Positions 1-64,000 of a stretch of 64,000 bases of DNA are shown one piece after another. Source of the stretch: an uncultured Arthrobacter sp. GTDB taxonomy: Bacteria; Actinomycetota; Actinomycetes; Actinomycetales; Micrococcaceae. The translations under genes were made by a program, and so were the position numbers. The notes under the pieces are model-generated. The model searched no databases, was not told the origin of the DNA, and saw only the letters and a list, made by a program, of their open reading frames with translations. Numbering within the stretch: the stretch's first letter is position 1; every line of letters starts with the position of its first letter. The DNA lies in the NCBI RefSeq assembly GCF_947493765.1, contig NZ_CANLSZ010000002.1:310001-374000 (forward strand), in the 5' to 3' direction.

Positions 1-1853
<1,853 letters not shown>

Positions 1854-2011
1854 CCCTGCGGAGGGCTACAATCGCGCACGAACAAGCCCTCACTGGGCAG
1901 TAAAGCCGGTTCAGAGTCCTCATCAGGCCCGTCCATGAGGCCGGATACGACGGCGGCATCCCCACGAGCGCTGCGGGCCGCCCGTGGATCGCGGGGACCA
2001 GACGCCCCCGC

Positions 2012-2545
2012 TCACCCGTAGGTGTCCCGAGGGCCCCTCCCGCGAACGGATCGGCCACCCTTGCGCCAGCTCGGGCCCGCGGGTCCGATCACCGACAGCT
2101 TCTTCACCACTCCCGCTCCCAGCTCGGTCTCGAAACGCTGGAGCACCTGGGGCGTGATGAGCCGTACCTGGGTGGCCCATGCCGTCGAATCGCATCGCAC
2201 CAGGACGGTGTCCGCGTCGAAACTCTCGGGCACGCAGTGGGCTGCGATCTCGCGACCCACGATCTCGTGCCACCGACCCAGGACCGCGCCGATCGCCACC
2301 GGGGACTTCCATCCGCGTTCTGCGAGCATGCGGGAGAAGACATCCCCCACACCCTCGGGGTCGCGCCCACCATATGTCGAGGCTGGTATATACCCGCGCC
2401 GGGATGTCTCTCCCCGGGCCCGGGTCCCCGTGTCTCGCGGCGTCCCCCTGGCGCGAGAGGCATCCCGCAACCTGTTCAGCAGGGCTTGGGGGGCGTCCTG
2501 CTCGCCACGATCCGGCGGATCCACGTCCGGAGGGTTGTCAGTCAT
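2012..2545 (-). CDS. dciA: DciA-like protein (DUF721), replicative helicase loader
   Basis: 177-residue protein of the DUF721/DciA family. In bacteria lacking DnaC or DnaI this family is linked to loading of the DnaB helicase. The first 60 residues are charged and probably disordered; the conserved domain follows from about residue 65 (DVFSRMLAERGW, LGRWHEIVGREIAAHC, AWATQVRLITPQVL). The position between recF and gyrB is the standard one in actinobacteria. The ATG start overlaps the recF stop by eight bases, which suggests translational coupling. A longer in-frame extension upstream is antisense-like and was not used. Confidence 0.9.
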   Translation of the reverse strand: MTDNPPDVDPPDRGEQDAPQALLNRLRDASRARGTPRDTGTRARGETSRRGYIPASTYGGRDPEGVGDVFSRMLAERGWKSPVAIGAVLGRWHEIVGREIAAHCVPESFDADTVLVRCDSTAWATQVRLITPQVLQRFETELGAGVVKKLSVIGPAGPSWRKGGRSVRGRGPRDTYG

Positions 2546-3788
2546 CCGTACCCGCCCCATCGGGAAGCGCCGACACCCCGCCACCCCCGGTGGCATCCAC
2601 AGGGTCGATGCCACCGGGAACGACCCTGATCCGACGTCCCGTGAGAGTCTCCGGGATGTCGTCCACCACGGCCGCGGTGATGAGTACCTGCTCCGCAGAG
2701 CCGATGATCGCTGCCAGGCGTGAACGTCGCTGCACATCCAGCTCGGCGAACACGTCGTCGAGGATGAGGACGGGTTCCGCTCCAGGAGTCCGCCCGTCCT
2801 CCAGCAGGAGATAGTACGACGCCAACCGGAGGGCGATCGCCATCGACCAGGTCTCCCCGTGGGAGGCATAGCCCTTCACCGGTGCGCCCCCCAGTGTCAG
2901 TCCGAGCTCATCGCGGTGCGGACCCACGAGGGAGATCCCCCGGTCCAGTTCCTTCCCCCGGTGGCGGATCAGGTCAGCGGCGAACAGCTCCCTGAGCTCG
3001 GAATCCGGCAGGTGTGCCAGGCCCTCGTCGCGCACGGGGGCGGCGATTCCGGGGTCGTCGTCCGGCACGAGCAGCTCACCGGACGGGGAGACACTCGAGG
3101 AGTAGTGGATGTCCACGCCCTTGGACCCGTCCGTCAGCTGCCCGTACGCACGTACCACCAGCGGGCGGAGCTGCTCCACCAGGCGAAGGCGTGCAGACAG
3201 GAGAAGTACCCCGGCCTCCACGAGGTGCTGGTCCCAGACGTCGAGGGTCGCCTCGTGCGTGGTGGAGAACCGGCCGGCCGCCCGTGCGGACTTCAGCAGT
3301 GCATTTCGTTGTTTCAGCACACGGTCGTAGTCCGCACGGAGCGACGCCTGATGAGGGAGCAGCGCGACCAGGACCTCGTCGAGATAGCGGCGACGGACGG
3401 ATGGATCGGCCTTGACGAGCGAGAGGTCCTCGGGGGCGAACACGACGGAGCGGAGGATTCCCGCGGCGTTCCTCGCCCGTACCGGATTCGCCCGGTTGAT
3501 CCGTGCCCTGTTCGCGGCCTCGACGTTGATCTCCACCTCGACGCTGGTCCGCTGCGTCCCGCGAACCAGCTTGCCGCGGATGATCGCGCGCTCGTGCCCG
3601 AAGGTCACCAACGGCCGATCCGTCGCCGTGCGATGCGAACTCAGGGTGGCCAGATACCCGATGGCCTCCACGATGTTGGTCTTCCCCACGCCGTTCGCAC
3701 CGACGAAGACCGTGATCCCCGGCCCGATCGGGACATCGAGCTGTTCATAGCTCCGGAACCCGGTGAGCGAGAGGTGCTCGACGTACAC
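2538..3788 (-). CDS. recF: DNA replication and repair protein RecF
   Basis: SMC-like ATPase that helps load RecA at single-strand gaps and supports replication restart. Walker A is GANGVGKT at residues 30-37 in the typical RecF context, with LTGFRSYEQL before it. The C-terminal part holds GYASHGETWSMA and a Walker B with D-loop (VLILDDVFAELD). Length is 416 residues, slightly above the usual 360-400, with a Gly/Pro-rich tail. It is separated from gnd by ten bases and overlaps dciA, so recF is probably part of one origin-left transcript. Confidence 0.97.
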   Translation of the reverse strand: MYVEHLSLTGFRSYEQLDVPIGPGITVFVGANGVGKTNIVEAIGYLATLSSHRTATDRPLVTFGHERAIIRGKLVRGTQRTSVEVEINVEAANRARINRANPVRARNAAGILRSVVFAPEDLSLVKADPSVRRRYLDEVLVALLPHQASLRADYDRVLKQRNALLKSARAAGRFSTTHEATLDVWDQHLVEAGVLLLSARLRLVEQLRPLVVRAYGQLTDGSKGVDIHYSSSVSPSGELLVPDDDPGIAAPVRDEGLAHLPDSELRELFAADLIRHRGKELDRGISLVGPHRDELGLTLGGAPVKGYASHGETWSMAIALRLASYYLLLEDGRTPGAEPVLILDDVFAELDVQRRSRLAAIIGSAEQVLITAAVVDDIPETLTGRRIRVVPGGIDPVDATGGGGVSALPDGAGTDD

Positions 3789-3798
3789 CGGTCAGCCC

Positions 3799-4695
3799 TT
3801 ACCCAGGGAGCTGCCGTGAGGGCTTGACCGCGTGCCCTCCGAACTGCTGGCGAAGCGCGGCCACCATCTTCATCGCCGGGGCGTCCTCCTGCCGCGAGGA
3901 GAACCGGGCGAACAGGGCCGCGGTGATGGCGGGTGCGGGTACGCCGTTCGCGATGGCCTCCTCGACGGTCCAGCGGCCTTCGCCGGAATCCTCCACGTAC
4001 CCTGCGATCCGGGAGAGCTCCGGATCCTCCTCGAGAGCCTTCACGAGGAGATCCAGCAGCCAGGACCGCACCACGGTCCCCTTCTGCCAGGCCGCGAACG
4101 TCCCGTGGACGTCCTTGACGATGCCCTTCGCCTCCAGCAGTTCATACCCCTCGGCGTACGACTGCATGAGGCCGTACTCGATGCCGTTGTGCACCATCTT
4201 CGCGTAATGGCCGGCGCCGGTGTCCCCCACGTGGACGAAACTCTCCGCACGCCCACCCTCCGGACGCAGCGCATCGAAGATCGGCATGGCCAGCTCGATG
4301 TCCTCCGTGCTGCCGCCGGCCATCAGACCGTACCCGTTCTCCAGACCCCAGACGCCGCCCGAGACACCGCAGTCCACGAACCTGATGCCCTGCTGGGCCA
4401 GCAGCGTTGCGTGGATCTGGTCGTCGGTGAATTTGGAGTTCCCGCCGTCGATGACCAGGTCGCCCTCCGAGAGGGCACCCGACAGGTCGTGGATGACGCC
4501 GTCGGTGATCTGTCCTGCCGGCACCATCACCCAGATGATCCTCGGGGACGGCAGCGCGGCCACGAGATCGTCCAGGGTGGCGACGTCGGTCAGCTCGGGA
4601 TCACGATCGAACCCCGTGACCTCGATGCCCTGCTCACGCAGGCGGCCCCTCATGTTGAAGCCCATTTTCCCGAGTCCGATGAGGCCGATGTGCAT
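3799..4695 (-). CDS. gnd: 6-phosphogluconate dehydrogenase, decarboxylating (short GntZ-like form)
   Basis: Oxidises 6-phosphogluconate to ribulose 5-phosphate and CO2 in the pentose phosphate pathway. The N-terminus is a Rossmann fold (IGLIGLGKMGFNM), followed by the substrate motif DCGVSGGVWGLENG and the catalytic KMVHNGIEYG segment. At 298 residues it is the short form, not the 470-residue enteric type. Cofactor preference (NAD or NADP) cannot be read safely. It sits between recF and dnaN, a place often taken by gnd in Micrococcaceae and relatives, and is likely co-transcribed with its neighbours. Confidence 0.95.
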   Translation of the reverse strand: MHIGLIGLGKMGFNMRGRLREQGIEVTGFDRDPELTDVATLDDLVAALPSPRIIWVMVPAGQITDGVIHDLSGALSEGDLVIDGGNSKFTDDQIHATLLAQQGIRFVDCGVSGGVWGLENGYGLMAGGSTEDIELAMPIFDALRPEGGRAESFVHVGDTGAGHYAKMVHNGIEYGLMQSYAEGYELLEAKGIVKDVHGTFAAWQKGTVVRSWLLDLLVKALEEDPELSRIAGYVEDSGEGRWTVEEAIANGVPAPAITAALFARFSSRQEDAPAMKMVAALRQQFGGHAVKPSRQLPG

Positions 4696-4742
4696 GAGTT
4701 TCTCCTTCTGGGTACGACTGGTGGCGCTGTCTGTCGGTCCGA

Positions 4743-5867
4743 CTACTGGTTCGGCAGCCGCACGGGCATCAGGAGGTACCTGTAGTCCTCGCGATCACTG
4801 CCGGTCGCTTCCTCCTGCGCGGAGATCACGGCGGGTTTCGGCGGCGAGGTGAAGGAGAACCGGACGTACGGACTGCTGAAGGCGCCCAGACCCTCACTGA
4901 GGTACTGGGGGTTGAACGCGACGGTGATGTCGTCCCCTTCGAGGGTGGCCTCGATGACCTCCGACGCCTGGGCATCCTCACCGGTCCCGGCGTCGAGCGT
5001 CACCTGTCCCTCCGTGAAGGCGAGCCGGACCGGGGTGTTGCGCTCCGCGACGAGTGATACGCGGCGTACCGCTTCCACCAGGACGGAGGTCTGGACCATC
5101 GCGTGGATGGGCGTCGTCTCTGGGAACAGCGAGCGGATCTTCGGGTAGTCCCCGTCCACGAGCAGTGACGTGGTCCGGCGACCTCCGGATTCGAATCCGA
5201 TGAGCTCCGAATCATCGGAGAAGGCGATGTTGAGGTCCCCTGCTCCGCCGAGGGTCTTCGCCACCTCACTGAGGGTTTTCGCCTTCACCAGGGCTGTGGT
5301 GGAGATACCGGGGGAGGTCGGCTTCCAGGACACTTCGCGCAGTGCCAGGCGGTACCGATCAGTGGCCAGGAGGGTGATGAGGTCTTCCTCGATCTCCAGG
5401 CGGACGCCGGTCAGGATCGGCAGGGTGTCGTCTCGGCTCGCGGCGATGATCACCTGGGACACGGCCTGGGCGAAGGCTTCACCGTCCACCACGCCGCTGA
5501 CCTCGGGCAGACGAGGCAGCTCCGGGTACTCGGCCTCGGGCATGGTGGCCAGGTTGAACCGGCTGCTGCGGCACGTGAGGGTGACTTTCGAGCCGTCGGT
5601 CATGACTTCCACCGGCGCGGAAGGAAGGCTCCGGCAGATATCGGCCAGCAGACGCCCCGACACCAGGACGGTCCCTTCCTCCAGGACATCCGCGGCGATT
5701 TCGAGACGGGCCGAGATCTCGTAGTCGAAGCTGGCGAGGCTGAGGCTTCCTCCCTCGGCCTTGATGAGCAGACCGGCGAGGACGGGCACCGGTGGTCTCG
5801 GTGAGAGGGAACGAGCGGTCCAGGACACAGCCTCTGCCAATACGTCCCGCTCAACTCTGAACTTCAC
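4743..5867 (-). CDS. dnaN: DNA polymerase III beta subunit (sliding clamp)
   Basis: Ring-shaped processivity clamp that tethers DNA polymerase III and other partners to DNA. 374 residues, the usual length, beginning MKFRVERDVLAEAV and ending YLLMPVRLPNQ, which matches the conserved clamp C-terminus. Three repeated clamp domains of about 120 residues are consistent with the pattern. It is the first gene on the dnaN side of oriC and is transcribed away from it. Confidence 0.98.
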   Translation of the reverse strand: MKFRVERDVLAEAVSWTARSLSPRPPVPVLAGLLIKAEGGSLSLASFDYEISARLEIAADVLEEGTVLVSGRLLADICRSLPSAPVEVMTDGSKVTLTCRSSRFNLATMPEAEYPELPRLPEVSGVVDGEAFAQAVSQVIIAASRDDTLPILTGVRLEIEEDLITLLATDRYRLALREVSWKPTSPGISTTALVKAKTLSEVAKTLGGAGDLNIAFSDDSELIGFESGGRRTTSLLVDGDYPKIRSLFPETTPIHAMVQTSVLVEAVRRVSLVAERNTPVRLAFTEGQVTLDAGTGEDAQASEVIEATLEGDDITVAFNPQYLSEGLGAFSSPYVRFSFTSPPKPAVISAQEEATGSDREDYRYLLMPVRLPNQ

Positions 5868-6327
5868 GGAGCAGTGCCACCTTTCGTCGGATCGAGGACC
5901 GCCGCGGAGGAATCAGCGGGAAGCCTACTGCGTGCGGATGGACCCCCGACGCAACGAAGTACAACCCTACTGCGTACGGACGGCGGCGGATAGCAGGGCG
6001 CCGAGGCGGAACGGGACCGGGTCTCGGGCTTGATCGTGTCGGGTCGGGGAAACGCGAAGTGTTATCTGAAGAACTTTTGAAGTTTAAGGTTCGTAGTGTT
6101 AATAACTGCTGTGGATTCTGTGGATAACGTGTTCTCGTGGCGCGCCGGCGCGCATTTTGCTTGTGGATAAGCTGTGAAGTGATGCGGCGTCGCGCAGCGG
6201 TGTCATGTGGACGACGTGCGGGGTTACGGCGGCGTCCACAGGATCGGGGGAGTTGTCCTCAGCCTGTACCCCTGTGCGCCGGCAGTTATCCACAGGGCGA
6301 TCCACAGCTGTTAATTACGGTCAGCTG
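5868..6327. other. oriC: Chromosomal replication origin (oriC) between dnaN and dnaA
   Basis: This 460-base gene-free stretch holds three perfect DnaA boxes TTATCCACA: two inverted at 6119-6127 and 6162-6170, and one direct at 6287-6295. Near matches lie at 6232-6240 (GCGTCCACA), 6254-6262 (TTGTCCTCA) and 6298-6306. An AT-richer block at about 6058-6117, next to the first box, is the best candidate for the unwinding element. Two 15-base direct repeats CCTACTGCGTRCGGA (5924-5938 and 5966-5980) lie upstream of dnaN and may belong to its promoter. The dnaN-dnaA interval is the standard actinobacterial oriC site. Confidence 0.92.
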
Positions 6328-7740
6328 TCATCCCTCGCGTTGTTTGTGCTTGATCCGGTTCGTGAGCTCCGTGACCTGGTTGAAGATCGCCCGTCGCTCG
6401 GCCATGAGCTCCCGGATCTTGCGGTCGGCGTGGATCACCGTGGTGTGGTCACGTCCACCCAGCTCGAGGCCGATCTTGGGCAGTGACATGTCTGTCAGTT
6501 CGCGGCAGAGATACATCGCGATCTGCCGGGCCGTGACGAGAGTTCGCGTACGGGACTTGCTGCACAGTTCCTCGAGGCTGATCTGGAAGTAGTCGGCGGT
6601 CTGGGCCATGATCACGGTGGAGGTGATCTCCCTGGCACCGTCGTCGGAGATGAGGTCCTTGAGGACGATCTCCGCCAGATTCACGTCCACCTGCTGGCGG
6701 TTCAAACTGGCGAACGCGGTCACCCGGATCAGGGCGCCCTCGAGTTCGCGGATGTTGGTGGCGATCTTCGAGGCGATGTACTCCAGGACGTCGTCGGGTG
6801 CGCTCAGGCTGTCGCTGATCGCCTTCTTCCTGAGGATCGCGATGCGGGTCTCCAACTCCGGTGGCTGGATGTCGGTGAGCAGTCCCCATTCGAAGCGTGA
6901 CCGCATGCGCTCCTCGAAGCCGATGAGCTGCTTCGGGGGCAGATCCGAGGTGATCACCACCTGCTTGCTGTGGTTGTGCAGCGCATTGAAGGTGTGGAAG
7001 AACTCCTCCATGGTCCGGTCCTTGCCGGAGAGGAACTGGATGTCATCGATCAGGAGGATGTCCACGTTCCGATAGGTCTGCTTGAAGCTCGAGCCCTCGT
7101 CGTCGCGGATCGAGTTGATGAAGTCGTTCGTGAACTCCTCGGAATTCACGTACCGCACGCGGATGCCCGTATAGAGGTGCCGCGCATAATGGCCGATCGC
7201 GTGCAGGAGGTGGGTCTTGCCGAGCCCGGAGTCCCCGTAGATGAACAGTGGGTTGTAGGCCTTGGCCGGCGCCTCGGCGACAGCGACGGCCGCCGCGTGT
7301 GCGAAGCGGTTGGAGGACCCGATGACGAACGTGTCGAAGATGTACTTGGGATTGAGGCGACCGAACTCGTGGGAGTTGCTCGGAGGAGTCGGGGACGGTT
7401 TCGGCTCCCCCTTGGGCTCCGGAGCAACTGCTTCGGGTGCTTCGTGCTCGACCTCCTCCTCCACGGGCGTCAGCTCGGGGTCGATCACGAACGCGCACTG
7501 CACCTCCTCGTGGAAGACCTCCCGCAGCGCTTCGTCGAGTGATCCCTTGAGCTGGGTCTGGAGGACCTCGCGCGTCAGCTCGTTCGGGACGGCGATCAGC
7601 ATGGTGGTGCCGATGAGTCCCTGGGCCTGGGTGAGGACCATGAAACCGCGCTGGCGGGGTGTGATGCGATCGTCCTGTTCGAGGGTCCGGATGACCTTCC
7701 GCCAGGAGCTCCCGACGTCGTTGATCTCATCTGTTCCCAC
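6328..7740 (-). CDS. dnaA: Chromosomal replication initiator protein DnaA
   Basis: AAA+ initiator that binds DnaA boxes and opens oriC. Domain I begins VGSSWRKVIRTLEQD; residues about 90-125 form a Pro/Glu-rich linker (domain II); Walker A is GDSGLGKTH at about 169-177 and Walker B is LLIDDIQFL; the C-terminal DNA-binding signature is GGRDHTTVIHADRKI. The GTG start at 7740 is chosen because a GAGGGG ribosome site lies just upstream and because residues before it do not resemble DnaA. This gives 470 residues, a normal length. The gene points toward oriC, with rpmH divergent on the other side. Confidence 0.97.
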   Translation of the reverse strand: MGTDEINDVGSSWRKVIRTLEQDDRITPRQRGFMVLTQAQGLIGTTMLIAVPNELTREVLQTQLKGSLDEALREVFHEEVQCAFVIDPELTPVEEEVEHEAPEAVAPEPKGEPKPSPTPPSNSHEFGRLNPKYIFDTFVIGSSNRFAHAAAVAVAEAPAKAYNPLFIYGDSGLGKTHLLHAIGHYARHLYTGIRVRYVNSEEFTNDFINSIRDDEGSSFKQTYRNVDILLIDDIQFLSGKDRTMEEFFHTFNALHNHSKQVVITSDLPPKQLIGFEERMRSRFEWGLLTDIQPPELETRIAILRKKAISDSLSAPDDVLEYIASKIATNIRELEGALIRVTAFASLNRQQVDVNLAEIVLKDLISDDGAREITSTVIMAQTADYFQISLEELCSKSRTRTLVTARQIAMYLCRELTDMSLPKIGLELGGRDHTTVIHADRKIRELMAERRAIFNQVTELTNRIKHKQREG

Positions 7741-8200
7741 GGAAGACCCCTCTTGGCTGCGTTGCTCGCGCTCGAAAAGGTCCGTCATCCACAGACTTGT
7801 GCACAGGTCATGGGCGGACGGACCATGGCCAAGACTAGAGGATGGAAAGTGCAGAAGATAGCGGAGTTCTGCGCCTTGGAGCTCGTCGAAGGAGGGAGGC
7901 GGCCGACTCCGGGACAACAGCCGACCGACACCCGGCGTCCAGTTGTCCACAGGCTGTCGACAGGATCACCCACAGGCCCTGCCCGCCCGGTTTGACGCCT
8001 CGCAACCGCTTCCCCTAACGTTATGAAGTCCACCACGTCTGCATTCCGCGTGCCGTCACAGCTGTTCCGGAGTCCAAGAAACCCCGGAAGGTGACGGCAG
8101 TCCCGCGAATGTCGGACGACCACCCTCATCGCGTCAGTCTGTTCTCCCCTCTTGTTGCAATGGGCCGGGCGCATCTCAAGATCGTTCTGGAGTAACTACA
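7741..8200. promoter_or_regulatory. Divergent dnaA/rpmH control region
   Basis: 460 bases without a supported gene. For rpmH there is a good promoter: TTGACG at 7992-7997 and TAACGT at 8016-8021 with an 18-base spacer, leaving a leader of about 170 bases. A perfect DnaA box TTGTCCACA lies at 7943-7951, with one-mismatch boxes at 7785-7793 and 7797-7805. This fits autoregulation of dnaA, although binding is inferred. The dnaA frame stays open upstream to 7950 but does not look like coding sequence there. Confidence 0.7.
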
Positions 8201-8338
8201 GTGAGCAAGCGGACTTTTCAGCCGAATAACCGCCGTCGTGCCAAGAAGCACGGTTTCCGCCTTCGCATGCGTACCCGCGCAGGCCGCGCGATCCTGTCGG
8301 CGCGACGCGGCAAGGGTCGTACCGAACTCTCGGCATAG
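8201..8338 (+). CDS. rpmH: 50S ribosomal protein L34
   Basis: 45-residue very basic protein with the L34 pattern [35 protein letters not shown] and KGR. Structural protein of the large ribosomal subunit. It starts with GTG, with TCTGGAGT just upstream as ribosome site. It is the first gene of the plus-strand cluster rpmH-rnpA-yidD-yidC-jag, the conserved order beside dnaA in most bacteria. Confidence 0.97.
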
Positions 8339-8419
8339 GCGGCTCCTGCCGGTGATGCATCCCTGGGATGACTGCACCGCTCCAGGACCCGACGCCCCGA
8401 TAGCAGGAAGACCCCGACG

Positions 8420-8800
8420 ATGCTCCCGGTGATGAACCGGGTACGAGCAGCCGGCGATTTCAGCCATACCGTACGTTCCGGCGCCCGCTCAGGGCGCCGG
8501 AACGTACTGCTATATGGCGTGGTGACCTCCAGCGACTCCCCGTCCCGGGTCGGTTTCATCGTGGGCAAGAACGTGGGGAACGCCGTGGCGCGCAACCTCG
8601 TTAAACGAAGGCTTCGTCATGCCGCACTGGAACACCTTCGTGCGCATCCCTACGGGTACGACCTCGTCGTCCGGGCACTACCGGCGGCCGGCGCGTCCGA
8701 CTGGCAGTCGCTGCGACACGAGCTCGCGGGTTGTCTGAGCACTGTGGTCCGGAAGCTGGAGCGGGCGGATCGAGTCGAACGGGAAGGCAGAGTATCGTGA
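8420..8800 (+). CDS. rnpA: Ribonuclease P protein component
   Basis: Protein subunit of RNase P, which trims 5' leaders from tRNA precursors together with its RNA. 126 residues, beginning [20 protein letters not shown], with the RNR-type signature [18 protein letters not shown] that contacts the RNA. The stop codon overlaps the yidD GTG start by four bases (GTGA), so translation is probably coupled. Confidence 0.96.
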
Positions 8801-9159
8801 GGGACATCACCACCGGGGTGATCCGTCTTCTTGCCGGCGTTCCTCGCACGGCAGTGATCTGGGTGCTCATCGCCTACCGGAAAGTGGTCTCTCCGCTGTA
8901 CGGACCGGTGTGCCGGTTCTATCCGAGTTGCTCGGCCTACTCACTGGAAGCGGTGACGGTCCACGGACTTCCTCGAGGTAGTTGGCTCACGATACGGCGG
9001 GTGGGGCGTTGCCATCCGTGGAACGACGGCGGCGTCGATCACGTCCCGCCGGGTGGCAGGATTTTTCCGGACAGGAAAGTGCCAGCAATAGTTGTGTTGA
9101 ACCACCCGGTGATCCCGGACGATGACGAAAGCCGCCCCGCGGCCCGAGGAGCAGACTGA
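8797..9159 (+). CDS. yidD: Membrane protein insertion efficiency factor YidD
   Basis: Small membrane-associated protein of the YidD family, which assists YidC-dependent membrane insertion. The hallmark is [27 protein letters not shown] followed by an Arg-rich [17 protein letters not shown] segment, including the conserved Cys residues. 120 residues; the tail after about residue 95 is less conserved. GTG start overlapping the rnpA stop. The ORF stays open further upstream but overlaps rnpA there. Confidence 0.94.
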
Positions 9160-9161
9160 CT

Positions 9162-10120
9162 ATGAATTTCCTAGGGACTATTCTCTTCCCCTTCGAGTGG
9201 CTCGTCTCGTGGATCATGTTCCTGTTCCACGAGGCCTTCTCCTTCCTGGGCATGGATCCGGCGTCGGGGTGGACCTGGACGCTGTCCATCATCGGACTCG
9301 TGGTGATCATCCGGACGGCGCTGATCCCGGTGTTCGTCAAGCAGATCAAGGCACAGCGTGGAATGCAGGCGCTCCAGCCGGACCTGCGGAAGCTCCAGCA
9401 GAAGTACAAGGGCAAGACCGATCAGCTCTCGCGCCAGGCCATGACCCAGGAGCAGATGGCCCTGTACAAGAAGCACGGGACCAATCCGTTCGCGGCCTGC
9501 CTGCCGATCATCATCCAGATGCCGTTCTTCTTCTCCCTCTTCCGCGTGCTGAACGGGGTCTCCCGCGCCAGCGCCGAGGGGACGAGCATCGGTGCGCTCC
9601 AGCCCGACTCGGTCCGGCAGTTCGACGACGCGACCATTCTCGGCGCCCCGCTGTCCTCGACGTTCCTCGGGAGTTTCGGCGCGGACGGCAACATCAGCGT
9701 CATCATCCTCTCGGTGCTCATGATCATCGCGATGTCGGCATCGCAGTTCATCACGCAGAAGCAGATCATGGCGAAGAACATGTCCGAAGAGGCCATGCAG
9801 AGCCCGTTCATGCGTCAGCAGAAGATCATGCTGTACATCCTTCCCCTGGTCTTCGGCATCGGCGGCATCAACTTCCCGATCGGCGTGCTCGTCTACTGGA
9901 CCACCACGAACGTCTGGACCATGGCGCAGCAGTTCTACGTGATCCGCCGGATGCCGACTCCCGGTTCGCCCGCAGCCAAGGCCCTCGCCGATCGGCGCGA
10001 GAAGAAGGGCCTGCCGATGGTCCCCCTGCTCGGTGAGCGGAAGTCCGAACCCGCGGTCGAGACGGTGCCCGAGCCCCGGACCCAGCGTGTGCAGCCCCAG
10101 CGCAAGAAGAGGAAGAAGCG

Positions 10121-10124
<4 letters not shown>
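9162..10124 (+). CDS. yidC: Membrane protein insertase YidC
   Basis: Oxa1/YidC-family insertase that places proteins into the cytoplasmic membrane alone or with Sec. 320 residues, Gram-positive type without the large periplasmic domain. Membrane segments are visible near the N-terminus (WLVSWIMFLFHEAF), around IIGLVVIIRTALIPVF with its conserved hydrophilic-groove Arg, at PIIIQMPFFFSLF and at ILPLVFGIGGINFPIGVLVYW. The C-terminus is basic (QRKKRKKR), as is common for ribosome-binding tails. It overlaps jag by four bases. Confidence 0.97.
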
Positions 10125-11344
<1,220 letters not shown>

Positions 11345-11420
11345 GCGCCGTCCGACGGGGTCGTCCTCGTCCTCCGGGGGTGCTCCTCCGGCTACCCTTG
11401 TAGATAACGATGTCTGGCCT

Positions 11421-12431
11421 GTGAGAGTTGGTTTGTGCGTGTCCATTGATGGCAGCCCCCTGCAGAACACCGATGCAACCGTCGTGTCCACCGACGCCGT
11501 CCCGGTGTCGGCAGGCACATCGGCAGGATCCGCGAAGAGCGTGATGGAGACCATGGACGACTCGTCGCCGCTCGGGCGGGAACTCGCACGCGAGGCGAAG
11601 CGGCGTGAGAAATTGGCCGGTAAGACGCTGCCCAGACCGTCGAGCACCCGCGTCATGACCGTCAGCAACCAGAAGGGGGGCGTGGGCAAGACGACGACGA
11701 CCGTCAACATCGCGGCGGCACTCGCGACCGCCGGCCTCCAGGTGCTGGTGATCGACATCGACCCCCAGGGCAATGCCTCCACCGCCCTGAACATCGACCA
11801 TCACGCAGAGATCGATTCGATCTACGACGTCCTGATCGACGACGTGCCCCTGAAGGACGTCGTGGCACCGTGCCCCGATGTACCGAACCTCATCTGTGCG
11901 CCCGCGACGATCCACCTGGCCGGTGCCGAGATCGAGCTCGTCTCCCTCGTGGCGCGTGAACAGCGGCTGCAGCGGGCCATCGACACCTACGCGAAGGACA
12001 GGGAAGCACTCGGCCAGCCCCGCCTCGACTTCGTCCTGGTCGACTGCCCACCGAGCCTGGGTCTGCTCACGGTCAATGCATTCGTGGCGGCCAGGGAGGT
12101 GCTGATCCCGATACAGTGCGAGTACTACGCGCTGGAAGGACTCAGCCAGTTGCTCAAGAACATCGAGATGATCCAGAAGCATCTCAACGCCGATCTGGTG
12201 GTCTCCACGATCCTGCTCACCATGTACGACGGGCGGACCAATCTGGCGGCACAGGTGGCGGCCGAGGTACGTGAGCACTTCCCAGACCAGGTGCTCAAGG
12301 CGGTCATCCCCCGATCGGTGAGGATCTCGGAAGCTCCGAGCTACCAGCAGACCGTGATGACCTACGACCCCTCGTCGAGCGGTGCGCTCTCCTACCAGGA
12401 GGCCGCGGCGGAGATCACCGCCCGCCCCTGA
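11421..12431 (+). CDS. parA: Chromosome partitioning ATPase ParA (Soj)
   Basis: Walker-type ATPase that moves ParB-parS complexes and so segregates new origins. The deviant Walker A KGGVGKTT is at residues 85-92, followed by VLVIDIDPQGNASTAL and VDCPPSLGLLTVNA. There is an unusual 75-residue N-terminal extension before the ATPase core, low in recognisable features. The start is uncertain: GTG at 11421, GTG at 11439 and an internal ATG are all possible. A four-codon ORF (ATG 11410 to TGA 11424) ends on the first GTG and might couple translation. Confidence 0.93.
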   Translation: MRVGLCVSIDGSPLQNTDATVVSTDAVPVSAGTSAGSAKSVMETMDDSSPLGRELAREAKRREKLAGKTLPRPSSTRVMTVSNQKGGVGKTTTTVNIAAALATAGLQVLVIDIDPQGNASTALNIDHHAEIDSIYDVLIDDVPLKDVVAPCPDVPNLICAPATIHLAGAEIELVSLVAREQRLQRAIDTYAKDREALGQPRLDFVLVDCPPSLGLLTVNAFVAAREVLIPIQCEYYALEGLSQLLKNIEMIQKHLNADLVVSTILLTMYDGRTNLAAQVAAEVREHFPDQVLKAVIPRSVRISEAPSYQQTVMTYDPSSSGALSYQEAAAEITARP

Positions 12432-12504
12432 GCGACGCTCGTACCTGATCGCCGAGGTGGAACGAACTTTAGCGGGCTGACGCCCAGGATCCGGAAGGAA
12501 CGAC

Positions 12505-14016
12505 ATGGTGGAGAAGCGGCGTGGTCTGGGTCGGGGTCTTGGAGCCCTCATTCCCAGTGCCCCACTGGAGGAGACGAAGGAGCAGATCGACGACACGACG
12601 CCGGGGGGCGATTCCGGTACCGACGACACCGAGACCGGTGCGCCTCGACCGCAGGGGGGCCGGCCCGTGGACCTGTTCTTCGAGCGTGTCACGTCGGAGG
12701 ATGTCGTCGAGACGCCACGCTCCTACTCGACAGCGCTGAGGTCGGGCATCGACCGCAATGTGCGTGAAGCACAATCCAAAAGAGTTGCGAAGTCGGCCGA
12801 GAAGAGCCCAGGGGCAGCATCCGGCGGGAAGGGTAGATCGCGAGGGTCGAGGAGCGAGGAGTCCGCTCCTCCTCTCCACGCCGGTGCTGGGGACAGGAAG
12901 ACTTCGACCCCCGATGTTGCAGGGACAGGTGCTGACGTTGCGGAGACGAGCAACGAGGTGAATCGATCTGCTGGTGCGGGCAGTCCGGTCCGGAAGCGGC
13001 GCGAGGTGAAGCAGAATGCCGAAGAGCTTGAGTCGTCGAACGTTTCACGTGAAACAGTCTCATCAGCCGGCGATCAGGTAGCCCCGGAGCCCGTCGCTTC
13101 AACAGCCGCCGCCACAGCAGCGCCGAGCGAATCGTTCGACTCGGCCGAGTCGGTGCAACCGACCCGCGTTTCAGCCGAAGCTTCCTCCGATCTCGTACAG
13201 GTGCCGGGAGCCAGCTTCGCCGAACTCGAGCTCGACAGGATCCGCCCTAACAGCAAGCAGCCTCGCGTCGAATTCGATTCGGACGAGCTGGCGGAACTGG
13301 TGCACTCGATCCGTGAGGTCGGCGTGCTGCAGCCGGTCGTGGTCCGACCATCGCAGGCGGATGGCTCGACCGACTACGAGCTGGTCATGGGTGAGCGTCG
13401 ATGGCGGGCTTCGAAAGAGGCCGGTATGTCGACGATCCCGGCCATCATCCGATCCACGCTGGACGACGATCTGCTCAGGGACGCTCTCCTGGAGAATCTC
13501 CATCGAAGTGCCCTGAATCCGCTCGAAGAAGCAGCGGCTTATCAGCAACTGCTCGACGACTTCGGGTGCTCCCATGACGAACTCGCGGGACGCCTGGGGC
13601 GATCACGCCCCCAGATCTCCAACACACTACGGCTGTTGAGCCTTCCACCCCTCGTGCAGAGGCGAGTTGCCGCCGGTGTCCTGACGGCCGGCCATTCACG
13701 CGCACTCCTCGGGCTCAGTGACGCGGCCGCGATGGAGCAGCTGGCTCAGAGGATCGTCGCTGAGGGCCTCTCGGTGCGGACCACAGAGGAGATCGTGGCC
13801 CTCGAGTCCGGCTTGCGGCAAGTCTCCAAGCCGGCGCGGACACCGACGAGTGCACGTCACGAGCGCCTGGATTATCTGGCCTCCTCGCTCTCGGACCGGC
13901 TCGACACGAATGTGAAGATATCGCTCGGCGCGAAGAAGGGGCGTGTCAGCATCGAATTTGCGTCGGTGGACGATCTGAACCGCATCATCGGAGTGATCTC
14001 CCCCGGTTCCGAGTAG
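12505..14016 (+). CDS. parB: Chromosome partitioning protein ParB
   Basis: CTP-dependent parS-binding clamp of the chromosome segregation system. The N-terminus has the ParA-contacting motif [14 protein letters not shown]. Residues about 20-230 are a Ser/Ala/Glu-rich low-complexity insert. The ParB/Srx domain follows ([37 protein letters not shown]), then the helix-turn-helix ([17 protein letters not shown]) and a C-terminal dimer domain. At 503 residues it is well above the usual 300-400 because of the insert. A perfect parS lies inside the coding sequence. The start has a good GGAAGGA ribosome site. Confidence 0.96.
13042..13055. other. parS: parS site inside parB
   Basis: GTTTCACGTGAAAC, the perfect 14-base palindromic core of the bacterial parS consensus TGTTTCACGTGAAACA. 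It is read as VSRET within the variable insert of ParB. Such sites load ParB and lie close to oriC. Confidence 0.95.
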
Positions 14017-14074
14017 AGCTGGTCGCCCGAGACTGATCTCGCATCGCTCCGGGTAAGCGCCATCATGGAATCAT

Positions 14075-14088
14075 GTTTCACGTGAAAC
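14075..14088. other. parS: parS site
   Basis: Perfect GTTTCACGTGAAAC core, 59 bases after the parB stop. Flanks give TGTTTCACGTGAAACG, one base from the 16-base consensus. Confidence 0.95.
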
Positions 14089-14453
14089 GTGATTACTGGC
14101 GAACGAGCAATGATGCGGACGGTCGTCGGTGCTCTGAACGGTCAGCTCACCACCGATGATCGCTTTATGTGGATTCCCACCAAGCTGCGATGAAGCGAGG
14201 TCGAATTCTTCGCTACGTAGGCGCACGCATGACCGGGCAACAGCTTCGTGGCGCCGTATTGTGCGGAACACTGTGGTGCTCAAGGACAGACGGGTGCGCT
14301 CGGGACGCTCGGGCACGAATTGCACGGGGCAAGTGAGTTCGGGAGTGAACTTGCTCTGAAGTGATGGAGCGGGGTCGAAGGATCCGGTAGCGAAGCGGCG
14401 ACACATCGATGAAGAGCTGCCGGGCCTGATCGCAACGAAACAGGGGGCTCGCT

Positions 14454-14467
14454 GTTTCACGTGAAAC
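14454..14467. other. parS: parS site
   Basis: Perfect GTTTCACGTGAAAC core with flanks TGTTTCACGTGAAACG-like, in the gene-free region downstream of parB. Confidence 0.95.
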
Positions 14468-14596
14468 GGTCACTGCTGACTGCTGAGAGTGCACTTGCGG
14501 CATCTCATCCAAGGCCGGGCTAAGGACGAGCAGAAGGTCCAGTGCAAGTATTCGCTCCGATCTGTCTGGATCGAGCGGCTCTTTAGTAGAGCATTT

Positions 14597-14702
14597 CGCG
14601 TGGCCTGCGTGGCCTGCGTGGCCTGCGTGGCCTGCGTGGCCTGCGCGGCGGGCGTGGCGTGCGTGGCCTGGGCGGCTTGCGTAGGTTGCGTGGCTCGCGT
14701 GA
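14597..14702 (+). repeat. 9-base tandem repeat (GTGGCCTGC)
   Basis: Four exact copies of GTGGCCTGC in a row followed by about seven degenerate copies (for example GCGGCGGGC, GTGGCGTGC, GTAGGTTGC, GTGGCTCGC). The unit is a multiple of three, so a frame through it stays open (Val-Ala-Cys repeats), but the surrounding frame has no coding character. It sits in the middle of the parS region. Confidence 0.9.
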
Positions 14703-15078
14703 TGAGGCTACTGATGTGGCATCTCGTTACCAGCTCTTCTCCGGGCGGAGCGCTCGAACGCCGTGGTTGGCACCAGGACTTTTACGGCGGCTGAAGTCCG
14801 CAGCTGTGGCTTCGGAGCATGGAACAGCCAGGCGTGTCCCCTCCGAAGAGAGACGATGACCGTTCAGTGTCTCAGTGTCTCAGGGCCTCCAGGGCCGACC
14901 TCGGTCCCGGCCCGGAGGAGGACAAGTCCCGGACTGCCCTTGCAGGTAGCGGATCGGCGTCACTGGTGGTGATTTGCTGAACCCATTCTGTTTCGGAGAG
15001 GTTCCGACGAACTCCGTGCTCCCGGGGCAAGCTGAGGATCCGCCCCAACTCAGACTTCAGCGCCCGAATCTGGACCAG

Positions 15079-15092
15079 GTTTCACGTGGAAC
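15079..15092. other. parS: parS-like site, one mismatch
   Basis: GTTTCACGTGGAAC differs from the perfect core at one position in the right arm. Probably a weaker ParB site. Confidence 0.7.
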
Positions 15093-15132
15093 ATAGCGCA
15101 GCACGAATGACCCTGATGGCATGGCGCTCCAT

Positions 15133-15146
15133 GTTTCACGTGAAAC
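15133..15146. other. parS: parS site
   Basis: Perfect GTTTCACGTGAAAC core, 54 bases from the one-mismatch site at 15079. The pair is the closest spacing in the cluster. Confidence 0.95.
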
Positions 15147-15591
15147 TACTCTCATGCCCGAACACAGCAGGCCACCTTTGCATGAGGAAGACAGGCTTAC
15201 GCACCTCACCCTGGCTGCAGCAGTTGGATCAAGTTGGCAGGGGGCCGTCAGTGCCCGGAGTAATAGGCAACCTGTACTTTTGGGCCGATCAGAGCGCGAA
15301 GTGGAGCACGACCTTAGGCCCGGTGGCTCCCTGTCATAGCAGGTGAGGACGTCAGCCGCGGAATCATAGGAGGTTTCACCTGAACCCACGACAATAGTTA
15401 CTCCGCTGGCCCGGCTGAGTCGTTCACGAACTGGTGTTCATCAACCCGTGTAGGCGGTGTCGATGGACTCGCGTCATAGGCGGCGAGTTTCACTCCGGCA
15501 GGTGACCGGTACGGCTGGGTTTTTGACGCCGGCGACTAACTGACGCCGGCAACCAACGATCGCGGCGCTCCTGCTGGAGAAAGATGGGACG

Positions 15592-15623
15592 AAAAAGGAC
15601 CCACCCGAGTGGGTGGGTCCTTT
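15592..15623 (-). terminator. Rho-independent terminator of trxA
   Basis: A 13-base perfect stem (15594-15606 with 15611-15623) around a four-base loop. Read on the minus strand it is AAAGGACCCACCC, loop, GGGTGGGTCCTTT and then further T residues, 51 bases after the trxA stop. It is the clearest intrinsic terminator in the window. Confidence 0.9.
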
Positions 15624-15673
15624 CGAGCGGGCTGATCCGGACTAACTCAGTTCTGGACCACCTCAGTTCTGGA

Positions 15674-16000
15674 CTAACCGAGGAACGCGGCGAACTCCTG
15701 CTCCAGCACTTGTTTCGGCTTTGCACCGATGGACTTGGCCGCCACCTCACCGTTCTGGAAGACGTACACCGCAGGGATTGACGTGATGCCGTACTTGGCG
15801 GAGATCGAGGGGTTGTCGTCGACGTTCACCTTCACCACGTTCACCTTGCCCGCGTGATCGGAGGCGATGTCGTCGAGGATCGGGGAGAGCATGCGGCAGG
15901 GGCCACACCACTCGGCCCAGAAGTCGACGATCACGGGCTTGTCCGACTGCAGGACGTCGGCGTCGAAGGATGCGTCGGTGACGTCTTTGGCGTTGCTCAT
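15674..16000 (-). CDS. trxA: Thioredoxin
   Basis: 108-residue redox protein that reduces disulfides and is itself reduced by TrxB. The active site is WCGPC at residues 31-35 in DFWAEWCGPCRMLSPIL, and the conserved cis-proline is in GITSIPAVYVF. The ATG start at 16000 gives the normal length and has AAGGAGAATATCC upstream; the longer frame overlaps trxB. It is the last gene of the minus-strand run from the NUDIX gene to trxA and is closed by a strong terminator. Confidence 0.97.
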   Translation of the reverse strand: MSNAKDVTDASFDADVLQSDKPVIVDFWAEWCGPCRMLSPILDDIASDHAGKVNVVKVNVDDNPSISAKYGITSIPAVYVFQNGEVAAKSIGAKPKQVLEQEFAAFLG

Positions 16001-16025
16001 GGATATTCTCCTTGTGCTCGATCGA

Positions 16026-17114
<1,089 letters not shown>

Positions 17115-17158
17115 CGGCTGAGCCGGCCTGGCCGGCCATCTCCGGGGACACTTGCAAG

Positions 17159-17179
17159 AACCCTCCCATGGAGGGGGTT
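17159..17179. terminator. Small hairpin between the pseudokinase-like gene and trxB
   Basis: AACCCTCC-CAT-GGAGGGGGTT forms a short stem with one bulge in the 109-base gap. It may attenuate or end transcripts entering from 17224, but no T-run follows on the minus strand, so the assignment is weak. Confidence 0.35.
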
Positions 17180-17223
17180 ATTCCACACCCCGGCGGCCCC
17201 TGCGACGCTGGGCCGGATCGGGC

Positions 17224-18810
17224 TCACCTGACGTCGATCTCCGCGATCCGGAGGCCGTAGGGGTACTGTGCCTGGATGTCCGAGAGTCTGGGGAGCTGCG
17301 TGACATTCACGATCACGTACCTGCCCGTGGGCTGCCCGTCCTCGCCCGCCACGATGGGGACGTCGACCGTGGGAGCGGTGAAGCTGCCCTGGGCGATCTG
17401 CTTCGCCCCGTCGAGGGTCGGCTCGTCATTGACCAGGACGGAGAAGCTGCCGCCGGATCCGTTGAGCTGTTCGATGGTGACGTCGGAGATGGTGGACGGT
17501 TCCTCGAGTTCGACCACCAGGGCGAGGCTCCCCGCGAGGCCCCCGAACGTGTCGCTCGCGTAGACCTGGTTGCCCCAGAACGTGTCCGGATCGCCGTCGA
17601 TGATCTGTGGGAGGTCGGCGTCGTTGCCGGCGTCGAGACCGGGGTTGTCCGGGACCACGCGGCTGATGCCCGTGATGACCGGGTCCACCGTCGCTGCCTC
17701 CGGTGCGGCGGACGACGCCTCGGGCGCGGAGGTGGGGCTCTGCGCCGCCGTGGCTCCCGTGTTCTGCTCAGCCGGGTTGTTGGCCGCTTCCGACCCGCCG
17801 AAGACCGAGGCCAGCTGGGTGACCACGAGGATCACCGAGATCACGAGGACGAGGCTGAGGATCACTCCGGTGACGATTCGTGCGACACCGAATCCGCCGG
17901 CACCACCGGTGTCGCGGTCCCGGTCGTCGGAGTCATCGTCCCCCGCGCCATCGTCCCCCGCGCCATCGTTCCCCGCACCGCCGGCCGCCGCCTCGTCGTC
18001 GTCGTCGAAGAACGGAAAGCCCGAGCTCGTCCCGTCCGGTGCCCCGATGGTCCCGGTCGAACTGCCGCCGACGGCGACTCCGGCTGGTCCGGCCACGACG
18101 GCCGGCCGGACGGGCTCGCCCTGCGCCTCGCTGCGGTAGGCACTCGGCCGGTGGGCCGGGGGTGGTGGGACGCGATGCGAGGTGGGCCTCGGGGCGACAG
18201 GTGCCGTGCTCCGTGGAGCGGCCTCCACCGGCGCGGCATCCACCGGCGTGGCCCCCTCGGCGGGGCCCTCGGCGTCATGGAAGGGCTCGTCCCCGAGCTG
18301 ATCCTCGCCCAGCTCCTCCTGGCGTCGCCCGAAGCGCCGCCTGAGACCTGCAAGCCCGGACCAGCGGAACTCCTCGCGGTGATCGTCGTCGTCCTCGTCG
18401 TCGAAGGTCTCGAGCTCCGTGGGGCGGGGGCCCCCGAAGATCTCGGAGCCGAGGGTGTCGGTGAAGAACGGCTCCACATACGGCTCCTCGCCTGCCGCGT
18501 CGTCCTGCCGCACCACGAGGTCCAGCAGATCCGCGGCCGGGGTGCGACCCGTCACGAGGTAGGTGCCGTCGTCCGTGGTCAGCAGGTCGAGGACCTGCAG
18601 ATTCGCCGTTCGTTCTCCCGTCGCCAGTTCCCTGGCGCTCTCCACCACCTGGTCCGCGTTGCCCTCCGAGGCCGCGAGGATGCTGACCGGACGATTGAGG
18701 ACCTGGTCCACGCCGTCGAGCACGAGGTCCTCTCGAGCAGATGCCAGAATATGCGCGGTCACCCTGTACCGATTGCCCAGGACCGAACCGACGTCTGCTG
18801 CTTCTGGCAC
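17224..18810 (-). CDS. Pseudokinase-like membrane protein with discoidin-like extracytoplasmic domain (MurJ-associated)
   Basis: 528 residues in three parts. Residues about 1-95 resemble a protein kinase N-lobe (LGNRYRVTAHI, NRPVSILAA, TYLVTGRTPAADLLDLV) but no catalytic loop follows. Residues about 100-320 are a Pro/Ala/Asp-rich linker, with a repeated GDDGAG segment. One membrane helix (IVTGVILSLVLVISVILVV) leads to an outside domain that looks like a sugar-binding beta-sandwich (DGDPDTFWGNQVY, ISDVTIEQLNGSG, GRYVIVNVTQLP). In mycobacteria MviN itself carries a pseudokinase and an extracellular domain; here they form a separate gene directly downstream of murJ. A role in controlling lipid II flipping is inferred. 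GTG start with GAGAGGA upstream. Confidence 0.75.
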   Translation of the reverse strand: MPEAADVGSVLGNRYRVTAHILASAREDLVLDGVDQVLNRPVSILAASEGNADQVVESARELATGERTANLQVLDLLTTDDGTYLVTGRTPAADLLDLVVRQDDAAGEEPYVEPFFTDTLGSEIFGGPRPTELETFDDEDDDDHREEFRWSGLAGLRRRFGRRQEELGEDQLGDEPFHDAEGPAEGATPVDAAPVEAAPRSTAPVAPRPTSHRVPPPPAHRPSAYRSEAQGEPVRPAVVAGPAGVAVGGSSTGTIGAPDGTSSGFPFFDDDDEAAAGGAGNDGAGDDGAGDDDSDDRDRDTGGAGGFGVARIVTGVILSLVLVISVILVVTQLASVFGGSEAANNPAEQNTGATAAQSPTSAPEASSAAPEAATVDPVITGISRVVPDNPGLDAGNDADLPQIIDGDPDTFWGNQVYASDTFGGLAGSLALVVELEEPSTISDVTIEQLNGSGGSFSVLVNDEPTLDGAKQIAQGSFTAPTVDVPIVAGEDGQPTGRYVIVNVTQLPRLSDIQAQYPYGLRIAEIDVR

Positions 18811-18881
18811 GTGTTCCTCTCCCCGTCCGGCTGATTTCTACCCATGCTACCGTTCGGCCTGTCCGACGGCGGATCAGCGGA

Positions 18882-20609
18882 TCAGGCGTTGCGTCGGCCG
18901 ATTCGGGCCAGCAGTGGTGCCGCGAACTCCCGCAGCTCGGTCACCTTCAGCACCCTGAGCATCACCAGGTAGACGGCCAGCATGGTGATCCCGCCGAGCG
19001 CGAGCACGGCGATGGCATTGAGCTTGGACTGCCAGAGGAATCCGGAGGCGTCGTAGCCGCCGAAGCTCCAGCACAGCACGCTGCCCACCACGGCCGCGAC
19101 GATACCGGCGATGATCAGCCGCACATGGACGTCGAACACGCGCCCTGCGCCGTACGATCCGATGGCGCGGGTCAGGAAGACATGGCTGACGACGACGGCG
19201 ATCACGTTGCCGAGCGAGTATGCCACGGCGAGCATCGGGACGATCAGCCGGGGATTGAACGTGCCGGCCACCAGGGCCAGAGCAACCCCGACCACCGAGA
19301 GGATCAGCTGGATCTTCAGGGGAGTCCTGACGTCCTCGCTGGCGTAGAACACACGGGTGAGGAAGAAATTGGCGCTGAGGAACGGCGCTCCCACCGCGAG
19401 GATCGCGATGATCACGCCGTTGATGGCCGCGACCTCCGGGGACTCGCTGAAGAGCATGCCGAGCGGTCCGGCGAAGGTGAGCAGCGCGGCCGCCCCGAAG
19501 ACCGTCGCGACGCCGATGATGCGCAGGCCGTGGGACAGTGTGGCGCGGACGGAGGGCAGGTCGTTGTCGGCGTGGGCGGAGGAGAGCTGGTTGAACATGA
19601 CCGTGGCCAGGGAGAGCGCGATCACCGCATGCGGCAACTGGTAGAGCATGGTGCCGAACTCGAGGTTCGTAGCACCGGCGATCTCGACCGGGGGATCCTG
19701 GCCGAGGAAGGCCGGGCGGGCGTCGGAGGCGATCGTGGCGATCTTCAGGTTCACGAGGTACAGACCGTTACCCACGAGCATGGTCACGATCGTGACGGAA
19801 GCCAGCTTCCCGGTCCGTCCGAGGCCCGAGCCGCGGAGACCGAACGTGGGGCGGAGACCGAGGTTCAGCCGCTTGAGCGGGATGATCAGCACGAGCGCCT
19901 GGATGATGATGCCCAGCGTGGTGCCGCCCGCCAGCAGCAGGGTCTGCTCACCCGTCCAGGACCCGGGACTGTGCCGCTCCACCTGCTCGGTGCCCATGAG
20001 CGCGATGAAGGCCACGAGGAAACCGATCGACACGATGTTGTTGACCACCGGCGCCCACATGTACGGGCCGAAGGAACCGTTGGCATTGAGGATCTGCCCC
20101 GTCACCGCGTACATGCCGTAGAAGAAGATCTGCGGCAGGCACCAGTAGGCGAACACCGTGGTGAGGGCGAGCCTGGCGCCGGTGAAACTCGTGGTGATGT
20201 CGACGATGATCGGCGCGGCGAGCGTCACGAGCACGGTGAGGACGAGCAGGACGACAGCGGCGAGCGTCAGGAGCCGGCTCACGTAGTCCGCGCCGCGATC
20301 GGGTTGCCGGCTGGCACGGATGATCTGGGGTACCAGCACCGCGTTGAAGACACCGCCGGCGAGCATCAGGTAGAGGAAGTTCGGCAGGTTGTTGGCCGAG
20401 GTGAAGAGATCCGACACCTGGCCCGCAGCGCCGATCGCCGTGGCCAGCAGCGCCACGCGGACCAGCCCGAGGAGCCGGGAGACGAGCGTCCCGGCGGCCA
20501 TGATGGCGCTCGACCGGGCGGTGGAACCGCTGCGGGGAGCTGAGGGGTCCGCCCGCTCCGGCGGGTCGGCATCCGCGAGCGGCATCGAGGCTGTGTTCGT
20601 GTCAGACAT
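18882..20609 (-). CDS. murJ: Lipid II flippase MurJ (MviN family)
   Basis: Multi-pass MOP-superfamily transporter that flips lipid II for wall synthesis. 575 residues with about fourteen membrane segments after a 35-residue cytoplasmic lead. Conserved MurJ features include AGTLVSRLLGLVRVALLATAIG near the start and ANNLPNFLYLMLAGGVFNAVLVP. It lacks the C-terminal pseudokinase of mycobacterial MviN, which is supplied by the next gene downstream. It is followed at 71 bases by that gene on the same strand. Confidence 0.95.
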   Translation of the reverse strand: MSDTNTASMPLADADPPERADPSAPRSGSTARSSAIMAAGTLVSRLLGLVRVALLATAIGAAGQVSDLFTSANNLPNFLYLMLAGGVFNAVLVPQIIRASRQPDRGADYVSRLLTLAAVVLLVLTVLVTLAAPIIVDITTSFTGARLALTTVFAYWCLPQIFFYGMYAVTGQILNANGSFGPYMWAPVVNNIVSIGFLVAFIALMGTEQVERHSPGSWTGEQTLLLAGGTTLGIIIQALVLIIPLKRLNLGLRPTFGLRGSGLGRTGKLASVTIVTMLVGNGLYLVNLKIATIASDARPAFLGQDPPVEIAGATNLEFGTMLYQLPHAVIALSLATVMFNQLSSAHADNDLPSVRATLSHGLRIIGVATVFGAAALLTFAGPLGMLFSESPEVAAINGVIIAILAVGAPFLSANFFLTRVFYASEDVRTPLKIQLILSVVGVALALVAGTFNPRLIVPMLAVAYSLGNVIAVVVSHVFLTRAIGSYGAGRVFDVHVRLIIAGIVAAVVGSVLCWSFGGYDASGFLWQSKLNAIAVLALGGITMLAVYLVMLRVLKVTELREFAAPLLARIGRRNA

Positions 20610-20658
20610 CGTTCCCTATCGTCTCACCCGGGCGCCGGCACCCGGCGCACGCGCTGCC

Positions 20659-21186
20659 TCAGAGGTGGTGGGGCAGTGCCTGCCGCGCCAGATCGGCGAT
20701 GCGCCGCTCGTTCGGGAATGACAACCGCCGGCCGAGGTCCTGGAGGGGCACCCAGGCCACGTCGACCGCCTCGTGATCGGGGTCGTTCTCGATGGTGAGC
20801 TCGCCGCCGGTCGCGATGAGCAGGAAGTGGTGCACCGTCTTGTGGACCCGATGACCGCTGACGGTGAACCAGTAGTCGATGCTCCCGAGCGTGGAGACGA
20901 TCCGGCCCTCGATCCCGGTCTCCTCGGCGATCTCGCGGACCGCCGCGTCCTCGTTGTTCTCGGGGCCCTCGGGGTGTCCCTTGGGAAGACACCACTCGAG
21001 GCGGCCGCCCCGATTGAGGCGGGCGATGATGGCGACGTCGAACGTGTCCTTCGAGGCATCGATGACCACTCCGCCGGAGGAGACCTCTTCCACCGTGGGC
21101 AGCTGGTGGACCGCAGGCATGCCCGTCGTTCCCATTGACACTGTCAACGGGGTGCGTTTTGGAGCACTCGGAACGGGTCGGTCCAT
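20659..21186 (-). CDS. NUDIX hydrolase
   Basis: 175-residue hydrolase of nucleoside diphosphate-type substrates. The NUDIX box is readable as GHPEGPENNEDAAVREIAEETG, with REIAEETG as the metal-binding core. A GGVVIDA strand lies before it. In actinobacteria this gene usually lies beside murJ and cca. The ATG at 21186 follows a TAGAGT hexamer (21194-21199, minus strand) by seven bases, suggesting a leaderless message; an ATG at 21120 would also be possible. The exact substrate cannot be told. Confidence 0.9.
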   Translation of the reverse strand: MDRPVPSAPKRTPLTVSMGTTGMPAVHQLPTVEEVSSGGVVIDASKDTFDVAIIARLNRGGRLEWCLPKGHPEGPENNEDAAVREIAEETGIEGRIVSTLGSIDYWFTVSGHRVHKTVHHFLLIATGGELTIENDPDHEAVDVAWVPLQDLGRRLSFPNERRIADLARQALPHHL

Positions 21187-21325
21187 GCAGACCACTCTAA
21201 CGAGCTTTGCCTCGGGCTGACGACGGCGCAGCCCCGTCCGCGGGGTCCGGCCGGTGCGGTGCCACCGCCGGCGGACCGGCGTCCGCTGTGGGAAACCGCG
21301 GCGCGTCTGGCACCCTTGAAGGACT

Positions 21326-22771
21326 ATGTCGCACCTGCCGGACACCTCTGTACTCACCGCTTCCCTCCCTCCCGTGGTCCTCGAGGTCGGCGAGCTCTTC
21401 GATGCCGCCGGACACGAGCTGTCGCTCGTCGGCGGGCCGGTGCGGGACCTGTTCCTCGGCAGGGTGTCCGGCGATCTCGACTTCACCACGGACGCCGATC
21501 CGGACCGGATCATCGCCGTCGTCAGGCGATGGGCGGACGCGTACTGGGAGATCGGCCGTGCCTACGGGACGATCGGCCTCCGCAGGGACGGTTATCAGAT
21601 CGAGATCACCACCTACCGCGCCGAGGCCTACGATCCGGAGTCCAGGAAGCCGTCGGTGGCGTTCGGGACGGATCTCGGGGACGACCTCCTGCGGCGGGAC
21701 TTCACCATCAACGCCATGGCCCTGAAGCTCCCGTCCCTCGAGCTCGTGGACCTGTTCGGCGGCGTACGGGACCTCCACGCGCGGCTGCTGCGGACCCCCG
21801 GGACGCCGTCGTCGTCGTTCTCCGACGATCCGCTGCGCATGATGCGCGCCGCGCGGTTCGTCGCCCAGCTGGGCATGACGGTGGCCCCCGAGGTGGCGCA
21901 GGCCATGACGGACATGGCCGGCCGCATCTCCATCATCTCCGCCGAGCGCGTGCGCGACGAGCTGGTGAAGCTCATCGGCGGGACGGCCCCCGACGCCGGG
22001 ATGGACCTCATGGTGGCGACGGGCCTCGCCGACCACGTCCTGCCGGAGGTCGCGGCCCTGCGCCTTGAGACGGACGAGCACCACCGCCACAAGGACGTCT
22101 ACCAGCACTCGCTGACCGTGCTGCGCCAGGCCTGCGAGCTCGAGACGGACGCCCAGGGCCCCGTGCCCGGGCCCGACGTCGTGCTGCGCCTCGCGGCCCT
22201 GCTCCACGACATCGGGAAGCCGGCCACCCGGAGATTCGAGTCCGGGGGCGCGGTCACCTTCCGTCACCACGACGCCGTCGGAGCCAAGCTCGCGGCGAAG
22301 CGGCTGCGTGCACTGCGGTTCGACAACGACACCGTCAAGGCGGTGGCCCGCCTGGTGGAACTGCACATGCGGTTCTACGGCTACGGCGAAGCAGGCTGGA
22401 GCGACTCGGCCGTCCGGCGGTACGTGAGCGACGCCGGCCCGCTCCTCGAGCGGCTGCACCGCCTCACCCGCTCCGACGTCACCACGCGGAACCGGCGCAA
22501 GGCCGAACGGCTGGCCTTCGCCTACGATGATCTCGAGTCGAGGATCAGTGCGCTCGCCGAGCAGGAGGAACTGGCCTCGATCCGCCCGGACCTGGACGGG
22601 GAGCAGATCATGGCCCTGCTCGGCGTCGCCCCGGGACCGGTGGTGGGGCGCGCCTACCGCTTCCTCCTCGAGGAACGCATGGAACACGGCCCGCAGGACC
22701 CGGCCGACGCCGAGGCCTCGCTCCGCTCCTGGTGGTCCGAGCAGCCCGAATTCGAGGAGAGCACGCGATGA
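21326..22771 (+). CDS. cca: CCA tRNA nucleotidyltransferase
   Basis: Adds or repairs the 3' CCA end of tRNAs; the family also contains poly(A) polymerases (PcnA). The polymerase head has LVGGPVRDLFLGRVSGDLDFTTDA at residues 34-57, with catalytic acidic residues Asp50 and Asp52, and RRDFTINAMAL. An HD domain follows (LAALLHDIGKPATR). 481 residues, typical for actinobacteria. The stop overlaps the next gene by four bases. It is divergent from the NUDIX gene across 139 bases. Confidence 0.94.
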   Translation: MSHLPDTSVLTASLPPVVLEVGELFDAAGHELSLVGGPVRDLFLGRVSGDLDFTTDADPDRIIAVVRRWADAYWEIGRAYGTIGLRRDGYQIEITTYRAEAYDPESRKPSVAFGTDLGDDLLRRDFTINAMALKLPSLELVDLFGGVRDLHARLLRTPGTPSSSFSDDPLRMMRAARFVAQLGMTVAPEVAQAMTDMAGRISIISAERVRDELVKLIGGTAPDAGMDLMVATGLADHVLPEVAALRLETDEHHRHKDVYQHSLTVLRQACELETDAQGPVPGPDVVLRLAALLHDIGKPATRRFESGGAVTFRHHDAVGAKLAAKRLRALRFDNDTVKAVARLVELHMRFYGYGEAGWSDSAVRRYVSDAGPLLERLHRLTRSDVTTRNRRKAERLAFAYDDLESRISALAEQEELASIRPDLDGEQIMALLGVAPGPVVGRAYRFLLEERMEHGPQDPADAEASLRSWWSEQPEFEESTR

Positions 22772-23418
22772 CACCCATGACAGGCGCAGCAGCACCGGAC
22801 CTGACACCGGCCGGAACACCCCTTCCCCGGCTGTGGCTGCTGAGGCACGGCGAGACCGAGTGGTCGAGGGACGGCCGCTACACGGGGCTCACCGATCTCG
22901 CGCTCACGGAGAACGGCGAGCAGCAGGCCCTCGCTGCCCGCCGCCACCTAGAAGGTGTCGACTTCGAGCTCGTGGTCTCCTCGCCGCTGCAGCGCGCCAG
23001 GCGCACCGCAGAGCTCGCCGGCTTCCCCGACGCCGAGATCCTGCCCTTCGCGCACGAGTGGGACTACGGCGACAACGAGGGCCGCAACAGTGCCACCGTG
23101 CGCGAGGAGAACCCGGGGTACCTGATCTGGAACGACGGTGTCCCGAACGGTGAGACGCTGGACCAGGTCTCGGAGCGGGCGGACCGCGTGATCGCGCGCA
23201 TCCAGGCCGGATGCGGCACCCCTGCGGACCGTGATCCCGGGGCGACCCCCGTGCAGAACGCACTGCTCGTGGCACACGGCCACTTCCTGCGGATCGTCGC
23301 TGCCCGCTGGCTGCAGTTCGGGGGCATCGAGGGACGGCGATTCGTCCTGGGAACGGCGGCCGTCTGTGCGCTCGGCTGGGACAAGCGCACACCGGCGATC
23401 GTGCACTGGAACCTCTAG
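22768..23418 (+). CDS. Histidine phosphatase family protein
   Basis: Phosphoglycerate mutase-like fold. The catalytic RHG is at residues 26-28 (LLRHGETEWSRDGRYTG), and the second His is in LLVAHGHFLRI. 216 residues. The family dephosphorylates many small molecules, so the substrate is unknown. Translation is coupled to cca by an ATGA overlap. The gene converges with the DUF418 gene, overlapping it by four bases. Confidence 0.9.
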   Translation: MTPMTGAAAPDLTPAGTPLPRLWLLRHGETEWSRDGRYTGLTDLALTENGEQQALAARRHLEGVDFELVVSSPLQRARRTAELAGFPDAEILPFAHEWDYGDNEGRNSATVREENPGYLIWNDGVPNGETLDQVSERADRVIARIQAGCGTPADRDPGATPVQNALLVAHGHFLRIVAARWLQFGGIEGRRFVLGTAAVCALGWDKRTPAIVHWNL

Positions 23419-24575
23419 GCGCCGTCGTGCCGGGCTGATCGTCCGTACGTGACGCGGCGCAGCGCCCACTCGAGCGGGCCGGAGGCGAAGCGCCGGAGGA
23501 GCAGGCGGCTGGCGACCGCCTGCACCAGGTACACGGCGACGCCGACCAGCACGACGACGACGGCGGGAAGCCGGTCCTGCAGCCCGAGCCCGTACCCGGT
23601 GAAGACCAGGCCGAGCAGGGCGGACTGCGCGACGTAGTTGCTCAGGGACAGTCGGCCCATCGGTGCGAGGACCCGCGAGACGACGCGTCCCGGACGGGTA
23701 CCGAGGAGGAGCAGGAAGCCTGCCGCATAGCCGATCGTCACCAGCGGCGACACCAGCACGGAGATCCCGGAGGCCAGCAGGGTGGAGCCGTCGTCGCCTC
23801 GGAGGGCGAGCCAGGCCTGGCCGGCGGAGAGGACCAGGCCCGCCGGCAGCGTCAGCAGGACGAGGCGCCGCAGGAGGGGCTTCGGGGGTGCCGACGGCCG
23901 GAGCACCCCCCACGCGGCGAGGGCCGAGCCGGCGTAGAACGCCGCGAGGGCGAGCGGACCCTGGAAGACCACCACGTTGATCCCGATCACCCCGTAGGTC
24001 GCCGCGTTGGCGGCCAGCGCCCCGGCCGGCCCGACGGCGGGGTCTTCGACGGCGGAGTCCCCGACGGCGGTCGCGGCGGCCTCCGCGGGCCCGGTCAGCA
24101 GTGCGGAGGAGACGAGCAGGAGCGCCATCGCGGCCGTGATGGCGACCGCGAGGAGCAGTTCCACCCGCGGGGCGAGGGAACGCGTGGCCAGCAGCAGGGA
24201 GCCGGCCAGGGCGTAGGTCAGCAGGATGTCGCCGTAGAACAGCGTTGCTCCGTGGAGGATCCCGAGGACGGCGAGGAAGCCCAGGCGCCTCGACGTCAGG
24301 TGTACCGCCTGCCCGCCGGCGCGGTCCCGGAGCACGGCGGACCCGTAGCCGAACAGGAGTGAGAACAGCAGGTAGAACTTGCCCTCGAACAGGGTGGTCA
24401 CCAGGAAGCGGACGGCCAGGTTTGGCGCGGAGGCCGTCGCGGGAAGCGGGCCACCCGAGAGGGTGGTGGAGTCGGCGAAGTACCAGATGTTGACCAGCAG
24501 GATGCCGAGGAGCGCGAAGCCGCGCAGGGCATCGACGGCAGCGACACGATCCGTCGCCGGCACCGAACCAGCCAT
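23415..24575 (-). CDS. DUF418 (YeiB-type) membrane protein
   Basis: 386-residue polytopic membrane protein. The N-terminus VDALRGFALLGILLVN is the mark of this acyltransferase-like superfamily; the C-terminal half carries the DUF418 part (MGRLSLSNYVAQSALLGLVF). About ten hydrophobic helices are visible. Function is not established. The ATG at 24575 has a GGAAGG site eight bases upstream. Both the site and the ATG are copied 56 bases further upstream by a tandem duplication, so a second false start exists in another frame. Confidence 0.85.
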   Translation of the reverse strand: MAGSVPATDRVAAVDALRGFALLGILLVNIWYFADSTTLSGGPLPATASAPNLAVRFLVTTLFEGKFYLLFSLLFGYGSAVLRDRAGGQAVHLTSRRLGFLAVLGILHGATLFYGDILLTYALAGSLLLATRSLAPRVELLLAVAITAAMALLLVSSALLTGPAEAAATAVGDSAVEDPAVGPAGALAANAATYGVIGINVVVFQGPLALAAFYAGSALAAWGVLRPSAPPKPLLRRLVLLTLPAGLVLSAGQAWLALRGDDGSTLLASGISVLVSPLVTIGYAAGFLLLLGTRPGRVVSRVLAPMGRLSLSNYVAQSALLGLVFTGYGLGLQDRLPAVVVVLVGVAVYLVQAVASRLLLRRFASGPLEWALRRVTYGRSARHDGA

Positions 24576-24666
24576 GCGTCCCGCCTTCCGGGGTCGTCGT
24601 CGCCGCGGACCGCCGGCACCGAACCAGCCATGCGTCCCGCCTTCCGGGGTCGTCGTCGCCGGGGAC
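24555..24666. repeat. 56-bp tandem duplication covering the DUF418 start
   Basis: Units 24555-24610 and 24611-24666 differ at one base. Each contains the ribosome site and the ATG for the peptide MAGSVPA on the minus strand. Since 56 is not a multiple of three, the upstream copy opens a different frame that runs into the true start region. Confidence 0.92.
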
Positions 24667-24872
24667 CGCCCGCAGCGGCCGTCCCGGCGGATCCTCCTCA
24701 GGGTAGCTTTCCCGCCCCTCGGGGATGGGGCGGCCGTCGTCCCGCCGGGCGCTCCAGGCGCTCCGGCACTGCCGGGGTGCAGCCGCCGGAGCGGAATGTG
24801 AGCCGACATCGCGGCGTTGTAGTGTCAGGGGGATTGACCGGCACACCCCCGCGCCGGTCTGGGAGGAGAGGT

Positions 24873-26132
24873 GTGACCGGCGTCAGGCGCGTTGCCATGC
24901 TCTCCCTCCACTCCTCCCCGCTGGAGCAGCCCGGCAGCGGCGACGCCGGCGGCATGAACGTGTACGTCAGGAGTACGGCCCTCGAGCTCGCGAAGGTGGG
25001 GATCGAGGTGGAGATCTTCACGCGCGAGGTCGGCGAGGGCCGTCCGCGCCGGGAGGTCCTGGGTGACGGCGTGGTGGTCCACCACCTCGACGCCGGCCCG
25101 GCACGGCCCATACCCAAGGAAGCGCTCCCGGGCCTCACCGGGATCTTCGCCGATGCCATCACCGATGTGGCCCGGATGCTGACGGACCGCCACTTCGACG
25201 TGCTCCACTCCCACTACTGGGTCTCGGGTGCCGTGGGCCTGGAACTCAGCAGGGACCTCGAGCTGCCGCTCGTCCACTCGATGCACACCATGGCCCGCGT
25301 GAAGAACCTGCGGATGAGGAAGATCGGCTCGCCCGAACCGGCCGACAGGATCAGTGGGGAGCAGGCCATCGTGGACGGCTCCACGCGTCTCCTGGCGAAC
25401 ACGAGCACCGAGGCCACCGAGCTCGTCTCCCTCTACGGCGCCGCACCGGATCGCGTCGACGTGGTCGCACCCGGCGTGGACCTCGCCACCTTCCACCCGG
25501 GCGACCGCGGTGCAGCCCGCGCGTCCCTCGCCTTCCCGCCGGAGCAGTTCCACGTGGTCTTCGCGGGGCGGATCCAGAAACTCAAGGGTCCGCAGGTCCT
25601 CGTGGCGGCCGCCGCGGAACTGCGCGCGCGCAGGCCCGACATCCCGCTCGTGGTCAGCATCCTCGGGTCCGGCAGCGGATCCGAGGCCCTGGCGCTCCAA
25701 CCCCTCATCGACGACGCCGGCCTCGGCGACAGCGTGCGCCTCTACCCACCCGTCGCGGCGGTCAATCTGGCCCAGTGGTTCCGGGCCGCGGACGCCGTCG
25801 TCATGCCGTCCTTCAGCGAGTCCTTCGGACTCGTGGCGCTGGAGGCGCAGGCGTGCGGCACGCCGGTCATCGCGGCCAACGTGGGCGGACTGCCGCAGGC
25901 CATCAGCGACGGGCGCAGCGGCATCCTCGTCGACGGGCACTCCGCCGGCGAGTGGGCGGGCGCCCTCGAGCGACTCCACGACGACACGGCCCTGCGCGTG
26001 AGGCTCGGCCGGGGTGCGGCCACGCACGCCCTGGCGTTCGGGTGGCAGCGCACCGCCCTGCTCACGGCGCAGAGCTACCGCACCGCCGTCGAGCACTTCC
26101 CCGTCGGCGCCCCGCGCATCACGGCGTCCTAG
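24873..26132 (+). CDS. mshA: D-inositol-3-phosphate glycosyltransferase MshA
   Basis: First enzyme of mycothiol synthesis: transfers GlcNAc from UDP-GlcNAc to 1D-myo-inositol 3-phosphate. GT4 fold of 419 residues. The N-terminal HSSPLEQPGSGDAGGMNVYV is characteristic of MshA; the C-terminal nucleotide-sugar motif is SFSESFGLVALEAQACGTPVIA. GTG start chosen because GGGAGGAGAGGT lies directly upstream and the product then begins VTGVRRVAMLS. The inositol phosphate comes from the ino1 product encoded at 28684-29769. Confidence 0.95.
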   Translation: MTGVRRVAMLSLHSSPLEQPGSGDAGGMNVYVRSTALELAKVGIEVEIFTREVGEGRPRREVLGDGVVVHHLDAGPARPIPKEALPGLTGIFADAITDVARMLTDRHFDVLHSHYWVSGAVGLELSRDLELPLVHSMHTMARVKNLRMRKIGSPEPADRISGEQAIVDGSTRLLANTSTEATELVSLYGAAPDRVDVVAPGVDLATFHPGDRGAARASLAFPPEQFHVVFAGRIQKLKGPQVLVAAAAELRARRPDIPLVVSILGSGSGSEALALQPLIDDAGLGDSVRLYPPVAAVNLAQWFRAADAVVMPSFSESFGLVALEAQACGTPVIAANVGGLPQAISDGRSGILVDGHSAGEWAGALERLHDDTALRVRLGRGAATHALAFGWQRTALLTAQSYRTAVEHFPVGAPRITAS

Positions 26133-26135
26133 GAT
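26130..26135 (+). promoter_or_regulatory. -10 hexamer six bases before the start at 26142
   Basis: TAGGAT, with its first three bases formed by the mshA stop codon. The following GTG lies exactly six bases later and has no Shine-Dalgarno site, as expected for a leaderless message. Confidence 0.6.
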
Positions 26136-26141
26136 GGACGG

Positions 26142-26912
26142 GTGAATCCCACCGAGCTCGCCGAGTACCTCGATTCCGCCCGCATCACCGGTCTGGTCGC
26201 CACGCCTCGGCAGGACAATCTCCGGCATATACGGCTCTTCCTCGAGGGCGACGAGAACCTCGAGTTCGGTGTCACCCGGACACGCGAGTGGAGCTTCGAC
26301 GCCGTGTTCGGGCTCATGCACGAGCGCGTGGGCATCAGCGGCGATCCCGGGCACGTCCGGGGTCAGGACACCATCGACGCCCGGACCTGCGTCGCGGCCC
26401 TCGACCGGTTCGCCGACGTCCTCGGGGCCTCGGTGGGCAGGGGGGAGAGGATCCTCTTCGCGACGGGGCACCCTGCCGGGCTCCTTCCCGTCCATGCCGC
26501 CCTCGCCCGCTCCGCCGCCACCGCCGGCGCCACCGTGGTGGCCGTGCCCGAGGGGCGCGCTTTCGGGGACGGGGACATCCGCCGGCTCTTCGGGGTGCTC
26601 GCCTGGCACCAGCACGGGGGCCTCATGCACACGCACTCCCCGGAACCCATGCGGATCAGCCTCGACACGCTCGCGGAGGAGGGCGCTCCGCCCCCCGATC
26701 TCGTGGTGGCCGACCACGGCTGGGCCGGGTACGCCGCGAGCTCCGGCCTGCCCACCATCGGGTTCGCCGACTGCAACGACCCCGGCCTGTTCGTCTCCGA
26801 GGCCCAGGGGCAGCTCGACGTCGCCGTGCCGCTCGACGACAACGTGTGCCCGGGTCTGTACGGGCCCCTGGTCGACTACGTCCTGGAGCGGGCCGGAATG
26901 CCTCCGGCCTGA
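26142..26912 (+). CDS. Conserved actinobacterial phosphatase-like protein
   Basis: 256-residue soluble protein with no signal peptide or membrane segment. It resembles the small family labelled Phosphatase (PF15698-type) that often follows mshA in Micrococcaceae; this is from memory, not from a search. Visible conserved-looking blocks are FATGHPAGLLPVHAALARS, HTHSPEPM, VADHGWAGYAAS and GFADCNDPG. His and Asp residues in these blocks could bind metal. No activity is claimed. GTG start, nine bases after mshA. Confidence 0.65.
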   Translation: MNPTELAEYLDSARITGLVATPRQDNLRHIRLFLEGDENLEFGVTRTREWSFDAVFGLMHERVGISGDPGHVRGQDTIDARTCVAALDRFADVLGASVGRGERILFATGHPAGLLPVHAALARSAATAGATVVAVPEGRAFGDGDIRRLFGVLAWHQHGGLMHTHSPEPMRISLDTLAEEGAPPPDLVVADHGWAGYAASSGLPTIGFADCNDPGLFVSEAQGQLDVAVPLDDNVCPGLYGPLVDYVLERAGMPPA

Positions 26913-26926
26913 GGCCGGCCCGCTGG

Positions 26927-26932
26927 TACCTT
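26927..26932 (+). promoter_or_regulatory. -10 hexamer six bases before fhs
   Basis: TACCTT placed exactly six bases before the fhs ATG, without a ribosome site between them. Candidate leaderless promoter. Confidence 0.6.
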
Positions 26933-26938
26933 TGGCGC

Positions 26939-28606
26939 ATGAGCGATCTTGAGATTGCCCGCAACGCTGCGGTCAGGCCCATCGAGGAGATCTCCGACGC
27001 CGCGGGCATCCCGCGCGAGGCGATCGAGTTCCACGGACGCTTCAAGGCGAAGATCGATCCGCGCCTCCTGCCCGCGGACGGCGGGACGCCCGGCAGCGTG
27101 GTCCTCGTCAGCGCCATGAGCCCCACCCCCGCGGGCGAGGGCAAGTCGACCTGCACCGTGGGGCTCGCGGACTCCCTCGCCCGGGCCGGGCAGCGCGTGA
27201 TGATCGCCCTGCGCGAGCCCTCCCTCGGACCGGTGCTCGGCATGAAGGGCGGTGCCACGGGCGGCGGCTACTCCCAGGTGCTGCCCATGGACGAGATCAA
27301 TCTGCACCTCACGGGTGACTTCCACGCCATCACGGCGGCCAACAATGCCCTGGCCGCCCTGATCGACAACCACATCCAGCAGGGCAACGCCCTCGGCATC
27401 GACCCGCGGCGCATCACGTTCAAGCGCGTGCTCGACGTCAACGACCGGGCGCTGCGCGAGGTGGTCATCGGGCTCGGCGGCCCCACCGAGGGCACCCCAC
27501 GGCAGGACGGCTTCGACATCACGGTGGCCTCCGAGGTCATGGCGGTCTTCTGCCTGGCCCAGGATCTCGACGATCTCCGGGAACGGCTCGGGGACATCAC
27601 CTTCGGCTCCAGCTACGACCGGGTGCCCCTGACGGTCCGCGATCTCGGCGTCGAGGGGGCCCTCACGCTGCTGCTCCGGGACGCCATCAAACCGAACCTG
27701 GTCCAGACGATCGCGGGCACGCCCGCCCTGGTGCACGGCGGTCCGTTCGCCAACATCGCCCACGGCTGCAACTCCGTGATCGCCACGCGGACGGCCCGGC
27801 AGCTGGCGGACATCGTGGTCACCGAGGCGGGGTTCGGGGCCGATCTCGGGGCGGAGAAGTTCCTCGACATCAAGGCCCGTGCCGCCGACTTCGCGCCCGG
27901 CGCCGTGGTCATCGTGGCCACGATCCGCGCGCTGAAGATGCACGGGGGAATCGCGAAGACGGAACTGGCCGCACCCGACGTCGACGCAGTTGCCAGGGGG
28001 ACGGAGAATCTGCTCCGGCACGTCCGGAACATCGAGAAGTTCGGCCTGGCGCCGGTGGTGGCCGTCAACCAGTTCGGCACCGACGCGCAGGAGGAGCTGG
28101 ACTGGCTGCTCGGGTGGTGCCGGAGCGAGGGGATCGAGGCGGCGGTCGCCGACGTCTGGGGCCAGGGCGGTGGTGGTCCCGGAGGGGACGAGCTGGCGGC
28201 GAAGGTCCTCGCGGCCCTGGACCGTCCGGTCGACTTCTCCCACCTGTACCCGCTCGAGCTCCCCGTCGAGGACAAGATCCGCACCATCGCCCGGGAGATC
28301 TACGGGGCGGACGGTGTCGAGTTCTCGGCGGTCGCCCTGCGACGACTGGCGGAGATCCGGGCCAACGGCTGGGACGACCTGCCGGTGTGCATCGCGAAGA
28401 CGCAGTACTCGTTCTCGGACGATCCGACGCTGCTCGGAGCTCCGACGGGCTTCACGCTGCACGTCAGGGAGCTCATCCCCAAGACCGGGGCGGGTTTCGT
28501 CGTCGTGAAGACCGGAGCCGTGATGACCATGCCGGGACTGCCGAAGGAGCCCGCCGCGCTGCGGATGGACGTCGACGCCGACGGGAACGCCGTCGGGCTG
28601 TTCTAG
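26939..28606 (+). CDS. fhs: Formate-tetrahydrofolate ligase
   Basis: Forms 10-formyl-tetrahydrofolate from formate, ATP and tetrahydrofolate. 555 residues, the normal length. The ATP-binding segment is SPTPAGEGKSTCTVGL at 61-76; other family blocks are EPSLGPVLGMKGGATGGGY, LTGDFHAI and VTEAGFGADLGAEKF. The ATG at 26939 gives the usual start; a much longer open frame upstream only overlaps mshA and the next gene. It belongs with the gcv, sdaA and MetF-like genes as one-carbon metabolism, although it is 15 kb from them. Confidence 0.97.
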   Translation: MSDLEIARNAAVRPIEEISDAAGIPREAIEFHGRFKAKIDPRLLPADGGTPGSVVLVSAMSPTPAGEGKSTCTVGLADSLARAGQRVMIALREPSLGPVLGMKGGATGGGYSQVLPMDEINLHLTGDFHAITAANNALAALIDNHIQQGNALGIDPRRITFKRVLDVNDRALREVVIGLGGPTEGTPRQDGFDITVASEVMAVFCLAQDLDDLRERLGDITFGSSYDRVPLTVRDLGVEGALTLLLRDAIKPNLVQTIAGTPALVHGGPFANIAHGCNSVIATRTARQLADIVVTEAGFGADLGAEKFLDIKARAADFAPGAVVIVATIRALKMHGGIAKTELAAPDVDAVARGTENLLRHVRNIEKFGLAPVVAVNQFGTDAQEELDWLLGWCRSEGIEAAVADVWGQGGGGPGGDELAAKVLAALDRPVDFSHLYPLELPVEDKIRTIAREIYGADGVEFSAVALRRLAEIRANGWDDLPVCIAKTQYSFSDDPTLLGAPTGFTLHVRELIPKTGAGFVVVKTGAVMTMPGLPKEPAALRMDVDADGNAVGLF

Positions 28607-28634
28607 GTCCCTCCGGGTGCGGGCACCGGAGCGA

Positions 28635-28666
28635 GGCCGACACGGAGCGTCGACCCCGTGTCGGCC
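28635..28666. terminator. Hairpin between convergent fhs and ino1
   Basis: GGCCGACACGG pairs with CCGTGTCGGCC around a ten-base loop, in the 77-base gap between two convergent genes. It lacks a T-run, but its place and symmetry suit a shared bidirectional terminator. Confidence 0.6.
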
Positions 28667-28683
28667 GGGCGATACCGCCGGTG

Positions 28684-29769
28684 CTAGCGGTCCGCGTCGC
28701 CGCGGATGAAGGCCTCGACCTTCTCGTGGGCGATGTCGTCCGCGTACTGCTCCGGAGGGGACTTCATGAAGTAGCTGGAGGCGGAGAGGATCGGTCCGCC
28801 GATACCCCGGTCGAGGGCGATCTTCGCGGCACGGATCGCGTCGATGATGACACCAGCGGAGTTCGGCGAGTCCCACACCTCGAGCTTGTACTCCAGCGAG
28901 ACCGGTGCGTCGCCGAAGTTGCGGCCCTCGAGGCGCACGAAGGCCCACTTGCGGTCGTCGAGCCAGGCCACGTAGTCCGAGGGGCCGATGTGGACGTCGT
29001 CGGCGTGGAGCTCCGCCTTCACGTTGGAGGTCACGGCCTGGGTCTTGGAGACCTTCTTGGACTCGAGGCGGTCGCGCTCGAGCATGTTCTTGAAGTCCAT
29101 GTTGCCGCCGACGTTGAGCTGGTACGTGCGGTCCAGGGTCACCCCGCGGTCCTCGAACAGCTTCGCCATGACGCGGTGGGTGATCGTCGCGCCGATCTGG
29201 CTCTTGATGTCGTCACCGACGATCGGCACGCCGGCCTCGGTGAACTTGTCCGCCCACTCCTTCGTGCCGGCGATGAAGACGGGAAGGGCGTTGACGAAGG
29301 CGACGCCGGCGTCGATGGCGCACTGCGCGTAGTACTTCGCCGCGTGCTCCGAACCGACCGGCAGATAGCAGACCAGGACGTCGGCGCGGGAGTCCTTGAG
29401 CTGGGCGACGATGTCCACGGGCTCCTCGTCGGACTCGACGATGGTCTCGCGGTAGTACTTGCCGAGGCCGTCGAGGGTGTGGCCGCGCTGGACGATCACG
29501 CCGGTGGGTGGGACGTCCGCGATCTTGATGGTGTTGTTCTCGCTGGCGCCGATGGCTTCCGCCAGATCGTGGCCCACCTTCTTGCCGTCGACGTCGAACG
29601 CCGCGACGAACTGCACGTCATTCACGTGGTACTTGCCGAACTCCACATGCATCAGTCCGGGGATGGTGCCGGTCGGGTCCGCGTCACGGTAGTAGTGCAC
29701 GCCCTGCACCAGCGACGCGGCGCAGTTGCCGACTCCAATGATTGCCACGCGAATGGGGTTCTGTCCCAC
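28684..29769 (-). CDS. ino1: Inositol-3-phosphate synthase
   Basis: Converts glucose 6-phosphate to 1D-myo-inositol 3-phosphate using NAD. 361 residues, the short actinobacterial form. Rossmann motif [13 protein letters not shown] near the N-terminus; conserved blocks [32 protein letters not shown] and NVGGNMDF with the catalytic lysine region [13 protein letters not shown] start with GAGGAG just upstream. The product feeds MshA and, in this phylum, phosphatidylinositol synthesis. Confidence 0.96.
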
Positions 29770-29948
29770 AGTTCTCCTCGAAAGCCAGTTGAGTATGCCC
29801 CCGCCGGCATCGTCCGGGAATGGGGTCGGCAGGAAGTGCCAGTCTACGTTCAGTTCGCAACACGGATGGCAGCACGCCCATTCCCGCGTACGTGCCGAAC
29901 CGCTCTCCCCCGAGGCCCCGCGGCCCCGTCGTCAGCGGCGCAGCGGGT

Positions 29949-29954
29949 TAGGCT
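29949..29954 (+). promoter_or_regulatory. -10 hexamer six bases before the GT87-like gene
   Basis: TAGGCT followed after exactly six bases by ATG at 29961. No ribosome site is present. Candidate leaderless promoter. Confidence 0.6.
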
Positions 29955-29960
29955 CGATCC

Positions 29961-31535
29961 ATGGTCATGGGTCCAGGCTCACGCGGGCCGCACCGCATCG
30001 ATGTTCCGAGCCGTTCCGACCCCGTCCTCCGGCCCCTCGTCGAAGGAGCCGGTGGTCCGCTGGGTCACCACAGCGCCCCCGGATCGACCTCCCCGGGCTG
30101 GTTCACGGTGGAGCGCGTGCTCATCGTCGTGACGGTCTGCGCCGCCGTCCTCGCCGTCGTGGTGAAGAGCCCCTGCCGGATCATGGGCTGGTCCTCGCCC
30201 GACTACTTCTACCGTGCGTGCTACTCCGACTGGACCGAGCTGTTCCGGAGCCGCGGACTGGGCGAGGGCACGCTTCCCTTCCTCACCGAGGGGGCCCTGT
30301 TCGAGTACCCGGTGCTGCTGGGTCTGCTCGCCTCCGCGACGGCCGTCGTCGTGGACGTCATGGCAGGGGGAGCGCCGCTGGAGGAGAAGACGCTCCTCTA
30401 CTTCGACGTCAACGCCGTCCTGCTGACGGTGGTCTGGATCCTGACGGTGCTGGCGACCCTCCGGCTGTCCGGGCGGAGACCGTGGGACGCGATGATCGTG
30501 GCGAGCGCTCCCGTCATCATCGTCTCCGGCACCATCAACTGGGATCTGTGGGCCGTCCTGCTGGCGACGGCGGGGATGCTCGCCTTCGCGCGCAGGCACC
30601 CGGTCCTGGCCGGGGTGCTGTGGGGACTCGGTGCGGCCGTCAAGCTCTACCCCGTCCTGCTGCTCGGAGCGGTCCTCGTGCTGGCGATCCGGAGCGGACG
30701 GTACCGCGCGTTCCTCGGAGCGCTCGCCGGCACGACGGCGGCCTGGCTCGCGGTGAACGTGCCGTTCCTGCTGCGTGATCCCGAGGGGTGGTCGTACTTC
30801 CTGACCTTCTCCGAGACGCGCGACGCCGGGTTCTCCTCGGGCTGGTACGTCTACAACGCGCTGGCGCGGCAGGCGGGCGCGCCCACACTGTCGTCGGGCA
30901 CCGTCAACACGGCGGCGGCGGTGCTCTTCGCCCTGTCGTGCGCCGGGATCGCCGTGCTCGCGCTGAGGTCGCACCGGCGCCCCCGCCTCGCGCAGCTCGC
31001 GCTGCTGATCGTGGGCGCCTTCATCCTGTGCAACAAGGTCTACTCCCCCCAGTACGCGCTCTGGCTGATCCCCCTCATCGCCCTGGCCGTTCCGCGCTGG
31101 CGCGTGGTCCTCGGGTGGCAGTTGGTCGAGCTCCTGCACTGGGGTGCCGTCTGGCTGTACCTGGGCGGGCAGGTCAGTGGTGGGCCCCCCGAGCACAACC
31201 TCGGCCTCGGGACGTACGCGTGGGCCGTGCTGGCGCACATCCTGGCCACGGTGTGGGTCATGCTCCTGGTGGTCCGCGACATCCTCGAGCCCGGGCAGGA
31301 CCCCGTGCGGCAGGACGGCCGCGACGACCCGCAGGGCGGCCCGTTCGATCAGAGCCCTGACCGGCCGGTAGCCCTGGTCCTGCGAGCGGCCCGTCTCCGG
31401 CGTCGTCGTGGTCCGGCATCGGCGGGGCCTGCTGCAGGCGAATCAGGCGAATCAGTCGAACCAGTCGAATCAGGCGGGTCCGGCAAGTCAGGCGAACCAG
31501 GCGGGTCCGGCAAGTCAGGCGTCTCGAGCGGGTGA
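29961..31535 (+). CDS. Polytopic membrane protein, GT87/DUF2029-like glycosyltransferase
   Basis: 524 residues with about ten membrane helices between 50 and 435, for example VERVLIVVTVCAAVLAVVV and LWLIPLIALAVP. The pattern, including WDLWAVLLATAGMLAFARRHP, GLGAAVKLYPVLLLGAVLVL and NKVYSPQYALWLIPL, is that of actinobacterial GT87/DUF2029 proteins, which use polyprenyl-phosphate mannose on the outer face; the substrate here is unknown. Such a gene is commonly found near rpsF in Micrococcaceae. The C-terminal 90 residues are a cytoplasmic tail ending in Gly/Ser/Glu repeats encoded by a 9-base tandem repeat. Confidence 0.8.
   Translation: MVMGPGSRGPHRIDVPSRSDPVLRPLVEGAGGPLGHHSAPGSTSPGWFTVERVLIVVTVCAAVLAVVVKSPCRIMGWSSPDYFYRACYSDWTELFRSRGLGEGTLPFLTEGALFEYPVLLGLLASATAVVVDVMAGGAPLEEKTLLYFDVNAVLLTVVWILTVLATLRLSGRRPWDAMIVASAPVIIVSGTINWDLWAVLLATAGMLAFARRHPVLAGVLWGLGAAVKLYPVLLLGAVLVLAIRSGRYRAFLGALAGTTAAWLAVNVPFLLRDPEGWSYFLTFSETRDAGFSSGWYVYNALARQAGAPTLSSGTVNTAAAVLFALSCAGIAVLALRSHRRPRLAQLALLIVGAFILCNKVYSPQYALWLIPLIALAVPRWRVVLGWQLVELLHWGAVWLYLGGQVSGGPPEHNLGLGTYAWAVLAHILATVWVMLLVVRDILEPGQDPVRQDGRDDPQGGPFDQSPDRPVALVLRAARLRRRRGPASAGPAAGESGESVEPVESGGSGKSGEPGGSGKSGVSSG
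31437..31530 (+). repeat. 9-base tandem repeat in the tail of the GT87-like gene
   Basis: About ten copies of a unit like GGCGAATCA / GTCGAACCA / GGCGGGTCC / GGCAAGTCA. In frame it encodes G-E-S, V-E-P, G-G-S and G-K-S triplets. It ends just before the stop codon, so copy changes would only alter tail length. Confidence 0.85.
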
Positions 31536-31706
31536 GGCGGGGGCCGGAGGGCAGGGCCGCCCGATCGCAAAGGCTAGGCTGGACGGAGCGCGTGGAAGGC
31601 GCACCGTCGGACCTTCCACGGCGTCCCGCGACCGCACCGGTCAGCGTCCCGGAGCGGGCAGCGGGCAGCGCGGTGACCAGTGTCTACGACCAGTGGAAGA
31701 GGATCA

Positions 31707-32804
31707 GTGAGTGCAGCGCACCTGACCCACAGCGTGCTCGACAGGGCCGGCTTCGAGGCCATCGCCGCGGCCCACCCCGAGGTGGTGATCCCCATCGAGC
31801 AGACTCCCGACTGGGTGGAGTTCGAGCAGGCACTCGGACGCGCCGCGCTCGGGATCTGGGTGTATGCGGACGCCGATGGTTCCGTGGTCGCGACCGCGAG
31901 CTTCGTCCGGGTGACGCGGCGGCTCCGCGACTCGGTCGTGGTGGTCAACGGGCCCGTCTGGTTCGGCGAGCGGACGCCCGCGGCGGAACGCGCACTTTTG
32001 GAGACGGTCCGCCTGCAGTTCCGCGAGGATCCCTCCGTCGATCCCCTCTACGTGCGCATGCAGGTCGCCACGCTCCAACCTCCCGCGACGGGGCCCATCG
32101 AGCACGGCTGGTACGAACGGGAGATCGTGGTCGACCTCACGATGTCCGAGGCGGCGCTCCTGAAGAGCTTCCGTCCCAATGCACGCAACAGCATCCGCCG
32201 GGCGCAGCGCGACGGAGTCGAGGTGCGGCATATACCGCGGGAGGAATGGGTCTCCGTGTTCACCTCGGAGCTCTTCCCGATCATGCGGGAGACCGCTGAG
32301 CGTGACGGCTTCCAGTCCTTCGACTCCTCCTACTACGAGACGCTCCTGACGGTCCTCGGTGATCGACTGCGGATGCTCGTCGCCTACCGTGACGGACAGC
32401 CGCTCAGCTGGCTCATCACCACGGAGTACCGCGGGTACGCGGTCTACTACTTCGCCGGCAGCACCCGGGAGGCGCGCCGCGTCTTCGCCCCGTACCTGCT
32501 GCTCTGGGAAGCGTTCCGGGTGCTCCGGTCCGCAGGCAACACCGCGTGCGGACTGACGGGTATCGTCAGCGAGAACTACCCGGGACTGGCCAACGTGACC
32601 ACGTTCAAGCGCAACTTCTCCCGGAACGTGGTGGTGGTCCCCACCACGTACGACATCCCGCTGGACCGGGCACGCTACACGGCCGTGGCATCGCTCCTGC
32701 AGGCCCGCCGCGCGGGCACGGCACTGGCGGGATCGGCGCGACGGCGCGCCTCCTCCGTGGTGGGCCGGCTCCGGCACGGACGCGGACCCGAGGGTGGGAC
32801 GTGA
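31707..32804 (+). CDS. FemAB-type peptidoglycan bridge aminoacyltransferase-like protein
   Basis: 365-residue protein of the FemX/FemAB GNAT-like superfamily, which uses aminoacyl-tRNA to extend the stem-peptide cross-bridge of lipid II. Typical signs are IPIEQTPDWVEFEQALGR, FRPNARNSIRRAQRDGVEV and YYFAGSTREARRVFAPYLLLWEA. The position between rpsF-side envelope genes is usual for Micrococcaceae. The GTG at 31707 is preferred to the GTG at 31680 because GGAAGAGGA precedes it. Its stop overlaps the next start (TGATG), so the two are coupled. Confidence 0.85.
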   Translation: MSAAHLTHSVLDRAGFEAIAAAHPEVVIPIEQTPDWVEFEQALGRAALGIWVYADADGSVVATASFVRVTRRLRDSVVVVNGPVWFGERTPAAERALLETVRLQFREDPSVDPLYVRMQVATLQPPATGPIEHGWYEREIVVDLTMSEAALLKSFRPNARNSIRRAQRDGVEVRHIPREEWVSVFTSELFPIMRETAERDGFQSFDSSYYETLLTVLGDRLRMLVAYRDGQPLSWLITTEYRGYAVYYFAGSTREARRVFAPYLLLWEAFRVLRSAGNTACGLTGIVSENYPGLANVTTFKRNFSRNVVVVPTTYDIPLDRARYTAVASLLQARRAGTALAGSARRRASSVVGRLRHGRGPEGGT

Positions 32805-34240
32805 TGGATGTAGAGGTGGTCGGTGCCGGCCCGAACGGTCTCGCCGCGGCCGTGGTGATGGCCCGCGCAGGGTTGAGCGTGCGGGTGCACGAGGCTGCTC
32901 CGACGATCGGCGGGGGGTCGCGGTCGGTCGAACTGATGGAGCAGGGCCACCTGCACGATGTCTGTTCCGCGGTCCACCCCATGGCGCTCGCGTCGCCCTT
33001 CTTCCAGGACTTCGAGATCTCGCGTCGTATCGGGTTCGCCATCCCGGAGGTCTCCTTCGCGCACCCGCTAGACGGTGGCCGGGCCGGCGTCGCCCACCGC
33101 AGCATGGACCGCACCGTGGCAGGGCTCGGCGTCGACGGCGAGGCCTACCGCCGCCTCCTCGAGCCCCTGAGTGATCGGGCCGCGGAGATCCTCGGCTTCA
33201 CCCTCGACCACGTGGTGCGCGTCCCTCGCCACCCCGGGGCGGTGGTGCGGTTCGGGCTCGCCGTGCTCGATCAGGGTCTGCCCTGGTGGAACAGGCGGTT
33301 CACCACCGACGAGGCCGCGGCGCTCGTCACAGGGGTGATGGCCCACCCCGTCGGGACACTCCCCTCGTTGGCCGGGGCGGGCGCCGGCCTGGTGCTGAAT
33401 CTCCTTGCGCACACCACGGGCTGGCCGATCCCGGTCGGAGGCTCGCAGTCCATCGTGGACGCCCTGGCGCTCGACCTCCGGCAGCACGGCGGGCAGATCG
33501 TCACCGACAGCCGCATCAGTACCCTCGCCGAGGTCTCGGACGCCCGCGCGGTCCTCCTCGACGTCGCACCCAGGACCTTCAGCGCCATGTCCCGCGGACG
33601 ACTGCCCGCGACCTACGAGAAGGCACTCTCGGCGTTCAGGTACGGGAACGCGGCGTGCAAGGTGGACTTCGTCCTCTCCGGTCCCGTGCCGTGGACGCAC
33701 CCCGAGCTGCACCGGGCCGGGACGGCGCACCTGGGCGGTACGCGCGAGGAGATCGCCGCCGGCGAGCAGCAGGTCAACCGGGGTGAGCACCCGGAGAGCC
33801 CCTACGTGCTGCTCTCCCAACCCTCCACCTTCGACCCGACCCGCGCGCCCGAGGGACGCCACACCCTGTGGACCTACTGCCATGTGCCGCGCGGCTCCAC
33901 CCGGGACATGGCGGAGGCCGTGACCGCGCAGATTGAGCGCTTCGCTCCCGGCTTCCGTGACGTCGTCGTGCGCACCCGGACGACGACGGCGACCGAGCTG
34001 GAGGCGTACAACGCCAATTACGTGGGCGGGGACTTCAGCAGCGGAGCGGTCAATCTGCGGCAGATCGTCGCCCGGCCCGTGCCGTCCCTGCAGCCCTGGG
34101 CCACTCCGCTCGAGGGTGTCTATCTCTGCTCGCAGTCCACGCCCCCGGGTCCCGGTGTGCACGGCATGGCGGGCCTCAACGCCGCACGCCTCGCCCTGCG
34201 ACGCGAGTTCGGACTGCCGGTGCCCGCGCTGGGTCTCTAG
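32804..34240 (+). CDS. Phytoene desaturase-like FAD-dependent oxidoreductase
   Basis: 478 residues. The N-terminal dinucleotide motif is VVGAGPNGLAAAVVMARAG, followed by EAAPTIGGGSRS as in the carotenoid-desaturase/amine-oxidase superfamily. The C-terminal FAD loop is VYLCSQSTPPGPGVHGMAGLNAA. No substrate can be assigned; many actinobacteria have one or more such enzymes outside carotenoid clusters. Its coupling to the FemAB gene hints at an envelope or lipid substrate, which is only inference. ATG at 32804 used; GTG at 32801 is equally possible. Confidence 0.85.
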   Translation: MDVEVVGAGPNGLAAAVVMARAGLSVRVHEAAPTIGGGSRSVELMEQGHLHDVCSAVHPMALASPFFQDFEISRRIGFAIPEVSFAHPLDGGRAGVAHRSMDRTVAGLGVDGEAYRRLLEPLSDRAAEILGFTLDHVVRVPRHPGAVVRFGLAVLDQGLPWWNRRFTTDEAAALVTGVMAHPVGTLPSLAGAGAGLVLNLLAHTTGWPIPVGGSQSIVDALALDLRQHGGQIVTDSRISTLAEVSDARAVLLDVAPRTFSAMSRGRLPATYEKALSAFRYGNAACKVDFVLSGPVPWTHPELHRAGTAHLGGTREEIAAGEQQVNRGEHPESPYVLLSQPSTFDPTRAPEGRHTLWTYCHVPRGSTRDMAEAVTAQIERFAPGFRDVVVRTRTTTATELEAYNANYVGGDFSSGAVNLRQIVARPVPSLQPWATPLEGVYLCSQSTPPGPGVHGMAGLNAARLALRREFGLPVPALGL

Positions 34241-34361
34241 CTCGCGCACGCCCCCGCCGCACGCCGCCGTCGGGCGCTGCTCCGGGGACCTCCGGGAACA
34301 CGCGGGGCGAAGTGCGGCGATGCGATCCGTGGGCGCGCCGACATCTGGCAATGTGTAAACC

Positions 34362-35168
34362 ATGACCTCCGAACCAGCCGCGCGTGTTGCACTCATCATC
34401 GAAGACGACGCCGATGTGCGCCAGCTCCTCGTCATGACCCTGGGCATGAACGGTTTCACCACGATCGAGGCCGGGAGCGGGCGGGAGGGCGTTGCCCTCG
34501 TCCGTGAACGCCGCCCGGATCTCGTGACCCTCGACCTGAACCTGCCGGACATCGACGGCGTGGAGGTGTGCCGCCAGATCCGTCCGCTGACCGATGCGTA
34601 CATCATCATGATCACGGCACGCCAGGACGAGATCGACCGCCTGATCGGCCTCGAGATCGGCGCCGACGACTTCGTGGTGAAGCCCTTCAGCCCGCGCGAG
34701 GTGGGCGCCCGCGTGAACGCGATGTTCCGGCGACCGAGGAATGCGGGCAGTGCCGAGCCGCAGCGGGCCGGATCGGACACCGCACCGGCCGGGTCGGATG
34801 CCGCACCGGCCGGGAGCCCGGAGGTCGGGGCGACCCCGGCGTCGGAGTCCGTCGAGGGACTGCTGGTCCACGGGCCGATCGAGATCGACACGGAGGGCCG
34901 GATCGCCATGCTCGACGGGGCCGAGCTTCCGCTGACGCGCATCGAGTTCGATCTGCTGGCCACGCTCGTCTCTGGCCCGCGGAGGGTCTGGCAGCGCGAG
35001 ACGCTGCTGGCGAGGATCTGGGGCGACGGATGGGTGAACGACCAGCACCTGGTGGAGGTCCACATCCGCAACCTGCGCAAGAAGCTGAACGAGGACACCA
35101 AGGCGCCCCGGTTCATCCGCACGGTGCGGGGCGTCGGTTACCGGATGATCCCGCCGAGCGCCGCCTGA
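34362..35168 (+). CDS. Orphan OmpR-family response regulator
   Basis: 268 residues. Receiver domain 8-122 with acidic pocket Glu14-Asp15-Asp16, phospho-acceptor Asp58 (VTLDLNLPDIDG), Thr85 and Lys107 (VVKPFSPREV). A linker of about 40 residues carries AGSDTAP/AGSDAAP/AGSPEVG repeats. The winged-helix effector follows (LTRIEFDLLATLVSGPRRVWQRETLL, VHIRNLRKKL, FIRTVRGVGYRM). No histidine kinase lies beside it. Instead its last 31 bases overlap, tail to tail, the gene for a signal peptidase with an HPt-like domain. Confidence 0.95.
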   Translation: MTSEPAARVALIIEDDADVRQLLVMTLGMNGFTTIEAGSGREGVALVRERRPDLVTLDLNLPDIDGVEVCRQIRPLTDAYIIMITARQDEIDRLIGLEIGADDFVVKPFSPREVGARVNAMFRRPRNAGSAEPQRAGSDTAPAGSDAAPAGSPEVGATPASESVEGLLVHGPIEIDTEGRIAMLDGAELPLTRIEFDLLATLVSGPRRVWQRETLLARIWGDGWVNDQHLVEVHIRNLRKKLNEDTKAPRFIRTVRGVGYRMIPPSAA

Positions 35169-36160
35169 TACTCGGAGCCGAGGATCCGCAGCCGGTCGAT
35201 CAGGGCCTCGTGCCGGTCCGGCTCGCCGACGAGTTCCAGGGCCGAGGAGGAGGCCTCCTCGAGCCGGCGGGCGCCCACCATCGAGGCGCTGACATTGAGG
35301 CTGAGCAGGGCCACCACGGCGGCGTCGCCGTCCCGTGCGCCGAACGCCGCGTCGATGGCGTCGATCCGCTGCGGGAGCATGTCCACGAACATCCCGGCGA
35401 ACTGCAGTGCTCCGGCCTGGTTCGACAGTTCCGCCCCGAGATCGTCGAGCGTCTGCCGGTCGAGCACGGGGAGCAGCGAGATGTCCTCGGCGGTGTGGGC
35501 GCCCGGGGCGGGGGTGCCGGTCGCGCCGGCGGCGTCGTCGGCGTCGTCCTTGGGCCGGGACCAGATCATGAGCAGTAGACCTCCGACGAGGACGGCAGGG
35601 ACCCCGTAGACGAGGAGCTGGCTGACAACGGGCGTACGGAGGGCCCGGATGATGGAGCCGACCTCGGGGATGACCGCTCTGGCCTCATACACGTGGTCCC
35701 CCTCGAGGGTGGCGGTCCAGGGGTCGACGGAGTCGTTGGCGTCACCCTTGGTGCGGACGGCGGTGGTGCCGTCCGTCCCCCTGATGACCTCGACCACCCG
35801 GTGTGTCTCGACCCGGTGGTCCTCCACGGGGATGTGGTAGCTGATGACATCGCCCACCGCGATGCCGCTCACGGGCTGCAGGGTGGTGACGACGACGTCG
35901 CCGGGCATGATCTCCGGGGCCATGCTCCCGGTGAGCATCGTGGCGGTCTGGTAGCCGAGGAAGCGGGGGCCGATGGCGAAGAACAGGACGGCGGCGATCG
36001 CCGTGATCATGAGCAGCGTTCCCAGCAGGCTCGCGAGGCGCTGGCCGAGGGACGGCCGGTCGGTGGCGACGACAGTCTCCGCCGGTGCGATCCGGCGTCC
36101 GGCGGGCCGGAGCGTGGCCCGTGATGCGGGGCTGATGGACGGGAGGTCGATCGTCGTCAC
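35138..36160 (-). CDS. SipW-type signal peptidase I fused to an HPt-like domain
   Basis: 340 residues. Membrane helix at about 45-65, then an ER/archaeal (S26B, SipW) type peptidase: Ser79 in MLTGSMAPEIMPGD, His120 in VETHRVVEV and Asp140 in TKGDANDSVDP match the Ser/His/Asp set of this type. A second helix (LLVYGVPAVLVGGLLLMIW) at about 182-200 is followed by an acidic linker. Residues 228-340 are helical and resemble the HPt-like proteins of Arthrobacter (LDRQTLDDLGAELSN, LLSLNVSASMVGARRLEEA). The usual phospho-acceptor His is missing; the aligned residue is Leu or Ser. Likely substrates are the TasA-like proteins at 59864-61021. Confidence 0.8.
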   Translation of the reverse strand: MTTIDLPSISPASRATLRPAGRRIAPAETVVATDRPSLGQRLASLLGTLLMITAIAAVLFFAIGPRFLGYQTATMLTGSMAPEIMPGDVVVTTLQPVSGIAVGDVISYHIPVEDHRVETHRVVEVIRGTDGTTAVRTKGDANDSVDPWTATLEGDHVYEARAVIPEVGSIIRALRTPVVSQLLVYGVPAVLVGGLLLMIWSRPKDDADDAAGATGTPAPGAHTAEDISLLPVLDRQTLDDLGAELSNQAGALQFAGMFVDMLPQRIDAIDAAFGARDGDAAVVALLSLNVSASMVGARRLEEASSSALELVGEPDRHEALIDRLRILGSEYQAALGGIIR

Positions 36161-36936
36161 GCGTGGCTCCTTCTGGTGGTTCCCCGGATCCGGTCGGTGA
36201 CCGGTCGAGGTTGCCCGCCTGCCCGGTGGACGGACCGGAACGGGTGGGCAACCTCGGGAGTGCTGGACTCCTGGTATCCACTGTGCTGCTCGGGACTAAA
36301 GGCAGCGTGCCGGAAGGGCGAAAGAAAACCGAAGAAAGAGCGAAGAGTGAGTTCGCGGGGGGCTTCGTCCCCAGTGCCCGACGGTCATCGGTGGGATCGA
36401 GCGGTCGGGCCCGTTGGTCCCCCGTCGTTGTTCCCACCGCCCGACGGCGATGGGTGGGAGCGAGCGGTCCGGCCCCTTGGTCGCCGTCGTTGACCAGTGG
36501 GATGGAGCAAGGGCCGACGCCGGAAGAAGGCCCGATGCCTCTTCTCGACGCCGAGTAGGCGCTCAGGGCGGGTCGCGGCGCGGAAGAGTACTGAATCCCC
36601 TGGGCCGTTGCGTTCGTTCCCAGTGGCCGACGGCAGCCAGTGGGAGCGAGCGGTCGGGCCCCTTGGTCGCCGTCGTCGGTCCCAGTGCCCGACGGCGATC
36701 GGTGGGAACGAGCGGTCGATCCCACTCACCGCCGTTGACCAGTGGGAGGGAGCGGTCCGGCACGCCGATTCTGGCGTTCCTTCCCAGTGCCCGACGGCGA
36801 TCACTGGGAGCAAGGACCCTGCCCGCGCTGGCCGTCGCGTTCGTCCCCACTGCACGATGGCGATCACTGGGATCGAGGACTCGGTGCCAGCGACCGTCGA
36901 GAACGAGGGCCCCGCTGCTGCCTGCGGTCGTCCGTT
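36161..36936. repeat. Intergenic region with mosaic repeat array A
   Basis: 776 bases with no supported gene. 36207-36257 is a 16-base stem with two G-U pairs and a 19-base loop, upstream of the SipW-HPt gene. From about 36367 to 36905 lie eight or so copies of a hairpin unit: TCCCA, a 12-18 base centre such as CCGACGGCGATC, TGGGA, then CGAGCGGTC. Copies are spaced about 60 bases apart by GGCCCCTTGGTCGCCGTCGT. Some copies are inverted (TCCCACTCACCGCCGTTGAC). Open frames across the array are produced by the repeats. Confidence 0.88.
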
Positions 36937-37473
36937 CTACTGTGCGGCAGGCTTTGTGCCGAGAAGGATGTTCGCACCCCAGGCCAGGGCTGTCATGGCG
37001 ACGACGGCAGCGGCCATGGTGAGGAAGTGGACCGGGGTGTGCAGAATACCGAGACTCACGATCAGCGTCGTCGCTCCCGCCGGTGGGTGCGGAAGGCGGA
37101 GCATCGTGAGCGCCAGGGTGGTGGCGGCCACGGATACCGCCCCCGCCAGGACGTGGGCCGCCGTGAGCCCTCCGACCGGCGCCGCCTGCAGACCGTCGAT
37201 GCCGAACGCATAGAAGCAGGCGATACCGGCCGCCAGACCGACGCCATGTCCCACGAGGGTGTTGAGCGGTCGGGACGACGGCTGGTCGGGGGATTCGAAG
37301 AACAGCATGAGCGTGGGTCCGAGGCTCGGAAAGAGCCACGGCATGTGGGTGAGCAGCCCGATGAGCCCGACTGCGGACAGCGTGAGCAGGCTCAGGGCAG
37401 CCGCATACACGCCGGCGCCCATGGTTCCGAAGGCGTTGCGCAGCCGATCGAGGACGGGCGTCCCGGAGGTCAC
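36937..37473 (-). CDS. HPP family membrane protein
   Basis: 178 residues, four to five membrane helices, with the family motif HPPA at 129-132 (LRLPHPPAGATTLI) and LFPSLGPTLMLFFESP. Some plant and cyanobacterial HPP proteins transport nitrite; for bacterial ones the role is mostly unknown. GTG start overlapping the previous stop by four bases. Third gene of the molybdoenzyme operon, which makes a link to nitrate/nitrite or another oxyanion possible but unproven. Confidence 0.88.
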   Translation of the reverse strand: MTSGTPVLDRLRNAFGTMGAGVYAAALSLLTLSAVGLIGLLTHMPWLFPSLGPTLMLFFESPDQPSSRPLNTLVGHGVGLAAGIACFYAFGIDGLQAAPVGGLTAAHVLAGAVSVAATTLALTMLRLPHPPAGATTLIVSLGILHTPVHFLTMAAAVVAMTALAWGANILLGTKPAAQ

Positions 37474-37931
37474 CGTGCCACGAGCAGGGCCTGGGGGGCG
37501 GCCTGCTTGGTCCGTGTCCGGATCCACCGAGCCTGGAGCTCGGTATCCGGGGCGCAGCTCGAGACGATACCGCCCAGCTCGGTGTCCCTGCTGCCGGCAG
37601 CCGCCTGGCCCACGAGGGTCCACATGATGTCGATGTGCTGGACGAGCACATAGAGATCCTGCAGATCGAGCAGCAGTCCGAGAGGCCCGGAGCGCACCTC
37701 CCGGACGCCGTCCGCCGTCACGCGATGTTCCTCCTCGCCCTCCACCTCCGCGCCGAAGCGTTCGATGACAGGGTGCAGCACCTCGAGATGCCGATCGCAC
37801 TGCCCGGCCAGGGTATCGAGGATGGTGTGGACGTCGGGTTCGTCCGCGTGTCCCTCGGCGACGGTGCGGAAGGACCGGGCCAGAATCTCCTCTCCTTCCC
37901 TCAGCAGTCCGAGGTAGACGGGTAGCTTCAT
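37470..37931 (-). CDS. Helical protein of unknown function in molybdoenzyme operon
   Basis: 153 residues, not recognised. The N-terminal 60 residues look like two long helices (LPVYLGLLREGEEILARSF, DTLAGQCDRHLEVLHPVIERFG), followed by an LLDLQDLYVLVQHIDIMWTLVGQAA helix. The pattern recalls ferritin-like or hemerythrin-like bundles, with His/Glu residues in place, but no full metal motif can be shown. Both ends overlap their neighbours by four bases (ATGA and GTGA), so it is tightly coupled to the oxidoreductase and to HPP. Confidence 0.7.
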   Translation of the reverse strand: MKLPVYLGLLREGEEILARSFRTVAEGHADEPDVHTILDTLAGQCDRHLEVLHPVIERFGAEVEGEEEHRVTADGVREVRSGPLGLLLDLQDLYVLVQHIDIMWTLVGQAAAGSRDTELGGIVSSCAPDTELQARWIRTRTKQAAPQALLVAR

Positions 37932-40426
37932 GACGGCTCCTCTCGCGTCGCACGCGCTGGTGGGGTGCTCTCGGGGAAGGACTCGGTGGACTCCCCGGCG
38001 CTGCCCCCGACTGTGGCCGGGACGGAGGCGCGCGCCGGTCGGGAAGCGGTGGTGGTCGGCGCAGGGGAGGGACCTGTCCCGCTGCGCAGCTTTTCGACCC
38101 GCGCGGCAGCGTTCTTGAAGATCGGCTGCTTGGAGACGGGATCCCACTCGGTCAGGGTGAGTTCATTGGCGGCCTCGTGCGACGGCGCGAAGCGTGCGCC
38201 GTCGTCCGCTCCCTCACCTGCGCCGTGGTTCCAGGATCCGTAGTGGAAGGGAGCGAAAACGGTTCCCTCACGCACGTCGCCGACCCGCACGGGGACCTCG
38301 AGATACCCCCGTGGAGACCGGACGGAGGCGATGTCGCCCTCGGAGAGTCCCAGGCGCTCGGCATCGGGTACGGACACCTCGATCCACGCTCCCCGAGCCG
38401 CATCATCCAGCGGTTTGCTGCGTCCGGTCTTGGTCCGGGTATGGAACTGATAGACGGTCCTCCCCGTGGTGTACCGCAGGGGGTACTCGTCGCTGGGCTC
38501 CTCGTGCGGCGGACGGTAGGGCTCGCTCTTGAGCCAGGCCTTGCCCGGCTCCACTGTCGCCCGGTACAGGACAGGGCCGGTGGTGCCGCCCGTCAGCAGA
38601 TCATGTCCGTAGGACTCGCAGTCGTCCGGGTCGGTCCGGAAGACCCCGTCCGTGTAGAGCCTCGCCGTGCCATCGGGGTGTTCGTCGGTGCACGGCCAGG
38701 GGATCCCGCTCCCGCCGCGCAGGCGGTCGTAGCTGAGACCGGTGTAGTCGCACGGCCTACCCCGGGACGCCTCCTGCCAGGCCCGAAAGCCGTCCTCCGG
38801 GCCGTCCCAGGTGAGCAGGGGTGTACCCCTGCGCGTACGGAAATCCATGCGGCGGGAGTAGTCGAGAAAGACGTCGAGATCGCTGCGAGCCTCGCCCGGC
38901 GGCTCGACGGCCTTGTCCGAGAGGTGCACCGTCCGGTCCACGTTCGTGAACGTCCCGGTCTTTTCACCCCACGCGGCGCACGGAAGGACGACGTCGGCGT
39001 ACTGGGCGGTCTCGGTCAGATACAGATCCTGCACCACGAGGAAGAGCTCCTCGCGATCGAGGATGCTCCGAATCCGATCGAGTTGCGGCATGGAGACCGC
39101 CGGATTCGTGGCGGAGATCCAGAAGAACTCGATGGACCCCTGCTCGACGTACCTGAAGAGTTGCATCGCGTGCGTCGGCGGTGCCCAGTGCGGAATGGTG
39201 TCGGTGGGCACGTCCCACAGGTCTGCCAGCTGCTGCACGTGCTGGGGATTCTCCCAGTTCCGGAAGCCGGGAAGATCGCCGTCGGCCCCGCACTCGCGGT
39301 TGTTCTGCGCGGTCGGTTGACCGTTCATCTGGAGGATCCCGCTGCCGGGCGAGCCCAGCAGACCGCGCAGCAGGTGGAGATTGTTCACCTGGCAGGCGGA
39401 GGCCGTTGCTTGGGCGGACTGGTAGAACCCCTGGAGCACCGTCGAGAGGACACGGTCGCTGGTTCCGAAGATCTCCGCGGCGCGCCGTACGTCCCCGGCG
39501 TCGACACCACAGGTCTCCGCAACGGCGTCGGGGGTCCATTCCTCCACTGTGGAGCGCAGCTGTTCGATGTTCATCGTGTGATCGGTGATGTACTGCTCGT
39601 CGATCCACCCGTGGTGGAGCAGTTCACGGACCAGTCCGTTCAGCAGGGCGAGGTTCGTCCCCGGTCGTACCGGGAGGTGTACCTCGGCGGCCAGTGCCAC
39701 CTCGGTCTCGCGTGGGTCGACGCAGACCAGACGCGGCGGATTGGGTCCTGCCAACCGGTCCAGGACGCGCATCCACAGCACGGTCTGCGTCTCGGCCATG
39801 TTGTGGCCGAAGAGGAACATGGCGTCGCACTCGTCGATATCGGAGTAACTACCCGGCTGGCCGTCGGACCCGAAGCTCTCCTTCATCGCTGCAGCCGCGG
39901 TCGCCGTGCACAGACGCGTATTGCCGTCCATGTGAGGTGTGCCGATGCCCGCCTTGCCGATGATGCCGAGCGCGTAGTACTCCTCCAGGAACAACTGGCC
40001 CGAGGTGTAGAAGCCGTGACTGAGTGGACCCTTCTCCGCCAGGAGTGTCCTGCTGCGCTCGACGATCCGGGTCATCGCCGTGTCCCAGTCCGTCTCGACC
40101 AATCGGCCGTCAACCCGGATGAGCGGGCGGGTCAATCGGTCGCGGTGGTTTACTCCCTGCCAGCTGGCGAAGAGACCTTTCGGGCCGAGGCGGCCGTGAT
40201 TCACGACGTCGGAGGCACGCCCCCGGATCCCGACCATGCGACTGTCCTTGACGGCGATGTCGCACCCGCAGCCATTGCTGCACAGTACGCAGGCGGACTG
40301 GACCCAGCGGTCGACGTCGTTCTCCGAAACGCCGTCCTCGAGTGCCTGGTCCACACGGACGGGCCAGTGCTCTCCCTGGGCGTACGGGGCACGTGTACCC
40401 CAGATATCAGCGATGCGGTCAACCAC
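37928..40426 (-). CDS. Molybdopterin-dependent oxidoreductase (DMSO reductase superfamily)
   Basis: 832 residues, of the assimilatory nitrate reductase/formate dehydrogenase-like group. The iron-sulfur motif is Cys46, Cys49, Cys53 (CVLCSNGCGC), with an extra Cys55; where relatives have the fourth ligand (GRLCPKG), this protein has Gly81 (NHGRLGPKGLF). The likely molybdenum ligand is Cys173 (NTRLCTATAAAAM). Cofactor-binding blocks such as LFGHNMAETQTVLWMR and ADVVLPCAAWGEKTGTFTNVDR follow. The last 55 residues are a Ser/Pro/Ala tail. Substrate is not visible. No FdhD or molybdopterin synthesis genes are nearby. Confidence 0.88.
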   Translation of the reverse strand: MVDRIADIWGTRAPYAQGEHWPVRVDQALEDGVSENDVDRWVQSACVLCSNGCGCDIAVKDSRMVGIRGRASDVVNHGRLGPKGLFASWQGVNHRDRLTRPLIRVDGRLVETDWDTAMTRIVERSRTLLAEKGPLSHGFYTSGQLFLEEYYALGIIGKAGIGTPHMDGNTRLCTATAAAAMKESFGSDGQPGSYSDIDECDAMFLFGHNMAETQTVLWMRVLDRLAGPNPPRLVCVDPRETEVALAAEVHLPVRPGTNLALLNGLVRELLHHGWIDEQYITDHTMNIEQLRSTVEEWTPDAVAETCGVDAGDVRRAAEIFGTSDRVLSTVLQGFYQSAQATASACQVNNLHLLRGLLGSPGSGILQMNGQPTAQNNRECGADGDLPGFRNWENPQHVQQLADLWDVPTDTIPHWAPPTHAMQLFRYVEQGSIEFFWISATNPAVSMPQLDRIRSILDREELFLVVQDLYLTETAQYADVVLPCAAWGEKTGTFTNVDRTVHLSDKAVEPPGEARSDLDVFLDYSRRMDFRTRRGTPLLTWDGPEDGFRAWQEASRGRPCDYTGLSYDRLRGGSGIPWPCTDEHPDGTARLYTDGVFRTDPDDCESYGHDLLTGGTTGPVLYRATVEPGKAWLKSEPYRPPHEEPSDEYPLRYTTGRTVYQFHTRTKTGRSKPLDDAARGAWIEVSVPDAERLGLSEGDIASVRSPRGYLEVPVRVGDVREGTVFAPFHYGSWNHGAGEGADDGARFAPSHEAANELTLTEWDPVSKQPIFKNAAARVEKLRSGTGPSPAPTTTASRPARASVPATVGGSAGESTESFPESTPPARATREEPS

Positions 40427-40966
40427 GGTGCCTCCCGGTCGTGTCGGTCTGTGACTACCGGATCGACGCTACTAGCGCTCGGGGAGCTCCGCCACGATTT
40501 TGTCTCGGGCTCTTCTGCTCGATCCCGCTGCTAGTCCCCGACGACGATCGCTGGGAGCGAGCGGTCCGGCCCCTTGCTCCCCGTCGTCGTTCCCACTGGC
40601 CGACGGAGAGCGGTGGGAACGAGCGGTCGATCCCACTCACCGCCGTTGACCAGTGGGATGGAGCGGTCCGGAACGCCGATTCTGTCGTCATTCCCAGTGG
40701 CCGACGGCGATCGGTGGGATCGAGGACCGTGCCCCTTGGTTCCTGTCGTCGTTCCCAGTGGCCGACGGCGATTGGTGGGATCGAGGACCGTGCCCCTTGG
40801 TCGCCGTCGTCGTCCCCAGTGCCGGACGGCGATCGGTGGGAATGAGTGGTCGATCCCACGGATGGCGGTCGAGCAGTGGGATGGAGAGCGAATCACCGTC
40901 CGACCGGGATGCTCGGCCCAACGCCCCGCACCGGAGGACGTCCGGGGTGGGACCGGGCGTCCGGAA
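40427..40966. repeat. Intergenic region with mosaic repeat array B
   Basis: 540 bases without a supported gene. From about 40528 to 40885 lie five to six copies of the same hairpin unit as in array A, in the same main orientation (TCCCAGTGGCCGACGGCGAT...GGTGGGA). Two inverted half-units are present (TCCCACTCACCGCCGTTGAC near 40630 and a divergent one near 40853). The stretch CGATCCCACTCACCGCCGTTGACCAGTGGGA is shared base for base between arrays A and B in part. The first 100 bases must hold the promoter of the molybdoenzyme operon; none stands out. Confidence 0.88.
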
Positions 40967-41998
40967 CTAGGCGAGCATGTCCCGGACCAGGGGGATGACC
41001 TTCGTGCCGTAGAGCTCGATGCTGCGCATGAGCTTCTCGTGCGGCAGGGGGCCGGCGCTGTACTTCATGTCGAAGCGGTCGATCCCGAGGGTCCTGACCG
41101 TCGAGGCGATCTTCGTCGCCACGGTCTCCGGTGAACCGACGTAGAGCGACCCGCTGTCGGCCTCCTGCTCGAACTCGGTACGACTCGTGGGACCCCAGCC
41201 GCGCTCGCGACCGAGGCGATCGCGCATGATCCGGTTGTCCGGCCACAGCTCCTCGCGCGCCTGCTCGTCGGTGTCTGCGATGTAGCCGGGCGAGTGGACG
41301 CCGATCGGCAGCGTGGGCTGTTCCAACTGTGTGAGTGCCCGGTGGTACAGGTCCACGTAGGGGGCGAAGCGGGCAGGATCCCCGCCGATGATCGCGAGCA
41401 TCAGCGGCATGCCGTAGCGTGCGGCGCGGACCACGGACTCGGGACTCCCGCCGACGCCGATCCAGGTCTTGATGCGGCCGCTCTCCGTCTTCGGGTACAC
41501 CTCGTGGGCGTTCAGACCCGGCCTGGTGCTGCCGGACCAGGTGACGGGGCCCTCCTTGAGGAGCTCGGAGAAGAGATCCAGCTTCTCCTCGAAGAGCCGC
41601 TCGTAGTCGGAGAGTTCGTAGCCGAAGAGGGGGAAGGACTCCGTGAAGGAACCGCGTCCGAGGATGACCTCCGCGCGACCGTCGGAGACGGCGTCGAGCG
41701 TGGCGAAGCGCTGGTAGACCCGCACCGGATCATCGGAGCTGAGCACCGTCACGGCCGAGCCGAGGCGGATGCGCGACGTCTGTCCGGCGATCGCCGCGAG
41801 CACGGTCTCGGGTGCCGAGATCGCGAAATCGTCGCGGTGGTGTTCGCCGAGTCCGATGAAGTCGATGCCGACCTGATCGGCGAGCACGGCCTCGGCGACG
41901 ACGTTGCGGATGACCTGCGGGTAGGGGACGGGGGCGCCGTCCTCCCCTCGCGTGACATCCCCGAAGGTGTCGAGTCCGAACTCCACTTCGTTTGCCAT
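40967..41998 (-). CDS. LLM class flavin-dependent oxidoreductase
   Basis: 343-residue luciferase-like monooxygenase. Family blocks: FIGLGEHHRDDFAISAPETVLAAIAGQT, RIRLGSAVTVLSSDDPVRVYQRFATLDAVSDGRAEVILGRGSF (read in two parts) and IGVGGSPESVVRAARYG. It probably uses FMNH2 or F420; which one cannot be told. Monocistronic, with GGAG upstream of the ATG. No partner reductase is adjacent. Confidence 0.9.
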   Translation of the reverse strand: MANEVEFGLDTFGDVTRGEDGAPVPYPQVIRNVVAEAVLADQVGIDFIGLGEHHRDDFAISAPETVLAAIAGQTSRIRLGSAVTVLSSDDPVRVYQRFATLDAVSDGRAEVILGRGSFTESFPLFGYELSDYERLFEEKLDLFSELLKEGPVTWSGSTRPGLNAHEVYPKTESGRIKTWIGVGGSPESVVRAARYGMPLMLAIIGGDPARFAPYVDLYHRALTQLEQPTLPIGVHSPGYIADTDEQAREELWPDNRIMRDRLGRERGWGPTSRTEFEQEADSGSLYVGSPETVATKIASTVRTLGIDRFDMKYSAGPLPHEKLMRSIELYGTKVIPLVRDMLA

Positions 41999-42449
41999 GA
42001 TGGTGCTCCTTCGCGTTGCGTCCGGCGTATTCCCGGTCCTGGTGGGAGAACGGCCTTCGTCGCACCGTTATTCCATGCATACGTATGGAGTTCGCAGGTG
42101 GCTTCGCCCTCGAACCCGCCGTCGTGGCCGCGTGGTCGGGTGGTGCGAACGAGTGCTCGTGCACGGCGCGCCACGGCTCGTCGGTCAACCGCAGCATCGG
42201 ATCAGACACCTGTCCGTACCAGGTCCGGCGCACACCGGTGCAGGGATGCAATGGAATCGACGTCCCTCGCGAACTCGGTCGTCCTGTGCGCGGGGGAAGC
42301 GTGCGCGCCGAGCCACGAACCCCGAGCCACGAACCCACGAGCCACGAACCCCGAGCCACGAACCCACGAGCCACCCGGCCCCCGAGTCCCCCGGCTCCCG
42401 GAGCCACGAACCCCCGAGCCACCCGGCACCCGGAGCAACCGGCCCGGAG
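41999..42449. other. Intergenic region with 13-14 base tandem repeat
   Basis: 451 bases between the LLM gene and the SGNH gene with no supported gene. 42309-42440 holds about nine copies of a unit like CGAGCCACGAACCC, the left five nearly perfect and the rest degenerate. A 22-base segment at 42088-42109 matches 36349-36370 in array A at 19 positions. The left 90 bases hold the upstream region of the LLM gene. Confidence 0.75.
42309..42440. repeat. Degenerate tandem repeat CGAGCCACGAACCC
   Basis: Units alternate between CCGAGCCACGAAC and CACGAGCCACGAACC, then decay to CCGAGCCACCCGGC forms toward the SGNH stop. It lies just downstream of the SGNH gene on its strand, so it is in the 3' part of that transcript. 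Confidence 0.85.
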
Positions 42450-43490
42450 TCACCGGCCCCTGATCTGCTCGGCCTCCGCGGCGCGGTCGGCGCGAGCGAT
42501 GCTCGCCGGGTCCGAGAGATCGACGCCGGCCCTCACCGCCGCTGCGCGGGCTGCAGGGCTCGACAGATCCGGCGGGACGAACTCCTCGGCCCGGATCCGC
42601 CGGTCGACGTCGGCGTAGGCCGCCTGCTGCTCGGACAGCATCGGTACGAACTGTTCCGTCGACCACAGCATCTCCTCGGTGACCGCCACGCGGCTCCCCG
42701 TCAGCGCGGCGGACACCAGCGGCATGTACCCCAGGGCGTGTCCGGCCCGGTTGGGGTGGTACGAGTCCGAGACCGGGTGGGAGAGCCCGTTCAGCCATTC
42801 GACGTCGTCGCACACGGCATGGCCGGTGAAGACCACCGTCGGATCGACGAAGACGAAGCCGGCCCGCGCAGCCGCCGCCGCCGTCGTCCGGTTGACCAGG
42901 TCCACCGTCGCGTTCAGGCCCGCCTGGTCCCGGGGGGAGAACCAGGTGCCGGCGTTGCAGTCCTCACCGTTGAAGAGGCGCGGGTAGCCGACGATCGCGA
43001 CCGCCGCCTGCGGTGCCCGGACGCGCACCTGTCCGTAGAGCGAGTCGAGGCGACCAGGGAGCGCGCCCCTGATCAGGGCCCGCGTGCGGTCGATCGCCGC
43101 GGAGCAGTTGCCCAGCCACGCCGGCTGGGCACATTCGCTCAGGACCGACACGAATGCGACATCGTTCCCGCCGACACTCAGGGAGACGTACGAGGTGGCG
43201 GGCGTGAGGGCGTCGAGCTGGAGCGCGGCGACATCCGCGACCGTGGCTCCCGAACAGGCCCGGAGATTCAGGGCGAGCCCCGTCGCGCGCGCGATCAGGG
43301 AGGGGAAGGCGTAGGCGGAGCGCCGGCAGTCCGTCCCGTCGGGAAGGTAGGTGCGCGTGCCGGTACCCGCGGAGTAGGAGTCGCCGAGGGCCACGTAGGA
43401 CGCCCCCGCGACGTCGGGTGGCGCGGGAAGCCCGACGGCGGCCGGCAGGACGAGCGCGGCACGGGCCGTCCGGGAGCGGGAAGCCGTCAT
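42450..43490 (-). CDS. Secreted SGNH/GDSL hydrolase
   Basis: 346 residues. A short basic and hydrophobic N-terminus (TASRSRTARAALVLPAAVG) suggests export. Block I is YVALGDSYSAGTGT with catalytic Ser38; block III is VGGNDVAF; block V is SDSYHPNRAGHALGY with the catalytic His. This is the SEST-like esterase/lipase pattern of actinobacteria. Four or more Cys fit extracytoplasmic disulfides. The last 90 residues are an Ala/Arg/Asp-rich tail not needed by the fold. ATG chosen with GGAG upstream. Divergent from the gcv operon. Confidence 0.88.
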   Translation of the reverse strand: MTASRSRTARAALVLPAAVGLPAPPDVAGASYVALGDSYSAGTGTRTYLPDGTDCRRSAYAFPSLIARATGLALNLRACSGATVADVAALQLDALTPATSYVSLSVGGNDVAFVSVLSECAQPAWLGNCSAAIDRTRALIRGALPGRLDSLYGQVRVRAPQAAVAIVGYPRLFNGEDCNAGTWFSPRDQAGLNATVDLVNRTTAAAAARAGFVFVDPTVVFTGHAVCDDVEWLNGLSHPVSDSYHPNRAGHALGYMPLVSAALTGSRVAVTEEMLWSTEQFVPMLSEQQAAYADVDRRIRAEEFVPPDLSSPAARAAAVRAGVDLSDPASIARADRAAEAEQIRGR

Positions 43491-43549
43491 CGGTACTCCA
43501 GCTGGTCGGGATGATGGGTCCACGCTAGCCGCAGGCCGCCGTCGGGGCT

Positions 43550-43579
43550 TTGCCTCTCCCCGGCACCGCGCGGTACGCT
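43550..43579 (+). promoter_or_regulatory. Candidate promoter of the gcv operon
   Basis: TTGCCT at 43550-43555 and TACGCT at 43574-43579 with an 18-base spacer, about 50 bases before the riboswitch begins. Confidence 0.5.
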
Positions 43580-43630
43580 GTAGTCAGGATCACATCCAGC
43601 GATCCCTCAACTGAATACGCCTTCGATCCG

Positions 43631-43825
43631 CAGCGGGAGAGTTCTGCTGTCGACCACAGACCGGCAGGCGCCGTAGGAGCAACTCCTCCCCAGGAATCTC
43701 TCAGGCCCAGTACCGTCGCGGATAGGCAACTCTGGAAAGCGGTGGCGGACGTGGTCCCCCACCCACCGACGGTGCAAGCAGGATGTCCTGCGAAAACTCT
43801 CAGGTTCCCTACAGAGCGGGGAGGA
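43631..43825 (+). promoter_or_regulatory. Tandem glycine riboswitch upstream of gcvP
   Basis: Two glycine aptamers in series. The first has GCGGGAGAGT, GGCGCCGTAGGAGCAA and GGAATCTCTCAGGC and closes near CAACTCTGGAAAGC; the second has CCGACGGTGCAAGC, AAAACTCTCAGGTTCC and ACAGAGCGGGGAGG. These are the conserved internal blocks of the gcvT class. Glycine binding normally turns on the downstream glycine cleavage genes. No strong terminator hairpin follows, so control may be at translation. The whole element lies 52 bases upstream of the gcvP ATG. Confidence 0.92.
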
Positions 43826-43876
43826 ACCCGACCAGGCATGCGCTACCGCGCCCGCTCATCGACCTACGGAGTTCCC

Positions 43877-46792
<2,916 letters not shown>

Positions 46793-46799
46793 GCCCTCC

Positions 46800-47930
46800 A
46801 TGAGTGAGCACGGCAAACGAACACCCCTCTACACGCAGCACGAGGCCCACGGTGCCTCCTTCACCGACTTCGGCGGCTGGCAGATGCCGCTGAAGTACCG
46901 CAGCGAGCTCGAGGAACACCACACCGTGCGGAAGGCCGCCGGCCTCTTCGACCTGTCCCACATGGGCGAGATCCTCGTCAGCGGACCCCAGGCCGGAGCT
47001 TTCCTCAACTACGCGCTCGTCAGCAATCTGGCGGTCATCGCCGTGGGCAGGGCGAAGTACTCGCTGCTCTGCACCGCGGACGGCGGCGTGATCGACGACC
47101 TGATCACGTACCGGCTCTCCGAGGACTCCTTCCTCGTGGTGCCCAACGCCTCCAATGCGCCCGTGGTCGCCGAGGAACTGCGCCGCCGGGCCGACGGCTT
47201 CGACGTCGCGGTGGAGGACCAGTCCGAGGCCACCTCGCTCCTGGCGGTGCAGGGCCCGACGGCGGAGTCCGTGGTCCTCGGCCTCGCCCGCTTCGGGGAC
47301 GCCGACGCGATCCGGTCCATGAAGTACTACGCGGTCCTCGAGGTGGAGCTGGCGGGTGTCCCGGCCCTGCTCGCCCGCACGGGGTACACGGGTGAGGACG
47401 GCTTCGAGATCTACATCGGCAACAACATGGCGGTGCGCCTCTGGGACGCGGCACTCGAGGCGGGGAAGGCCCACGGGTTGCTCCCCTGCGGTCTGGCCTC
47501 GCGCGACTCCCTGCGCCTCGAAGCCGGGATGCCCCTCTACGGCAACGAGCTCGGTCCCACCACCAATCCGTTCGAGGCCGGTCTGGGACCGGTCGTCAGC
47601 ACGAAGAAGCCCGACGACTTCGTGGGACGCGCAGCCCTCGAACCACTCAAGGACGTGGAGCCCGCCCGTCGCCTCGTGGGCCTGAGGGCCGCCGGACGCC
47701 GTGCGGCCCGGGCCGGGTACGACGTCGTCGTCGACGGCGCCCCCGTGGGTACCGTCACCTCGGGACTGCCGAGTCCCACCCTCGGCTACCCCGTGGCCCT
47801 CGCCTATGTCGACGCGGCACACGCCGCCATCGGCACCGAGGTGCACGTCGACCTGCGGGGCCGCGGGGAACCGTTCACCGTGGTCCCGACGCCGTTCTAC
47901 CGGCGCGAGCCGGCGGGGAGTCCAGTATGA
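46800..47930 (+). CDS. gcvT: Aminomethyltransferase, T protein
   Basis: Transfers the aminomethyl carbon from GcvH to tetrahydrofolate, giving methylene-tetrahydrofolate and ammonia. 376 residues with family blocks FDLSHMGEILVSGP, GYTGEDGFEIY and CGLASRDSLRLEAGMPLYGNEL. Seven bases after gcvP; the stop overlaps sdaA by four bases. Confidence 0.97.
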   Translation: MSEHGKRTPLYTQHEAHGASFTDFGGWQMPLKYRSELEEHHTVRKAAGLFDLSHMGEILVSGPQAGAFLNYALVSNLAVIAVGRAKYSLLCTADGGVIDDLITYRLSEDSFLVVPNASNAPVVAEELRRRADGFDVAVEDQSEATSLLAVQGPTAESVVLGLARFGDADAIRSMKYYAVLEVELAGVPALLARTGYTGEDGFEIYIGNNMAVRLWDAALEAGKAHGLLPCGLASRDSLRLEAGMPLYGNELGPTTNPFEAGLGPVVSTKKPDDFVGRAALEPLKDVEPARRLVGLRAAGRRAARAGYDVVVDGAPVGTVTSGLPSPTLGYPVALAYVDAAHAAIGTEVHVDLRGRGEPFTVVPTPFYRREPAGSPV

Positions 47931-49300
47931 CCATCAGCGCCTTCGATCTCTTCAAGATCGGCATCGGTCCCTCCAGCTCCCACACCGGCGGGCCGATGAC
48001 CGCGGCCTATCTGTTCACCGAACTCCTGCGGACCGACGCGCTGCTCCCCGAGGTGCAGCGGGTCCAGGTCGATCTCTTCGGCTCACTCGGCGTGACGGGT
48101 CACGGTCACGGGACCGTCAAGGCCTTACTGCTCGGACTGGAAGGGGAGCAGCCCCACCTGGTGGATCCGACGTCGGCCGATGCCCGCGTGGCCTCCATCG
48201 GCGAGCAGCACACGCTGAAGCTGGCGGGGGAGCGGGACATCACGTTCGACCCGGAGACCGATGTGCTGCTGCACCGGGGCCAGCGGCTCGACTACCACAC
48301 CAATGGCATGCGCTTCTCGGCATATTCCTCGACCGGAGATGTCATGCGAACCAGGGAATACTTCTCCGTGGGTGGCGGCTTCGTACTGGACGAGGATCAG
48401 ATCGGGTCGGAGACGGTGGATCTGCCGCAGATCCCCATGCCCCATCCCTTCGACACGGCGGACCAGCTGCTGGAGATCTGCAGGACCACCGGTCTGTCCT
48501 TCTCCGATGTGGTCCTGGCCAACGAGCTCTCCTGGCGCTCCGAGGAGGAGGTGCGGTCCGGCCTGCTGGAGATCTGGTCCGTCATGCAGGACACCATCCG
48601 GCGCGGGACCACCACCGGGGGGATCCTTCCGGGCGGACTGAGCGTCCGGCGGCGCGCCGAGCGGCAGCGTGAACTGCTCGAGAAGGCCGATGACCCGACG
48701 GACCGGCTGGGCACCATGGAGTGGGTCACGCTCTTCGCGCTCGCGGTGAACGAGGAGAACGCGGCGGGCGGGCGCGTGGTCACGGCGCCCACGAACGGCG
48801 CCGCGGGCATCATCCCCGCGGTGCTGAAGTACTACGTCGACTTCGTCCCGGGAGCCGACGAGGACGGCGTGGTGCGGTTCCTCCTCGCCGCCACCGCCGT
48901 CGGTGCCCTGTTCAAGAAGAACGCCTCCATCTCGGGAGCGGAGGTGGGATGCCAGGGCGAGGTCGGCTCGGCCTGCGCCATGGCGGCCGGGGCGCTCGCC
49001 GAGGTTCTCGGGGGAACACCGGAGCAGGTCGAGAACGCAGCGGAGATCGGGATCGAGCACAATCTCGGGCTGACCTGCGACCCGGTTGGCGGACTCGTCC
49101 AGATCCCGTGCATCGAGCGGAATGCCGTCGGGGCCATGAAGGCGATCACGGCGGCTCGCATGGCGGTGCGCGGGGACGGTCAGCACCACGTCTCGCTCGA
49201 CATCGCGATCAAGACCATGCGCGACACCGGGGCGGACATGATGGACAAGTACAAGGAGACGGCGCGCGGCGGCCTCGCCCTGAACGTGGTGGAGTGCTGA
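47927..49300 (+). CDS. sdaA: L-serine ammonia-lyase
   Basis: Iron-sulfur serine dehydratase converting L-serine to pyruvate and ammonia. 457 residues, single-chain form with the beta domain first (FKIGIGPSSSHTGGPM) and the alpha domain after. Candidate cluster ligands are Cys in GAEVGCQGEVGSACAMAAG and CDPVGGLVQIPCIERN. It is coupled to gcvT, so serine breakdown appears to be under the same glycine riboswitch. Confidence 0.96.
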   Translation: MTISAFDLFKIGIGPSSSHTGGPMTAAYLFTELLRTDALLPEVQRVQVDLFGSLGVTGHGHGTVKALLLGLEGEQPHLVDPTSADARVASIGEQHTLKLAGERDITFDPETDVLLHRGQRLDYHTNGMRFSAYSSTGDVMRTREYFSVGGGFVLDEDQIGSETVDLPQIPMPHPFDTADQLLEICRTTGLSFSDVVLANELSWRSEEEVRSGLLEIWSVMQDTIRRGTTTGGILPGGLSVRRRAERQRELLEKADDPTDRLGTMEWVTLFALAVNEENAAGGRVVTAPTNGAAGIIPAVLKYYVDFVPGADEDGVVRFLLAATAVGALFKKNASISGAEVGCQGEVGSACAMAAGALAEVLGGTPEQVENAAEIGIEHNLGLTCDPVGGLVQIPCIERNAVGAMKAITAARMAVRGDGQHHVSLDIAIKTMRDTGADMMDKYKETARGGLALNVVEC

Positions 49301-49307
49301 CCAGGGG

Positions 49308-50114
49308 GTGACGGAGCTCGATACCCGCGTCGAGGTGGTCCCGGGGGAGGCGCTGCTCGGACGGCTCCTCGACCACGTGCCCGCCCCCGCCGTCGTCTCG
49401 GTGACGTGCCTGCCGCATCACGGGCCGCTCCAGGCGGTGGACACGGCCGTCCGGCTGGCCGCCGCCGGCTACACCGTGATCCCCCATCTCGCGGCCCGGT
49501 CGGTGGGGAGCCGGACGGAACTCGCCGACCACGTGCGTCGCCTGCAGGATGCAGGTGTCACCGACGTGTTCGTGATCGGGGGAGATGCGAACCGGCCCGC
49601 CGGCCCGTACGCCTGGAGCGGTGCGCTCATGGAGGATCTCGCGGATCTGGCCGGGGGCACGCTGCGGATGGGGATCGCCGTGTACCCGGAGGGCCACGCC
49701 GGCATGCCCGGGGACGAACTTCTACGGACCCTGCGGGCCAAGCAGGACCAGGCGTCCTGGTGCGTGACCCAGCTCTGCTTCTCCCCCGCGATTCTCGCGG
49801 CCTTCCCCGACCGGCTCCGTGCGGACGGCGTGACGCTGCCGGTCTGGGCAGGCATCCCCGGCCCCGTCCGCGTGAGCCGGCTGGTGAGACTGGCCGGGAC
49901 GATCGGGGTGGGCCAGTCGGTCGGGTTCCTCAAGCGCTCCGCCGGCGGGTCGAACACCGGATCCGTGGTCCGGCAGCTGCTCTCCTCGGCGTCGTACGAC
50001 CCCTCCCCGCTGCTGGAGGCACTCGACGGCGCGGGCTACGCGGGGGTCCACCTCTACAGCTTCAACGATCTCGCGGGACTGGCCGGCTCCGGCCTGGCAG
50101 GACGGATCGGCTGA
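49308..50114 (+). CDS. MetF-like methylenetetrahydrofolate reductase family protein
   Basis: 268 residues. It follows the MetF barrel pattern: PAVVSVTCLPHHGPL at the first strand, GVTDVFVIGGD where MetF has the folate-binding Arg/Gly-Asp, SWCVTQLCFSP where MetF has TQLFFD, and PVWAGIPGPV. Known MetF reduces methylene-tetrahydrofolate to methyl-tetrahydrofolate; this shorter divergent form may do the same or another one-carbon step. GTG start seven bases after sdaA, so it probably belongs to the gcv transcript. Confidence 0.82.
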   Translation: MTELDTRVEVVPGEALLGRLLDHVPAPAVVSVTCLPHHGPLQAVDTAVRLAAAGYTVIPHLAARSVGSRTELADHVRRLQDAGVTDVFVIGGDANRPAGPYAWSGALMEDLADLAGGTLRMGIAVYPEGHAGMPGDELLRTLRAKQDQASWCVTQLCFSPAILAAFPDRLRADGVTLPVWAGIPGPVRVSRLVRLAGTIGVGQSVGFLKRSAGGSNTGSVVRQLLSSASYDPSPLLEALDGAGYAGVHLYSFNDLAGLAGSGLAGRIG

Positions 50115-50134
50115 CACCGACCCCGTCACGACGT

Positions 50135-50160
50135 CAGGGCCGCCCCGCGGGGCGGCCCTG
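50135..50160 (+). terminator. Terminator-like hairpin after the gcv operon
   Basis: CAGGGCCGCCCC pairs perfectly with GGGCGGCCCTG around a tiny loop, 20 bases after the MetF-like stop and 31 bases before the convergent MarR stop. No T-run. Strong GC hairpins of this type act as terminators in many actinobacteria. Confidence 0.7.
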
Positions 50161-50191
50161 AGGTGGCTCCTGCTGAGGCTCGCACGTCGGA

Positions 50192-50638
50192 TCAGACAGC
50201 CGTGGCGGTCGCCGACTTCTGCCGTTGGGGTGCGAGCTCCCCGATGATCCCGTGCAACAGCTTGCGCAGATCGAACGACTCGAGCCCCGCTCCCACCATC
50301 AGCGTGCGCTCGATGTCCTCCGCCCGGGCGAGGGCGTCGATGCCGGCAGGGGTGATGGTGATGCGCTGGCTCCGGCGGTCGATGCTGTCGCGGATCTTCG
50401 AGATGAAGTTCTCCCGTTCGAGCTTCTCGATGGTCTTGCCGATGGTCTGCGCCTGGACATGCATGGCAAGGGCCAGTTTGGCTCCCGTCATGGTGCCCTG
50501 CCGGGACAGGACGCCGAGCGTGGTGTAGCCGGCGTGCGTGATCCCGATATCGAGCAGCCGCTCGTTCCATGCATGATCCACCAGGCGCGCCGCCGTGGTG
50601 AGCAGGCGGCTGGTTGACCACTCTTCCAGTTCTGACAT
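50192..50638 (-). CDS. MarR family transcriptional regulator
   Basis: 148 residues with the winged-helix layout of MarR: LVDHAWNERLLDIGITHAGYTTL, then helix-turn-helix (TGAKLALAMHVQAQTIGKTIEKLERENFI) and the wing RDSIDRRSQRITITPAG. The ATG at 50638 has GGAGGA upstream. It is divergent from the ABC-F gene over 217 bases, which suggests that it controls that gene, itself or both. The ligand is unknown. Confidence 0.92.
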   Translation of the reverse strand: MSELEEWSTSRLLTTAARLVDHAWNERLLDIGITHAGYTTLGVLSRQGTMTGAKLALAMHVQAQTIGKTIEKLERENFISKIRDSIDRRSQRITITPAGIDALARAEDIERTLMVGAGLESFDLRKLLHGIIGELAPQRQKSATATAV

Positions 50639-50855
50639 TGGGCTTCCTCCGGGGCAGGTGGGACACCCGGGCGGCGCTGGACGGTACCCGCCGGGTGTCA
50701 TGTCCGTGCCATCCTCCGGCCGGGCGAGCCACGGCGCCGACGGCACTCCATCCATTATCCCCTTCGATCCTCAAGATTCTGGTATCGGAATGCCGAAGAT
50801 CACAGCACCCCGGCCACGGCAGCGGGCGATCCTGCCCGGATGGGACACTGGTCGC

Positions 50856-52538
50856 GTGGCCCATCTCGAGATCTCCGGTATCGACTACTTCCTCTCCGAC
50901 GGCAGGCAGCTGCTCAATTCGGTGTCCTTCAGGGTGGGGGAGGGTCACAAGACGGCGCTGATCGGACCGAACGGCACCGGCAAGACCACCCTCCTGCGGA
51001 TCATCTCGGGGGAGCTCACCGCGGACGAGGGGGCGGTCACGCGCTCGGGGCAGCTGGGCATCATGCGGCAGTTCGTCGGTCAGGTGCGCGACGGCACGAG
51101 CGTGCGGGATCTGCTGGTCTCGGCGGCACCGCCGGCGCTCGCCGCGGCGGCGCAGCGGGTCGACGACGCCGAACTCGCCATGATGGAGACCGAGGACGAA
51201 CCCACCCAGATGAGATATGCGCAGGCGATCGCCGACTGGGGGGACGCGGGCGGCTACGAGCTCGAGACCATGTGGGACGAGGTCACCATGTCGGCCCTCG
51301 GCATCCCGTTCGACCGCGCCCAGCACAGGGCCGCTGCAACCCTCTCGGGAGGTGAGCAGAAGCGGCTGGTCCTGGAGGCGCTCTTCTCCGGACCCGACGA
51401 CATGCTCCTCCTCGACGAGCCGGACAACTACCTCGATGTCCCGGGCAAGCGCTGGCTGGAGGCGAAGCTCGGGGAGTCGAAGAAATCCGTCCTGTTCGTC
51501 AGCCACGACCGCGAGCTGCTCGCGAACGCCGCCACCCGCATCGTGACGCTCGAGCCCGGGGCCCTCGGGGCGTCGTCGTGGACCCACGGCGGCGGGTTCG
51601 GCACCTATCTGAGGGCGCGCCAGGACCGGAACCTGCGCTTCGAGGAACTCCGGAAGCGCTGGGACGAGGAACACCTCAAGCTCAAGGAACTCGTCACCAT
51701 GTACAAGAACAAGGCGGCCTTCCGGTCCGACATGGCCAACCGGTACCACGCAGCCCAGACACGCCTCGCCCGGTTCCTCGAGGCCGGCCCGCCGGAAGCG
51801 ATCCCCGTGGAGCAGAACGTCTCGATGCGCCTGGCCGGCGGGCGCACGGCCAAACGCGCCGTCGTGGCCCGGAAGCTCGAGCTGACCGGGCTGTTGAAGC
51901 CGTTCAGCACCGAGATCTGGTTCGGTGACCGCGTGGGCGTGCTCGGCTCCAACGGCTCCGGCAAATCGCACTTCCTCCGGCTGCTCGCCGGTGGCGGCTC
52001 GGATCCGGAGGCGGAGCACCTGCCGGTGTCCGACGTCGAGATCGCCGCGGTACCGCACGAGGGGTCCGTGAAGCTCGGCGCGCGGATCCGACCCGGCTTC
52101 TTCGCGCAGACCCATGCGCGGCCGGATCTCCTCGGACGCCCCCTCGTGGACATCCTGCACCGCGGGGACGAGCACCGGTCGGGGCTGGGCCGCGAGGGTG
52201 CCTCCGCCGTGCTCGACCGGTACGGACTCGCCTCCCAGGCGGAGCAGCCCTACGACTCCCTCTCCGGCGGTCAGCAGGCCAGACTGCAGATCCTGCTGCT
52301 CGAGCTCTCCGGTGCCACCCTCCTGCTGCTCGACGAACCGACGGACAATCTCGACCTGCACTCCGCCGAGGCGCTCGAGCACGCGATCGACGCCTTCGAG
52401 GGGACCGTGCTCGCCGTGACCCATGACCGGTGGTTCGCCCGGAGTTTCGAGCGGTTCCTCGTCTTCGGATCCGACGGCGTGGTCTACGAGACCCAGGAGC
52501 CGGTCTGGGACGAGAGCAGGGTCGAGCGGGCGCGCTGA
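50856..52538 (+). CDS. ABC-F family ATP-binding protein
   Basis: 560 residues with two ATPase domains and no membrane part. Domain 1: Walker A GPNGTGKTT, signature LSGGEQKR, Walker B LLLDEPDNYLD. Domain 2: GSNGSGKSH, LSGGQQAR, LLLLDEPTDNLD. The two are joined by a charged coiled linker (EELRKRWDEEHLKLKELV). ABC-F proteins act on the ribosome and some protect against antibiotics; divergence from a MarR gene makes a resistance role worth testing. GTG start; a GACACT hexamer lies six bases upstream. Confidence 0.92.
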   Translation: MAHLEISGIDYFLSDGRQLLNSVSFRVGEGHKTALIGPNGTGKTTLLRIISGELTADEGAVTRSGQLGIMRQFVGQVRDGTSVRDLLVSAAPPALAAAAQRVDDAELAMMETEDEPTQMRYAQAIADWGDAGGYELETMWDEVTMSALGIPFDRAQHRAAATLSGGEQKRLVLEALFSGPDDMLLLDEPDNYLDVPGKRWLEAKLGESKKSVLFVSHDRELLANAATRIVTLEPGALGASSWTHGGGFGTYLRARQDRNLRFEELRKRWDEEHLKLKELVTMYKNKAAFRSDMANRYHAAQTRLARFLEAGPPEAIPVEQNVSMRLAGGRTAKRAVVARKLELTGLLKPFSTEIWFGDRVGVLGSNGSGKSHFLRLLAGGGSDPEAEHLPVSDVEIAAVPHEGSVKLGARIRPGFFAQTHARPDLLGRPLVDILHRGDEHRSGLGREGASAVLDRYGLASQAEQPYDSLSGGQQARLQILLLELSGATLLLLDEPTDNLDLHSAEALEHAIDAFEGTVLAVTHDRWFARSFERFLVFGSDGVVYETQEPVWDESRVERAR

Positions 52539-52554
52539 CCCGGCCGTCCACACC

Positions 52555-52614
52555 CTGTCCACAGGGTTATCCCCAATCGGTGGACAACTCGGCCCGGAAC
52601 GGCGCCGATTGGGG
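52555..52614. promoter_or_regulatory. DnaA-box-like cluster and inverted repeat
   Basis: Three one-mismatch DnaA boxes lie within 33 bases: CTGTCCACA (52555-52563), TTATCCCCA (52567-52575) and, inverted, GGTGGACAA (52579-52587). The last overlaps an inverted repeat CCCCAATCGG (52571-52580) / CCGATTGGGG (52605-52614), which could also serve as the ABC-F terminator. Confidence 0.5.
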
Positions 52615-52632
52615 GCCGCGACGCCGCCAGCC

Positions 52633-52638
52633 TACGGT
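52633..52638 (+). promoter_or_regulatory. -10 hexamer six bases before the MFS gene
   Basis: TACGGT followed after six bases by the GTG at 52645. GAGGA falls directly against the start codon, too close to work as a ribosome site, so a leaderless message is likely. Confidence 0.55.
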
Positions 52639-52644
52639 TGAGGA

Positions 52645-53865
52645 GTGAAACCAGCCGTCCATGCCGCCACGATCGCCACCTATGTCATCTTCGGCCTCAA
52701 CGGACTGGTCTTCGCGAGCTGGGCGTCACGGATCCCCGCGGCGTCGGGAACCCTGGGGCTGAGTTCCGGCCAGACCGGCGGTCTGCTCCTGGTGGCGGCA
52801 ATCGGCTCGGTCATCTCCCTGCCCCTCGCGGGGCTCATCGCGGCCCGCTTCGGTACTGCCGACACCGTGCGCATCGGAGGCACTGCGGCGGCACTCGGTG
52901 CATGCGCGGTGGCCCTGGGCCTCGCGCTCGTCTCCGTGCCGGTGGCCGCGGCGGGGCTGTTCCTGTTCGGCTGCGGGGTCGCCCTGTGGGACGTGGGACA
53001 GAACATCGAGGGGGCGGCGGTGGAGCGGGCGCTGAACAGGACCATCATGCCGCGGTTCCACGCCGCCTTCAGCGGCGGCGCCTTCGCGGGGGCGCTGGTG
53101 GGAGCCGGCCTGTCGGCGCTGGACATCTCCTTCTCCGCGCACCTGGTCGTCGTCGCCGCCCTCAGCGTCACCGTCTCGCTCTGGGTCCCGCGGTCCTTCC
53201 TGCCCGAGCGGCCCACGGACCGTCCCTCCTCGACGCCGGAGGCCACCGGTCGCCGTCCCGGCGGCCTGGGTGCGTGGGGAGAATCCCGCACGCTGCTGCT
53301 GGGCCTCGTGGTGCTGGGTGCCGCCCTCACGGAGGGGGCGGCCAACGACTGGGTGGCGAAGGCGAGCGTGGACGGACTGGGCACCACGGAGAGTGCCGGC
53401 GCCATCATGTTCGCCGTCTTCGTCGCCTCGATGACCCTGGTGCGCTTCGTGGGCGGTGCCGTGATCGACCACTTCGGCCGGGTCCGGGTCCTCCAGGCGA
53501 GTCTCGGCTCCTCCCTCGTGGGACTCGTCCTGTTCGTCGTCGCGCCCACCGTCCCCCTGGCCGCCGTCGGTGCGATCCTGTGGGGTGCGGGTGCGGCACT
53601 CGGCTTCCCCATGGGCATGTCGGCAGCCGCCGACGACCCCGAGCGGGCCGCCGCACGCGTCTCGGTGGTCTCCACGGTCGGCTACACCGCGTTCCTCGCC
53701 GGCCCGCCGCTCCTCGGCTTCCTCGGCGACCTCGTGGGCATCCGTACGGCGCTCCTGGCGGTCGGCGTCGCGGTCCTCGCATCCTTCGTCGTGGCCCCGG
53801 CGGCCCGCGAGCGCCCGCCCCGGTCCGTCGATCCGCTGCCCGGGATTCCCGACCGTAATCCCTAG
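52645..53865 (+). CDS. MFS transporter
   Basis: 406 residues, twelve membrane helices in two halves with a basic central loop (FLPERPTDRPSSTPEATGRRPG). The N-terminal half begins IATYVIFGLNGLVFASWASRIPA, typical of the YbjJ-like branch of the major facilitator superfamily. Conserved RFGTADTVRIGG after helix 2. Substrate unknown. It is downstream of ABC-F but appears to have its own promoter. Confidence 0.88.
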   Translation: MKPAVHAATIATYVIFGLNGLVFASWASRIPAASGTLGLSSGQTGGLLLVAAIGSVISLPLAGLIAARFGTADTVRIGGTAAALGACAVALGLALVSVPVAAAGLFLFGCGVALWDVGQNIEGAAVERALNRTIMPRFHAAFSGGAFAGALVGAGLSALDISFSAHLVVVAALSVTVSLWVPRSFLPERPTDRPSSTPEATGRRPGGLGAWGESRTLLLGLVVLGAALTEGAANDWVAKASVDGLGTTESAGAIMFAVFVASMTLVRFVGGAVIDHFGRVRVLQASLGSSLVGLVLFVVAPTVPLAAVGAILWGAGAALGFPMGMSAAADDPERAAARVSVVSTVGYTAFLAGPPLLGFLGDLVGIRTALLAVGVAVLASFVVAPAARERPPRSVDPLPGIPDRNP

Positions 53866-53886
53866 GTCCGGTACGCCCTGCAGTTC

Positions 53887-53892
53887 TACCCT
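53887..53892 (+). promoter_or_regulatory. -10 hexamer six bases before the DrrA-like gene
   Basis: TACCCT followed after exactly six bases by the ATG at 53899, no ribosome site. Candidate leaderless promoter for the exporter and two-component cluster. Confidence 0.6.
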
Positions 53893-53898
53893 TGACAC

Positions 53899-54942
53899 AT
53901 GGCAATCATCGAGGCAGCGGGTCTGGAGAAGACCTATTCCAGCAAGACCGGCCCCGTTCATGCCCTCGCCGGCATGGATCTCTCCGTGCCCGAGGGCACG
54001 GTCAAGGCGCTGCTGGGTCCCAACGGGGCGGGCAAGACCACCGTGGTGAAGATCCTCACCACCCTCATCCAGCCGACGGCCGGAAGCGCCCGGGTGGACG
54101 GCCTCGACGTGCTGCGCCACCCGAAGGCGGTCCGCCGGATCATCGGCGTCTCCGGCCAGTACTCGGCCGTGGACGAGAATCTGACCGGCTTCGAGAATCT
54201 CGACATGGTGGGACGCCTCTACCACCTCGGGGCGAGCGCCTCCAGGCGCAGGGCGCAGGAGCTGATCGACCAGTTCGAGCTCACGGAGGCCGGCAACCGG
54301 CCGGTGAAGGGCTTCTCGGGAGGCATGCGGCGGCGCATCGACCTGGCGGGTGCGCTCGTCATCCGGCCGAAGATCCTCTTCCTGGACGAGCCGACCACGG
54401 GACTCGACCCGAGGAGCCGGATCTCCCTCTGGGGCATCATCAAGGACCTCGTCCGCGACGGGACCACACTGCTCCTGACCACGCAGTACCTGGAGGAGGC
54501 CGACCAGCTCTCCGACGACATCGTGGTGATCGACGGCGGCAGGGCCATCGCCGAGGGCACCTCGGACGAACTCAAGGCGCAGATCGGCGGGCACCGCGCC
54601 TCGGTGTCGCTCCTGGAGCAGGCGGACGCCCCCACGGCCCGCGCCGTGCTCGGTCGCCACGGCGACGGCGAGCCCGTGACGGGGGACGACGGCCGCAGCA
54701 TCGAGGTCGCGGTCAGCGACGGACCACTGGCCCTGCAGCTCATCCTGGCCGAGCTGGAGGAGGCCGGTGTCGCACTGCACGACGCCGGCATGCGGCGCCC
54801 GAGCCTCGACGACGTCTTCCTGACACTCACGGGCCGGCGCGCCGAGGACAGCACCACCAGCACAGCCAGCACAGCCAGCACCACCAGCACCACCAGCTCG
54901 GACAGCACCGACGGCACTGCAGGGAAGGAGACCGCGGCATGA
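53899..54942 (+). CDS. ABC exporter ATPase, DrrA-like
   Basis: 347 residues. Walker A LGPNGAGKTT, signature FSGGMRRRIDLA, Walker B ILFLDEPTTGLDP, then the DrrA-type C-terminal region (LDDVFLTLTGRRAED). The final 30 residues are Thr/Ser/Ala repeats encoded by a 9-base-type repeat near 54848-54900. Members of this family export antibiotics or lipids. It is coupled to its permease by an ATGA overlap. Confidence 0.92.
   Translation: MAIIEAAGLEKTYSSKTGPVHALAGMDLSVPEGTVKALLGPNGAGKTTVVKILTTLIQPTAGSARVDGLDVLRHPKAVRRIIGVSGQYSAVDENLTGFENLDMVGRLYHLGASASRRRAQELIDQFELTEAGNRPVKGFSGGMRRRIDLAGALVIRPKILFLDEPTTGLDPRSRISLWGIIKDLVRDGTTLLLTTQYLEEADQLSDDIVVIDGGRAIAEGTSDELKAQIGGHRASVSLLEQADAPTARAVLGRHGDGEPVTGDDGRSIEVAVSDGPLALQLILAELEEAGVALHDAGMRRPSLDDVFLTLTGRRAEDSTTSTASTASTTSTTSSDSTDGTAGKETAA
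54848..54900 (+). repeat. Short Ser-Thr codon repeat at the end of the DrrA-like gene
   Basis: Units such as AGCACAGCC and AGCACCACC repeat about five times in frame, giving S-T-A and S-T-T triplets in the C-terminal tail. Confidence 0.7.
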
Positions 54943-55811
54943 GTGTCGTGACCCCGAAGGACCGGCGACCACGGCCCGGGCGGACCGGCGTGCCGGAGGA
55001 CGCGACCACCGAGGCACCCCTGGCGCTGTGGTTCTCCGACGGGTGGATCGTCACCCGGCGCAATCTCACGAAGCTGAAACGCTCGCCCGACATGCTGGTC
55101 TTCGCGGTGCTCCAGCCGATCATGTTCGTGCTGCTCTTCAGCCAGATCTACGGCGGGTCCATCGAGGTGGAGGGCAGCGACTACACGCAGTACCTCATGG
55201 CGGGGATCTTCGCGCAGACCGTGATCTTCGGCTCGACGTTCTCGGGGTCGGCGATGGCCCAGGATCTCAAGGACGGCATCATCGACCGCTTCAGGACGCT
55301 GCCCATGAGCTCCTCGGCGGTCCTGATCGGGCGCACCAACAGCGATCTGGTCCTCAACACGCTCTCGGTGGTCATCATGATGGGCACAGGGTTCCTGGTG
55401 GGGTGGCGCGTCACCACCGACGCGGGAAGCGCGCTCGCCGGCGTCGGGCTCCTGCTGCTGTTCTCCTACGCCTTCAGCTGGGTCATGGCGCTGCTGGGCA
55501 TGTCGGTGAAGTCGCCGGAGGTCATCAACAACGCGTCCTTCATGATCCTGTTCCCGCTGACGTTCATCTCGAACGCGTTCGTGCAGCCGCAGAACCTGCC
55601 GGGCCCCCTGGAGACCTTCGCCAACTGGAATCCGGTCTCGGCGCTCGTCCAGGCGGTACGCGAGCTGTTCGGCAACACGGGCTCCGTGCCGGTGCCCGAC
55701 GCCTGGCCCATGCAGAACGCCCTGCCGATGGTCCTGGTGGGCATCGTCCTGCTGCTGGTGGTCTTCGTCCCCCTGTGCATCCGGAAGTTCGCCTCGATCA
55801 GCTCGAGATGA
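54939..55811 (+). CDS. ABC-2 type permease, DrrB-like
   Basis: 290 residues with six membrane helices, for example MLVFAVLQPIMFVLLFSQIYGG and MILFPLTFISNAFV. The segment FANWNPVSALVQAVRELFG is the ABC-2 signature near the last helix. It forms an exporter with the ATPase before it. Confidence 0.92.
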   Translation: MSVVTPKDRRPRPGRTGVPEDATTEAPLALWFSDGWIVTRRNLTKLKRSPDMLVFAVLQPIMFVLLFSQIYGGSIEVEGSDYTQYLMAGIFAQTVIFGSTFSGSAMAQDLKDGIIDRFRTLPMSSSAVLIGRTNSDLVLNTLSVVIMMGTGFLVGWRVTTDAGSALAGVGLLLLFSYAFSWVMALLGMSVKSPEVINNASFMILFPLTFISNAFVQPQNLPGPLETFANWNPVSALVQAVRELFGNTGSVPVPDAWPMQNALPMVLVGIVLLLVVFVPLCIRKFASISSR

Positions 55812-55957
55812 CGTCCGCCGTCCTCCGAAAGAGGTACGCCGCAGCGCGCGGAGATCATCCCCGGGGCCGGTTACCGCCGGCAGCTCCGGGCCTACTGTGG
55901 ACGGAGTACATGTATCAGCGGGAGACCCCGCGAGCCGCCGACCCGAAGGAACGTCCC

Positions 55958-56932
55958 ATGATCGAGGCCCAGGCCCTGTCCAAGCGGTACGGCGCGAAAA
56001 CAGCCGTGGACGCCGTCTCGTTCACCGTGCAGCCCGGGAAGGTGACCGGGTTCCTCGGTCCGAACGGTGCGGGCAAGTCCACGACCATGCGCATGATCGT
56101 CGGCCTCGACAGTCCCAGCGGCGGCCACGTCACGGTGAACGGAGCGCGCTATGCGACGCACCGGGCGCCGTTGCGCGAGGTGGGAGCGCTGCTGGACGCC
56201 AAGGCCGTCCACACGAAGCGCTCGGCCTACAACCACCTCCGTGCCATGGCCGCCACGCACGGCATCCCGAACAGCCGCGTCAAGGAGGTCATCGATCTCA
56301 CGGGCCTGGGTCCTGTGGCGAAGAAGCGCGTGGGTGGTTTCTCCCTCGGCATGGGCCAGCGCCTGGGCATCGCCGCGGCGCTCCTGGGAGATCCCCACAC
56401 CGTGATCCTTGACGAGCCGGTCAACGGGCTCGATCCCGAGGGCGTGCAGTGGGTCCGGCACCTCGCCAAGGGTCTCGCGTCGGAGGGCCGCACGGTCTTC
56501 CTGTCCTCGCACCTCATGTCGGAGATGGCGCAGACGGCGGATCACCTGATCGTCATCGGTCGCGGACGCATCATCGCCGACGCCCCCATCCAGTCGATCA
56601 TCGACGGCCAGGGCAGGGCGCGCGTCCGGGTCCGCGCCGATCGTCCGCAGGATCTGCTCGGCAGCCTTGCTGGAGACGGTGTGACCTCGCAGGTCCTCGA
56701 ACCCGAACTGATCGAGATCACCGGGGTGGAGCCGCGCCGTATCGCGGAGATCGCCCTGCGTGAGAGGGTCCTGGTCTACGAACTGACACCCCTGCAGGTC
56801 TCCCTCGAGGACGCCTACATGCAGCTCACCCAGGGTGAGGTCGAGTACCACTCCGGTGACCCGGCTGCGACCCCGGACTCCGGTGCCGAGGAACCCGCAT
56901 CGATCGCTACATCCGTAGAGAAAGGACGCTGA
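55958..56932 (+). CDS. ABC transporter ATPase (second exporter)
   Basis: 324 residues. Walker A LGPNGAGKST, signature FSLGMGQRLGIA (variant of LSGGQ), Walker B TVILDEPVNGLDP. This is the BcrA/bacitracin-type ATPase pattern common next to ABC-2 permeases and two-component systems. The ATG at 55958 has AAGGA upstream; the open frame before it overlaps the DrrB-like gene antisensibly. It is 146 bases from the first exporter and two bases from its permease. Confidence 0.92.
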   Translation: MIEAQALSKRYGAKTAVDAVSFTVQPGKVTGFLGPNGAGKSTTMRMIVGLDSPSGGHVTVNGARYATHRAPLREVGALLDAKAVHTKRSAYNHLRAMAATHGIPNSRVKEVIDLTGLGPVAKKRVGGFSLGMGQRLGIAAALLGDPHTVILDEPVNGLDPEGVQWVRHLAKGLASEGRTVFLSSHLMSEMAQTADHLIVIGRGRIIADAPIQSIIDGQGRARVRVRADRPQDLLGSLAGDGVTSQVLEPELIEITGVEPRRIAEIALRERVLVYELTPLQVSLEDAYMQLTQGEVEYHSGDPAATPDSGAEEPASIATSVEKGR

Positions 56933-56934
56933 CC

Positions 56935-57822
56935 ATGGCGACATCGACCCAGCCCGCCCACGCCGAGCGAGGCTCGCACCGCCCACGCACCTCAGGGCCG
57001 GGCGTCACCTTCGGCCGGGTGCTGAAGTCGGAGTGGATCAAGGTCACCACGGTCCCGTCGACCGTCATCCTCATCATCTCGACGGTCGTGGTGATGGTGG
57101 GGCTCGCGGCGCTCTTCGCCTGGAGCATGTCCCTCACCGCGGAGGCACTGAGCGATCCGGACTTCCCGGCGGAGTTCCAGGCCCCCGCCGAGGGGCCCGG
57201 CAGCCCGGGTTTCGATGCGCTCATGGCACCCTCGTCGGGCCTGATCTTCGGCCAGCTGCTCATCGCCGCACTGGCGGTGGTGCTGATCGCGTCGGAGTGG
57301 ACCACCGGCATGATCCGCTCCACCATGGTGGCCGTGCCCAGGCGCACGCCGGCACTCCTCGCGAAGACCCTCGTGGTCGCCGTCGTGGCCTTCGCGGTGG
57401 GTCTCGGCAGCGCGCTGCTCTCCTATCTCGTCGCCCAGCCGATCCTGCGCGGTGAGGACATCGACTTCGCGATCACGAAGGACGGCGTCCTGGCGAGCAT
57501 CATCAACACCGGCACCTTCCTGGCGCTCGTGGCCATCATCTCCATGGCCATCGGGATCCTGCTCCGGAACACGGCAGGTGGTGTCGTCACGGCCGTCGGC
57601 CTCTTCTTCGTGCTGCCGCTGATCGTCCAGCTGCTCTCGGGCCTGGCCGACTGGATCCCGGATGCGGCGCGCTTCCTCCCCGGCGACGCAGGGAACCAGA
57701 TGGTGAGCATCACAACCCTGGAGGGCGACCTCACGCAGTGGGAGGGCGGTCTCGTCATGGGGGCGTGGGCCCTGATCCTCCTGGTCGTGGCGCTGCTCGT
57801 CGCGAAGAAGCGGGACGTCTAG
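56935..57822 (+). CDS. ABC-2 type permease (second exporter)
   Basis: 295 residues, about six membrane helices. The first is VILIISTVVVMVGLAALFAW after LKSEWIKVTTVPST, a typical ABC-2 permease start. IASEWTTGMIRSTMVAVPRR is also typical. Partner of the ATPase two bases upstream. The next gene, a histidine kinase, begins 23 bases downstream. Confidence 0.9.
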   Translation: MATSTQPAHAERGSHRPRTSGPGVTFGRVLKSEWIKVTTVPSTVILIISTVVVMVGLAALFAWSMSLTAEALSDPDFPAEFQAPAEGPGSPGFDALMAPSSGLIFGQLLIAALAVVLIASEWTTGMIRSTMVAVPRRTPALLAKTLVVAVVAFAVGLGSALLSYLVAQPILRGEDIDFAITKDGVLASIINTGTFLALVAIISMAIGILLRNTAGGVVTAVGLFFVLPLIVQLLSGLADWIPDAARFLPGDAGNQMVSITTLEGDLTQWEGGLVMGAWALILLVVALLVAKKRDV

Positions 57823-57845
57823 GCGTTCGTGAGCCGGTCCCGTCC

Positions 57846-59165
57846 ATGAGCACCAGACCCCCGGTGACGGAGGCGGCCGGGCGAAGCGGCGCGGTCTCCT
57901 TCACCGAGCTCAATGCGCGCCGGCTGGGACCCGTGCGGCGGTACTTCCGCACCCGACCCCGCGCCATGGACGCCGTCGTCGTCCTCGCCTTCCTGGTCCT
58001 GACCCTGCCCGACGCCGTGATCATGGCGGCCGGCGAGGGGGCCTGGTGGGCTCTGGCGGGCGTCGTCCTGGCCGGGAGCGCCCTGGTGTTCCGCCGGTCG
58101 AGGCCCCTGGCGGTGCTGGCGTTCGTCGCCGTCCTCGATCTGCCGCTGAGCTTCCTCACCGAGGGCGTGGGGAGCAGTGGTGCGGCCACGGCCTTCGCCC
58201 TGTACTCGGTGGCCGCGGCCCATCCGCTGCGCCGTGCGTTCACCGCCTCGGTTGCCGCCGCGGCACTGTCCGTCGCTGCCGTCCTGCTCCTGCCCTCCAC
58301 CGCGTTCGCCGAGGCACCCTGGGTGGTCTGGCTGGTGGCCGGTTTCGTGGTGATGATCCTCGCTGCGGCCGCCGGGATCGGCATCACCGTGCGGCGCGAC
58401 CGCGAGCACGAGCGGGAGTTGCGCGACTGGGCGGCACGCAACGCGGAGCTGGCATCCGCCGGGGAGCGCACGCGGATCGCCCGGGAGATGCACGACGTCG
58501 TCGCCCACTCACTCACGGTCATGGTGGCCCTCTCGGACGGCGCGGCCGTCGTCATGAAGCGCGATCCCGCACGAGCCGAGGCCGTGCTGGGGGAGCTCTC
58601 CGCCGCCGGGCGGACCGCGCTCGCGGACATGCGCCGCGTGCTCGGTCTGCTCCGGGCGGACGGCGGCGCTCCGGCACCCCTGCCGGCATCGAGTTCCGTG
58701 ACCCAGCTCCTCGACGGCTTCAGGGCGGCAGGTCTACCGCTGCGGGTGACCACCAGCGGCCCGCTCCTGCCCGAGGATCCTGCCTTCCAGCTCACCATGT
58801 ACCGGATCCTGCAGGAGTCGCTCACCAACGTCCTGCGCTACGGCAAGGGCGTTACGCTGGTGGACATCCGGATCACGAGGACCGGACGGACGGTCACGCT
58901 GCGCGTCGCGGACGACGGCGGAAGCCCCATGGAGCCTCTCGCCTCGCTCGGCTCCGGCCAGGGTCTCGAGGGCATGCGCGAGCGCGCAGCGATCTACGCG
59001 GGCTCCGTGGAGTGCGGTCGCAGGCCCTCCGGCGGCTGGGTGGTGGACGTGCAGCTGACGATCCCCGACGGCGAGTCGGGGAACCAACGGGGGAACGAGA
59101 AGGATGACCACGCAGCAGACCATGCGGTCCGGCCCGGATACGCCGATCAGGGTTCTGCTCGCTGA
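57846..59165 (+). CDS. Sensor histidine kinase, NarL/DesK-type
   Basis: 439 residues. Four to five membrane helices in the first 180, without a large outside domain. Dimerisation box REMHDVVAHSLTVMVALSDG with phospho-acceptor His216, and the ATPase N-box MYRILQESLTNVLRYG with G-box GSGQGLEGMRERA. This intramembrane-sensing layout next to ABC exporters often responds to cell-envelope stress or drugs. Its last 62 bases overlap the response regulator gene. Confidence 0.93.
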   Translation: MSTRPPVTEAAGRSGAVSFTELNARRLGPVRRYFRTRPRAMDAVVVLAFLVLTLPDAVIMAAGEGAWWALAGVVLAGSALVFRRSRPLAVLAFVAVLDLPLSFLTEGVGSSGAATAFALYSVAAAHPLRRAFTASVAAAALSVAAVLLLPSTAFAEAPWVVWLVAGFVVMILAAAAGIGITVRRDREHERELRDWAARNAELASAGERTRIAREMHDVVAHSLTVMVALSDGAAVVMKRDPARAEAVLGELSAAGRTALADMRRVLGLLRADGGAPAPLPASSSVTQLLDGFRAAGLPLRVTTSGPLLPEDPAFQLTMYRILQESLTNVLRYGKGVTLVDIRITRTGRTVTLRVADDGGSPMEPLASLGSGQGLEGMRERAAIYAGSVECGRRPSGGWVVDVQLTIPDGESGNQRGNEKDDHAADHAVRPGYADQGSAR

Positions 59166-59811
59166 CGACCAGCCCCTGCTGAGGATGGGCTTCCGACTCA
59201 TCCTCGAGGGTGAGTCGGACCTGGAGATCGCCGGTGAGGCGTGCACCGGTGACGAGGCGGTGAGGCTCTCGGCCCAGCTCCGCCCCGACGTCGTCCTCAT
59301 GGATGTACGGATGCCGCGTGGTGACGGGATCGAGGCCACCCGTCAGATCACGGCGTCGGGCTCGTGCTCGCGCATCATCATCCTGACCACGTTCGATCTG
59401 GACGAGTACGCCTTCGCCGGCCTGCAGGCCGGGGCATCGGCGTTCCTGCTGAAGGACGTGGCGCCGCAGGAACTGGTCCAGGCGGTGCGGGTCGTCGCGA
59501 GCGGTGACGCCGTCGTGGCGCCCCGTGTCACCCAGCGACTGCTCGAGACCTACGTCCGCTCGCTTCCACCGGCCACCGCGACGGTGCGGGATCCGCGGCT
59601 CGCCGAACTGACGCCGCGTGAGAACGAGGTGCTGCAGGCCGTTGCCGGAGGCCTCTCCAACGCCGAACTCGCTGCGACCTTCTTCCTGTCCGAGGCCACC
59701 ATCAAGACGCATGTGCGACGGATCCTCACGAAGCTCGGCCTGCGGGACCGCGTGCAGGCCGTGGTGTTCGCCTACGAGAACGGGATCGTCGTACCGGGTC
59801 CCGGGACCTGA
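59104..59811 (+). CDS. NarL/LuxR-family response regulator
   Basis: 235 residues. Receiver domain with acidic pair DDQ at 21-22, phospho-acceptor Asp67 (DVVLMDVRMP) and the lysine in FLLKDVAP. LuxR-type DNA-binding domain: LTPRENEVLQAVAGGLSNAELAA and SEATIKTHVRRILTKLGLRDR. Pairs with the histidine kinase. The ATG at 59104 has GAGAAGG directly upstream, so the 62-base overlap with the kinase gene appears genuine. Confidence 0.94.
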   Translation: MTTQQTMRSGPDTPIRVLLADDQPLLRMGFRLILEGESDLEIAGEACTGDEAVRLSAQLRPDVVLMDVRMPRGDGIEATRQITASGSCSRIIILTTFDLDEYAFAGLQAGASAFLLKDVAPQELVQAVRVVASGDAVVAPRVTQRLLETYVRSLPPATATVRDPRLAELTPRENEVLQAVAGGLSNAELAATFFLSEATIKTHVRRILTKLGLRDRVQAVVFAYENGIVVPGPGT

Positions 59812-59863
59812 GAGTGCCTGTACCGTCCGATCAGGGCGTCGACGCGGATCCGACCCGCATGGG

Positions 59864-60307
59864 TCAGCACTTGATCGGGTAGACCGCCGGATCGCCGGTC
59901 CACGTCCCCACACTCGCCCAGATCCTGAGGGTGTAGGTGCCGTTCAGCATGGACATCCGGGTGATCGTGGTGGCCCGCTTGGTCGGACTGACGGTGTGGG
60001 TGGTCACGACACCCGCCGGGCCCGTCAGGGTCACGGTGTACTCGGTGGCACGAGGGACCACGCCAAAATCGGTGATCGCCACGGTCACGAACATCTTCAG
60101 GAGCGAGCAGTCGATGGTGCCGGTGACGCCGGCGGGTGCGGGGATGTCGTAGGTGCCCACGGACAGAGCCGCCGTGTCCCGGTCGGAGAACGCCGCCTGC
60201 GCGACCGTGGGTGCCCAGGTGAGGACGACGACGGCGAGCAGCAGCTTCGCGAGGAACCGCAGTCGGCGCGGGAGGCGGGTGGTTCCGCCTGCACGGTGTC
60301 GGCTCAT
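59864..60307 (-). CDS. Secreted SipW-dependent-type protein
   Basis: 147 residues, no close family recognised. The N-terminus is basic and then hydrophobic (RFLAKLLLAVVVLTWAPTVAQ), ending in AQAAFSDRDTAALSVGTYDI, the mark of camelysin/TasA-type proteins cut by SipW peptidases. The rest looks like a beta-rich domain (TEYTVTLTGPAGVV) ending in Cys. Same strand as the TasA-like gene, 78 bases downstream of it. Confidence 0.7.
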   Translation of the reverse strand: MSRHRAGGTTRLPRRLRFLAKLLLAVVVLTWAPTVAQAAFSDRDTAALSVGTYDIPAPAGVTGTIDCSLLKMFVTVAITDFGVVPRATEYTVTLTGPAGVVTTHTVSPTKRATTITRMSMLNGTYTLRIWASVGTWTGDPAVYPIKC

Positions 60308-60385
60308 GGTCGGATTCCCTCGGTGGTCACTCGGATGCGGCAGCGGGCAGCGGGCGCCCTCGGCCGAGGGCGCCCGGGGCCTGGA

Positions 60386-61021
60386 CTAGCGGCTGGTGGC
60401 GGCGCGCTGCGTTGCGGTGAACGTGAAGTTCACCGTGCTCGTGAGGCCCTGGAAGGTGTTGTCGGCGGCGACCGGGAGGGTGGACGTGAAGCGCAGGTTG
60501 TCCGCCTTGCCCGGGGCCATGGAGGCGAGGCCGGGGAGTGCGACATCGGTGCCGATGATCGCGCGGCTCGGCAGGATGCTCGTGACGGTCCCGGCGCAGG
60601 TGTAGGTGTAGGCGGGCGCGGTGCCGGTCTCGGTCCAGGGGACGCTGCAGGAGTCGACCGTGAGCTGGAGGCCGTTGACGGCGTCGGTGGAGAGCTTCGA
60701 CGGCGAGCCGACCGCTGCGGTGCTCAGGGTGATACCGCCGAAGGCCTGGCTGCCCGTGTTGGTGATGGCCGCCACGCGCTGGACGCTGTCGCCGGGCACG
60801 ATGTTGACGGCAGCGACGGTGAGGCGGTTGGCCGCCGTTCCTGCAGCACCGAGCTGGATGTCGACCGTGCCGGCGCTGACCGTCTCGCTGGCGGAGGTGG
60901 TGGAGGTGAAGGAGCCGTACGTGCCCAGGCCCGCGACGGACGCGGCGACGCCGAGCAGCGCGACGGAGGCGAGAACCTTGCCGGAGGTGGACTTCATCGA
61001 GATGCGGGACATGCGAGCCAT
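60386..61021 (-). CDS. TasA/camelysin-like secreted protein
   Basis: 211 residues. The signal region KVLASVALLGVAASVAGLGTYGSFTST is the SipW-dependent type, followed by SASETVSAGTVDIQLG as in TasA-family proteins. The mature part is Thr/Ala-rich, probably a beta sandwich. TasA of Bacillus forms biofilm fibres; a fibre role here is inference. An AAAAGG ribosome site precedes the ATG. The only SipW-type peptidase in the window is the HPt-like fusion at 35138. Confidence 0.82.
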   Translation of the reverse strand: MARMSRISMKSTSGKVLASVALLGVAASVAGLGTYGSFTSTTSASETVSAGTVDIQLGAAGTAANRLTVAAVNIVPGDSVQRVAAITNTGSQAFGGITLSTAAVGSPSKLSTDAVNGLQLTVDSCSVPWTETGTAPAYTYTCAGTVTSILPSRAIIGTDVALPGLASMAPGKADNLRFTSTLPVAADNTFQGLTSTVNFTFTATQRAATSR

Positions 61022-61253
61022 GGTGAGACCTTTTCGTGAGGATCGATCGGTGGGGCCCGGTTCCCCCAGCGGGATCCGGTGCTTCTGGTGTCAAATATCG
61101 GCACCGAAGCTCAACCCGGACCCGCCGTACCCGCGAACCATGCGCGAAGGAACACCGAAGAGGAGGTCCAAACCGAAGAACAGGTGAAGACAGGCCGAAG
61201 AAGCGCCTTTGTACGACCGGGTGGTCACGAAGGCCATCTGGTTGAATCGGAGG

Positions 61254-62537
61254 ATGAGCCCCACCGCAGCCCACATCCAGGATCTCGGCGCCTATGTAGC
61301 GGCGTCACCATCGAGCTACCACGCCGCGGCGGAGGCCGGACGCCGCCTCGCGGCGAAGGGGTTCGTGCGGCTGGAGGAGCGCGAGGCCTGGCAGGGCGGT
61401 GCCGGCAGCTACTTCGTCATCCGCGACGGGGCCCTCATCGCCTGGGTGGTCCCGCCGGGCGCAGGGCCCACGACGGCGTTCCACATCCTCGGGGCACATA
61501 CCGATTCGCCGTCGTTCAAGCTCAAGCCGAAGCCCACCACCGGGAAGTACGGCTGGCTGCAGGCCGGCGTCGAGGTGTACGGGGGTCCGCTGCTGAACTC
61601 CTGGCTGGATCGCGAACTCGCGCTCGCCGGCCGCCTGACACTGCTCGACGGCGCGGAGCACCTCGTGCACACCGGGCCGCTGCTGCGCTTCCCGCAGCTC
61701 GCCGTCCACCTCGACCGGGCGGTGAACGACGGGCTCACGCTCGACAAGCAGCGTCACATGAATCCGGTGTGGGGTCTGGGAGATCCGCTGGACGCCGATC
61801 TGCTCGGTCTCCTCGCCGAAGGGGCAGGAGTGGACCCGCTGGAGGTGGGCGGATTCGACGTCGTGGTCGCCGACACCCAGGAGCCGCGCGTCTTCGGGGC
61901 CGACGGCGCATTCTTCGCCTCGGGCCGGCTCGACAATCTCTCCTCGGTCCACGCCGGCCTCACCGCGATCATCGAGACCGCCACGACGGGGCCCTCGGAG
62001 GGACCGATCGCCGTGCTGGCGGCCTTCGACCACGAGGAGGTCGGCAGCGCCTCCCGCTCGGGTGCCAGCGGGCCGCTGCTCGAGGACGTCCTGCACCGGA
62101 TCTCGCTCGGGCTGGGAGCCGGAGCCGAGGAGCGGCTCCGGGCCATGGCGTCGTCGTTCTGCGTCTCCGCCGACGCCGGCCACGCCGTGCACCCCAACTA
62201 CGCCGAGCGCCACGACCCGGTGAACCTGCCCGTGCTCAACGGGGGTCCGCTCCTGAAGATCAACGCCAACCAGCGCTACACCACGGACGCGGCGGGTGCC
62301 GCCTACTGGGCGGATCTCTGCCGCGCGGCCGATGTTCCCTACCAGGAGTTCGTCTCCAACAACGTGATGCCGTGCGGCTCCACCATCGGGCCGCTGACGG
62401 CCACGCGGCTGGGTATCCGGACCGTCGACGTCGGGACCCCCCTGCTGTCGATGCATTCCGCCCGCGAACTCTGCGGGGTGCACGATCCCGGGTATCTTGC
62501 AGCGGTCACGTCCCGCTTCTTCCGGGACGGGCGATAG
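61254..62537 (+). CDS. M18 family aminopeptidase
   Basis: 427 residues, zinc aminopeptidase that removes acidic or other N-terminal residues. Metal-binding blocks: ILGAHTDSPSFKLKPKP, FDHEEVGSASRSGA and the final STIGPLTATRLGIRTVDVG with MHSARELCG. The ATG at 61254 matches the family start; GGAGG lies directly against it, and a TTGAAT hexamer is six bases upstream, so initiation may be leaderless. Divergent from the TasA-like gene. Confidence 0.94.
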   Translation: MSPTAAHIQDLGAYVAASPSSYHAAAEAGRRLAAKGFVRLEEREAWQGGAGSYFVIRDGALIAWVVPPGAGPTTAFHILGAHTDSPSFKLKPKPTTGKYGWLQAGVEVYGGPLLNSWLDRELALAGRLTLLDGAEHLVHTGPLLRFPQLAVHLDRAVNDGLTLDKQRHMNPVWGLGDPLDADLLGLLAEGAGVDPLEVGGFDVVVADTQEPRVFGADGAFFASGRLDNLSSVHAGLTAIIETATTGPSEGPIAVLAAFDHEEVGSASRSGASGPLLEDVLHRISLGLGAGAEERLRAMASSFCVSADAGHAVHPNYAERHDPVNLPVLNGGPLLKINANQRYTTDAAGAAYWADLCRAADVPYQEFVSNNVMPCGSTIGPLTATRLGIRTVDVGTPLLSMHSARELCGVHDPGYLAAVTSRFFRDGR

Positions 62538-62698
62538 CGCCCGCGGGTCGGGGCCCGACCATTAGTCCGGTATCATTGATTCGTCCGTGCGACGGACTGC
62601 CGGCGATACCTGTCGTCGGCAGCGGCCGGACCAACGCTAGAGAACCTCCTGTTGCGGAAAGACCGTGACCGCTCAGCCCAGAGGAGGTGGGTTCACAC

Positions 62699-63004
62699 AT
62701 GCGTGCATATGAATTGATGGTCATCATCGACCCCGATGTCGAGGAACGTTCCATCGACCCGACACTCGAGAAGTTCCTGAACGTGGTCCGCAATGGCGGC
62801 GGCACGGTGGACAAGGTGGACATCTGGGGGCGTCGGCGTTTCGCCTACGAGATCCAGAAGAAGACCGAGGGCATCTACGCCGTCGTCAACTTCACCGCCA
62901 CCCCGGCCGTGGCGTCGGAACTGGACCGCCAGCTGAGTCTCAACGAGACGATCATGCGGACCAAGATCATCCGCCCCGAGGAGCAGAAGGTCTCCGCCGA
63001 GTAG
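62699..63004 (+). CDS. rpsF: 30S ribosomal protein S6
   Basis: 101 residues beginning [16 protein letters not shown], with [21 protein letters not shown] in the middle, all standard for S6. Strong GAGGAGG ribosome site. First gene of the conserved rpsF-ssb-rpsR-rplI operon. The 161-base leader includes a TATCAT hexamer near 62570. Confidence 0.97.
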
Positions 63005-63064
63005 TTTCGGCAGAGCCCTTCTCCATCCAGCCCGCTCCGGCGGGACGTGACCCAAGGAGGCACC

Positions 63065-63631
63065 ATGGCAGGCGAGACAGTCATCACGGTGGTCGGCAAC
63101 CTGACCAACGACCCGGAACTGCGGTTCACGCCGTCGGGTTCGGCGGTGGCCAACTTCACCATCGCGTCCACCCCCCGCACCTTCGATCGTCAGACGAGCG
63201 ACTGGAAGGACGGCGAAACGCTGTTCCTCCGTGCCTCGGTGTGGCGTGAGGCCGCGGAGAACGTCGCCGAGACCCTGACCAAGGGAACCCGCGTGGTTGC
63301 CCAGGGTCGACTGAAGTCGCGGTCCTTCGACACGAAGGAGGGCGAGAAGCGCACGGTGATGGAACTCGAGGTGGACGAGATCGGTCCGTCCCTGCGCTAC
63401 GCGTCCGCCAAGGTCACCCGCGCCCAGCGCTCCGGCGGTGGCAACAGCGGGGGCTTCGGGGGCAACTCCGGCGGCAACGGTGGATCGAACACCCAGTCGG
63501 GTTCCGGCTGGGGCGGCGGACAGCAGTCCCAGCAGCCGGCGGACGACCCCTGGGGCGCTCCCTCGGGCGGAAACCCGGGTGGCAATTCGCAGGGCTGGGG
63601 CAACGGCCCAGACTCCGAGCCACCCTTCTAG
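63065..63631 (+). CDS. ssb: Single-stranded DNA-binding protein
   Basis: 188 residues. OB fold in the first 110 ([49 protein letters not shown]), then a Gly/Asn/Gln-rich linker and the acidic C-terminal tip DSEPPF that binds partner proteins. AAGGAGG upstream of the ATG at 63065. Confidence 0.97.
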
Positions 63632-63639
63632 GTGACGGT

Positions 63640-63711
63640 CCCGATCCCGGGACCGACACCGCAGTCACTCGCGTGACTTGTACTTCCCATCCCGCAGAAT
63701 CGTTCTGCGGG
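63640..63711 (+). promoter_or_regulatory. Three hairpins in the rpsR leader
   Basis: Between ssb and rpsR: CGGTCCC/GGGACCG (about 63638-63657), AGTCAC/GTGACT with TCGC loop (about 63663-63678), and a perfect nine-base stem CCCGCAGAA-TCG-TTCTGCGGG (63691-63711). The last could be a processing or regulatory structure before rpsR. Confidence 0.5.
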
Positions 63712-63736
63712 CTCCAACAGAAGAAGGAGCACCACG

Positions 63737-63976
63737 ATGGCCAAGGCTGAACTCCGTAAGCCCAAACCAAAGTCCAATCCCCTCAAGGCCGCTGACGTCA
63801 CCGTCATCGACTACAAGGACGTAGCGCTGCTGCGCAAGTTCATCTCCGATCGCGGAAAGATCCGCGCACGTCGCGTCACCGGCGTGACCGTGCAGGAGCA
63901 GCGCAAGATCGCCCAGGCAATCAAGAACGCCCGCGAGGTCGCACTGCTGCCGTACTCCGGCGCCGGTCGCGGCTAG
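63737..63976 (+). CDS. rpsR: 30S ribosomal protein S18
   Basis: 79 residues with [51 protein letters not shown]-type S18 sequence throughout (seen as [13 protein letters not shown] and [10 protein letters not shown]). Lacks the four Cys of zinc-binding S18 paralogues. AAGAAGGAG upstream. Confidence 0.97.
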
Positions 63977-63991
63977 GGAAAGGGACACATC

Positions 63992-64000
63992 ATGTCGAAA
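63992..64000 (+). CDS. rplI: 50S ribosomal protein L9 (first three codons)
   Basis: ATG TCG AAA at the window end, 15 bases after rpsR with GGGAAAGGGA upstream. MSK and the operon order fit L9; only three codons are visible. Confidence 0.75.

Follow-up and report, generated by a model that had tools for sequence, protein, structure and literature searches.

A histidine-less HPt domain fused to a SipW-type signal peptidase in Arthrobacter, its convergent response regulator and a promoter box common to the fusion and a candidate fibre gene

Why should a membrane signal peptidase end in a domain that resembles a phosphotransfer protein, and why should its gene run into that of a response regulator? 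The question is raised by a locus within a 64,000-nucleotide stretch of Arthrobacter DNA (the window), taken from a genome of 2.99 Mb in 31 contigs. On the minus strand, ORF calling, profile matches, alignment and a structural model together define a protein of 340 aa with a GTG start (36160..35138), in which a SipW-type signal peptidase is fused to an HPt domain that lacks the acceptor histidine. The peptidase is 93% identical to that of A. echini P9, an Arthrobacter record. On the plus strand, the ORF call and Pfam identify an OmpR/PhoB-type response regulator (RR) of 268 aa with a receiver and a winged helix (34362..35168). An earlier note on this DNA had reported that the two genes overlap tail to tail by 31 bases, and both ORFs are indeed present with a common stretch at 35138..35168. 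The same 31-bp overlap is found in five other loci of the genus with called genes (L129, L130, L131, L132 and L136), but it is not universal, since the two genes are separated by a gap of more than 100 nt in G019 and G031 (L008 and L009). On its other side, the RR of the window adjoins a gene resembling FAD/NAD-binding oxidoreductases, and no histidine kinase was found among its neighbours. Upstream of the RR and on the same strand, L131, L132 and L136 have a gene for a GGDEF-EAL protein (by Pfam in L132 and by profile in L131 and L136); such a gene does not adjoin the RR in the window.

The peptidase part has the features of an ER-type signal peptidase I, with Ser, His and Asp placed between two membrane helices. 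Alignment A2, of 12 fused proteins, shows no change at any of the catalytic residues named in the note, Ser79, His120 and Asp140, and the window protein passes the NCBIfam signal peptidase I model TIGR02228 (55.9 bits against a cut-off of 51.85), in agreement with the proposed SipW type. The helices are predicted at residues 38–76 and 177–200, in the low-confidence part of the full-length model. Because the score against the NCBIfam equivalog model for Bacillus SipW, NF046067, lies below its cut-off (55.4 against 190 bits), we do not file the peptidase as an orthologue of that protein. Bacillus subtilis SipW, from the tapA-sipW-tasA operon, is likewise an ER-type signal peptidase for TasA/camelysin-type proteins. 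Unlike B. subtilis SipW, the window protein has a tail of ~110 residues, predicted to fold as an HPt domain, and an RR gene beside it.

This tail, residues 228–340 (35141..35479, minus strand), had been described as an HPt-like domain without its acceptor histidine, and the description has held up. Both the full-length structure prediction and a VIA comparison give a helical HPt bundle; although the model as a whole is of low confidence (mean pLDDT 60.1, pTM 0.36), residues 251–340 reach 79–91 per 10-residue block, and only the tail was read from it, the peptidase part being poor. Leu286 takes the acceptor position. The window protein scores under the Pfam Hpt (PF01627) cut-off of 24.6 bits, with 17.3 bits for the whole protein and 19.6 bits for the tail alone, and relatives from L226, L229 and L231 pass it (29.3, 33.3 and 24.8 bits). 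Compared with PF01627 proteins such as Pseudomonas aeruginosa HptB (7c1i), the tail differs in the replacement of the acceptor His by Leu and in its fusion to a membrane peptidase. We do not call it a phosphotransfer protein, because its acceptor position is occupied by Leu286 and not His. Phosphotransfer through such tails was rejected, since none of the 15 tails sharing one ORF with the peptidase has His at this position and all 15 have Leu. By dN/dS ratios of 0.12–0.38, all below 0.4 in fused and stand-alone tails (NG86, six pairs tested), the tail is under purifying selection.

Absence of the histidine extends well beyond the fused proteins. Among 107 distinct members of the family, the acceptor residue is not His in 104: the column holds Leu in 80, Gly in 7, Val in 6, His in 3, Met, Ile, Ala and Glu in 2 each, and Gln, Thr and Ser in 1 each, and a Gly ten positions further on is kept in all 107. 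One of the three His-bearing members sits in a hybrid histidine kinase (L221), where His is expected. Another is the second HPt-like protein of the window genome (L237, 6578–6961 on the minus strand of contig C6), which faces another OmpR-type RR; its His counts against our preferred reading, although it has Thr where HPts usually have Lys. Searches at unequal thresholds, in which most matches were stand-alone proteins, found the tail in 35 of 38 genus genomes (E ≤ 0.001) and in 87 of 245 sampled family genomes (E 1e-5), and a profile matched 36 of 248 order genomes (E 1e-8). By these matches, the His-less HPt of the window belongs to a Micrococcales family. A known parallel is the Arabidopsis pseudo-HPt AHP6, which also lacks the acceptor His and is described as a negative regulator of phosphorelay (PMC7402358). 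AHP6 is a soluble plant protein in which His is changed to Asn, however, and the likeness is one of analogy and not of family membership. In the open-licence literature searched, we found no paper on an Hpt domain in an Arthrobacter two-component context and no title describing a peptidase-HPt fusion, the latter not being proof of novelty.

The partner across the overlap presents a different picture. The RR matches Pfam Response_reg (93.4 bits) and Trans_reg_C (89.9 bits) and combines the receiver Asp, acidic pair, Thr/Ser and Lys with a winged-helix output domain, as in the OmpR/PhoB class. Asp, acidic pair and Lys are retained in 71 of 71 distinct aligned receivers that face HPt genes, with Thr in 57 and Ser in 14. 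Since the receivers keep their catalytic residues and the HPts lack His, the pair is asymmetric at the level of sequence, one partner having retained its chemistry and the other having lost it. Facing arrangements are also frequent. Where enough sequence past the end of the gene was available, a receiver gene stands tail to tail with 72 of 105 distinct HPt-like genes; in 63 of these pairs the receiver protein has an OmpR-type output domain, and in 9 it is a receiver alone. These counts include many orthologues that are not independent, and relatedness inflates them. Among the 40 loci of a less biased set, collected as the more distant HPt matches, 18 face an OmpR-type RR, which counts against our preferred reading. 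Within the genus, the close RR is faced by 19 of 19 close HPt copies, and both HPt-like genes found in the window genome, which encodes 17 receiver domains, face an RR. It also counts against this reading that 33 of the 105 genes have no convergent receiver gene nearby, the peptidase-HPt fusion of L229 and L230 (described below) among them, and that in G018 the RR and the promoter box discussed below are present where HPt is absent.

The earlier note had proposed a link between the peptidase and the regulator. What survives of that proposal is a conserved pairing of RR with HPt; a pairing with the peptidase itself was rejected, since hpt keeps the RR as its neighbour in genomes where the peptidase lies elsewhere or has been lost. 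In the survey of homologues, where the peptidase is tail-less the RR likewise remains with HPt and not with the peptidase. Together with the predicted helical bundle of the tail, this means that the refuting check set by the note came out in its favour. These findings bear on whether the tail could be a structural or dimerization extension only, and the tail-to-tail order a product of neighbourhood history without function. Such a role would sit easily with the tail-less peptidases of the same clade (G003, G025, G018 and G032), but the pairing of hpt and RR outlasts the peptidase, it recurs with other RRs and other enzymes, and peptidase-HPt fusions occur in two unrelated families, so that we consider this explanation very unlikely.

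How the peptidase and HPt parts came together can be followed in part across relatives. In the window's genus, sipW and hpt form one ORF in 13 genomes, and a stand-alone hpt faces the RR in eight. In G006, G009, G011, G027 and G033, the stand-alone hpt opens with the motif found at the N-terminus of the fused protein, and in G032 the frame ahead of it holds a piece resembling the end of the second membrane helix. We read this as excision of the peptidase part, although events may have run in the reverse order. In a peptidase tree (FastTree, 34 rows, one short row excluded), the fused proteins do not form one clade, those of G026 and G028 branching apart, and hence both a single fusion with later splits and two fusions are compatible with the data. 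A second, independent peptidase-HPt fusion occurs in another family (L229, 306 aa; L230, 305 aa). It adjoins a gene whose product has, by eye, a SipW-type signal sequence, and no receiver gene was found within 4 to 5 kb on either side. An unfused layout is seen at loci L137, L138, L139, L141 and L148 of another genus, g28, where a camelysin/TasA-like gene and sipW are accompanied by a separate hpt facing the RR; hpt starts before sipW ends, the two sharing 4 to 17 nt in L137, L139, L141 and L148 and 14 nt in L138.

A candidate substrate is encoded in the window. The gene at 60386..61012 (minus strand, alternative ATG at 61021) matches the camelysin/TasA family PF12389 in Pfam (39.2 bits against a cut-off of 22.5), and its secreted product is a probable SipW substrate, although it scores under the cut-off of the signal model TIGR04088 (16.7 against 19 bits). 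Across 37 genomes of the genus (G287 left out), a PF12389 gene is found in 17 of 17 with this peptidase and in 3 of 20 without it (Fisher p 9e-8, uncorrected for kinship), and in all three exceptions a different peptidase-like match lies within about 2 kb of the PF12389 gene. No PF12389 gene was found in G006, G009, G011, G027 and G033. Adjoining the camelysin/TasA-like gene in the window is a gene for a small secreted protein (59864–60307, minus strand) with no Pfam or NCBIfam match above cut-off; it may be a second SipW-type substrate, and lookalikes lie near the module in L137 (6458–6874), L147 (14267–14662) and L148 (9530–10021). On the plus strand, at 57864–59811, genes for a HisKA_3 kinase and for a response regulator of LuxR/NarL type end ~50 nt from the small secreted gene.

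The clearest connection between the fusion and the fibre gene lies in their promoters. A pattern search found the direct-repeat box TTCG-N7-TTCG-N7-TTCG at 36319..36344, ahead of the peptidase gene and 158 nt from its start codon, and a second exact copy 24 kb away at 61134..61159, upstream of the camelysin/TasA-like gene, where a third copy with one mismatch lies at 61174..61199 (all on the minus strand). The two exact boxes compare with 0.01 expected, and none of 100 shuffles had two; with up to one mismatch, three compare with 0.27 expected, a number reached in 1 of 100 shuffles. When 16 upstream regions of the genus were aligned, they shared one long block, in outline CTTCG-N6-CTTCGG-N5-TTTCG with its three TTCG cores at 11-bp spacing, and the box lies 134 to 178 nt ahead of the start codon in all 16 promoters, whether hpt is fused or stand-alone. 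In relatives with a close RR, 18 of 24 TasA-like stretches have a box with at most one mismatch (13 exact), 128–184 nt ahead of the matched start. The other six, including both in G032, have none, and no box was found near the TasA-like stretches of G028 or of fetched loci from other genera with a more distant RR; the six and the loci of other genera count against our preferred reading. In G026, whose RR is more distant (70% identity), an exact box stands upstream of TasA-like, SP and fused HPt genes in one row. Of 36 distinct exact box contexts, 35 have a TasA-like, SP or HPt domain no more than 700 nt downstream, and the remaining one, in G018, faces the RR at a place from which hpt is missing; the 264 loci (1.57 Mb) behind this count are redundant and were chosen around these genes, and overlapping boxes were counted separately. 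The box is thus well supported as an element common to sipW-hpt and fibre gene promoters. The earlier note had suggested a tie to fibre processing, and this idea gains from the presence of a camelysin/TasA-like gene within the operon in other genera, the co-occurrence in the genus and the shared promoter box.

Other explanations for the region ahead of sipW-hpt were tried and rejected. No standard sigma-70 promoter was found beside the box in 36100–36420. A known leader RNA was rejected because an Rfam search of the whole window returned only a glycine riboswitch (RF00504, 59.5 bits; 43624–43725, plus strand), which lies upstream of a 971-aa ORF at 43877 that resembles, judging from its start, a glycine decarboxylase gene. 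A close RR paralogue was rejected as the general box binder, since it is found in only some box genomes and the window genome has none at E 1e-75 or better. The spacing itself fits an OmpR-type regulator, because PhoP in Streptomyces uses direct repeats with the same 11-bp period (PMC9019756), although the core of its PHO box is GTTCACC and that of the window box TTCG. We propose the RR of this locus as the factor that binds the candidate box, because an OmpR-type protein fits the period of 11 and, among regulators, it is this RR whose place next to the gene is conserved; another OmpR-type regulator would be the alternative.

What sequence and prediction give directly, namely the peptidase residues, the HPt fold and its lost His, the intact receiver, the HPt-RR pairing, the substrate co-occurrence and the shared box, is consistent with a model in which the module forms the membrane arm of a two-component system controlling a camelysin/TasA-like surface-fibre protein. 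The RR would act on the fibre-gene and sipW-hpt promoters through the triplets of 11-bp direct repeats, and the HPt tail, transferring no phosphate, would serve as a docking site for its receiver domain. Docking would hold the RR (activation being the less likely effect) at the membrane beside the peptidase, so that more peptidase, or idle peptidase, would leave less free RR. Such a feedback would fit fibre-gene expression to processing capacity. We give this reading a probability of roughly 0.55; both the binding of the tail to the receiver and the sign of the feedback are inferred.

A different partner for the tail is suggested by the kinases of the relatives. The RR had been called an orphan, and this is correct for the window; in other genera, however, a histidine kinase often lies beside it: of 45 convergent pairs with sufficient sequence, 25 have a kinase no more than 3 kb past the RR. 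At the g28 loci, Pfam identifies PAS, HisKA and HATPase domains in a kinase encoded past the RR in L137 and L141, and a profile search also places a kinase there in L138 and L139. The tail might then bind the kinase, acting as a decoy either for its helical dimerization domain or, during transfer, for the receiver. RR phosphorylation would thereby be inhibited in the manner of AHP6, which has Asn for His and is described as competing with functional HPts (PMC7402358). The gene order of L231, with hpt flanked by sipW and a kinase gene, can be cited in favour of such a role, but the window RR has no neighbouring kinase and yet the dN/dS of the tail is well below 1; we regard this as quite unlikely. 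The window genome has two homologues of the g28 kinase as candidate kinases: the copy on C8 adjoins another RR, and that on C4 has no adjoining RR. Because the genes flanking the C4 kinase match those flanking the TasA-SP-HPt-RR-kinase locus of G151, it may be a kinase left behind from the module.

The same His-less HPt also occurs with an enzyme of another kind. In other Micrococcales families it forms the C-terminus of a family-2 glycosyltransferase, checked with Pfam in L226 only, and the same layout is seen in L227, L228, L234, L241 and L243. Between the fused gene and the receiver gene that it faces, 20 or 38 nt are shared in L226, L227, L241, L242 and L243, and none in L228 and L234. What appears to be the unfused counterpart is found in L238 (4283–6684) and L146 (7414–9755), where a His-less hpt, here a gene of its own, shares 13 nt with the MshEN-glycosyltransferase gene that precedes it. 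The glycosyltransferase-HPt genes face receivers of a single domain, 122–137 aa long and without a DNA-binding part, and a kinase gene is called in each of the loci L226, L227, L228, L234, L241 and L243. A receiver without an output domain must act through binding, which lends some weight to a reversed flow in which the phosphorylated RR docks on the tail and directly switches the peptidase, or the glycosyltransferase in relatives, besides controlling genes. We hold this to be unlikely for the window: its RR includes a DNA-binding domain, the shared box speaks for control at the level of genes, and the cytoplasmic tail has no evident route for switching a catalytic site on the outer side.

Feedback docking of the RR on the tail is our preferred reading for the window. 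A wider version, which we put forward only tentatively and consider possible rather than probable, is that the His-less HPt is a general Micrococcales docking module. It would join phosphorylatable receivers to matrix-building membrane enzymes, both family-2 glycosyltransferases, with which it is fused, and signal peptidases, with fusions at least in the window's genus and one further family; phosphorylation state would decide docking. If this were true, one signal would set enzyme activity and gene expression together.

Beyond the peptidase start, the window contains two arrays of a ~61-nt repeat with the core CCCAGTGSCCGACGGCGATCGGTGGGA (36359–36895 and 40526–40911), flanking a cassette of three genes that encode a molybdopterin oxidoreductase, a 153-aa protein and an HPP membrane protein. 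Eight of ten whole-genome matches to the repeat (at most 3 mismatches) fall within the two arrays, all in one orientation, and the reversed control gave no matches in the whole genome. L132 has the cassette at this place, but in L129, L130 and L131 it is absent there.

Finally, the locus invites comparison with Bacillus, for which SipW has been reported to be a bifunctional protein that also regulates biofilm genes (PMC4238804, PMC9486643). In the portions of those reports available to us, that second function is given without a mechanism; here, the regulatory part would be a recognizable HPt fold. The defined partner gene and the defined DNA box make the proposed link between fibre export and matrix gene control directly testable. 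HPt domains without histidine are usually regarded as decayed or as plant oddities. Our findings suggest that in actinobacteria the His-less HPt is a maintained and repeatedly fused docking part.
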